A stretch of 35,580 nt of DNA, from positions 1-35,580 of the forward strand of contig CANNKP010000012.1 of the NCBI GenBank assembly GCA_947505255.1, in the 5' to 3' direction. Position numbers and translations under genes: made by a program. This DNA is from Flavobacteriales bacterium. GTDB taxonomy: Bacteria > Bacteroidota > Bacteroidia > Flavobacteriales_D > Crocinitomicaceae. Position 1 is the first letter of the stretch. Each line of letters starts with the position of its first letter. Under the pieces are notes generated by a model, which saw nothing but the letters and a program-made list of their open reading frames with translations, was not told the origin of the DNA and made no database searches. Of the stretch, positions 1-35,580 are shown piece by piece.

Positions 1-338
1 AGCATCATAGTATAAACTTTAAATAAGTATTTTTTTCAAAGAGATGTTTTGGGTTTTCAACTGCAAACTTATAAAGTCCGTATTAACTGTATGTTTACGC
101 TATAACAAGAAAATAAAAACAGACCAAAATCGTTTCTAGAAGCAATTTTTAAGAGTAAAAAAAGATATAAAACAACAGCTTATTGACGCTCTTTTTGTGC
201 TGTTAATCAGTAACTTATAATTTATTGTGCTAGTTAATTCTAAAAAAAGTCCGATCCTCAATTGTTAACTTGACTTTTTTAAACGCGCTGTTTTTTCCGA
301 TTATTAAAGTTATATTTACTCCTCAAAATAAAATAAAC
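1..338. other. AT-rich stretch without a recognisable gene
   Basis: I see no convincing coding frame, RNA gene or repeat here. An in-frame ATG at 270 could extend the next gene by 23 residues, but the extension has no signal-peptide logic, whereas the ATG at 339 starts a classical signal peptide. The stretch presumably holds the promoter of that peptidase gene, but I found no clean TAnnTTTG match. Confidence 0.6.
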
Positions 339-1553
339 ATGAAAAAATATTTCTTTTCGATCCTTTTTTTAGGATTTACCTCAATTTCGTCAGCACAATT
401 TGGTTATACAGAACCTGGAACTAATAATGAAGGAAGTGAATACGTTTTCACGAAAATTGCTCATTTAGATGCAACGCCAGTTCAAAGTCAAGGAAACACT
501 GGGACATGTTGGAGTTTTTCTGCATTGTCTTATTTTGAGTCAGAATTAATTAGAAAAGGAAATAAAAATCCAGATCTTCTTGCTGAAATGTTTGTGGTAC
601 GTAAAGCATATGAAAGCAAAGCAGAGAAATTCATTCGAATGGATGGTAAAATTAATTTCTCAGAAGGAGGCGCATTTCATGATATTCCTTACGTAATCAG
701 AAATTATGGTATTGTGCCAGAAGAAATATATACTGGTTTAAATTATGGTTCTGAAACACATGATCATAGCGAAATGTTTGAAGTGTTGAATGGAGCAGTT
801 CAAGGTGTTTTGTCTCATTCTAAAAGTTCAAGCAATGGTGTTTCAACTGCGTGGATGAGCGCATTGAACGGTATTCTTGATGCTTACTTTGGGAAAGACG
901 TTAAAGAATTTGAATTCAAAGGAAAGAAATATACTCCAATGACGTATGCCAAAGCGATTGGCTTGAATATGGACGATTATGTTTCATTAACATCGTTTAG
1001 AAATCACCCGATGAATCAAAAATGCATGTTGGCAATTGCTGATAACTGGGCGTGGGGAGAAAGTTATAATGTTGGTTTAACAGATTTATTTGATGCATGT
1101 GAATATGCGTTGAAAAATGGATATTCGTTAGCTTGGGGAGCTGATGTTTCTGAAAAAGGGTTCAGTTTTAGAAATGGGTTGGCAATTGTTCCAGAAGATC
1201 CATCTACAATCGAAACGAAAGGAAGAGATAATAAAAACTTTTCTGATGGTGGAGCTGACAAAACTGCAAATGCATTTGTTACCCCAGGAAAAGAATTAGA
1301 AATTACACAAGAATTACGTCAGGAAGCATATGATGGAAAAACAACTACTGATGACCATGGAATGCACATTGTTGGCTTGTATAAAGACCAAAATAACACA
1401 CGCTATTTATTAGTTAAAAACTCATGGGGAACAAGCAATTATCCAAAAGGATTCTTGTATGTATCTGAGAATTATTTCAAGTACAAAACAATTAATGTTT
1501 ATGTGCACAAGGATGGAATTTCTTCTGCTCTAAAGAAAAAATTGAGTCTATAA
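339..1553 (+). CDS. secreted C1 family (papain-like, bleomycin hydrolase/aminopeptidase C type) cysteine peptidase
   Basis: A 404-residue exported cysteine peptidase. The start at 339 is chosen because it opens a signal peptide of about 20 residues ending S-S-A-Q, probably cut after Gln20. The papain-fold active site is visible: Gln51 for the oxyanion hole and Cys57 in GTCWSFSA, His340 in DDHGMHIVG, and Asn361 in KNSWG. The order Q...CW...HGM...NSWG and the length fit the C1B (PepC/bleomycin hydrolase-like) branch better than classical papains, and there is no obvious inhibitory propeptide between signal and active site. It likely acts in the periplasm or outside the cell on peptides; the substrate is not predictable. 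It is transcribed alone and converges with ispC across the hairpin at 1596-1634. The family call is firm and the subfamily is inferred. Confidence 0.87.
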   Translation: MKKYFFSILFLGFTSISSAQFGYTEPGTNNEGSEYVFTKIAHLDATPVQSQGNTGTCWSFSALSYFESELIRKGNKNPDLLAEMFVVRKAYESKAEKFIRMDGKINFSEGGAFHDIPYVIRNYGIVPEEIYTGLNYGSETHDHSEMFEVLNGAVQGVLSHSKSSSNGVSTAWMSALNGILDAYFGKDVKEFEFKGKKYTPMTYAKAIGLNMDDYVSLTSFRNHPMNQKCMLAIADNWAWGESYNVGLTDLFDACEYALKNGYSLAWGADVSEKGFSFRNGLAIVPEDPSTIETKGRDNKNFSDGGADKTANAFVTPGKELEITQELRQEAYDGKTTTDDHGMHIVGLYKDQNNTRYLLVKNSWGTSNYPKGFLYVSENYFKYKTINVYVHKDGISSALKKKLSL

Positions 1554-1595
1554 GGATTTCTCGCAGAGCAAAGTTAGCGCTGCAAATGTGATTAG

Positions 1596-1634
1596 AAATT
1601 ATAGTAAAAGTGTTTCTCGCTTTTACTATAATTT
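1596..1634. terminator. bidirectional hairpin between the converging peptidase and ispC genes
   Basis: A perfect 15-bp inverted repeat, AAATTATAGTAAAAG at 1596-1610 and its complement at 1620-1634, encloses a 9-nt loop. It lies 43 bp after the peptidase stop and 3 bp after the ispC stop, so it can serve both converging transcripts. The stem is AT-rich and the flanking T runs are modest, so a terminator role is inferred from position and symmetry. Confidence 0.65.
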
Positions 1635-1637
1635 AAT

Positions 1638-2810
1638 TCATTTTTGTTCTATTTCATGAATAAGCGATACTGCATATTCACGCGCAAGTTTATCGCTTTC
1701 TACATAATCTTCGTATGCTGGTTTTTCAATCGAATGCACATTTAATAATGTGTTTTCATTGATTTCAGCAATTTGTAAAAATTTGATTTTATCGTGAAGA
1801 AAAGCATCAACCGTAATTTCATTTGCAGCATTTAAGATACAAGCAGCAGTTCCTTCCATTTCCATTGCTTTAAAGGCTAAATCTAAATTTTTGAATACAG
1901 CGCGATCTGGTTTTTCGAACGTCAATTTTGGGTAATCTAAGAAATTGAAACGTGGAAAATCTGTTTTGAATCGATCCGGAAAAGTCAAGGCAAACTGAAT
2001 GGGCAATTTCATATCTGGCAATCCCATTTGGGCTTTCATGCTGCCATCTTCGAATTGCACCAAAGAATGCACAATTGACTGAGGATGAACAATTACATCA
2101 ATTTGATCAGGTTTTAAGTTAAACAACCATTTTGCCTCAATGACTTCAAATCCTTTGTTCATCAATGATGCTGAATCAATCGTGATTTTCGCTCCCATTG
2201 TCCAGTTTGGATGCTTCAACGCCTGTTCTTTAGTAACCGTTTTTAATTGTTCCTTCGACCAACCTAAAAATGGTCCTCCAGAAGCAGTTAAATAGATCTT
2301 TTCAATCTTATTATGAAATTCACCAACTAAACATTGGAAAATAGCTGAATGTTCTGAATCAACAGGATAAATATTTACACCTTGTTCTTTCGCTAATTTT
2401 GTAACAAGCTCACCAGCAACGACTAATGTTTCTTTGTTGGCCAAAGCAATTGTTTTTTTCGCTTCAATAGCACGCAACGTAGGTTTTAAACCTGCGTATC
2501 CAACTAATGCAGTAAGCACTGTATCAACTTCATTCGATTCAACTACTTGGCAAAGCGCTTCAGCTCCAGCATAAACATGAATATCTTCATTGATTAATGC
2601 TGCTTTTACTTGTTCATAGCGTGATTCATCTGTGATAACAACGGTGTTCGGTTTAAATTTTAACGCTTGTTCTATTAAGAGATCAGCGTTTTTTCCAGCC
2701 GTGATAACTTGTAAATCAAAAAAAGCAGGATATGCTTCAATAACTTCTAATGCTTGTGTTCCAATTGATCCCGTTGATCCTAGAATAGCAATGCCTTTCT
2801 TTTTCTCCAT
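1638..2810 (-). CDS. dxr: 1-deoxy-D-xylulose 5-phosphate reductoisomerase
   Basis: Also called IspC. This 390-residue cytosolic enzyme makes 2-C-methyl-D-erythritol 4-phosphate from DXP with NADPH, the committed step of the MEP isoprenoid pathway. Motifs in order: NADPH-binding GSTGSIG at residues 11-17, NKETLV near 125-130, metal ligands Asp151 and Glu153 in PVDSEHSA with Glu222 in GFEVIEA, TASGGPF near 175-181, HPNWTMG near 200-206, and HPQSIVHS near 242-249. The length is typical for the family. The start at 2810 gives the expected short lead into the Rossmann glycine motif, and a TAnnTTTG match sits just upstream. The gene stands alone and converges with the peptidase gene. Identity is essentially certain. 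Confidence 0.97.
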   Translation of the reverse strand: MEKKKGIAILGSTGSIGTQALEVIEAYPAFFDLQVITAGKNADLLIEQALKFKPNTVVITDESRYEQVKAALINEDIHVYAGAEALCQVVESNEVDTVLTALVGYAGLKPTLRAIEAKKTIALANKETLVVAGELVTKLAKEQGVNIYPVDSEHSAIFQCLVGEFHNKIEKIYLTASGGPFLGWSKEQLKTVTKEQALKHPNWTMGAKITIDSASLMNKGFEVIEAKWLFNLKPDQIDVIVHPQSIVHSLVQFEDGSMKAQMGLPDMKLPIQFALTFPDRFKTDFPRFNFLDYPKLTFEKPDRAVFKNLDLAFKAMEMEGTAACILNAANEITVDAFLHDKIKFLQIAEINENTLLNVHSIEKPAYEDYVESDKLAREYAVSLIHEIEQK

Positions 2811-2814
2811 ACTA

Positions 2815-2822
2815 CAAAAATA
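2815..2822 (-). promoter_or_regulatory. candidate -7 element (TATTTTTG) for ispC
   Basis: The minus strand reads TATTTTTG, matching the Bacteroidota -7 consensus TAnnTTTG. It ends only 4 bp before the ispC ATG, which would give a nearly leaderless message. I found no good TTG at the -33 spacing, so this is a weak call. Confidence 0.35.
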
Positions 2823-2889
2823 ACGTTTTGAAGTAAAGATTGTATCTAAAAGAAGCGAAAGAATCTAGGGTAAATAAGAAATCTACGTG

Positions 2890-2897
2890 TAAATTTG
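2890..2897 (+). promoter_or_regulatory. candidate -7 element (TAAATTTG) for the DUF6495-like gene
   Basis: TAAATTTG matches TAnnTTTG exactly and lies 35 bp before the chosen ATG at 2933. An in-frame ATG at 2840 lies upstream of this element, so a transcript from here could not include it; this supports the 2933 start. No clear -33 TTG is present at the usual 17-23 bp spacing. Confidence 0.4.
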
Positions 2898-2932
2898 CAC
2901 ATACAGAAAAGAATCAAACAACGTGCAAACCT

Positions 2933-3409
2933 ATGAAGTACCGCATATTAACGAATGAAGAATTATCTCATCTTGAAGAAGATTTCAAGCAATTTTTAAT
3001 TGTTTCAGGAGTCCATGCTGAGGAATGGGAAGAAATGAATAAAACAGATCGTTCAAAAGCAGTGCAACTAGTTGAAATATTTAGTGACACTGTTTTACAA
3101 AAAGTGTACGAGAAAATTAAGTTCGTTGAATTTAGAAGCGAGAATTCTTGCATTGTATTTTATTGTCAAGAAGATAAAACAGAATTAATTTCTATTCAAG
3201 GAAAAAAGGACTTTCAAGTGAACTTGTCAACGCCAGAATCTATTCATGACGCATTAAAAAAGAACCTCTCAAACCTTCAATTTCACCGTTCTGAAAAGAA
3301 ACATAATGTTACACGTGAATTAGAAATCCATTCTTTATTAGAACAAGGCTGTGTCATTTCCAGTGAAGATTTTTGGCAATTACTTTTAAAAATAATTATT
3401 GCTAATTAA
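2933..3409 (+). CDS. DUF6495-like conserved protein of Bacteroidota
   Basis: A 158-residue soluble protein of unknown function. It opens MKYRILTNEELSHLEEDF, the N-terminal pattern I associate with the DUF6495 family of Flavobacteriia, followed by an acidic helical segment (EEWEEMNKTDRSKAVQLVE) and FSDTVLQKVYEKIKFVEF, then a CQEDKTEL segment near residue 79. There is no signal peptide or membrane segment, so it is probably cytosolic. The C-terminal half is charged and lacks motifs I know. The start at 2933 rather than 2840 is supported by family similarity and by the promoter element between them. A short gap of 32 bp separates it from the next gene, so co-transcription is likely. The family call is from memory and the function is unknown. 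Confidence 0.75.
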   Translation: MKYRILTNEELSHLEEDFKQFLIVSGVHAEEWEEMNKTDRSKAVQLVEIFSDTVLQKVYEKIKFVEFRSENSCIVFYCQEDKTELISIQGKKDFQVNLSTPESIHDALKKNLSNLQFHRSEKKHNVTRELEIHSLLEQGCVISSEDFWQLLLKIIIAN

Positions 3410-3441
3410 CTGAATTTTATTAACTTGCCTCAAAAACTACT

Positions 3442-3804
3442 ATGAAACAGCTATCGCTAATCGGATTTTCTATTTCTGTTATTTTTTTAATCTTCGGATT
3501 ATTCCTAGTATTTATTGTTGTACCAGAGTCTAATACTGCAGCCCTAGAAATTGAATGGATTAAACAAGCGAGGATGGGAGATTATTCTGTTTCGCTTTTT
3601 GACCTCCCTGGTTATGCGGAAGCGTATGCACTAATGGAGAAAAAAGTAGATTACGGAATTATGCTTTTATTGGGATCTTTTTTGCCTTTTCTATTGTGTA
3701 TCATTCCTGCGTTTAAAAAGAACAAATTGGCGATTTTGGGACTTGTTTTTTCTTTAGGAGCATTTTTTATTGGAGCTACTTATGGAACTGGCCTGTTTTC
3801 GTAA
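3442..3804 (+). CDS. small three-TM membrane protein of unknown function
   Basis: A 120-residue protein I do not recognise. Hydrophobic segments lie at about residues 6-29, 71-90 and 96-117, separated by a soluble loop of some 40 residues (about 30-70) that contains acidic and aromatic residues, including the stretch SLFDLPGYAEAYALMEKK. The loop probably faces the periplasm or cytosol as one small domain. The last two helices are joined by a short basic turn (FKKNK). It follows the DUF6495-like gene by 32 bp and precedes the DUF2911 gene by 62 bp on the same strand. Nothing in the sequence indicates a specific role. Confidence 0.7.
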   Translation: MKQLSLIGFSISVIFLIFGLFLVFIVVPESNTAALEIEWIKQARMGDYSVSLFDLPGYAEAYALMEKKVDYGIMLLLGSFLPFLLCIIPAFKKNKLAILGLVFSLGAFFIGATYGTGLFS

Positions 3805-3866
3805 AAACTCTTTCAACATTTTTCGCGGTTTTGTGTTAATTTAGCAATTCAAAAAATTGAATTGTT

Positions 3867-4718
3867 ATGAAAAAGATATTGTCTGTATTATTCTTAATTA
3901 ATTTAGGGATTTCGGTTAACGCACAAATGCAAGCACCAAAATTAAGTCCAATTGCAACGGTTGAACAACGAGTTGGTTTGACAGATATTAAAATTGAATA
4001 TTCTCGTCCATCAAAAAGTAATCGCACTGTTTTTAGCGAAGTAGTTCCGTTCAACGAAATTTGGAGAACTGGTGCTAATGAAAACACAAAAATTACGATT
4101 TCGGATCCAATTATCTTTGGGAAAGACACGTTAAAGACTGGAACATATGCAATTTTCACTAAACCGACTGCTTCCAATTGGGAAATAATCTTTTATTCCG
4201 ACATTACAAATTGGGGTACACCAGATGAGTGGGACGAAACGAAAGTAGTCTTAAAAGTAAGTTCACCTGTTGTTGTTTTGAACGATGTTGTTGAGACTTT
4301 CACGATTGGAATTGATAATATAACAACCAAAACAGCTAATTTAAATTTCTCTTGGGATAAAACAAGAGCATCTGTTCCATTTGACGTTCCAACCGATTTA
4401 AAAATGGCTGCTTCAATTGAAAAAGTAATGGCTGGTCCAACAGCAAGTGACTATCATGCTTCGGCGGATTTCTATTTTAAGGAGAAAAAAGACTTGAAGA
4501 AAGCGCTTGAATGGTCAACGAAAGCATGTGAATTAAAAGGAGATGATGCTTTTTGGATGTTGCGTTTAAAATCACAAATTCAAGCAGAACTAGGAGATTA
4601 TAAAGGAGCAATTGAAACCGCAAAGAAATCATTAGTAGCAGCAGAAAAAGCAAAATACCAAGCGTATATTGATATGAATAATGCTTCAATCGAAGAATGG
4701 AGCAAGAAGAAAAAATAA
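3867..4718 (+). CDS. exported DUF2911 protein with C-terminal TPR-like helices
   Basis: A 283-residue exported protein. A signal peptide of 20 residues ends V-N-A-Q. The DUF2911 domain fills about residues 25-170: IKIEYSRPSKSNRTVFSEVVP, FNEIWRTGANENTKI and KTGTYAIFTKP are the signature segments of this Bacteroidota-enriched family. The final 100 residues form tetratricopeptide-like helices (SADFYFKEKKDLKKALEWSTKA, AELGDYKGAIETAKKSLVAAE). The combination is common for the family. Its role is unknown; the location is presumably periplasm or outer membrane surface. A near-match to the -7 element (TAATTTAG at 3837-3844) suggests its own promoter. Family assignment is strong, and function cannot be inferred. 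Confidence 0.88.
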   Translation: MKKILSVLFLINLGISVNAQMQAPKLSPIATVEQRVGLTDIKIEYSRPSKSNRTVFSEVVPFNEIWRTGANENTKITISDPIIFGKDTLKTGTYAIFTKPTASNWEIIFYSDITNWGTPDEWDETKVVLKVSSPVVVLNDVVETFTIGIDNITTKTANLNFSWDKTRASVPFDVPTDLKMAASIEKVMAGPTASDYHASADFYFKEKKDLKKALEWSTKACELKGDDAFWMLRLKSQIQAELGDYKGAIETAKKSLVAAEKAKYQAYIDMNNASIEEWSKKKK

Positions 4719-4776
4719 TTTCGATAAGCTCAACCACCTTTTCAAAATACATATCATTTAGTGCTAGAGTCAATAT

Positions 4777-5397
4777 ATGACAGATTTACAAGCAGCTTTA
4801 GGCAAACGTTTTGGTGAACAGCGCGTTTCAATTCTTCCGACAAAAGAAGGTGAAATTTCTTTGCTTGTGCTGGATTTAGAATTAAATAGTCCAGTAACGT
4901 TAATAATGACCAACGGATTAAGCGATTACAAAATGCCTGTTCATGAAAAAATGAAAGGTCGAGAATTCAATGAACTGTATTTCTGCTTACCGAGTTATTG
5001 GAAATGGGAAGAGTTAGACAATGATCAAATGAATTGGATTTTTCCATGGATTCAAAAACTTTCAAAATATGTCATTGAAAAAAATGCCTGGTTTGGTCAC
5101 GGTCACACGATGCCATGTGGAACAGACGAAAAGAGACTTTCAACAACGATGCGTCAAAATTATTTCTTCTTATCAGATCCTGTTTTACTCAAAAATGAAT
5201 TAGAACCGATTCAGCTAGGAGAGAAAAGCGTTCAGTTCTTGTCAATAATTCCAATATTTCCAGATGAAATGGATTACAAACAAGGAAAAGGAACCTTCAA
5301 ATTCGAACAGAAATTAAGAACGCACGGAATCACTGAAAAATTAGATGATTTCAGAGGAACTATTTTGAGAAGTAAATGGAGATTTTTGAAGAGATAG
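4777..5397 (+). CDS. suppressor-of-fused (SUFU) domain protein
   Basis: A 206-residue protein with no signal peptide. The segments SPVTLIMTNGLSDYKMP, GREFNELYFCLPSYWKW and WIFPWIQKLSKYV form the pattern of the bacterial SUFU family. The GHGHTMPCG segment near residue 109-117 and the late FLSIIPIFPDEMDYK segment are also typical. Bacterial SUFU proteins often occur as immunity proteins in polymorphic toxin loci or as stand-alone genes. No toxin gene is visible next door, so an immunity role is not supported here. It begins 58 bp after the DUF2911 gene and may be co-transcribed with it. Domain call good, function unknown. Confidence 0.8.
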   Translation: MTDLQAALGKRFGEQRVSILPTKEGEISLLVLDLELNSPVTLIMTNGLSDYKMPVHEKMKGREFNELYFCLPSYWKWEELDNDQMNWIFPWIQKLSKYVIEKNAWFGHGHTMPCGTDEKRLSTTMRQNYFFLSDPVLLKNELEPIQLGEKSVQFLSIIPIFPDEMDYKQGKGTFKFEQKLRTHGITEKLDDFRGTILRSKWRFLKR

Positions 5398-5401
5398 TTG
5401 G

Positions 5402-5499
5402 ATATTTCTTGAAAGTTGAATATTTCTTGAAAAGAAACCAAACAATTAGAAAACCATTTCAAGTTACAAAATCTAGTTCAAGTTAGTTCAAGTTACAAA
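5402..5499. repeat. cluster of short direct repeats upstream of the lipoprotein pair
   Basis: ATATTTCTTGAAA occurs at 5402-5414 and again at 5420-5432. TTCAAGTTA occurs three times, starting at 5458, 5477 and 5487, and the outer two are extended as TTCAAGTTACAAA. CTTGAA in the first set is the complement of TTCAAG in the second, so the two sets can also pair. The last copy ends 14 bp before a possible -33 TTG. The arrangement could be operator sites, slippage debris, or a weak terminator for the SUFU gene. Confidence 0.6.
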
Positions 5500-5508
5500 C
5501 TTAGTATG

Positions 5509-5535
5509 TTGTTATATAAGAAAATACTATACTTG
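5509..5535 (+). promoter_or_regulatory. candidate promoter of the lipoprotein pair
   Basis: TTG at 5509-5511 is followed after 16 bp by TATACTTG at 5528-5535, one mismatch from TAnnTTTG. It lies 38 bp before the ATG at 5574, in the only sizeable gap upstream of the lipoprotein genes. The spacing is slightly short, so this is tentative. Confidence 0.35.
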
Positions 5536-5573
5536 TATCGCATTATAAACAAATAATATTAACTACTAAATTT

Positions 5574-6185
5574 ATGGAAAGAAAAAAAACCATTAAACTT
5601 GCGCGTGTACTATTGTCTACATTACCGCTCGCAGCTGCATTATTATTGAACTCATGCAGTTCTTATCAGCACTCTTATAGAGTTTCAAACATAGCTGAAG
5701 AAAACATCGTTGTAACAAACAAAATTGCTGTTGACCTAAAAGTTGATTTAGGAAAAACATGCAAAGGAAGTTCAGGGAAACACAAAAGTGTAAAAGATGC
5801 AAAAGACGCAGCATATTATGATGCGATTCAAGCAAATTCTATTCACGTATTAGTTGATCCAATATACAATATCCAAACAACTAGAACAATTTTTGGTCAA
5901 AAAAGTAGTGTTGAAGTTTATGGCTTTGCAGGATACTACAGAAATTCAAGAAGCTTAAAATCTATTGAAGATGCTTTAAGAGCTGAGAAGATTGAAAAAG
6001 AAAAAGTTGCAATGCAATCTACTATTAAAAATTTCAAAGCTTTGGCTAATATCGGTGCGATGACAACTGTTACTGAAGTTGAAAAATACCGAATTGATGA
6101 GAATTGTAAACCATGTTCAATCTACAAAACAGAAAACAGAACGAAGTCATCTGATGAATTCTTCAAATTTGTTTCTAGACTTTAA
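5574..6185 (+). CDS. lipoprotein, first of a tandem paralogous pair
   Basis: A 203-residue lipoprotein. A basic start (MERKKTIK) and hydrophobic stretch lead to the lipobox LLNSC, giving Cys28 as lipidation site. The mature part shares with the next gene: CSSYxHSYR directly at the lipidated end, a short acidic/basic linker, DAKxxAYY, a conserved IHVLVDPIY, and GFAGYYxNxRS, then a charged helical segment. Toward the C-terminus it carries two cysteines in CKPC (near residue 178), absent from the neighbour. I recognise no named domain. The YYDAI...IHVLVDPIY arrangement resembles small periplasmic lipoproteins seen in Bacteroidota, but that is only a resemblance. It is likely co-transcribed with the next gene 33 bp downstream. 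Confidence 0.85.
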   Translation: MERKKTIKLARVLLSTLPLAAALLLNSCSSYQHSYRVSNIAEENIVVTNKIAVDLKVDLGKTCKGSSGKHKSVKDAKDAAYYDAIQANSIHVLVDPIYNIQTTRTIFGQKSSVEVYGFAGYYRNSRSLKSIEDALRAEKIEKEKVAMQSTIKNFKALANIGAMTTVTEVEKYRIDENCKPCSIYKTENRTKSSDEFFKFVSRL

Positions 6186-6218
6186 TCATTTATTAACCAA
6201 CTATTTAAAATTATTAAG

Positions 6219-6992
6219 ATGAAAAATATTTTCAAAATACTAGCTGTTGGACTTGGACTTGTAACTATTGGTTCTACAACGTCATGCAGTTCATACAAGC
6301 ATTCATACAGACTTTCAGAAATTCCTGAAAAAAGTGTTGTTATTGCAGATAAAATTGGTGTTGAATTAAGAGTTGACGAAAACAAAGTTATTCAAGCGTC
6401 TTCTGCTAAACGTCACAAATCACCAACTGACGCAAAAAATGAAGCATACTACAATGCAATTGTAAACAACAATATTCACGTATTGGTTGATCCAATTTAC
6501 AAGACACAAACATCTGCTCGAATCTTGATCTTCGGTGGAAAAAGTACTTCAACAGTTACTGGATTCGCAGGTTACTACGAAAACCCAAGATCTTTTAAAG
6601 AAGTTAAAGATGAGTTAGAAGCTGAAACAAAAGCGAATGAACAAGAAGCTTTTGATCTTGCAATCAAACAAATGAAGCAATTAAAAGATGATGGAATTAT
6701 TAAAGCATCAACTTCAACTGCTGTTAGTTCAGAGAAAACAGTTAACGTTGATAAAATTGACAAACTTCAATCTTTAGAACTTACTACACTTAATGTAGAA
6801 GCTGAATATGAGTTGACTAAAACTACTGAAACTTCTTCTTTAGTTGATGAATACAACGCGTTCATTAAAGGAGTTGAAAACCCTTCTTCTGTTGGTTTAG
6901 ATGTTGATGCAGTTGATGCTTTAGCACAAGACGAAGTTGTTGTTAAAAAAGCAGGTCTTTTGAGCAAGTTAATGTTCTGGAAAAAGAAATAA
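6219..6992 (+). CDS. lipoprotein, second of a tandem paralogous pair
   Basis: A 257-residue lipoprotein. The lipobox TTSC gives Cys23 as lipidation site. Residues 23 to about 145 align with the upstream gene (CSSYKHSYR, DAKNEAYYNAI, IHVLVDPIYKTQT, VTGFAGYYENPRS, KEVKDELEAE). The C-terminal part is different: an acidic, Ser/Thr/Val-rich region (about 165-240) and a basic tail LLSKLMFWKKK. The shared N-terminal domain and divergent tails point to duplication followed by domain-end divergence. The strong terminator at 7003-7033 closes the transcript. No named family is recognised. Confidence 0.85.
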   Translation: MKNIFKILAVGLGLVTIGSTTSCSSYKHSYRLSEIPEKSVVIADKIGVELRVDENKVIQASSAKRHKSPTDAKNEAYYNAIVNNNIHVLVDPIYKTQTSARILIFGGKSTSTVTGFAGYYENPRSFKEVKDELEAETKANEQEAFDLAIKQMKQLKDDGIIKASTSTAVSSEKTVNVDKIDKLQSLELTTLNVEAEYELTKTTETSSLVDEYNAFIKGVENPSSVGLDVDAVDALAQDEVVVKKAGLLSKLMFWKKK

Positions 6993-7002
6993 GTTCCTTT
7001 TA

Positions 7003-7033
7003 GGCAGCACAATAACGTGCTGCCTTAATTTTT
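7003..7033 (+). terminator. rho-independent terminator after the lipoprotein pair
   Basis: Stem GGCAGCAC at 7003-7010, 6-nt loop, perfect complement GTGCTGCC at 7017-7024, then TTAATTTTT. It lies 11 bp after the second lipoprotein stop. It also ends 7 bp before the next ATG, so the downstream barrel gene is either expressed by read-through or initiates within this short gap. Confidence 0.85.
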
Positions 7034-7039
7034 CTTTAT

Positions 7040-7735
7040 ATGAAAAAAATACTGTCAATCAGTTTTTTGCTACTTACTTCTCTTCAGTTGATGGCACAAA
7101 ATCCTTCTGATACCATAAAAAAGAAAGGTGTTCTTCCAGAAACATTGTTTAACCTAGATTTCAATGGAAGTTTTAGTATTGGCAATGGTAATGGATTAAC
7201 TAGTATGCCTGTGAAAGCCATGATTGGTTCAAAAAATACAGGTATTATAGTCGGGTTTCAGTCGTGTATAATGGGGTATAATAAAGTTTTGCGTTATAGT
7301 TCAAACTGTCCAACGTATTTGGAGTCTCAATATTTTGATTCCAGTCCAAATTCAATTATTAATAACAAAGGATTTTCGATCAGATTAGGTTATCAAAAAG
7401 CGCTCTATAGAGGTCTTTTTGCAACCGTATCGGCAGATCTCACCAGAATAAAAGCAGACGTTAGACATACTTATTTTTCTGCAGGTGATTTTGTTGAACT
7501 GGATCGTACAATATGGGGAATGCGCGTAAATGCTGGGCTTGGTTATACTATAAGTATTGGTAAAGCAAAAAAATTCTATTTGAATTATGAACTTGTTTAT
7601 TCAATTATAGACAAATCAAAAAGTACTCAAGGTAAATTAAACATAATAGGAGGAATTGGTTTTAGAATTGGTTCTCCTGCAAAAACATCGTATGATGGAA
7701 TAAAAGAGGTTCATACTGTTCCAGTAAAACTTTAA
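7040..7735 (+). CDS. outer-membrane beta-barrel protein
   Basis: A 231-residue exported protein. A signal peptide of about 20 residues ends L-M-A-Q. The mature part alternates short amphipathic strands with glycine-rich turns (FNGSFSIGNGNGL, GFSIRLGYQKALYRGLFATVSADL, MRVNAGLGYTISIG, LNIIGGIGFRIG), the look of an 8-stranded barrel. A loop with two cysteines (CIMGY...NCPTY, near residues 76 and 90) could be disulphide-linked. A charged tail of about 20 residues follows the last strand, so it lacks a terminal aromatic. No specific family is recognised. It sits between two strong terminators, which makes it a single-gene unit. Confidence 0.75.
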   Translation: MKKILSISFLLLTSLQLMAQNPSDTIKKKGVLPETLFNLDFNGSFSIGNGNGLTSMPVKAMIGSKNTGIIVGFQSCIMGYNKVLRYSSNCPTYLESQYFDSSPNSIINNKGFSIRLGYQKALYRGLFATVSADLTRIKADVRHTYFSAGDFVELDRTIWGMRVNAGLGYTISIGKAKKFYLNYELVYSIIDKSKSTQGKLNIIGGIGFRIGSPAKTSYDGIKEVHTVPVKL

Positions 7736-7762
7736 AATACAACCACTATTCACTATGAATTG

Positions 7763-7790
7763 GCTGTCTCACATGGGACAGCCTTTTTTG
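7763..7790 (+). terminator. rho-independent terminator after the beta-barrel gene
   Basis: GGCTGTC at 7763-7769, 8-nt loop, GACAGCC at 7778-7784, followed by six T residues. It is 27 bp downstream of the stop codon and has the textbook stem plus T-tract. Confidence 0.88.
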
Positions 7791-8088
7791 TTCCAATAAG
7801 AATAAGTGAATACATTCTGCGTACAATCATATATTTAATCCTATGGTAACCTTTATCCCATTCAATAAATCACTTTTGGCATGTATCCGCTAGCTGGCAA
7901 ATCATGACAAAAAGATTTTGTGGTAACAAAGCAACGATTCAATTTTGGAATTTCCTTGTCACATTGTAAAGAGATTTTTTTATAACAAAATCAAACACAT
8001 TTTCCTCACAGAATTAGTATGAGCATTATAAGATTCACCTCTATAAAATTCGTTGATTGAAATATAATAGCAGGATATATCCTTCAGC
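7791..8088. other. 298-bp gap without a recognisable gene
   Basis: This stretch lies between the terminator of the barrel gene and the stop of the converging LTA-synthase-like gene. I see no open frame with gene-like content, no tRNA-like folding and no clear repeats. It is ordinary AT-rich sequence as far as can be judged by eye. Confidence 0.55.
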
Positions 8089-10491
8089 TTAATTTGATAT
8101 AACCAAATTTAAAGCTTTTAAAGGCTGCACTAAAAGTTTAACATTGTACAAGGTAAAGAACAATTCATTTTTCTTCCGCAATTTAGATTTATTCAATCCA
8201 TTGCATTCAATAGTATAAGCTATTTTGTTTTTAGCATGCGGTTTGAATTTCTCTACAAATGCTGGACGAATGGCTTTGAATAAAATCACACGATTATCCA
8301 ACCATTTGATTGGCTTAGAACTCACTACTAAATCGGCAAGCGTATTTAAATCATCTGGGGATTCGCAATGGAGTTCTGCTAACAACTGAATACGTAAGGA
8401 ATTATCAGTTTTTCGAGAGAACTTGTATGTTCCTAAAGGAATGCATTTATCAGCGCTATGCCCTTTTTCAATCTTCGAATGAAGCCGATTTTTTTCCTTC
8501 CAATGTTGTATGTTAAACCAATATGCATGTTCTTTTGGCGGAACAAGATGATTCTGCCGAATCGTATAGTGACTAAACAACTGATACAATTCCAATTGTT
8601 TTTTTAATTTGTTTTTTAAAAAGATATTCGATTCCTCTGCAATTTCAAAATCTTCGTTAACCGAAAAAAGTGTATTTTCGAGATAAACAAAGCCGTTGTA
8701 AAACATCTCACATGTCTTTAATTTATTTGTTGTAAAAACCAATTTACGGTTTGTATTGAAAAGGCTATCAATTATTAATTCTCTTCCAACGAATGGAACA
8801 GATGCAGGAAGGTTTTTATTATAATTGATTCGTAAAAAATGGTAAATTGATGGAGTTATATCCAAATGCGAAACAATGGACTTAGACATTTTTCCTTCTT
8901 TTAACAATGGCGAATAAATGATAATTGGAACATTGTATTTGGTCAATTTGTTCGGCGTATATAATTCTGTTCCGTGATCTCCAGTTATAATAAAAATGGT
9001 GTTTTTAAAATCTTTGCGATTTTTCCACGATTCAAAATATTCCCGCAATTTAGCATCTGTATAAGCAAATGAGCCAAATTTATCAGCATTTTTTGTAAAA
9101 AGTGAACGTATTTCAGCGTTTTTAATACTTTTTGACTTTTGTTCAACTATTCGTGTGTATTTAATTTTGTCAGTATAAAGATAAGGATCGTGCGTTGAAA
9201 TGGTTAAGAAAACATCAAACAAAGGGTCTTTATTTTCTTCTGGTAAATTCACAAACGATTGCTTGAATAAATCTTCATCTGGATAGCCCCAAGGACTTCC
9301 TACTTCTTGCTTATGGGCAATGGCTTCCGCAGACCAATCATCTACCAAGTAATCTGCTTTTTGGTAATTCATGAATCCACGCATGTTTAAATATTCCAAA
9401 TAAACACCGCAGAAAAAACGTGTTTTATAGGTCTTATTTAATAAGCGTATTAATGACCAATGATTCGGAAATTCGATTTGTTGAAATATATTTCCATCCA
9501 TCACATTTGGAACGGACGACAAGGTTGCGGGTAATACATTGTGAGTCCGTTGCGAAGTTGAAAAAGTGTTCGGGAAGTATAGTGATTTTTTTGAAAGATC
9601 ATCTATGAATGGCATGATGTGCCCCGTTTTATAAGCTCGTTCACCGCATAAATCAGACGATAAACTTTCTACAATAATGAAAACAACGTTCGGTGCTTTT
9701 CCATTTGATGTTTTATTAAAGTATGGATCTAGTGTGCTTTTTGAAGGTAATTTATGCCACAAAGGAAATAATGGATTTTCAATCGAATTGGAATAAAAGG
9801 AAACATCTAATTGCTTAAAGTCCCGCGGAAAAATTGTTTTAACATCCGATTCTGGAGTTAAACCATAACGAATACTATGATCTAAAAACAAGATTAAACG
9901 GTTATTTGCAAGTCCTTCTTTTGCTAAATCATTATCAAATTTAAGGTGAGAAAATGGAAGAGAGAGACAAGCTACAAAACTGAGGTAAAATAGAAAAGTC
10001 GTTTGTTTTTTTTTGAAAAACAGCTGTTTTCTAAACCATGTTGACAGGATAAAGAAAAGCGCAAATATTACAAGTAAACTAACGATCATTGTAACCGAAA
10101 AGCGCTCTTTCAAACCGATGATCATCATAAGTTCTTCGAATGAAAAGAAGAAAAATGATTCATCCAAAGGTTGAAACATGGTCAAGTAATATTGATCCAA
10201 TGCGACACAAGAAAACACCACCAATAGCCCGATAATTGCTGGGAGAAGATGCATAGGCCATTTTTTCCAAGAACTGAATAGAAAATTTAACGTTGCCGTA
10301 AAAAACCAAACGCCAAGTGCCAACCACACATCGAACAACAAACCAAACCAATTGACATGTAATGAAGTATCGCGTTCAATCGAACTGTCTTGTAAAGCAA
10401 AAAACAGGTAAAAACGAAGAAGCCAAAGCATTAATAACAGCGTTAAAAACCAATGTTGACAGATTCCAAAATGGTGCTTTATTTGCTGCAT
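8089..10491 (-). CDS. LTA synthase family membrane sulfatase/phosphoglycerol transferase-like protein
   Basis: An 800-residue inner-membrane enzyme. Five hydrophobic segments lie near residues 13-34, 48-72, 79-103, 131-153 and 164-182. The alkaline-phosphatase/sulfatase-fold catalytic domain follows: VVFIIVESLSSD with metal ligand Glu275, probable nucleophile Thr316 in TSQRTHNVLP, STHDPY with His434, and TGDHGTEL with Asp505 and His506. This layout is that of LtaS/OpgB-like phosphoglycerol transferases and related phosphoethanolamine transferases. A Gram-negative Bacteroidota has no lipoteichoic acid, so the acceptor is unknown; membrane-derived glycans or lipids are possible. The region after about 670 is a positively charged extension not needed for the fold, and it makes the protein longer than LtaS of Firmicutes. 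Downstream of asd by 22 bp, so probably co-transcribed. Confidence 0.85.
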   Translation of the reverse strand: MQQIKHHFGICQHWFLTLLLMLWLLRFYLFFALQDSSIERDTSLHVNWFGLLFDVWLALGVWFFTATLNFLFSSWKKWPMHLLPAIIGLLVVFSCVALDQYYLTMFQPLDESFFFFSFEELMMIIGLKERFSVTMIVSLLVIFALFFILSTWFRKQLFFKKKQTTFLFYLSFVACLSLPFSHLKFDNDLAKEGLANNRLILFLDHSIRYGLTPESDVKTIFPRDFKQLDVSFYSNSIENPLFPLWHKLPSKSTLDPYFNKTSNGKAPNVVFIIVESLSSDLCGERAYKTGHIMPFIDDLSKKSLYFPNTFSTSQRTHNVLPATLSSVPNVMDGNIFQQIEFPNHWSLIRLLNKTYKTRFFCGVYLEYLNMRGFMNYQKADYLVDDWSAEAIAHKQEVGSPWGYPDEDLFKQSFVNLPEENKDPLFDVFLTISTHDPYLYTDKIKYTRIVEQKSKSIKNAEIRSLFTKNADKFGSFAYTDAKLREYFESWKNRKDFKNTIFIITGDHGTELYTPNKLTKYNVPIIIYSPLLKEGKMSKSIVSHLDITPSIYHFLRINYNKNLPASVPFVGRELIIDSLFNTNRKLVFTTNKLKTCEMFYNGFVYLENTLFSVNEDFEIAEESNIFLKNKLKKQLELYQLFSHYTIRQNHLVPPKEHAYWFNIQHWKEKNRLHSKIEKGHSADKCIPLGTYKFSRKTDNSLRIQLLAELHCESPDDLNTLADLVVSSKPIKWLDNRVILFKAIRPAFVEKFKPHAKNKIAYTIECNGLNKSKLRKKNELFFTLYNVKLLVQPLKALNLVISN

Positions 10492-10513
10492 TTTAACTAC
10501 TTAAATTGGTGCC

Positions 10514-11500
10514 TTATAGCAATCCTTTTTCAATCAATAATTTTGCAATCTGAACAGCATTCGTTGCAGCTCCTTTTCGCAAATTATCAGCAACAATCCA
10601 TAAATTCAATGTATTAGCTTGAGACTCATCTCTGCGAATCCTTCCAACAAAAACATCATCCTTTCCTTCAGCATATTTTGGCATTGGATAAGAATTAGTT
10701 GTAGGATCATCTTTTAATGTAATACCTGATTGATTGTGCAATAAACGCCTAACATCCGCCAGTTCAAAATCATTTTCGAACTCAATATTCACCGCTTCTG
10801 AATGACCTCCAACAACTGGAACACGCACAGCTGTTGCTGTTACATTAATTGTTGAATCCAAGATTTTCTTTGTCTCGTTGGTTAATTTCATTTCTTCTTT
10901 CGTGTAACCGTTCTCAAGGAATGAATCACATTGCGGAATACAGTTTTTGTCAATAGCATAATTGTAAGCCATTTCTCCCAAAATGCCATTGCGCTCATTT
11001 TCCATTTGTTGAACGGCTTTTACGCCAGTTCCAGTAATAGATTGATACGTAGAAACAACAACCCGTTTTATTTTATATGCTTTGTGCAGCGGCGCCAATG
11101 TCAGAACCAGTTGAATTGTGCTGCAATTTGGATTCGCAATGATTTTATCATCAGCAGTTAACAGATCACCATTAATTTCTGGAATCACCAATTTTTTTGT
11201 CGGATCCATTCTCCAAGCGGAGGAATTATCGATAACAGTTGTTCCGACAGCAGCAAATTTTGGAGCCCATTCCAAAGAAGTTTCACCTCCAGCTGAGAAA
11301 ATAGCAATATCGGGTTTCATTTCTACCGCAGTTGAAAGTCCAACAACGGAATATTTTAATCCACCAAAATCTATTTCTTGTCCAACTGATTTTTCAGACG
11401 CAACAGGGATTAATTCAGTAATAGGAAAATTATGTTCACGCAGAACTTTCAACATTACATTTCCAACCATTCCTGTCGCTCCAACAACCGCTACTCTCAT
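10514..11500 (-). CDS. asd: aspartate-semialdehyde dehydrogenase
   Basis: A 328-residue cytosolic NADPH enzyme that reduces aspartyl phosphate to aspartate semialdehyde, the branch point to lysine/diaminopimelate, threonine and methionine. It shows VVGATGMVGN (residues 5-14) for NADP binding, FSAGGETS near 69-75, catalytic Cys126 in NPNCSTIQ, TYQSITGTG near 151-159 and catalytic His233 in GGHSEAVN. The length is normal. Two TAnnTTTG matches lie upstream in the divergent gap shared with the lamin-tail gene. Identification is secure. Confidence 0.96.
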   Translation of the reverse strand: MRVAVVGATGMVGNVMLKVLREHNFPITELIPVASEKSVGQEIDFGGLKYSVVGLSTAVEMKPDIAIFSAGGETSLEWAPKFAAVGTTVIDNSSAWRMDPTKKLVIPEINGDLLTADDKIIANPNCSTIQLVLTLAPLHKAYKIKRVVVSTYQSITGTGVKAVQQMENERNGILGEMAYNYAIDKNCIPQCDSFLENGYTKEEMKLTNETKKILDSTINVTATAVRVPVVGGHSEAVNIEFENDFELADVRRLLHNQSGITLKDDPTTNSYPMPKYAEGKDDVFVGRIRRDESQANTLNLWIVADNLRKGAATNAVQIAKLLIEKGLL

Positions 11501-11525
11501 CTTATTTTTAATTTTTTACGTGTAC

Positions 11526-11573
11526 CAAATTTAGTATATTTATACCAAATGTAGTTATTATGTTGCCCAACAA
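11526..11573 (-). promoter_or_regulatory. candidate promoter(s) of asd
   Basis: On the minus strand TACATTTG (11546-11553) has a TTG 17 bp upstream (11571-11573), and a second -7 match, TAAATTTG, lies closer to the gene (11526-11533). Both fit the Bacteroidota consensus, so either or both could start the asd message. Confidence 0.5.
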
Positions 11574-11646
11574 TTTCGGGCGTAATAGCGATGTAGTATG
11601 ATTATAGAACTATATTGAATACATTATCGGTATTAGCAACAAAGAA

Positions 11647-14244
11647 ATGAAACCAATGAAATACGTTTTAGCCTTTATTATTTTCTTTACATTTCAATCT
11701 CTTTTTGGTCAATTTACAGACGATTTCACAGATGTCGATTTCTCGAATAATCCAACATGGATAGGCGATGATTCTGTTTTTGTTGTGTTTGATAATGTTG
11801 GAAATATGCAATTGAGATCGAATAAAACAACTGCTAGTTCCAGTTTTTATTTGTCAACACCAAGCACGCAAGCAACTAATGGTCAGTGGGAATTCTATAC
11901 ACGACTTGCTTTCAATCCTTCTAGCGCAAATTTTGTGGATGTCTACTTGACTTCTGATCAATCAAATTTATTGAGTCCAACAATCAATGGATATTTTGTT
12001 AGAATTGGTGGAACAACGGATGAAATTTCTCTTTACAAAAAAGTGGCGGGTGTTGCAACAGAGATTGTGGATGGAATTGACGGTGTAACCAACGTTTCGA
12101 ACAATCTTTTAAAAATAAAAGTAACATGCACAGCAACAAATGATTGGGAATTGGAACGAGATATCTCAGGAATTGGATCAACTTATTTTTCTGAAGGAAT
12201 AATCAACGATGCATCAATTTTAACGAGTAGTTTTTTTGGAGTTTCCATCACCCAATCAACGGCAAGCTTTTTTCAGAAACATTATTTTGATGATTTTTAT
12301 CTTGGGCCAATCATATTTGATTTAACTCCACCAGTTTTAGTTTCAGCAACGGCGATAAGTGCAACACAGATAGATGTGATTTTTAATGAATCAGTAACTC
12401 AAATTTCTGCAGAAACAATCGGGAATTATGGAATTTCTCCGGCAGAAATGGTTTTAAACGCGGTTTTAGATGGTGTTGATCCAACACTTGTTCATTTAAC
12501 GATTACTCAACCGTTAACAAATGGAACAACTTATACCTTGAACACAAATGCAATCAATGATTTAGAGGGCAATAATTCAGGAAACCAATCTACTCAATTC
12601 ACCTTTTTAGTTTCAGAAACACCCATAAAAGGAGATGTTGTACTGTCAGAATTTGTCTGTGATGAATCACCAACAATTGGCTTACCACAGGTTGAATATG
12701 TTGAGATTTATAACCGAAGTTCAAAATATTTTAACCTCCAAAATTGGAAATTAGGTGATGCTGCTTCTGATGGTACAATTCAGCAAACTTGGTTAGCGCC
12801 AGGCGAATATAAAATTCTTTGTTCAACCGCGAATGTTGATACGTTCACGATGACAATTCCAGTAGGCGTAACAAGTTTTCCAAGTTTGAATAATGCTGGT
12901 GATGACCTTGTTTTGAAAGATGATAATGGAATGATAATGGATAAAATATCCTATACAGATTCTTGGTATCAAGATCCGTTAAAAGCAGATGGTGGATATT
13001 CCATTGAATTAATAAATCCAAATGATCCTTGTTCGGGAGAAGATAATTGGAAAGCGAGTTTGGCGATTTTAGGCGGAACCCCTGGAGCAATTAATTCCGT
13101 TTACGATATTACGGCAGATACGCAAGTGCCAACTATTATTGAATTGCTTGCTATAGCGCCGAATTTATTGACAATAACATTTAATGAAGGAATGGATTCA
13201 ACGCTTTTGATGAATGCTTTGGCTTCGTTTTCTCCAAATTTGACTGTTTCAAATACGTACATTTTAGATCCTTTTCCATCCCAGTTTACGTATCAATTTA
13301 TTGAAAATTTAGTTGGAAGTCAAACCTATACGATTCAATTAAATAACATTGCAGATTGTTGGATGAATGCTACTTCGCTTTCTGGAACTTTCGCCTTAGC
13401 TGAAAACCCTTCAAAAGGAGATGTTGTGATAAATGAAATTTTATTTGATCCTTATACAGGAGGGTATGATTGGATTGAAGTATATAATACATCTTCGAAA
13501 CTAATTGATTTAAAAGATTGGCAAATAGCAAACTTTGACAATGACACAATCGCGAATAACAAAATAATTGAAAGCCATTTTTTCCTTCAACCGAATCAAT
13601 ATGCGGTTATTGGAAAAGATTCGTCGTTTGTAAAACAAAATTATCCAGCAGCAATAACAGGAACGTTTGTACATTCAGATTTACCAAGCTTAAATGTTGA
13701 TTCAAGTACTGTTTTTCTTATTTGGAATTTTCAAATAATGGATAGAGTGTCTTATTCGAGCGATTGGCATTTTCAGCTCTTGGATGTTACAGATGGCGTT
13801 ACATTAGAAAGGATGGATCCAGCGGGTATAAGTAACGATCAAAATAATTGGCATTCGGCTGCAGAGGCAATAGGTTTCGCTACGCCAGGAGCAAAAAACT
13901 CCCAATATTATCCAGCTCTTTCAAATGGTGAATTTTCGTTTACGAGTGCAACAGTTTCTCCAGATAATGATGGTTTTGAAGATGTTTTACAAATAAATTA
14001 TGAAATGTCAGAACCAAGTTTGTTAGGCACTTTTACTATTTATGATGACCGAGGAAGAAAAATCAGAGAATTATTTAAAAGTGAATTACTGGCAACAAAA
14101 GGAACATTTACGTGGGACGGAGTTAGTGATTTAGAAACGAAAACAAGTATTGGAACATACATCGCTGTATTCGAGGCGTTCTCATTGGAGGGATCATTGA
14201 TTTTTACAAATAGAAAAGCTTTTGTGGTTGCTGGGAAGCTATAA
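11647..14244 (+). CDS. secreted multidomain protein with two lamin-tail domains and a FlgD-like C-terminal Ig domain
   Basis: An 865-residue exported protein (an alternative Met four codons later gives the cleaner signal peptide, ending L-F-G-Q). Order: concanavalin-like N-terminal domain to about 225 (ending DDFYLGP); bacterial Ig-like domain from about 228 (SATAISATQIDVIFNESV); lamin-tail domain 1 from about 327 (KGDVVLSEFV, VEYVEIYNRSSKYFNLQNW); Ig-like domain 2 from about 492; lamin-tail domain 2 from about 589 (KGDVVINEILFDP, YDWIEVYNTSSKLIDLKDW); and a C-terminal FlgD-type Ig-like domain from about 768 (TVSPDNDGFED, FTIYDDRGRKIREL). The end lacks a typical type A T9SS sorting domain but resembles other Bacteroidota surface-protein ends. 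Lamin-tail domains in bacterial surface proteins are linked to adhesion or to anchoring nucleases; no nuclease motif is visible. A role in the cell surface is inferred. Confidence 0.85.
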   Translation: MKPMKYVLAFIIFFTFQSLFGQFTDDFTDVDFSNNPTWIGDDSVFVVFDNVGNMQLRSNKTTASSSFYLSTPSTQATNGQWEFYTRLAFNPSSANFVDVYLTSDQSNLLSPTINGYFVRIGGTTDEISLYKKVAGVATEIVDGIDGVTNVSNNLLKIKVTCTATNDWELERDISGIGSTYFSEGIINDASILTSSFFGVSITQSTASFFQKHYFDDFYLGPIIFDLTPPVLVSATAISATQIDVIFNESVTQISAETIGNYGISPAEMVLNAVLDGVDPTLVHLTITQPLTNGTTYTLNTNAINDLEGNNSGNQSTQFTFLVSETPIKGDVVLSEFVCDESPTIGLPQVEYVEIYNRSSKYFNLQNWKLGDAASDGTIQQTWLAPGEYKILCSTANVDTFTMTIPVGVTSFPSLNNAGDDLVLKDDNGMIMDKISYTDSWYQDPLKADGGYSIELINPNDPCSGEDNWKASLAILGGTPGAINSVYDITADTQVPTIIELLAIAPNLLTITFNEGMDSTLLMNALASFSPNLTVSNTYILDPFPSQFTYQFIENLVGSQTYTIQLNNIADCWMNATSLSGTFALAENPSKGDVVINEILFDPYTGGYDWIEVYNTSSKLIDLKDWQIANFDNDTIANNKIIESHFFLQPNQYAVIGKDSSFVKQNYPAAITGTFVHSDLPSLNVDSSTVFLIWNFQIMDRVSYSSDWHFQLLDVTDGVTLERMDPAGISNDQNNWHSAAEAIGFATPGAKNSQYYPALSNGEFSFTSATVSPDNDGFEDVLQINYEMSEPSLLGTFTIYDDRGRKIRELFKSELLATKGTFTWDGVSDLETKTSIGTYIAVFEAFSLEGSLIFTNRKAFVVAGKL

Positions 14245-14280
14245 TATAGTAACTTAGTTAAAACATTTAATTGAAACCGC

Positions 14281-14796
14281 ATGAAAACCAAACATCTTAT
14301 TTTATTATTCGCTCTATTTTTTTTATCAAATGTTCAATCCCAAGTTAACCCAAATGCAATTGGTATTCGTGGTGGTGGATTTTTAGGAAGCTATGGCGGA
14401 GAAATCTCCTATCAACATGGATTTGGAGAATCAAATCGCCTAGAATTAGATTTAGGATGGAGAAGCCATCACTACAACAATGGAAAAGGAAATGATAATC
14501 TTTGGTATTATAATCAATTTTCAGTAACTGGAATTTATCACTGGGTATTCAATATTACTGAAGGCTTAAACTGGTATATTGGGCCTGGAGCTCAAGTAGG
14601 ATTTTATGATGATTACTATGATAACAATTCTGGAGTTTCTATAGCTCTTGGAGGTCAAATAGGCTTAGAATATGATTTTAATGTACACGATGTGCCATTG
14701 CTTTTAAGTTTAGATGCACGCCCAATGTTTGATTTTATCGGATTTTATTCTGGTTTTGGAGGCGGAGGTGCCTTTTCGTTAAGGTATACTTTTTAA
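14281..14796 (+). CDS. outer-membrane beta-barrel protein
   Basis: A 171-residue exported protein with a signal peptide of about 21 residues (ending V-Q-S-Q). The mature part is rich in Gly, aromatic and alternating hydrophobic residues: AIGIRGGGFLGSYGGEISY, LELDLGWRSHHYN, WYIGPGAQVGFYDD, IALGGQIGLEYDF, and it ends ...GGAFSLRYTF with the terminal Phe expected of BAM-assembled barrels. It is the size of an 8-stranded OmpA/OmpW-like barrel. It follows the lamin-tail gene by 36 bp and may share its transcript. The specific function is unknown. Confidence 0.82.
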   Translation: MKTKHLILLFALFFLSNVQSQVNPNAIGIRGGGFLGSYGGEISYQHGFGESNRLELDLGWRSHHYNNGKGNDNLWYYNQFSVTGIYHWVFNITEGLNWYIGPGAQVGFYDDYYDNNSGVSIALGGQIGLEYDFNVHDVPLLLSLDARPMFDFIGFYSGFGGGGAFSLRYTF

Positions 14797-14856
14797 GTTA
14801 CTCACTTTATACTATTTTTTAAAGCATCTACTTTAGGGGTACTTTTCTTTTTATTG

Positions 14857-14864
14857 TAACTTTG
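14857..14864 (+). promoter_or_regulatory. candidate -7 element (TAACTTTG) for the LETM1-related gene
   Basis: TAACTTTG matches TAnnTTTG exactly and ends 7 bp before the ATG at 14872. If used, transcription would begin at or within a few bases of the start codon. No -33 TTG is seen at the usual spacing. Confidence 0.4.
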
Positions 14865-14871
14865 TAAAATT

Positions 14872-16128
14872 ATGGTTTTACCAGGTTCAAAAGGGTGGAT
14901 TAAAAAGTACTTCGACATGGTCGATAAAGGGCAAATTGAACTAAATAATGAATTGCCAAAAAACATTGAGAGAGATTCATTTATTCATGCTGCACTTGGT
15001 AGAACAGGGATAATCTTTGGGTTTCCATCACGCCTGCATTATGCAAAAGATTTGGATGATTCTAAATGGACTTCTGAAGAAAAATTAAAATTGTTATTAT
15101 TTGAATCTCATTTGTTTGTGTATAGAACCAAACTTAGTGAAAATGATTGCTTTGATCAAAAGGAGTTTATTGAATCATTAGTTGAATTTTATGGGAAGTA
15201 CAATGCTTCGTCAATCACCAAAATGTTTTCGTACTTTTTGAAAGAATCGGTTGAAGAAAAATTAGAGTCAATTCTAACAAAAAGAGTTGACATCAAAATG
15301 AATCTTTTAGATAATAAGTTTTGGGTCAATTATTTGAATAATGTTTTCATCTATTTAGACGTAATTCTGTTTAATGATTTTTTAGTAAACAAAAAATCGA
15401 GTACCTTATTTAATTATGATGAAATGGCAATGAATGCTTTAACAGCAATTGCCTTGGCCTCTTTTTCAGATGGTGAAATCGAACATCAAGAACGTTCGAT
15501 GTTTAAGGTGTTTTTAGCATCGGCAAATTTATCTGATCTGCAGAGAGAAATAGTTGAAGCACGATTTGAAAAAGGAGGAGATTTCAATGATTTTACGGAT
15601 CAAGCGCAAACAAATTGGTTGTTCAAACGATTCTTATTTGACCTTTCCGTATTCTTTATTTTTGCAAATCATCATGCTGCCGTTGAAGAGAAGGAACATT
15701 TGAAAAAACTGAGCGCGTTTCTAGAATTATCTGACAATGAATTGAATGAAAGTATCGCACTAACGGAGCAATTCATCATAAATAATCAAGATAAAATACC
15801 CTTTTTAAAAACATCTTCTTCAGTAGAAAAAGTGTACAGTAGTTTGACAAAGAGATGGGTTAAAATACTAGGAAGAAATAAAGATAAACTTGCAGTTGAG
15901 TTAAAACAAAGCAAAGAATTAGTTTCATTAATCAGGAAATCTACGGTTAGGGAATTAACCAAAGAAGAGAAAGAAACGGTCAAGACCCAATTTAAAGATA
16001 TTGTAAAAACGATGCCGTCATTAGCGATTTTCTTGTTGCCTGGAGGAGCCTTCTTATTGCCACTAATTTTAAAAATTATTCCCGATTTAGTTCCGTCAGC
16101 ATTCAGGGACAACGAGGTAGAAAAGTAG
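14872..16128 (+). CDS. LETM1-related biofilm-associated protein (Bacteroidota type)
   Basis: A 418-residue protein with no signal peptide. It begins with GSKGWIKKYFDMVDKG, the N-terminus I recall for proteins annotated 'LETM1-related biofilm-associated protein' in Flavobacteriia. A middle segment near residues 185-285 (MNALTAIALASFSDGEIEHQE) resembles the TerB-type helical domain. The C-terminus (about 355-415) carries LTKEEKETVKTQFKDIVKTM then SLAIFLLPGGAFLLPLILKIIP, the LETM1-like ending with one hydrophobic segment. Eukaryotic LETM1 is a mitochondrial inner-membrane ion-exchange protein, but whether the bacterial relatives transport ions is not known. The gene converges tail-to-tail with a glycosyltransferase, with a gap of 7 bp. 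Confidence 0.78.
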   Translation: MVLPGSKGWIKKYFDMVDKGQIELNNELPKNIERDSFIHAALGRTGIIFGFPSRLHYAKDLDDSKWTSEEKLKLLLFESHLFVYRTKLSENDCFDQKEFIESLVEFYGKYNASSITKMFSYFLKESVEEKLESILTKRVDIKMNLLDNKFWVNYLNNVFIYLDVILFNDFLVNKKSSTLFNYDEMAMNALTAIALASFSDGEIEHQERSMFKVFLASANLSDLQREIVEARFEKGGDFNDFTDQAQTNWLFKRFLFDLSVFFIFANHHAAVEEKEHLKKLSAFLELSDNELNESIALTEQFIINNQDKIPFLKTSSSVEKVYSSLTKRWVKILGRNKDKLAVELKQSKELVSLIRKSTVRELTKEEKETVKTQFKDIVKTMPSLAIFLLPGGAFLLPLILKIIPDLVPSAFRDNEVEK

Positions 16129-16135
16129 GGACGAA

Positions 16136-17269
16136 TTATTGCAAATTGCTGTTTCCCTGCGAAAGTAACTTAAGAATCAACTTACAATTTTTGGCGTTAT
16201 TAAAATTTTGATTGATAAATTGAGAGCGCTCATTGAATTCTTCTTGAGTCAAAGCATCATTTTGTAAACCTATAAAGTCCAATTTAAATTCTTTCGCATC
16301 TTTTGCAATAATACAAAAAGGTTCCAATGCCGTTCCTTCTACCATGTTTTGGTTAACTAGAATTTTCCCAGAACTGTGCACGCACGATAATAGTTTTAAT
16401 TTAATTCCTGATGGAACTGAGGTGTGCAATACATGAATTTGTGCTTCTTGAATGAGTTGAAAGAGTGATTTATCATCAGGACTTTCCACCAATTCTACGT
16501 CCTCTTTTCTACAAAGTGTTTTCAATTTTGCACTTGGATTTTTCCCTGCAATGATTAACGGGAACGTTGGATCTAACACCTTTTTTAGCGCGTCAATTAT
16601 CCAAATTGCAGCATTTTCGTTTTCAGAAACAGCTAAGTTACCATGAAATAAAGCATACCTTTTTACTTTTGTGAATGTGCCAGGAATATCTGGAATGGAT
16701 GCAGGTAAAACAAATACATTGGGATTTATGTCTTTTAATGCAGTAGCATCTGAATCTTTAATCGCTAAAACAAAAGTTGCTTTGGATAATATTTCTTGAT
16801 AGCCTTTTAGTTTCCTTGCTTCTTGTTGAAAATAAAATTGCTTTAGTAAAGAGGCATTCTTTTTTAAGCCACGATAATACTCATCTTCAAGATTATGCAT
16901 GCGAACAAAAGTTGTCCTTTTTTGAATGTCAGCATTTTCCAATAACCAAGTGGTATGAATTCCTTCAAATAGAATTGGGGAATCATCCTTCAATAGATTC
17001 TCAAGTAATTTTTTGTTTTTTCTTGACTGAACGATAAAAGGTCGACTTGAAAATAAATTCAAAAACGAGCGATTTCTTTTATAATAAAGTACTTTTCCAA
17101 ACTGGTTTAATTCCTTTTGCTGGCCACGACCGTAATCAAATACGTGAAGAGTCAAATTCATTCCAAGATTATGCAGTGCTTTGATGCGATAAAACATGTC
17201 AATTGCCCCACCATAATCTGCCGGAAATGGAACGTCTAAACAAATAATATGTAGGTTCTTATTTTCCAA
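16136..17269 (-). CDS. glycosyltransferase, GT-B fold (family 4-like)
   Basis: A 377-residue cytosolic-face glycosyltransferase. The N-terminus reads IICLDVPFPADYGGAIDMFYRIKAL, the usual acceptor-domain start with a P-x-D-x-G-G loop. The C-terminal donor half includes YALFHGNLAVSENENAAIWI, PLIIAGKNPSAKL, IHVLHTSVPSGIKLKLL and NQNMVEGTALE. The Glu often found in the E-x7-E motif of GT4 enzymes is not clear in this copy (KLLSCVHSSGK), so assignment is to the fold and not a precise subfamily. It overlaps the upstream glycosyltransferase by 11 bp, so the two are translated as a pair. They likely add sugars to a surface glycan; the substrates are unknown. Confidence 0.82.
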   Translation of the reverse strand: MENKNLHIICLDVPFPADYGGAIDMFYRIKALHNLGMNLTLHVFDYGRGQQKELNQFGKVLYYKRNRSFLNLFSSRPFIVQSRKNKKLLENLLKDDSPILFEGIHTTWLLENADIQKRTTFVRMHNLEDEYYRGLKKNASLLKQFYFQQEARKLKGYQEILSKATFVLAIKDSDATALKDINPNVFVLPASIPDIPGTFTKVKRYALFHGNLAVSENENAAIWIIDALKKVLDPTFPLIIAGKNPSAKLKTLCRKEDVELVESPDDKSLFQLIQEAQIHVLHTSVPSGIKLKLLSCVHSSGKILVNQNMVEGTALEPFCIIAKDAKEFKLDFIGLQNDALTQEEFNERSQFINQNFNNAKNCKLILKLLSQGNSNLQ

Positions 17270-18389
17270 TTTTCGGATATATTTGTTCTAAAATTTGTGA
17301 TTCATGCTCCCAATTTTCTATTAAACTTGCATTTTTGCAATTGGCCTTCATCTCTGCTAAAAGAGAAGAATTATGTTGAAGTTCATTGATCTTTTCTGCT
17401 AAACTTTCAGCACTTAAATGTGCTATAATTAATCCTAATTTATGTTTATCTACAATAGAAGAAACTTCTACTAAATCTGTACAAATAATCGGCGTTCCGG
17501 CATGAATGTAATCAAACACTTTATTGGGTAACGAATAGTTATAATTCAAGTTTGTAGGCTTGTCTAACGTTAATCCAACATCAGCTAAATAGGTGAAATT
17601 CATCATTTCTGAATAAGGTCTTTTACTAAAAAAGAGCACTTTTTCATTTAGGTCGTAATTGGTTACGATTTGCTTCAGTTGAGGAATGACATCACCATCC
17701 CCAACGATTAATAATACACCATTTTCAAGGAGTTTCATGGCTTCAACAGCTTCTTCTGCTCCTCTATCAATATTAATTCCGGCACCTTGAATAATAATAA
17801 CGAACTTATTTTCTGGAATCCCTAATTCTTCCTTTGTCATTAAAAATTTGGGCTCCCAAGTAGGAGAGATATTCCGCACTACAGCAACGTCAGTTTTATA
17901 TTTATCTCGATACAATTGAGCTATAGATTCATTGACTGTATAAACTGTTTGTAATTTTGGAAAAATCCAGCCTTCAATTCCTTCCCATATTCTTTTGACT
18001 TTGGGACGGGAAGTTAATTCAGGAACCTCAGTAAAATATTCATGTGAATCATATACTAATTTTACATTTGGCTTAAATTTACTAGCTGCGTAATTTGCCA
18101 AAAGTGTATCTAAATCGTTGGATACAAGAAGTGTTGCTCTGTGAAAAAGTAGAAACAAAAAAAGACGAAGATTGAATTCAGCATAAAATAATGCGCCTTT
18201 ATCTTTGATTAGATTCATTCGTATAGTTCGGTAACTTCTTTCTGGAAGAGGAATACTATGTTTGCGTTTTCTTCCAACCAACATTACACTATACCCTTGT
18301 TTTTCCAGAAAAAGACAAATTTTATCTACACGATTGTCTGTATATAAATCATTCGTTACTGAAACAATCGCACGTTTATTTTTCGACAT
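17259..18389 (-). CDS. glycosyltransferase family 4 protein
   Basis: A 376-residue GT-B glycosyltransferase. It shows SVTNDLYTDNRVDKICLFLEKQG at the N-terminus, VYDSHEYFTEVPEL near residue 112, FVIIIQGAGINIDRGAEEAVEAM, LLIVGDGDVIPQL, and NYSLPNKVFDYIHAGTPII, the conserved nucleotide-sugar region. No membrane segment is evident beyond a hydrophobic stretch near 75-85 (LRLFLFLLFHRA) that may help membrane association. Its own promoter overlaps the stop of the upstream lipoprotein gene (18433-18464). It is the first gene of a two-gene glycosyltransferase unit. Confidence 0.88.
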   Translation of the reverse strand: MSKNKRAIVSVTNDLYTDNRVDKICLFLEKQGYSVMLVGRKRKHSIPLPERSYRTIRMNLIKDKGALFYAEFNLRLFLFLLFHRATLLVSNDLDTLLANYAASKFKPNVKLVYDSHEYFTEVPELTSRPKVKRIWEGIEGWIFPKLQTVYTVNESIAQLYRDKYKTDVAVVRNISPTWEPKFLMTKEELGIPENKFVIIIQGAGINIDRGAEEAVEAMKLLENGVLLIVGDGDVIPQLKQIVTNYDLNEKVLFFSKRPYSEMMNFTYLADVGLTLDKPTNLNYNYSLPNKVFDYIHAGTPIICTDLVEVSSIVDKHKLGLIIAHLSAESLAEKINELQHNSSLLAEMKANCKNASLIENWEHESQILEQIYPKIGK

Positions 18390-18429
18390 TTATTAAAATT
18401 GAAATACTAAAAACACTTGAACGCATATG

Positions 18430-19005
18430 CTACAAAAGTAGAAGAATTAACACTGTAACAAAAAGGATTTCTAATGCAAAAACAACAGTTTCAAAAATTA
18501 AGAAGACTTTGGAAATTTTTAATCTATTATCGCCTAAAGGAGTAATATAACGCGATGAAAGAGCTTTGAAATAGAAAGTTACACCGATTATGAAAGGTAT
18601 AATTCCAAATAACAATGCTGCTATAGAGAAGCCCATCGCAATATTAGCATCTCTTTCTGCACGATAAGCTTGCCTTGCAACATCGTCGTCTGTGTCTAAT
18701 TCTTTAACCGCGATTTTTTGATTTTTTGATTTTTGAATAACTGCATTTTCCTTTTTTTGGATTAATTGGGGTTGTTGATTTTGACCAACTATTATAACTG
18801 GAGCAATTTCAGTATTTGTTGTTTTTTCTGCTAAGTCTGCTGGATTTAAATAAACGCTTGTTGCAAATTCAGATTGTGGTGTTTTCTCCAAAACAGCAAT
18901 TTCTTGATTATCAACTTTAACGAACCGTAATTGGCCATTCCAGGAGTTGAAAGTCCCACAAGAGGATATAATTGCAAGGAATATAATAAAAAAGAAATAT
19001 TTCAT
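18430..19005 (-). CDS. lipoprotein with two C-terminal membrane segments
   Basis: A 191-residue protein. The start at 19005 is chosen over an upstream Met at 19059 because it opens directly into a lipoprotein signal (MKYFFFIIFLAIISSC), with Cys16 the lipidation site. The middle is polar and low in structure (about 60-115, including runs such as QNQQPQLIQKK). Two hydrophobic helices near residues 124-150 and 165-190 resemble the two-helix arrangement of DUF4190-type proteins. The combination of a lipid anchor and TM helices is slightly odd: either the Cys is not lipidated or the protein is held at both ends. No function is evident. It lies 71 bp downstream of mfd on the same strand. Confidence 0.72.
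   Translation of the reverse strand: MKYFFFIIFLAIISSCGTFNSWNGQLRFVKVDNQEIAVLEKTPQSEFATSVYLNPADLAEKTTNTEIAPVIIVGQNQQPQLIQKKENAVIQKSKNQKIAVKELDTDDDVARQAYRAERDANIAMGFSIAALLFGIIPFIIGVTFYFKALSSRYITPLGDNRLKISKVFLIFETVVFALEILFVTVLILLLL
18433..18464 (-). promoter_or_regulatory. promoter of the glycosyltransferase pair
   Basis: On the minus strand TTTTTG (18459-18464) is followed after 18 bp by TACTTTTG (18433-18440), matching both Bacteroidota elements (TTTG and TAnnTTTG) at good spacing. It lies 43 bp upstream of the ATG at 18389 and partly inside the 3' end of the preceding lipoprotein gene. Confidence 0.65.
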
Positions 19006-19076
19006 AATTGTTGAATCTAAACCATTAACGTTAAAAATAAGGAAATAGTTGATTAACAAAATTAAAACAGAAATTG

Positions 19077-22000
19077 TTATTTACCAATGATGCCTGTTAA
19101 TTGCTCATAAGCATGTTTAATGTGCTTGACATCTGAAAATATTATACGTAATTTATCATTTTGCTCGCTGAACTTACAATCCTTCCCATTTCGTTGAATA
19201 TGATTTAATATTTGACTAAAAGTTTCCGTTTCATAAAAATGAGATTGTGGATTAGAGATGAAATACCCAACCATTTTCCCTGATTTAAGAACTAAACGTT
19301 CCATGCCCATATCTTGCGCTAACCAACGTAATTTGAAAGATAAAATCAATTCATTAACCTGTTTTGGCAATGGCCCAAATCTATCAATTAGCATTTCCCC
19401 AAATTTTGAAAGTGCTGCCTCATCCTTTAAGTTATCCATTTCTTGGTATAGACTCAACCTTTCATTCACATTATTCACATAATCATCCGGAATTCTTACT
19501 TCCAAATCAGTTTCTAAAATACAGTCTTTTACGAAATTTAACATTGAATCGGTCGTACGATCATCGAATAAATCTTTGAATTCTGCTTCTTTCAATTCTT
19601 CCATCGCTTCATTCAAAATCTTTTGATACATCTCAAATCCAATGTCAGAGATGAAGCCACTTTGTTCTCCTCCCAACATGTTTCCAGCTCCTCTAATATC
19701 AAGATCCTTCATTGCAATGTTAAAGCCTGCGCCTAAATCGGAAAATTGCACCAAAGCTTCTAATCTTTTTCTTGAATCGGACGTCATAATGCTAAAAGGA
19801 GGTGCAATCAAGTAACAGAAAGCTTTCTTATTGCTTCGTCCAACACGTCCACGTAATTGATGCAAATCACTCAGTCCGAAGTTTTGAGCGTCATTGATAA
19901 TAATAGTATTAGCATTCGAAATATCAATCCCCGATTCAATAATAGTTGTTGCAAGCAAAACATCATATTCTCCATTAATGAAGTCCATCATGATTTTTTC
20001 CAACTGTTTCCCCTCCATTTGTCCGTGTCCAATACCAACGCGCACTCCTGGACACAAACGCTGAATCATTCCAGAAATTTCTTTGATATTAGCCAATCTG
20101 TTATGCACAAAAAACACTTGTCCACCACGACTCATTTCATATGCAATGGCATCACGTATTATTTCTTCGTTGAAATGAATGATTTCTGTTAAAACTGGCT
20201 GTCTATTCGGTGGTGGGGTATTAATGATGCTTAAATCACGTGCGCCCATTAATGAGAATTGTAATGTTCTCGGAATTGGTGTTGCAGTTAATGTTAAGGT
20301 ATCAACGGTTGTTCTTAGGGTTTTTAATTTGTCTTTAACAGAAACACCAAATTTCTGTTCTTCATCGATTATCATTAATCCAAGATCCTTGAATTTTACG
20401 CGTTCAGCAACAATAGCATGGGTTCCAATTAAAATATCAATTTCACCTGAACTTAATTTTTTCAACGTTTCTGTTACATCTTTCGCTGATTTAAAGCGAT
20501 TTATAAAACTCACATTACATGGGAAATCTTTGAATCGTTCTTTGAAACTGCGATAATGTTGCATTGAAAGAATTGTTGTTGGCACCAGAATTGCAACTTG
20601 TTTACTATCTGCAACGGCTTTAAAAGCTGCACGAATTGCCACTTCTGTTTTCCCAAATCCAACGTCACCACAAATCAAACGATCCATTGGAGTAGAGGAT
20701 TCCATATCTTCCTTAATTGCTTGTGTAGCTTTTAATTGGTCTGGTGTATCTTCATACATGAAAGACGCTTCTAATTCATTTTGCAAATAAGTATCTTCAC
20801 TAAAGGCAAAACCCGGTTGACTCTTTCTTTTTGCATATAATTGAATAAGATCAAAAGCCAATTCTTTAATCTTTTTCTTCGTTTTACTTTTTAATGTTGC
20901 CCAAGCTTGTGTTCCGAGTTTATTCATTTTAGGAACGGCGCCATCTTTTCCAGTGAATTTTGAAATTCGATGTAGTGAGTGAATCCCAACGTATAAAACA
21001 TCGCCGTCTTTGTAAACAAGTCGAATTGCTTCTTGTGGCTTGCCATTTACATCAATCGTTTCTAATCCAGAAAACTGTCCAACACCGTGATCAATATGTG
21101 TAACATAATCACCTTTTTGAAGGTTGTAAATTTCCTTTAAAGTCAGTGCTTGTTTAGCTTGCCGAAATCCTTCTTTTAATCTAAAACGGTGATACCGTTC
21201 AAACAATTGATGGTCTGTATAACAAACTAATTTTTGAGAAGGAGAAATAAATCCTTCGTGTAAAGCAATGTTAACTGGTTTGAAATCAACGCCACCACCA
21301 ATATCTTCAAATATTTGGTATAAACGGTCAATTTGTTTTGGTTGATTGGAGAAAATTAGATTTGTGAAATGCAATTTAGTTCTATTCGCTAAATCTTCTC
21401 GTAATAAATCAAAATTCTTGTTGAAACTTGGTTGCGGAAGAAAATCAAACTGAAATTCTTTTTCTGCTTTATAATGATATTCAGGCCCCCATTCAATTAT
21501 ATTATAAGGATCTATTTCATTTTTAACATCTTGAGGATGCAAATAGAGTTCTCCTGGTAAAGTGCGCTTAACAGCATCTGATAGCCCGTTATAAATAGTT
21601 AATGACTTTTCGTATTCTTTTTGTAAAACACTTGTAAGCACATCATAGGATGAAAGCCACAATGTTGCATTCTTACCTAAAAATTCAAAAAGACTTCCGT
21701 TTCCTTCCAAATTAAGTTGTCCTTGAACATTTGGAATTACATTGAAATGGTTGAAATTGGTAATGGATAATTGTGTTCCAGCATCAAATGTTCGAATGGA
21801 TTCCACTTCGTCGCCGAAAAATTCAATTCTAAACGGGTTGTCGTTTGAATATGAAAACACGTCAATTATACCGCCACGAATTGAGAATTGACCAGGTTCG
21901 TAAACAAATTCAACACGATCAAAATGGTATTCTAATAAAAGTTCATTAATGAAATCAATGGAGTAAGTTTTCCCAATTTCAACGCGCAAGGTGTTATCAC

Positions 22001-22415
22001 TTAATTTTTTTTGAGTTGGCACTTTTTCAAATAATGCTTGCGGATAGGTTACAACCCAAACATTACTGCCATTATTAATTTTTTCTAATACTTCAGCTCT
22101 TGAAACAACATTGGCATTATCTGTTTCTTCTAATTGATAAGGCACGCGGTAAGAAGCTGGATAAAATAAAATGCGTTTATCTTCAGGAAAGATACCTTCT
22201 AAATCATTCAAAAAATATGCTGCTTCTTCTTTGTCATTTAAGATGAATAATTGGTGTCCTGGAATTTGATTTGCTAAAGCTGAAGCGCATAAACTTTTTG
22301 AAGAACCAACAAGTCCTTTCCAATGTATTCTTGTTCCAGCAAATTGCAACTGATTGGCAGTTTCATCAATTTGAGGAATTTTAGAAAAAATCGCTCGTAA
22401 TGATTTTTGTTCCAT
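19077..22415 (-). CDS. mfd: transcription-repair coupling factor
   Basis: A 1112-residue cytosolic DNA translocase that removes RNA polymerase stalled at lesions and recruits UvrA. Domains in order: UvrB-homology region with FYPASYRVPYQ (85-94) and EPGQFSIRGGIIDVFSY (173-189); RNA-polymerase-interacting CarD-like domain (YNLQKGDYVTHIDHGVGQFSG, 430-450; YVGIHSLHRISKF, 475-487); helicase domain with Walker A GDVGFGKTE at 583-591, DEEQKFG at 684-690, and TATPIPRTLQ; then IESGIDISNANTII and HQLRGRVGRS; and a C-terminal regulatory domain ending near 1112. The length is typical. Its ATG directly abuts the fbp stop codon (TAAATG on the minus strand), consistent with coupled translation. The identification is certain. 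Confidence 0.97.
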   Translation of the reverse strand: MEQKSLRAIFSKIPQIDETANQLQFAGTRIHWKGLVGSSKSLCASALANQIPGHQLFILNDKEEAAYFLNDLEGIFPEDKRILFYPASYRVPYQLEETDNANVVSRAEVLEKINNGSNVWVVTYPQALFEKVPTQKKLSDNTLRVEIGKTYSIDFINELLLEYHFDRVEFVYEPGQFSIRGGIIDVFSYSNDNPFRIEFFGDEVESIRTFDAGTQLSITNFNHFNVIPNVQGQLNLEGNGSLFEFLGKNATLWLSSYDVLTSVLQKEYEKSLTIYNGLSDAVKRTLPGELYLHPQDVKNEIDPYNIIEWGPEYHYKAEKEFQFDFLPQPSFNKNFDLLREDLANRTKLHFTNLIFSNQPKQIDRLYQIFEDIGGGVDFKPVNIALHEGFISPSQKLVCYTDHQLFERYHRFRLKEGFRQAKQALTLKEIYNLQKGDYVTHIDHGVGQFSGLETIDVNGKPQEAIRLVYKDGDVLYVGIHSLHRISKFTGKDGAVPKMNKLGTQAWATLKSKTKKKIKELAFDLIQLYAKRKSQPGFAFSEDTYLQNELEASFMYEDTPDQLKATQAIKEDMESSTPMDRLICGDVGFGKTEVAIRAAFKAVADSKQVAILVPTTILSMQHYRSFKERFKDFPCNVSFINRFKSAKDVTETLKKLSSGEIDILIGTHAIVAERVKFKDLGLMIIDEEQKFGVSVKDKLKTLRTTVDTLTLTATPIPRTLQFSLMGARDLSIINTPPPNRQPVLTEIIHFNEEIIRDAIAYEMSRGGQVFFVHNRLANIKEISGMIQRLCPGVRVGIGHGQMEGKQLEKIMMDFINGEYDVLLATTIIESGIDISNANTIIINDAQNFGLSDLHQLRGRVGRSNKKAFCYLIAPPFSIMTSDSRKRLEALVQFSDLGAGFNIAMKDLDIRGAGNMLGGEQSGFISDIGFEMYQKILNEAMEELKEAEFKDLFDDRTTDSMLNFVKDCILETDLEVRIPDDYVNNVNERLSLYQEMDNLKDEAALSKFGEMLIDRFGPLPKQVNELILSFKLRWLAQDMGMERLVLKSGKMVGYFISNPQSHFYETETFSQILNHIQRNGKDCKFSEQNDKLRIIFSDVKHIKHAYEQLTGIIGK

Positions 22416-23420
22416 TTATTTTTGAAGCAGACTTATTGCTTTTTCAACCATATTTTTTGATCCCACAAAGAATGGAACGCGCTGATGAAGTTGAGTTGGT
22501 TCAATATTTAATATTCTTTCTCGTCCCGTTGTTGCCAAGCCGCCTGCTTGTTCCGCAATCAGTGCTAATGGATTACATTCATAAAGCAAACGTAATTTTC
22601 CTTCTGGTGAAGAATCTGTTGCTGGATATATATAAATTCCACCTTTGATCAAATTTCTATGAAAATCGGCAACTAAAGAACCAATATATCTTCCTGAATA
22701 AGGAGCGCCTTTATCATTTTCTGAACTTTGGCAATAAGCGATATATTCTTGAATTCCTTTTTCACAAATTGCAATATTTCCTTCGTTCATGGCATACAAC
22801 CTTCCAGTTTCGGGCATTTGCATGTTTGCATGAGAAAGGCAAAATTCGCCAATTGATGGATCCAATGTAAAACCATTTACGCCTCTACCAGTTGTGTAAA
22901 CAAGCATTGTTGAAGAGCCATATAATACATATCCAGCTGCAATTTGCTCATTTCCAATTTGCAACATATCTTCTAGTGTTGCTAATGTTCCTGGTTCAGA
23001 TATTCTATGATAAATAGAGAAAATTGAACCAATAGAAACATTTACATCAATGTTGGATGAGCCATCTAAAGGATCGAAAAGAACGACATATTTTGCTTTT
23101 TTTGCGTGTTCTGAAGTAAATGCAATGAAATCATCGTTTTCTTCAGAAGCAATACCACATATTTCTCCACCGTTTTCAAAGGCTTTTATAAATTGATTAT
23201 CAGCAACGACATCTAATTTTTGTTGTTCTTCTCCTTGAATATTAGTTTCCCCTTGAGAACCTAAAATATGATCAACTAATCCAGCCTTACGAACATCGCG
23301 ACTCACAATTTTAGATGCAACAGCAATATCATTTAAAATCCGTGACAATTCACCTGATGCACCAGGAAAATCTGCTTGACGATCCATGATAAACTCATTG
23401 AGGGTAGTAACTTTTGACAT
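22416..23420 (-). CDS. fbp: fructose-1,6-bisphosphatase, class I
   Basis: A 334-residue cytosolic enzyme that removes the 1-phosphate of fructose 1,6-bisphosphate in gluconeogenesis. Diagnostic segments: CGIASEEND with acidic metal ligands near 93-95, [25 protein letters not shown] from 113 (Asp116, Asp119 and the GSS loop), [29 protein letters not shown], and [21 protein letters not shown]. The length is typical. It is directly followed by mfd with no gap; that pairing has no metabolic logic and probably reflects operon packing only. Identity is secure. Confidence 0.96.
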
Positions 23421-23508
23421 GTTGCTTTGAATTTTTTGTAAATATCGGTAAAATGCTTGAATTGAATTAGCGCAAGGTCTAGGAAATAGAAGTTGAAATC
23501 AGATTTTT

Positions 23509-23934
23509 TTACATAAAAGGGAAAACAAAGACTAAATACCTCAAGAATTTTCCTAAAACAATGAAAAACAGGACAGGAATAAACCGAACTTTAAAAAATC
23601 CAAGAGCAACGGTTAAAGGATCGCCAATAAACGGTACCCACGAAAAGAACGCTACAAAATAACCGTGTTTTTGAATACGCTTTTGAAAAGTCATCAATTT
23701 TTCTTCTTTGATTCCGAAACGTTTTAACCAAAGTGTATTCCCAAACATTCCGAGAGCATAGTTTGTTAATCCTCCGAGTGAGTTGCCAATTGTAGCTATA
23801 ATTAAACAAGATAATGGATCATATTGTTGACTCAACATGAGTAATAATATTCCTTCAGAACTCATCGGTAAAATGGTCGCTGATAGAAAACTTGCTAAGA
23901 ACAAGCCAATAAAGCCAATTGAAAATAGTTCCAT
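23509..23934 (-). CDS. YqaA-family (VTT/SNARE-associated, DedA-like) membrane protein
   Basis: A 141-residue integral membrane protein with hydrophobic segments near residues 5-25, 38-60, 92-112 and 117-138. The motifs SATILPMSSEGILLLM, GNSLGGLTNYALGMFG and FFSWVPFIGDPLTVALGFFKV are those of the YqaA branch of the VTT (DedA-like) superfamily, whose better-known members act as lipid scramblases/transporters; the function of YqaA itself is not established. The start codon is placed immediately after a terminator-like palindrome and T-run, leaving no obvious ribosome binding site; an internal start at a later Met would remove the first helix and is less likely. Family call is strong. Confidence 0.87.
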   Translation of the reverse strand: MELFSIGFIGLFLASFLSATILPMSSEGILLLMLSQQYDPLSCLIIATIGNSLGGLTNYALGMFGNTLWLKRFGIKEEKLMTFQKRIQKHGYFVAFFSWVPFIGDPLTVALGFFKVRFIPVLFFIVLGKFLRYLVFVFPFM

Positions 23935-23963
23935 AAAAAAAGACCTCAGTCAATTGACTGAGG
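23935..23963 (-). terminator. terminator of the T9SS protein gene, abutting the yqaA start codon
   Basis: The 20-bp perfect palindrome CCTCAGTCAATTGACTGAGG (23944-23963; 8-bp stem, AATT loop, or fully self-complementary) is followed on the minus strand by TCTTTTTTT and then at once by the yqaA ATG. It lies 47 bp after the stop of the upstream T9SS gene. The structure is a good rho-independent terminator; it could also act as an operator or attenuator for yqaA. Confidence 0.8.
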
Positions 23964-23967
23964 CCTT

Positions 23968-23994
23968 CAAAGATATTAATTCAAATACCGCAAA
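23968..23994 (-). promoter_or_regulatory. possible promoter of yqaA
   Basis: On the minus strand TTTG (23991-23994) precedes TATCTTTG (23968-23975), an exact TAnnTTTG, by 15 bp, slightly shorter than usual. The start site would fall inside the adjacent palindrome (23944-23963). Tentative. Confidence 0.35.
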
Positions 23995-24010
23995 GTAGCG
24001 GTGAAGTCAA

Positions 24011-25825
24011 TTATTTCTTGATGAATTTTTTTGTTACTGTTGCTTCGTCAGTTGAAATGGTTACATAGTAAACACCATTTGAGAAAGAAGCAGCATTGAA
24101 TGCTACGTTATGTGCACCTGCAACTTCAGTTCCATTATCCAATGAATAAACAACTTTTCCTGTAATGTCAACTACTTCAACATTTACTGCAGAAGCATTC
24201 GCTAAAGAATAGTTAATTGTAGTTTCTCCAGATGTTGGATTAGGGAATATATTTCCAATTGTAACAGCTGATGTATTTTCATCAACTCCTAAAGATGGAT
24301 CAAAGTTAAAACGAACATAAGGTGTTTCTGTTTGGTAGAACCACGTAGATGTTGCAGCATCTAATAAGAAAGATGTTTGAGGCTCAGAAGTACCTGCATT
24401 CGCAACTGCCAATCCTGGAGTATAAGAACCAACAACTGCTAAGTAAGTATTGTTAGCCAATAAATCTACTGGATCAATCATTTTCATTAATAAATTAGTA
24501 TTTAGGTTACTAGTAGCAACTATTAATGGCAACGATTCTCCTGCGAAGATGAAATCACCAGTTGTAGGATCAATTGAATAGATTTTAGCATAAATTTCAG
24601 TTCCAACAGTTGTTTCACCTGCACCACCTTTTAAACGAACGTTCAATCCAAGACACGTTTGATCTGCCCAAATATCAAATAAATTTCCAGTTTCAAAACC
24701 ATCTGTTCCATTTGAAGTACTTCCAGCTAAAACATTGTTATCTCTTGCATATATATAGTTATTAACTGTAAAAGAAATTGGAGCCATTGCATTGTTTGAA
24801 GGAACATCATCAGCAACAGCTGTTGTAATTGTTCTTGTAACATTATATGTTCCATTTGCAGTTGGAGTAAAAGGTACCGTTGCGAATAAACTGTCAGAAG
24901 CTAAAGATGGAATTGTTGACCCAACGCTTGTTCCAGTGTAAACACCACTGTTGATATCAACATTTAACGTAGCGTTAGTCATTGACAACGTACCACCATT
25001 TGTAACATTTGAAGAGAAATCAATTGGAGCAACTTGTGTCAATGGTATTTGATAGTAATTTAATCCTGCAGTACCCCAATAAGTTGAAGTTACAGCTAAG
25101 TCATATTCAGCATTTGTAGTTAAACTTACATCATCAATGTACCATCCGTAAGTAATCCAAACGTTAGGATTTGTAGCAGCAGCAGGAAAATTTGTTGTCC
25201 AACGGAAACGAATCCATACTTGAGTCGCACCAGCTAAAGCAGTAGCAAGGTTAATTGATTTTGAAGTTGGGTTAGCATATGGTGCTCCTCCAGAAGCAGA
25301 TAATACTGGAGCATCATTATTATCACCAACTGTAGTAAAGTTAGTACCATCAGTAGATACTTGAATTTCTTGAAGATCATTAAAACGTGCACCAAATTGA
25401 AGGAAATCCAATGTAACGTTTGTTCCATTAGCAATAAGATCAATCGGAGCTGCAGTGGTTAATGTGTAAACAACTCCTAGTGTTTGCGTACCAGCTTGAG
25501 CGTCTCCATTAGATAATTCAGCAAAGTTTCCATCAGAAGTAGAGTTAATTGGTGAACCTGACCACCAACCATCATTTACAGCATCAACTGTCCAACCGAA
25601 AGCACCACCTGGTTGCCCACTGTTGTCAATTGACCATGTTCCTGGTGCAGAGAAATCATCTAGCCAGAATTGTGTTCCTAGTGTTTTTGCAACTGGAGCA
25701 TTACTCAATTCTTTTGGAGCAACTTTGCTCATGTTGTTAGATGTGATTGGTTTTGGTGCATATTGTCCGAAAGACAAACTAGAACCTAACCCAATAATAA
25801 AAATACTTAAGTATACTTTTTTCAT
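24011..25825 (-). CDS. T9SS-exported protein with MAM/jelly-roll-like domain and type A sorting domain
   Basis: A 604-residue secreted protein. The signal peptide is about 21 residues and ends S-F-G-Q. Residues about 53-240 form a jelly-roll-type domain with FWLDDFSAPGTWSID near the start and WYIDDVSLTT at its end, the boundary pattern of MAM/laminin-G-like modules in Bacteroidota cargo. A middle beta-rich region (about 240-370) is built from Thr/Asn/Val-rich strands. The last 80 residues (525-604) are a type A T9SS sorting domain: NIFPNPTSGETT, VEVVDITGKVVY, GVYYVTIST and the basic end VTKKFIKK. It is therefore moved across the outer membrane by the type IX system and released or anchored on the surface. 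The ligand is unknown. It has its own promoter element and terminator. Confidence 0.92.
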   Translation of the reverse strand: MKKVYLSIFIIGLGSSLSFGQYAPKPITSNNMSKVAPKELSNAPVAKTLGTQFWLDDFSAPGTWSIDNSGQPGGAFGWTVDAVNDGWWSGSPINSTSDGNFAELSNGDAQAGTQTLGVVYTLTTAAPIDLIANGTNVTLDFLQFGARFNDLQEIQVSTDGTNFTTVGDNNDAPVLSASGGAPYANPTSKSINLATALAGATQVWIRFRWTTNFPAAATNPNVWITYGWYIDDVSLTTNAEYDLAVTSTYWGTAGLNYYQIPLTQVAPIDFSSNVTNGGTLSMTNATLNVDINSGVYTGTSVGSTIPSLASDSLFATVPFTPTANGTYNVTRTITTAVADDVPSNNAMAPISFTVNNYIYARDNNVLAGSTSNGTDGFETGNLFDIWADQTCLGLNVRLKGGAGETTVGTEIYAKIYSIDPTTGDFIFAGESLPLIVATSNLNTNLLMKMIDPVDLLANNTYLAVVGSYTPGLAVANAGTSEPQTSFLLDAATSTWFYQTETPYVRFNFDPSLGVDENTSAVTIGNIFPNPTSGETTINYSLANASAVNVEVVDITGKVVYSLDNGTEVAGAHNVAFNAASFSNGVYYVTISTDEATVTKKFIKK

Positions 25826-25848
25826 ATTAGAGATTATTTTTTATTAAA

Positions 25849-25856
25849 CAAATATA
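25849..25856 (-). promoter_or_regulatory. candidate -7 element (TATATTTG) of the T9SS protein gene
   Basis: TATATTTG on the minus strand is an exact TAnnTTTG match 23 bp before the ATG at 25825. The leader between is very AT-rich, as in highly expressed Bacteroidota genes. The -33 region has no clear TTG. Confidence 0.45.
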
Positions 25857-25902
25857 AACCATTTATATAAGATTATATAATACACCTTTAAATAATTAAC
25901 GT

Positions 25903-26676
25903 TTAGCGATCCTTTAGAAATGGCAATGTTTTTCTGGTATTAGTTAATTCCTCTTTAATTAGCGTTACAATTTGAGTTGTTTCTTTCTTTTTTGTTAGAA
26001 CAAGCTCATTTCCTAATGCGTCAATAAACATGCTTTCACCAGAATACATTAATCCTTTTCCATCTTCACCAACCCGATTAACCCCAATCACACAGCATTG
26101 ATTTTCAATGGCTCTAGCTGCTAATAATGTTTTCCAATGAGAAATTCTTTTTTCTGGCCAATTGGCAACATATAGAATAACGTCATAACTTTCTGTTTGG
26201 TTGGATGAGATCGTGTTTCTTACAATTTCTGGAAATCTTAAATCATAACAAATCTGTAATTGAAACTTCCAATTTTTATATGAAACAATCATTTCTGTTT
26301 CTCCAGCTTTATAAAAATCACTTTCACCTGCTAAACCAAAAAGTTTTCTTTTATCATATTTATGCAGTGTTCCATCAGGTTCAATAAAAACTCCACGATT
26401 AAAATAGTATCCATTTTCTTTTAATATCAAGGATGTATAAATTGCTGAATTTTTTGCTTTTGCTGTTAATCGTAACCAATTTAATCCGATCGAATTTGTT
26501 TCTTCTTCAGCCAGCTGTTCAGCGTTCATTGAAAATCCTGTATGAAACATTTCTGGTAAAAGGATTAAATCAACATTGGAAACTGTTTCTAAAAGCGCTG
26601 TGTAATTGGCTAAATTAGCGGCTTTATCTTCCCAAACTTGGTTGGCTTGAACAAGTGCTACTTTTAAATCTTGCAT
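25903..26676 (-). CDS. omega-amidase (nitrilase superfamily, YafV/Nit2-like)
   Basis: A 257-residue cytosolic C-N hydrolase. The start at 26676 (MQDLKVALVQ) is preferred over an upstream Met at 26724 because nitrilase domains begin at this strand. The catalytic triad is visible: Glu42 in LLPEMF, Lys109 in YDKRKLFGLAGE, Cys143 in QICYDLRFPE. The YDKRxLF...AGES/AGEH region matches E. coli YafV, which hydrolyses alpha-ketoglutaramate (and ketosuccinamate). The gene overlaps the upstream aminotransferase gene by 13 bp. Glutamine-dependent transamination of the methionine ketoacid yields ketoglutaramate, which omega-amidase removes, so the pair fits methionine salvage. The function is inferred from family and context. 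Confidence 0.88.
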   Translation of the reverse strand: MQDLKVALVQANQVWEDKAANLANYTALLETVSNVDLILLPEMFHTGFSMNAEQLAEEETNSIGLNWLRLTAKAKNSAIYTSLILKENGYYFNRGVFIEPDGTLHKYDKRKLFGLAGESDFYKAGETEMIVSYKNWKFQLQICYDLRFPEIVRNTISSNQTESYDVILYVANWPEKRISHWKTLLAARAIENQCCVIGVNRVGEDGKGLMYSGESMFIDALGNELVLTKKKETTQIVTLIKEELTNTRKTLPFLKDR

Positions 26677-27791
26677 AATTTTGTGGCTGCTTGCGTTAAT
26701 GTATCTGTGTCTTTTGCAAAACAAAAACGAATAAGTTGTTTGTCTTTTTTATCTGCATTAAAAACAGATAGTGGAATTGTTGCAACGCCAAATTCCGTTA
26801 CAAGTCTTTTTGTGAAATCAACATCTGATTCTTTTGAAATGTTTGCATAAGAGGCAACTTGAAAATAAGATCCTTCTGAAGGAAGAAGTTCAAAGCGACT
26901 AGTGTTAATTAGATTTCTAAATAAATCTCTCTTTTCTTGGTAGAAGTCGCCTAATTGCGTTACATCAATTAAATCTAAATATTCTGAAAGGGCAACTTGC
27001 GCGACGCTATTTACACAAAACACTAAAAATTGATGTACTTTCTTAATTTCAACCAGGAGGTTTTCTGGAGCGATGATATAACCGATTTTCCAACCCGTGA
27101 TATGGAACGTTTTTCCAAAGGATGAAACAATCACGCTTCTATCAACAATTTTTTGTCTCGTATTTATGGAGATATGTTTGTTTTCAAATGTAATAAATTC
27201 ATATACTTCATCAGAAAGAAGAATCAGATTCGGAAATTTGTCCATTATCACTTCAAGGGCCAGCAAATCGGCTAAATTAAAGATACGTCCAGATGGATTA
27301 TGTGGGTTATTAATAATTAAAAGTTTCGTTTTCCCATTAATTGAAGCTTCAATTCGCTCCCAGTTTGGCGTAAAATCATCATTTAAAGGAACTCGAACTG
27401 ATTTTGCTCCAGATAAAATCACAGGTGGCTCATAACAATCATAACAAGGGTCGAGGATAACGACTTCCTCTCCAATATTTACCAATGCTTGAATAATTGT
27501 GAATATTGCTTGTGTCGCTCCTGCAGTTACTAAAATTTCTTTTTCTGGATTTGGACTTCTACCATAACATTTTTCTGTCATGGCTGCAATTTTCACTAAT
27601 AATGGCTGATAACCAGCCATTGGCGCATACTGATGAATGGGATCCTTTGCAATCCGTTGTAAAATGTCTGTTAATTTGGAATCTACAGGAAAATTAGGAA
27701 AGCCTTGTGACAGATTTATTGCATTATGCTCCACTGCTAGCTTCGACATAACTGTAAAAATGGTTGTTCCTACGTTGGGTAATTTTGACAT
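26664..27791 (-). CDS. PLP aminotransferase, methionine aminotransferase (YbdL)-like
   Basis: A 375-residue class I/II aminotransferase. Fold-type I markers: NLSQGFPNFP near residue 26-35, YAPMAGYQPL near 55-64 for the substrate loop, NNPHNPSG at 161-168, DEVYEFITF near 194, the PLP lysine Lys227 in SSFGKTFHITGWKIGY, and a closing FCFAKD. The NLSQGFPNFP start and YEFITF are typical of the kynurenine/glutamine transaminase and YbdL group, which use methionine or glutamine with ketoacids. With the overlapping omega-amidase it would regenerate methionine from 4-methylthio-2-oxobutyrate with glutamine as amino donor. Exact substrate is inferred. It is transcribed divergently from the glycosyltransferase at 27954. 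Confidence 0.88.
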   Translation of the reverse strand: MSKLPNVGTTIFTVMSKLAVEHNAINLSQGFPNFPVDSKLTDILQRIAKDPIHQYAPMAGYQPLLVKIAAMTEKCYGRSPNPEKEILVTAGATQAIFTIIQALVNIGEEVVILDPCYDCYEPPVILSGAKSVRVPLNDDFTPNWERIEASINGKTKLLIINNPHNPSGRIFNLADLLALEVIMDKFPNLILLSDEVYEFITFENKHISINTRQKIVDRSVIVSSFGKTFHITGWKIGYIIAPENLLVEIKKVHQFLVFCVNSVAQVALSEYLDLIDVTQLGDFYQEKRDLFRNLINTSRFELLPSEGSYFQVASYANISKESDVDFTKRLVTEFGVATIPLSVFNADKKDKQLIRFCFAKDTDTLTQAATKLCKI

Positions 27792-27953
27792 TTTAGAATA
27801 GAATTTTAGTTAAAAGTAAAAATATTCAATCAAAATTGATGGTTGAATCTAAAGAATACATCCCTTATTTTTCTTATAATTGTTTAAAATTAAAAGATGA
27901 TTCGAATAATAGCCTTATTATTTTTATGTTCTTTCAAACTGGCTTTCTAAAAG

Positions 27954-29528
27954 ATGAAAAAATACCATTCCGTTTTATTTATTTTGATTCTGCTTTTTAT
28001 CTCGGCATTATTCAATCAATTCAAAACGAATAATTTTCCACCTCGATCGATGCATCAATGGAGACAAACGGATGCCTATTCAATTACCTATAATTATTAT
28101 GCTGAAGGAATGCATTTTTTTGAACCGAGAATGCATAATCAAACTTCGAAAGAAGGCAAAGCAGTCGGTGAATTCCCAATTATATATTACATCGACGCAT
28201 TAATTTGGAAAATCACTGGCCCATCCTTTTTTAGCGCACGAGTTTTAAATTTATGTATTGCTTTTTTAGGGTTATTTGCACTTTTTAAAACAATTAAACT
28301 TTTGTTGAATGATTATTTTTTCGCTTACATCATTCCAATACTGATCTTTTCGTCGCCTCTTTATGGTTATTATTCAAATAGCTTTCTAATTAACATTCCA
28401 GCACTAAGTTTCTTATTTATGGGTTGGTATTATTTCCTTCTGTTTTTTAAGAAAAAAAATAGTTGGATTTTAGTGTTTTCGCTATTCTTCATAACATTAA
28501 CTGGCTTACTGAGACCTTCAATGTTAATTGGTTTTTTACCTGTTTATGCGCTGGTATTTTTGGAGATAATTGGAACTGTTAAAAGTAGTATTTTTTTCAA
28601 ACGAATTTTGCATACAGCCCTTTTATTGGTTCCGCTTCTTGCAATTTACGGATGGATGATTTTCAGTAAAAATTACAATGCGGTCAATGATTCCATTTAT
28701 TTTTTATCGACAATCCGACCAATTTGGGAAAATGAGAATATTCCACATGTTTGGTCTAAATTGAGTTTTGGAATGTTTCCAGAATGGTATCATACTTCGG
28801 TGAGAACTATTTTCTGTTTGATTTTTCTATGGTTGATTTTAAATCCAAAAAAGCAGAACAAGTTTGTGTTCTTTTTTACTTGTTCAATCGTATTAGAATT
28901 AATTCTTTACGTCCTGCTTTGGTTCAGTAATTTTGATGTTCATGATTACTATTTAATAGAATTTTTCATTCTTGTTCCGCCCTTGTTAATTTGCTTTTTA
29001 ATGTTTATTCAGCAAAATCATGAGCAACTATTTTATTCAAAATCAATAAGAATAATGACGGTTGTTGCAATTTGTCTTTCATTATTTTATGGGGCTTCTA
29101 AGACAAGAATGAAATATGATAAAAAGGTATTTTTTCTAACTGAAATCTTTTTATCAGAGGATGAAATTGGTTATTGGAAATGGTTTCATTGGGATTACGA
29201 CACAAAGTCAAAAGCATATGAATCAGTAACACCTTATCTTCGTTCTTTAGGGATTAAAAGGACCGATTTAGTAGTCAGTGTTCCAGATCAAAGCCCAAAC
29301 ATAACCTTATCTTTGATGGATCAAAAAGGGTTTACATCCATTTATTCTTCTGATGAGAATTTACACGATTATTTACCAAAATTCATTAAAAGAGGAGCAA
29401 AATATCTAATTGTGAAAGACCCAGAAATTCTGAAAAACAAGAGATTGTTAACGTATACGAAAGAAAAAATAGGTTCTTTTAAGAACATTCAAATTTATAA
29501 ACTACCTTCATCCAAAGAACAAAACTAA
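27954..29528 (+). CDS. GT39-like (PMT/ArnT-type) integral-membrane glycosyltransferase
   Basis: A 524-residue polytopic protein. The first helix (about 6-22) is followed by a periplasmic loop with HQWRQTDAYSITYNYY, the conserved early loop of GT-C enzymes acting on polyprenyl-phosphate sugars (the aspartate there, Asp41, is the expected catalytic base). Roughly ten further hydrophobic segments extend to about residue 390, followed by a soluble tail of about 130 residues (KWFHWDYDTKSKAYESV... to ...QIYKLPSSKEQN). It probably transfers a sugar from a lipid carrier to an envelope molecule on the outer face of the inner membrane. The acceptor is not predictable. The lipoprotein gene follows after 4 bp. 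Confidence 0.83.
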   Translation: MKKYHSVLFILILLFISALFNQFKTNNFPPRSMHQWRQTDAYSITYNYYAEGMHFFEPRMHNQTSKEGKAVGEFPIIYYIDALIWKITGPSFFSARVLNLCIAFLGLFALFKTIKLLLNDYFFAYIIPILIFSSPLYGYYSNSFLINIPALSFLFMGWYYFLLFFKKKNSWILVFSLFFITLTGLLRPSMLIGFLPVYALVFLEIIGTVKSSIFFKRILHTALLLVPLLAIYGWMIFSKNYNAVNDSIYFLSTIRPIWENENIPHVWSKLSFGMFPEWYHTSVRTIFCLIFLWLILNPKKQNKFVFFFTCSIVLELILYVLLWFSNFDVHDYYLIEFFILVPPLLICFLMFIQQNHEQLFYSKSIRIMTVVAICLSLFYGASKTRMKYDKKVFFLTEIFLSEDEIGYWKWFHWDYDTKSKAYESVTPYLRSLGIKRTDLVVSVPDQSPNITLSLMDQKGFTSIYSSDENLHDYLPKFIKRGAKYLIVKDPEILKNKRLLTYTKEKIGSFKNIQIYKLPSSKEQN

Positions 29529-29532
29529 CAGC

Positions 29533-29787
29533 ATGAAATTACTTTTTATTTTCACGTCAATAATATTGCTGAGCGCATGTAATTCGAAAGACGAGCAATT
29601 TTGTAAATGTCTTAAAGCTGGAGAGGAATTGAACGATTTCTCATCGAAACTTTTTAGTGCAGAGATTACATCTGAAAAAGCTGAAAAATTAAAAGGTCTG
29701 AAAGAGGTTAAGAAAAAAGAATGTGTCGATTATCAAATGATGAGCGGTAAAGAAATGTTAGAAAAGAAGGCTTCTTGTAAAGAATAA
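29533..29787 (+). CDS. small Cys-containing lipoprotein
   Basis: An 84-residue protein. The signal MKLLFIFTSIILLSAC gives Cys16 as the lipidation site. The mature 69 residues contain four more cysteines (24, 26, 64 and 82), with the pair in CKCLKAGEEL, and are highly charged and helical (TSEKAEKLKGLKEVKKKECVDYQ). The cysteine spacing suggests disulphides in the periplasm. It resembles small Bacteroidota lipoproteins with a C-x-C-x(n)-C pattern, but I cannot name a family. Only 4 bp from the upstream glycosyltransferase gene, so co-expressed with it. Confidence 0.82.
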   Translation: MKLLFIFTSIILLSACNSKDEQFCKCLKAGEELNDFSSKLFSAEITSEKAEKLKGLKEVKKKECVDYQMMSGKEMLEKKASCKE

Positions 29788-29798
29788 ATTCAAAAGTT

Positions 29799-29900
29799 AT
29801 GTTAGGATTATTACTTATTTATTTCATCGGAAAATACTTTTACCAATTAGCTGAATTACATCATAAAAGCAAATGGGGGTTTGCTATTCCTATTGCTTAG
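29799..29900 (+). pseudogene. probable truncated small membrane-protein gene at the edge of the repeat array
   Basis: An open frame of 33 codons starts 11 bp after the lipoprotein stop: MLGLLLIYFIGKYFYQLAE, then a short basic segment and KWGFAIPIA, stopping at TAG 29898-29900. The N-terminus resembles small Bacteroidota membrane proteins with a YFIGK(Y/F)FY.LAE start and a KWGFAILGI... continuation into further helices. Here the frame ends as the 160-bp array begins (29891). The natural interpretation is that the array replaced or disrupted the 3' part of the gene. The similarity is from memory, so the original length is not established, and a functional 33-residue peptide cannot be excluded. 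Confidence 0.55.
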
Positions 29901-30817
29901 CCTATTATCTTTTGGAGCTGTTTCTGCGCCTATCAGCGATATCAGCGGGTGAAAGGATATTATCATTTCCCGCAGAAAACGCTGACAAAAGCACTAAAGG
30001 ATACACTCTATCAATTTCTGTTTTAATTTTTGGTTTTTGTTGTTATTTTCTATTGCTTAGCCTATTATCTTTTGGAGCTGTTTCTTCTCCTATCAGCGAT
30101 ATCAGCGGGAGAAAGGATATTATCATTTCCCGCAGAAAACGCAGACAAAAGCACTAAAGGATACACTCTATCAATTTCTGTTTTAATTTTTGGTTTTTGT
30201 TGTCATTTCCTGCTGCTTAGCCTATTATCTTTTGGAGCTGTTTCTTCTCCTATCAGCGATATCAGGAGGAGAAAGGATATACTCATTTCCCGCAGAAAAT
30301 GCAGACAAAAGCACTAAAGGATACACTCTATCAATTTCTGTTTTAATTTTTGGTTTTTGTTGTTATTTCTTAATGCTTAGCCTATTATCTTTTGGATCTG
30401 TTTCTGCGCCTATCAGCGATATCAGGAGGAGAAAGGATATTATCATTTCCCGCAGAAAACGCTGACAAAAGCACTAAAGGATACACTCTATCAATTTCTG
30501 TTTTAATTTTTGGTTTTTGTTGTCATTTCCTACTGCTTAGCCTATTATCTTTTGGAGCTGTTTCTGCGCCTATCAGCGATATCAGCGGGAGAAAGGATAT
30601 ACTCATTTCCCGCAGAAAACGCTGACAAAAGCACTAAAGGATACACTCTATCAATTTCTGTTTTAATTTTTGGTTTTTGTTGTCATTTCCTACTGCTTAG
30701 CCTATTATCTTTTGGATCTGTTTCTTCTCCTATCAGCGATATCAGGAGGAGAAAGGATATAATCATTTCCCGCAGAAAACGCTGACAAAAGCACTAAAGG
30801 ATATACTCTATCAATTT
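29891..30817. repeat. tandem array of a 160-bp unit, about 5.8 copies
   Basis: Units begin at 29891, 30051, 30211, 30371, 30531 and 30691; the last ends at 30817 (127 bp). The period is exactly 160 bp in each complete copy, and copies are nearly identical, differing at a few sites only. Recurrent landmarks are CCTATTATCTTTTGGA near the start, the inverted-repeat core described separately, GCACTAAAGGATACACTC, and a T/G-rich end. The period is not a multiple of three, so every copy is read in a different frame and the long overlapping open frames across the array are not credible as genes. The array lies between convergent genes, 19 bp from the hemL stop. Confidence 0.97.
30091..30147. repeat. 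REP-like imperfect inverted repeat in each 160-bp unit (coordinates of copy 2)
   Basis: Left arm TATCAGCGATATCAGCGGGA (30091-30110) and right arm TCCCGCAGAAAACGCAGACA (30128-30147) are complementary at 15 of 20 positions around a 17-nt spacer, with GCGGGA/TCCCGC perfectly paired. Units with CGCTGA in the right arm pair at 16 of 20. In copies 3, 4 and 6 the inner GCGGGA reads GGAGGA, weakening that stem. The design (two short TCAGCG/TCTGCG-type blocks flanking a GC-rich palindrome) recalls intergenic palindromes I remember from Flavobacteriia genomes. Confidence 0.8.
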
Positions 30818-30836
30818 ATAGTAGACATGTTATCCC

Positions 30837-32141
30837 TTAAAAAATAACATCCAAACATTCACAGAAAATACCAGCAGCTTTCTCTAGAATTTCTTTTGAA
30901 TGTGCGGAAGATACAAATCCAACTTCATATCCACTTGGCCCTAAATAAACACCACGATTCAATAATTCTCGGTGTAAATTTTTAAATCCTGTCATGTCAG
31001 GGTTGATTTCATCTGCTTTGTGAATGCTTTTCTTTCCATCAAATGACAACCAGAATATTGAACCAACAGTAACCAATTCAAAATTATATCCTTTCGATTT
31101 TGCATGCGTGTTTATGATTGAAACAAAATAAGTTGTTCTTTCAGCTTGATCTTCATAAAACCCTGGTTTGGCACATTCTGTTAATTGCGCAATTCCCGCA
31201 GCCATTGCAACTGGATTCCCAGATAACGTTCCTGCTTGATAAACGGGCCCATCAGGAGAAACACACGCCATGATTTCTTTGCTTGCGCCATATGCTCCAA
31301 CAGGTAAACCACCACCTATTATTTTTCCGTAAGTAACAAGATCAGGCTTAATTCCATAGTATTCTGCAGCTCCCGAAAAAGCAACCCTGAACCCAGAAAT
31401 CACCTCGTCAAAGAACAACAAAATTCCATTTTCAGTGCATATTTCTCGAAGTGCTAAAAGGAACGTTTTTTCCTGTAAAAGCAGCCCATTATTCGCTGGA
31501 ATTGGTTCAATAATCGCACACGCAATTTCACCCTTGTGCTCTGAAATACATTTTTTTAAAGCGTCAATATCGTTCAAAGGTAAAACCAATGTATCCATCG
31601 CAACATGTTCTGGAACGCCAGCACTTGAAGATTCGCCGAAGGTTACAAGTCCGCTTCCTGCTTTTACCAGAAGTGCATCTGAGTGCCCATGATAACACCC
31701 TTCGAACTTGATAATTTTATCTCTACCCGTATATCCTCTTGCCAAACGCAATGCTGACATTACGGCTTCTGTTCCAGAACTAGTGAAGCGAATTTTATCA
31801 ATAAATGGATTACGGCTTAAAATCAACTCAGCCAGTTCATTTTCTAAGCGAGTAGGAGCCCCGAAACTAGCACCATTTTGCAAAGCAGCAACGATTTTAG
31901 TATACACGGCTGGATGATTGTGACCTAAAATAAGTGGTCCCCAACTGCAACAAAAATCGATGAATTCATTGTCATCTTCATCCCAAATCATACATCCATC
32001 ACCTTTTTTAATAAAAAGCGGAGAACCTTCTACTGACTTAAATGCTCGAACAGGAGAATTTACTCCGCCCGGGAAATAGGTTTTTGCTTTTTCAAAAAGT
32101 CCTTCAGATGTTGTTCTTATTATCTTCGTTTGCGCAGACAT
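30837..32141 (-). CDS. hemL: glutamate-1-semialdehyde 2,1-aminomutase
   Basis: A 434-residue PLP enzyme that turns glutamate-1-semialdehyde into 5-aminolevulinate in the C5 route to heme. The start at 32141 (MSAQTK) is preferred over an upstream Met at 32162, because a -7 element overlaps the latter. Family signature segments: PGGVNSPVRAF near 24-34, IDFCCSWGPLILGHNHP near 61-77, SSGTEAVMSALRLARGYTGR near 121-140, GCYHGHSDALLVKAGSG near 148-164, FFDEVISGFR near 243-252, and PLP Lys273 in TYGKIIGGGLPVGAYG. Length is normal. Codons 30-101 are duplicated at the window's right edge. Identity is certain. Confidence 0.97.
   Translation of the reverse strand: MSAQTKIIRTTSEGLFEKAKTYFPGGVNSPVRAFKSVEGSPLFIKKGDGCMIWDEDDNEFIDFCCSWGPLILGHNHPAVYTKIVAALQNGASFGAPTRLENELAELILSRNPFIDKIRFTSSGTEAVMSALRLARGYTGRDKIIKFEGCYHGHSDALLVKAGSGLVTFGESSSAGVPEHVAMDTLVLPLNDIDALKKCISEHKGEIACAIIEPIPANNGLLLQEKTFLLALREICTENGILLFFDEVISGFRVAFSGAAEYYGIKPDLVTYGKIIGGGLPVGAYGASKEIMACVSPDGPVYQAGTLSGNPVAMAAGIAQLTECAKPGFYEDQAERTTYFVSIINTHAKSKGYNFELVTVGSIFWLSFDGKKSIHKADEINPDMTGFKNLHRELLNRGVYLGPSGYEVGFVSSAHSKEILEKAAGIFCECLDVIF
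31839..32052 (-). repeat. hemL segment duplicated at 35367-35580
   Basis: This part of hemL (codon 101 back to codon 30) matches the last 214 bp of the window at a constant offset of 3,528 bp with two mismatches (31911/35439 and 31923/35451). The left boundary is sharp: similarity starts at ATTTTCTAAG and is lost immediately to the left. The right boundary is the window edge, so the true length is unknown. Confidence 0.95.
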
Positions 32142-32159
32142 GTTATCTTCTTTTGAATG

Positions 32160-32167
32160 CAAAATTA
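32160..32167 (-). promoter_or_regulatory. candidate -7 element (TAATTTTG) of hemL
   Basis: TAATTTTG on the minus strand is an exact TAnnTTTG match 18 bp before the ATG at 32141. It overlaps the alternative upstream Met codon (32160-32162), which supports the downstream start. No convincing -33 element is seen. Confidence 0.45.
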
Positions 32168-32328
32168 TAACTAAATCTAAGGGTACGATAAGATTTTTAA
32201 TTAATTTCTCAATTGATTATTCTTCTTTATACAGACTGAATATAATAGATTGTATAATAACATCATATATTCCAAAAGGTATTTATGAAATTTGGTAAAA
32301 TGCAATGCTATTTTAGCGAAAAAATAAA

Positions 32329-35130
32329 TTATTTAATTAACACCAATTTTTTTGTAAGGGTTTTACCATTTACAGTTAGTTTGTTTATATATACCCCTCC
32401 TTGTAAATCACCTGCTTTAAAAACAGTTTTGTAAATTCCTGCATTCAAATTTGAATTAACTAAATCAGCTACTTTGTTTCCCATGAAGTCAAAAATTTCC
32501 ATCTGGACATTTGCATTATTTTCTATTTGATATTCTATTACTGTAATATCACTGAATGGATTCGGGTAGGAATTTATAAATCTAAAATCTAACCGGTTAT
32601 TTATTTCTTTAATTCCTGAGGATACGTTTCCTGGCTCTTCAATATCACCAATTGAATTATTAGAGTTTAATTGCATTCCACGAAGTACCAGACTTAAATC
32701 TGGATCACCGAATTTTACACCATTAATAGGGTTTGTGACAACCCCATTATCATTATATTCTTGTGTAATTGTATAGTATCTATCATTTGAAGCAAAACCA
32801 GCTGTTAGATCCCAAATAAAAGTACTAGTATCACATAAATATGAATTTTCAGTTATTTCTTGCCAGTTTCCCCCTGCATTTAAATCTTTAACATATAAAT
32901 ATAATTCACCATTTGGAATATAGTTAGTATCGGCATACATGTTTATTACTTGATAGCAAATCGTAGCTTTACCTGAATTACTAATTGATGTAATAGGGAG
33001 TTGGAAATAATAATTTGAATCAGTATCATTAAATGAGCTGCTTAAATCCCATTCTTGAATAACGGCATCGTAAACCATCATGTCTATACTATTTTCGAAT
33101 TCATTGTTGGTATCAAAATGAGAGCTTGTCCATGCAAACGCGACGTAACCGTCATTCGACGCAAGTGATAATTCATTCAGCTTAGTTGAACCATCATTTG
33201 TTGTTAAATATTGTGCTGGAGTCCATGAAGTACCGTCCCATTCAGAGTATACCATATTACTGTTATAAGTTTCTTCATCTCCGTCAGGATCATTAATCCA
33301 AACAGTTAGTACTGCCGCACTATCAGTGTATACAACGCCAACACTTGAATTAACACCTGTTAAATCAGAAAGAACACTAGGAGTAGTAATGTACCACGAA
33401 TCTGCTGTTTCTGTCAAATGAGTATAAAAAATGTCACTTGTTGATGCAATCGCATCTGTTGTAACCCATGTTATCATAGCATCATTATCATCACCCACAG
33501 TAACAAATGCCTCACCTTCTGCCCTTCCGCTTTGCGCTGAGCTTTCATCGTCATCTAGTTTCTGAATATGAACAATGCTATCTAAAACTTGATCATAAAT
33601 TGCAAACCATACGTCTTGTGCTTGCAAAATATCAAACTCATCAGAACCCAAGGGCAGGGTGATGTCGTTATATCTATTTTGAGACCAGGTAATTATTGCG
33701 GAGCCGCTAGGAAGTATTGCAACTTTAGGATTTGAAATGGAATTTGAATTCGTTGTTACAATTATTTCATCAGTAAATTCATTAATCGAGTTATCTAATT
33801 TAGAAAATAAGATATATCCTGTATACTGATCATGTTCTAACCAAACTGCATAAAGTGTGTCGCCTCTTGTTCCAAAACTTGGTTGTGGATGAAAATCAGG
33901 CAATATTAATGTACCCGTATCTTGGAAAGTAAACACATCAAAATTAAGTAATTGTTCGTTTTCTGGGGACTTATTAAAAATTGATAAGTCTCCAAAATAA
34001 TCCGAATACCAATCATCCGAATTTACACATTTACTAGGACCAATACCCCAAAGTGTTTTGTAACATGCTTCTCCATATAAATGTATTTCACCACCAAAAA
34101 TTGAATTTGAAACTTCGGAAGGTAAATTTTGGTATTCAAAACCAATACCCAATCTTGCATCTCCTTTAATAGAGCCTGAGACTTTAACAGCTCCTGCTAA
34201 TGCAGTCATTTCACCTCTAATGAAAGCTTTACCATTTAATAAACCAACTATTCTAGTTGTCTCATTTCCATTATTAATAAAACCCCAAATTCCGTTTTGT
34301 TCACCAATAACTATTTGTCCAGTTAATGTAGCATATAAACTAAGTCCTGCATCTATACTAACATTTACACCTGATATTCCTAAAGGAAATTTAATTTTTG
34401 GGGATTTAAAGGACATTTCAGGTGATTCAAAAACCTGATTAGCATTAATTGACAAATTAAAATTATTATCAAGTGAACAATTTGAACCACTCATATCGAG
34501 AGTTTCTGAATAGTTTTTTTGATCTAATAAATTAAAGTTGAGATTTGCGCTAGAAGATGATACATCTATTGATGTTAAATTGGTATAATTATATGAAGCT
34601 GAAAAGATAAATTCACCAACTACTTCAAGTGGTCTATTTCCTATTCCTTTTATTGATGCATCAATAATTTCATTTAACGCAAAAATTGGATATATCCCAT
34701 CAAAAGAAATAGTTGATATAGATGCATCTGCAATTACATTATTAACACTGCCGCTAATTAACCAATGTGGTTTTTGAATTATATTAAATACCAAGGGCGA
34801 ATCATATGTATCAATTAAGAATGTTCCTGAGACATCATAAAATTCTACCCATATAATTGCATCGGGAACAAGATTTCCCATGTCTAGATTCCAAACAAAA
34901 CCATCAGAAACATCGGTGTCTGAATAACTGTCATAAGCAATTTGATAATTAGAACTGGTCAAATAGAAAACAGCTTCTACTTCATCCCCGAATAAATTTT
35001 CTGCACTTATTGTATTATTAACTCCCGTGATACCTTCAACGAAGGTTCCGTTTAAAATTGAAGTAAGATTTTGAGCATTTAGTGTAGAAAAAGTCAAAAA
35101 AGCAAGAATAAATAGTGGTAGTTTGATCAT
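32329..35130 (-). CDS. large T9SS-exported protein of unknown function
   Basis: A 933-residue secreted protein. The start at 35130 is chosen over a Met at 35190 because it opens a signal peptide (MIKLPLFILAFLTFSTLNAQ) and lies 14-21 bp below a consensus promoter. The first third is a beta-rich region with many Ser/Asn/Ile residues and no recognised domain. Residues about 405-780 show repeating segments typical of exo-facing beta-propellers (TLYAVWLEHDQ, AIITWSQN, AMITWVTTD, AVLTVWINDPD, VAFAWTSSH), each ending W/V-rich with an acidic loop. The last 80 residues (854-933) are a type A T9SS sorting domain: SYPNPFSDITVIEY, MEIFDFMGNKV, GVYINKLTVNGKTL, LTKKLVLIK. The propeller suggests ligand or glycan binding; no catalytic residues can be assigned. 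It lies between hemL and the hemL fragment. Confidence 0.88.
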   Translation of the reverse strand: MIKLPLFILAFLTFSTLNAQNLTSILNGTFVEGITGVNNTISAENLFGDEVEAVFYLTSSNYQIAYDSYSDTDVSDGFVWNLDMGNLVPDAIIWVEFYDVSGTFLIDTYDSPLVFNIIQKPHWLISGSVNNVIADASISTISFDGIYPIFALNEIIDASIKGIGNRPLEVVGEFIFSASYNYTNLTSIDVSSSSANLNFNLLDQKNYSETLDMSGSNCSLDNNFNLSINANQVFESPEMSFKSPKIKFPLGISGVNVSIDAGLSLYATLTGQIVIGEQNGIWGFINNGNETTRIVGLLNGKAFIRGEMTALAGAVKVSGSIKGDARLGIGFEYQNLPSEVSNSIFGGEIHLYGEACYKTLWGIGPSKCVNSDDWYSDYFGDLSIFNKSPENEQLLNFDVFTFQDTGTLILPDFHPQPSFGTRGDTLYAVWLEHDQYTGYILFSKLDNSINEFTDEIIVTTNSNSISNPKVAILPSGSAIITWSQNRYNDITLPLGSDEFDILQAQDVWFAIYDQVLDSIVHIQKLDDDESSAQSGRAEGEAFVTVGDDNDAMITWVTTDAIASTSDIFYTHLTETADSWYITTPSVLSDLTGVNSSVGVVYTDSAAVLTVWINDPDGDEETYNSNMVYSEWDGTSWTPAQYLTTNDGSTKLNELSLASNDGYVAFAWTSSHFDTNNEFENSIDMMVYDAVIQEWDLSSSFNDTDSNYYFQLPITSISNSGKATICYQVINMYADTNYIPNGELYLYVKDLNAGGNWQEITENSYLCDTSTFIWDLTAGFASNDRYYTITQEYNDNGVVTNPINGVKFGDPDLSLVLRGMQLNSNNSIGDIEEPGNVSSGIKEINNRLDFRFINSYPNPFSDITVIEYQIENNANVQMEIFDFMGNKVADLVNSNLNAGIYKTVFKAGDLQGGVYINKLTVNGKTLTKKLVLIK

Positions 35131-35150
35131 TGATAAATAGTTGGTTATTA

Positions 35151-35182
35151 CAAATTTATGTAAAAGTTTGTAAAAAACAAAA
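35151..35182 (-). promoter_or_regulatory. consensus promoter of the 933-residue T9SS gene
   Basis: On the minus strand TTTTG (35178-35182) is followed after 19 bp by TAAATTTG (35151-35158), the ideal Bacteroidota arrangement (TTTG, 19 bp, TAnnTTTG). It lies 20 bp upstream of the chosen ATG at 35130 and rules out the upstream Met at 35190 as the start on this transcript. Confidence 0.75.
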
Positions 35183-35336
35183 GATATCAAATATTATTTT
35201 TCAGCTTTAATTAACCAATTACCTAGAATGTTACTTGACGATTAATTAAGTCAGTAGAAAATGTCTAAACCATTTACTGAAGAAATAATATAATAGAAGA
35301 TTGATTTTTTATGATTTTGTATTTAATCAATTAAAT

Positions 35337-35580
35337 TTAATAGCATAGAGTTATTACAATTTTATGATTTTCTAAGCGAGTAGGAGCCCCGAAACTAGCA
35401 CCATTTTGCAAAGCAGCAACGATTTTAGTATACACGGCAGGATGATTGTGCCCTAAAATAAGTGGTCCCCAACTGCAACAAAAATCGATGAATTCATTGT
35501 CATCTTCATCCCAAATCATACATCCATCACCTTTTTTAATAAAAAGCGGAGAACCTTCTACTGACTTAAATGCTCGAACA
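35337..35580 (-). pseudogene. hemL: partial hemL copy, broken at codon 101 and running off the window
   Basis: The minus strand enters from the window edge in hemL frame at about residue 30 and translates identically to residues 31-101 of the hemL at 30837-32141 (VRAFKSVEGSPLFIKK ... GAPTRLEN). Homology ends at 35367, and nine unrelated codons lead to a stop at 35337. It lacks the PLP lysine, the DEV motif and everything after residue 101, so it cannot be an active enzyme. The two mismatches are both third-position and silent. The upstream part is outside the window, so whether it has a start codon and promoter is not known. Confidence 0.9.

Follow-up and report, generated by a model that had tools for sequence, protein, structure and literature searches.

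A tandem array beside hemL in a Crocinitomicaceae genome and the palindromic repeats that bracket GxxExxY genes in Bacteroidota

The window (the whole stretch of DNA that was analysed, 35,580 nucleotides from a Flavobacteriales metagenome-assembled genome, MAG) carries a tandem array of 160-bp units next to hemL. Here we report that these units contain a palindromic core which occurs at scattered intergenic sites in the genus and has repeatedly been amplified in head-to-tail tandem. The same kind of repeat, two-armed and built of phased short words, tightly brackets genes of the GxxExxY family in Bacteroidota, and an array is found next to such a gene at two sites in the genus; the repeat class is physically linked to GxxExxY genes. 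We infer that the nuclease mobilises the repeats, and the bracketing itself is suggestive of a small type of mobile DNA that has so far gone unrecognised. On balance we consider it somewhat probable that the window array is an orphan, a tandemly amplified copy of a REP-like palindrome belonging to a class that is spread by the GxxExxY nuclease.

Tandem Repeats Finder, run on the window, returned the array with 94% matches, 0% indels and a score of 1638, its sole other row being an 18-bp repeat. The five full units agree pairwise at 148–154 of 160 positions, with 15 variable columns, and the sixth is incomplete (128 bp). This bears out the first-pass annotation, which had described six near-identical units spaced by 160 bp, the last one partial; the copy number of 5.8 is the assembled value only, from a MAG that is 69.3% complete and lies in 260 contigs. 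The variable columns 37 and 57 show all four possible pairings across the window units, a sign of recombination between units, and the idea that the array has expanded is supported in the form of a local expansion. A coding array was rejected, since 160 is not a multiple of 3, the unit spacings in the relative G005 are 160, 161 and 161, and the ORFs across the units are mechanical. A CRISPR array was likewise rejected, because the entire 160-bp unit is repeated, the spacer portion too. On both counts the earlier reading, neither a repeat-protein gene nor CRISPR, holds. No cas genes were recognised by eye among the window ORFs of at least 80 aa, no tRNA, tmRNA or Rfam family was found in the window (Rfam: 0 matches), and the array gave zero matches to plasmid and phage DNA. 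Elsewhere in the window, a 70-bp stretch at 7864-7932 is 89% identical to G000:C185 (L016:707-776); this is a dispersed repeat that is apparently unrelated to the array.

Table 1. Positions of the array, its palindromic cores and the adjoining genes in the window.
Feature	Position	Strand	Evidence or remark
Tandem array, 5.8 units of 160 bp	29887..30817	+	Tandem Repeats Finder, unit comparison
Palindromic core, unit 1	29910..30004	+	model R1, E 2.4e-19
Palindromic core, unit 2	30070..30164	+	model R1, E 1.0e-18
Palindromic core, unit 3	30230..30324	+	model R1, E 7.2e-16
Palindromic core, unit 4	30390..30484	+	model R1, E 2.4e-18
Palindromic core, unit 5	30550..30644	+	model R1, E 2.2e-20; left-arm words at 30562-30587 phased 10 bp (word scan)
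Palindromic core, unit 6 (last, partial unit)	30710..30804	+	model R1, E 1.2e-17
Small membrane-protein gene remnant, 33 codons	29799..29900	+	ends inside unit 1
hemL-like class-III aminotransferase gene	30837..32162	-	PF00202, E 6.9e-69; 3′ end 19 bp from array

The array had been placed between a small membrane-protein gene and hemL. Its adjacency to hemL is correct; the small gene does not stop short of the array and instead ends within its first unit. At the same place in the relative G002 there is an intact 106-aa membrane-protein gene (L094:1079-1399) between a lipoprotein gene and hemL, and the array interrupts a small membrane-protein gene that one relative keeps intact. In G005 that gene is decayed, as judged by eye. 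Arrays occupy the same hemL site in G005 (four units, 160/161 bp) and in G021 (two units), and thus the window array is not an artefact of one assembly, one of the possibilities that had been named as refuting it. Among 23 hemL loci, the lipoprotein gene, which lies upstream of the array, adjoins hemL in 19 and array cores are present in 3. In another species (G010, L107) the gap between the lipoprotein gene and hemL is occupied by a repeat that has no gene and whose arms read CACAGAG / CTCTGTG, by eye of the same class with other words. The N-terminal part of hemL recurs as a fragment at the contig end of the window (35343-35579, - strand), ~3 kb from the gene; it is 91% identical across residues 32-110 and may reflect strain variation or a join in the assembly.

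The first-pass annotation had proposed searching the unit in its own and related genomes, and this search found the core at further loci, with copy number and period specific to each. A single unit gave 12 matches in its own genome, including six diverged copies spread over five further contigs, and matched in 7 of 99 genomes, its own included, the matches in G048 and G085 being just 29 and 34 bp long. Model R1, built from an alignment of 25 copies (A1), has 14 matches in the own genome, comprising the 6 array units and 8 outside the array at seven other places. At E ≤ 1e-3 it matched in 7 of the 26 genus genomes (the own genome and 6 more), and a family-wide search of 150 genomes under stricter filters returned the same 7, all within the window's genus.

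The part common to these loci is an imperfect palindrome of ~95 bp, with a left arm TCTGCG..TCAGCG..TCAGCGGGAG, a loop, and a right arm TTTCCCGCAGA..CGCTGA. The arms are inverted and built of short words, [ACT]T[CT]NG[CT]G (e.g. TTCTGCG, ATCAGCG), spaced 8–11 bp. A strict word pair is found in the left arms of units 1, 2, 4 and 5, and not in those of units 3 and 6 nor in any right arm; in the 25-copy alignment the right arm is nevertheless a near-complement of the left. Tandem spacing of the core varies greatly. G003 has core arrays with periods of 109, 110, 108 and 257 bp (9.4, 8.4, 12.1 and 1.9 copies, respectively), and spacings elsewhere are 113 bp in G000 and G005, 204 bp in G005 and 361 bp in G021. 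Therefore, the 160 bp of the window is core plus local spacer and not a property of the element: the core has multiplied head to tail with an adjacent short spacer, giving each locus its own period. The earlier argument that strict conservation of unit length implies selection is thus unsupported, as the ~95-bp core alone is common between loci. None of the 33 element loci scored in the genus falls within an ORF of at least 90 aa. Both neighbours are present at 31 of them, and at 17 of those they are convergent; both figures count orthologous loci more than once. The core therefore behaves as a dispersed extragenic palindrome, a feature of REP/BIME sequences, and by inspection no GTAG or CGTC tag is conserved in the 25-copy alignment. 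No described element had been known for this unit; that statement stands for the exact unit in the searches made and falls for its kind, given that the unit belongs to a dispersed REP-like class. The sequence CACACCGGCAC was tried as a terminal inverted repeat of the dispersed element and rejected, as it adjoins few copies and its exact sites number just 1 in G000, 2 in G005 and 1 in G021.

The genus contains 29 PF13366 (GxxExxY) genes in 16 of its 26 genomes. The own MAG, 69% complete, yielded none, and neither the window nor the surroundings of the hemL arrays in G005 and G021 contained one. Four of the 29 adjoin element matches (G003:C123, G008:C16, G021:C9 and G005:C24). When a further 37 element loci, from the genus and other families, were read together with the window, a GxxExxY gene was present in the stretch read only at the array loci G003:C123 (L120) and G008:C16 (L124). 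Presence and absence were compared for one 6-kb stretch of G005 against six genomes. At the first site, a GxxExxY gene is accompanied by palindromes in G005 and G021, by three units in G008 and by a nine-unit array in G003; G002 has a gene-less phased repeat there (by eye) and G023 an empty gap. At the second site, G005 carries a 500-bp unit with perfect 21-bp inverted ends around its GxxExxY gene, and the corresponding gap in G021, G000, G023, G002 and G008 holds no such unit. No clear target-site duplication was found at the compared G005 sites, the 500-bp unit included. L366:272-406 (G005:C24) is another short repeat; it matches >20 times in G021, where several matches cluster at ~75–155 bp spacing, and more matches lie in G000 and G023.

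The association extends well beyond the genus. For a first flank test we took the next 40 rows without a locus from the PF13366 list ordered by E-value, leaving out four rows already sampled, with up to 6 kb per side. Repeats common to both 350-bp flanks were present in 26 of 39 GxxExxY genes (one contig-edge gene was dropped) compared with 1 of 156 displaced positions. The test was then widened to the 100 distinct genes, of 105 found, whose flanks could be used (27 from the genus and 73 from the phylum, including the 40 regions of the first test); these, too, are best-scoring rows of the PF13366 list and not a random sample. Matching repeats lie on both flanks of 50/100 genes (12/27 in the genus, 38/73 in the phylum), the other 50 having no detectable flank-to-flank repeat. 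Controls gave 1/300 for dinucleotide shuffles and 6/236 for other ORFs of the same 40 regions (p 7e-25), with 0/19 for hemL genes and 3/6 for Y1_Tnp genes, the latter with other sequences.

The repeats around these genes share the phased build of the core and consist for the most part of the words [ACT]T[CT]NG[CT]G. Gaps of 8, 9, 10 and 11 bp between successive words number 56, 112, 127 and 44, against a nearly flat 10, 12, 21 and 12 in controls. A phased word pair lies within 250 bp of 82/100 GxxExxY genes and of 24/236 control ORFs (p 3e-38); phased words are on both sides in 61 of the 100 and absent within 250 bp in 18. In 44 of the 61 two-sided genes the closest arms make up an inverted pair that faces outward, and the median distance of the closest arm is 36 bp from the start and 11 bp from the stop of the gene. 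Moreover, of 685 ORFs of 70–400 aa at 121 loci, 40 of which were chosen for GxxExxY, 37 are doubly bracketed and 30 of those are GxxExxY genes. The word count is partly circular, because the motif was fixed after part of the same flanks had been viewed, a circularity from which the flank-against-flank test is free. The reversed word, too, is enriched around the genes (16 in 23,752 bp vs 46 in 441,098, the word itself giving 49 vs 74), since dense palindromes contain it. The strict two-word motif alone adjoins 8/30 (by eye) and 10/40 phylum GxxExxY genes, and the list of ‘variant’ stretches is hand-made. The GxxExxY gene at L255 reaches 146.4 bits against PF13366 (cut-off 22) and 145.7 bits against TIGR04256 (cut-off 35). 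At L357 (G284:C4), two GxxExxY genes lie 740 bp apart and a 142-bp identical direct repeat surrounds one of them.

A search that was blind to the gene gave a wider view of the class. The inner-palindrome DNA pattern occurs in 69 stretches from a collection of 84,980 species genomes, 17 of which have phased arms on both sides, every one from a record labelled Bacteroidota or a group thereof; our script had flagged 18, and one (L218, Polyangiaceae) was dropped by eye as chance. Four of the 69 contain a GxxExxY gene, each within ~205 bp of the palindrome and one from a member of the Desulfobacterales. Among the 17 phased stretches, three hold a GxxExxY gene and 14 have none in the fetched stretch, although for one of these (L161, equal to G003:C123) the gene lies just outside it. 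Palindromes of related words (e.g. CTCTGCG) were also seen outside Bacteroidota, at L214 (Desulfobacterales), L175 and L199 (Deltaproteobacteria), L219 (Thermodesulfobacteriota) and L208 (KSB1), and at L214 a GxxExxY ORF ends ~25 bp from the palindrome.

Within a sample of 395 Bacteroidota genomes, a three-word pattern is present in 21, with a maximum of 59 sites, and the reversed pattern has zero sites among the genomes listed. PF13366 was found in 185 of the 395, namely in 17/21 pattern-bearing genomes compared with 168/374 others (p 0.0014, hand count). The four with the pattern and no PF13366 are G000, G222, G350 and G569, the own genome being one of them. Elements flank 128-aa genes that match both PF13366 and TIGR04256 ‘GxxExxY’ in G390 and G295, gene and element being repeated in tandem in G390, and in G374 and G316 the sole pattern site has a PF13366 gene ~100 and 68 bp away, respectively. 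Of 72,556 plasmid records, 8 carry GxxExxY. Viral contigs gave one match to the DNA pattern, lacking phased arms, and one GxxExxY query found no relative among them.

Judged by its sequence, the GxxExxY protein is a small PD-(D/E)XK protein with an intact predicted active site. In an alignment of 100 proteins, chosen by length and not necessarily identical to the 100-gene flank set, the GxxExxY glutamate, D67, E77, K79, Q91 and Y95 are invariant, giving D..ExK..QxxxY; QxxxY is a motif typical of RecB/Cas4 nucleases. PF13366/TIGR04256 GxxExxY has the PD-(D/E)XK nuclease fold (PDDEXK_3). An AlphaFold2 model from four sequences (pLDDT 85.2, pTM 0.79) has its best fold match in SSO0001 (4ic1; Foldseek E 5e-3, Z 9.1 over 100 residues), which we take to be a Cas4 protein, and also matches lambda exonuclease (Foldseek E 1e-2). 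These model-based matches are of moderate strength and indicate fold, not function. A sequence search of the PDB with one GxxExxY protein gave no match. The Rpn recombination-promoting nucleases, which also have the PD-(D/E)XK fold, are proteins reportedly linked to DNA mobility; they are a different family, and we know of no palindromic repeat partner for them.

The main rival reverses the order of events. The repeats would be older, stable REP-like palindromes, perhaps terminators or binding sites, which serve GxxExxY genes as landing sites, and the array would be a satellite expansion that has nothing to do with the nuclease. Most scanned repeat copies have no GxxExxY gene nearby, and the intergenic, often convergent, setting of the genus loci speaks for this reading too; insertion sequences that target REPs are moreover described in the accessible text of PMC1525189. 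However, the repeat sequence varies by genome and yet matches across the same gene, in CACAGAG, CACATAG, CGCAAAG and TCTGCG forms. Moreover, the 500-bp unit of G005 has a perfect inverted repeat of its own at its ends, and at that site the repeat, too, is missing from the five relatives. The nearest arm, furthermore, begins a median of 11 bp behind the stop codon. We therefore regard this explanation as unlikely, and spread of the repeats by the nuclease as the better reading.

More improbable still is a function for the array under selection, as a structured RNA or as a set of protein-binding sites. The palindrome does pair well, with 67.7% of its cells paired compared with 26–44% when slid, and a word spacing of ~10 bp would set the words on one helix face. 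However, covariation in the hairpin is not above that of column shuffles, a single unit folds weakly better than shuffles (z-scores -1.4 and -1.9), RNAalifold does not choose the long hairpin, and, as noted above, Rfam has no match; given the covariation and the weak folds we claim no selected RNA. Copy number, period and presence also differ among close relatives. Mobilisation by RAYT-type Y1 transposases, as for ordinary REPs, is disfavoured and very improbable. Y1_Tnp genes do occur in 9 of the 12 genomes of the genus that were searched, but the core (E ≤ 0.01) is missing from the ~1.5 kb around all 16 Y1_Tnp loci, as far as the contigs extend. The repeats flanking the three positive Y1 genes of the six testable have other sequences, and inspection of the core revealed no GTAG or CGTC tag.

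Returning to spread by the GxxExxY nuclease, a possible course of events can be outlined. A hairpin or cruciform formed by the palindrome would favour slippage and unequal recombination, by which arrays may be made and reshuffled. The GxxExxY protein may cut or process the hairpin ends, allowing the repeat to spread with or without its gene, in a role comparable to the one proposed for RAYT transposases in the spread of REPs. The copy in the window would then be a gene-less by-product that landed in the small membrane-protein gene downstream of hemL. More tentatively, we propose a class of mobile DNA that is common in Bacteroidota, with one Desulfobacterales case, in which a stand-alone Cas4/RecB-like GxxExxY nuclease gene of ~400 bp, set between phased palindromic arms and accompanied by no transposase or recombinase of known type, sheds gene-less hairpin repeats that may spread and grow into tandem satellites like the window array.

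Several described systems resemble parts of this picture. The accessible text of PMC3116915 describes REPs, REPINs and BIMEs as short dispersed extragenic palindromes, with hairpin-forming doublets and regularly spaced tandem arrays, and the REP/REPIN-RAYT system and BIMEs are alike to our repeats in dispersed palindromes, arrays and a small gene flanked by repeats. In contrast to REP/RAYT, the partner gene here is a PD-(D/E)XK GxxExxY gene and not a Y1 HuH transposase, no GTAG/CGTC tag was seen, and the arms consist of words 8–11 bp apart. CGTC-tagged REPs are reported also from Bacteroidetes, a dedicated transposase not having been found according to the accessible portion of PMC3733652; our repeats differ in that no CGTC tag was seen and a candidate partner gene is proposed. 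BrickBuilt of Porphyromonas gingivalis is, by the description in the abstract of PMC4596501, a MITE with an internal minisatellite; like the window array it is intergenic, from Bacteroidota, and has tandem repeats in a mobile non-coding element, and unlike it the unit is of 23 nt and spacerless, and the abstract names no link to GxxExxY. Leptospira has long-unit non-coding satellite families at several loci (PMC6749651, partial text), whereas here we can name the unit core, the form in which it occurs singly and a candidate gene for its mobilisation. The literature searched, which included few subscription papers, yielded no link between GxxExxY and repeats, and only three papers there name GxxExxY or PF13366, never in a title or abstract; of 25 papers containing the repeat strings, the 20 listed appear from their titles to have no bearing on the subject.

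With a repeat as its frequent partner, the PF13366 (GxxExxY) family would gain a testable role. That partnership would also offer a candidate enzyme for those REP-like repeats that are without RAYTs, and would explain the origin of bacterial non-coding satellites such as the array in the window.
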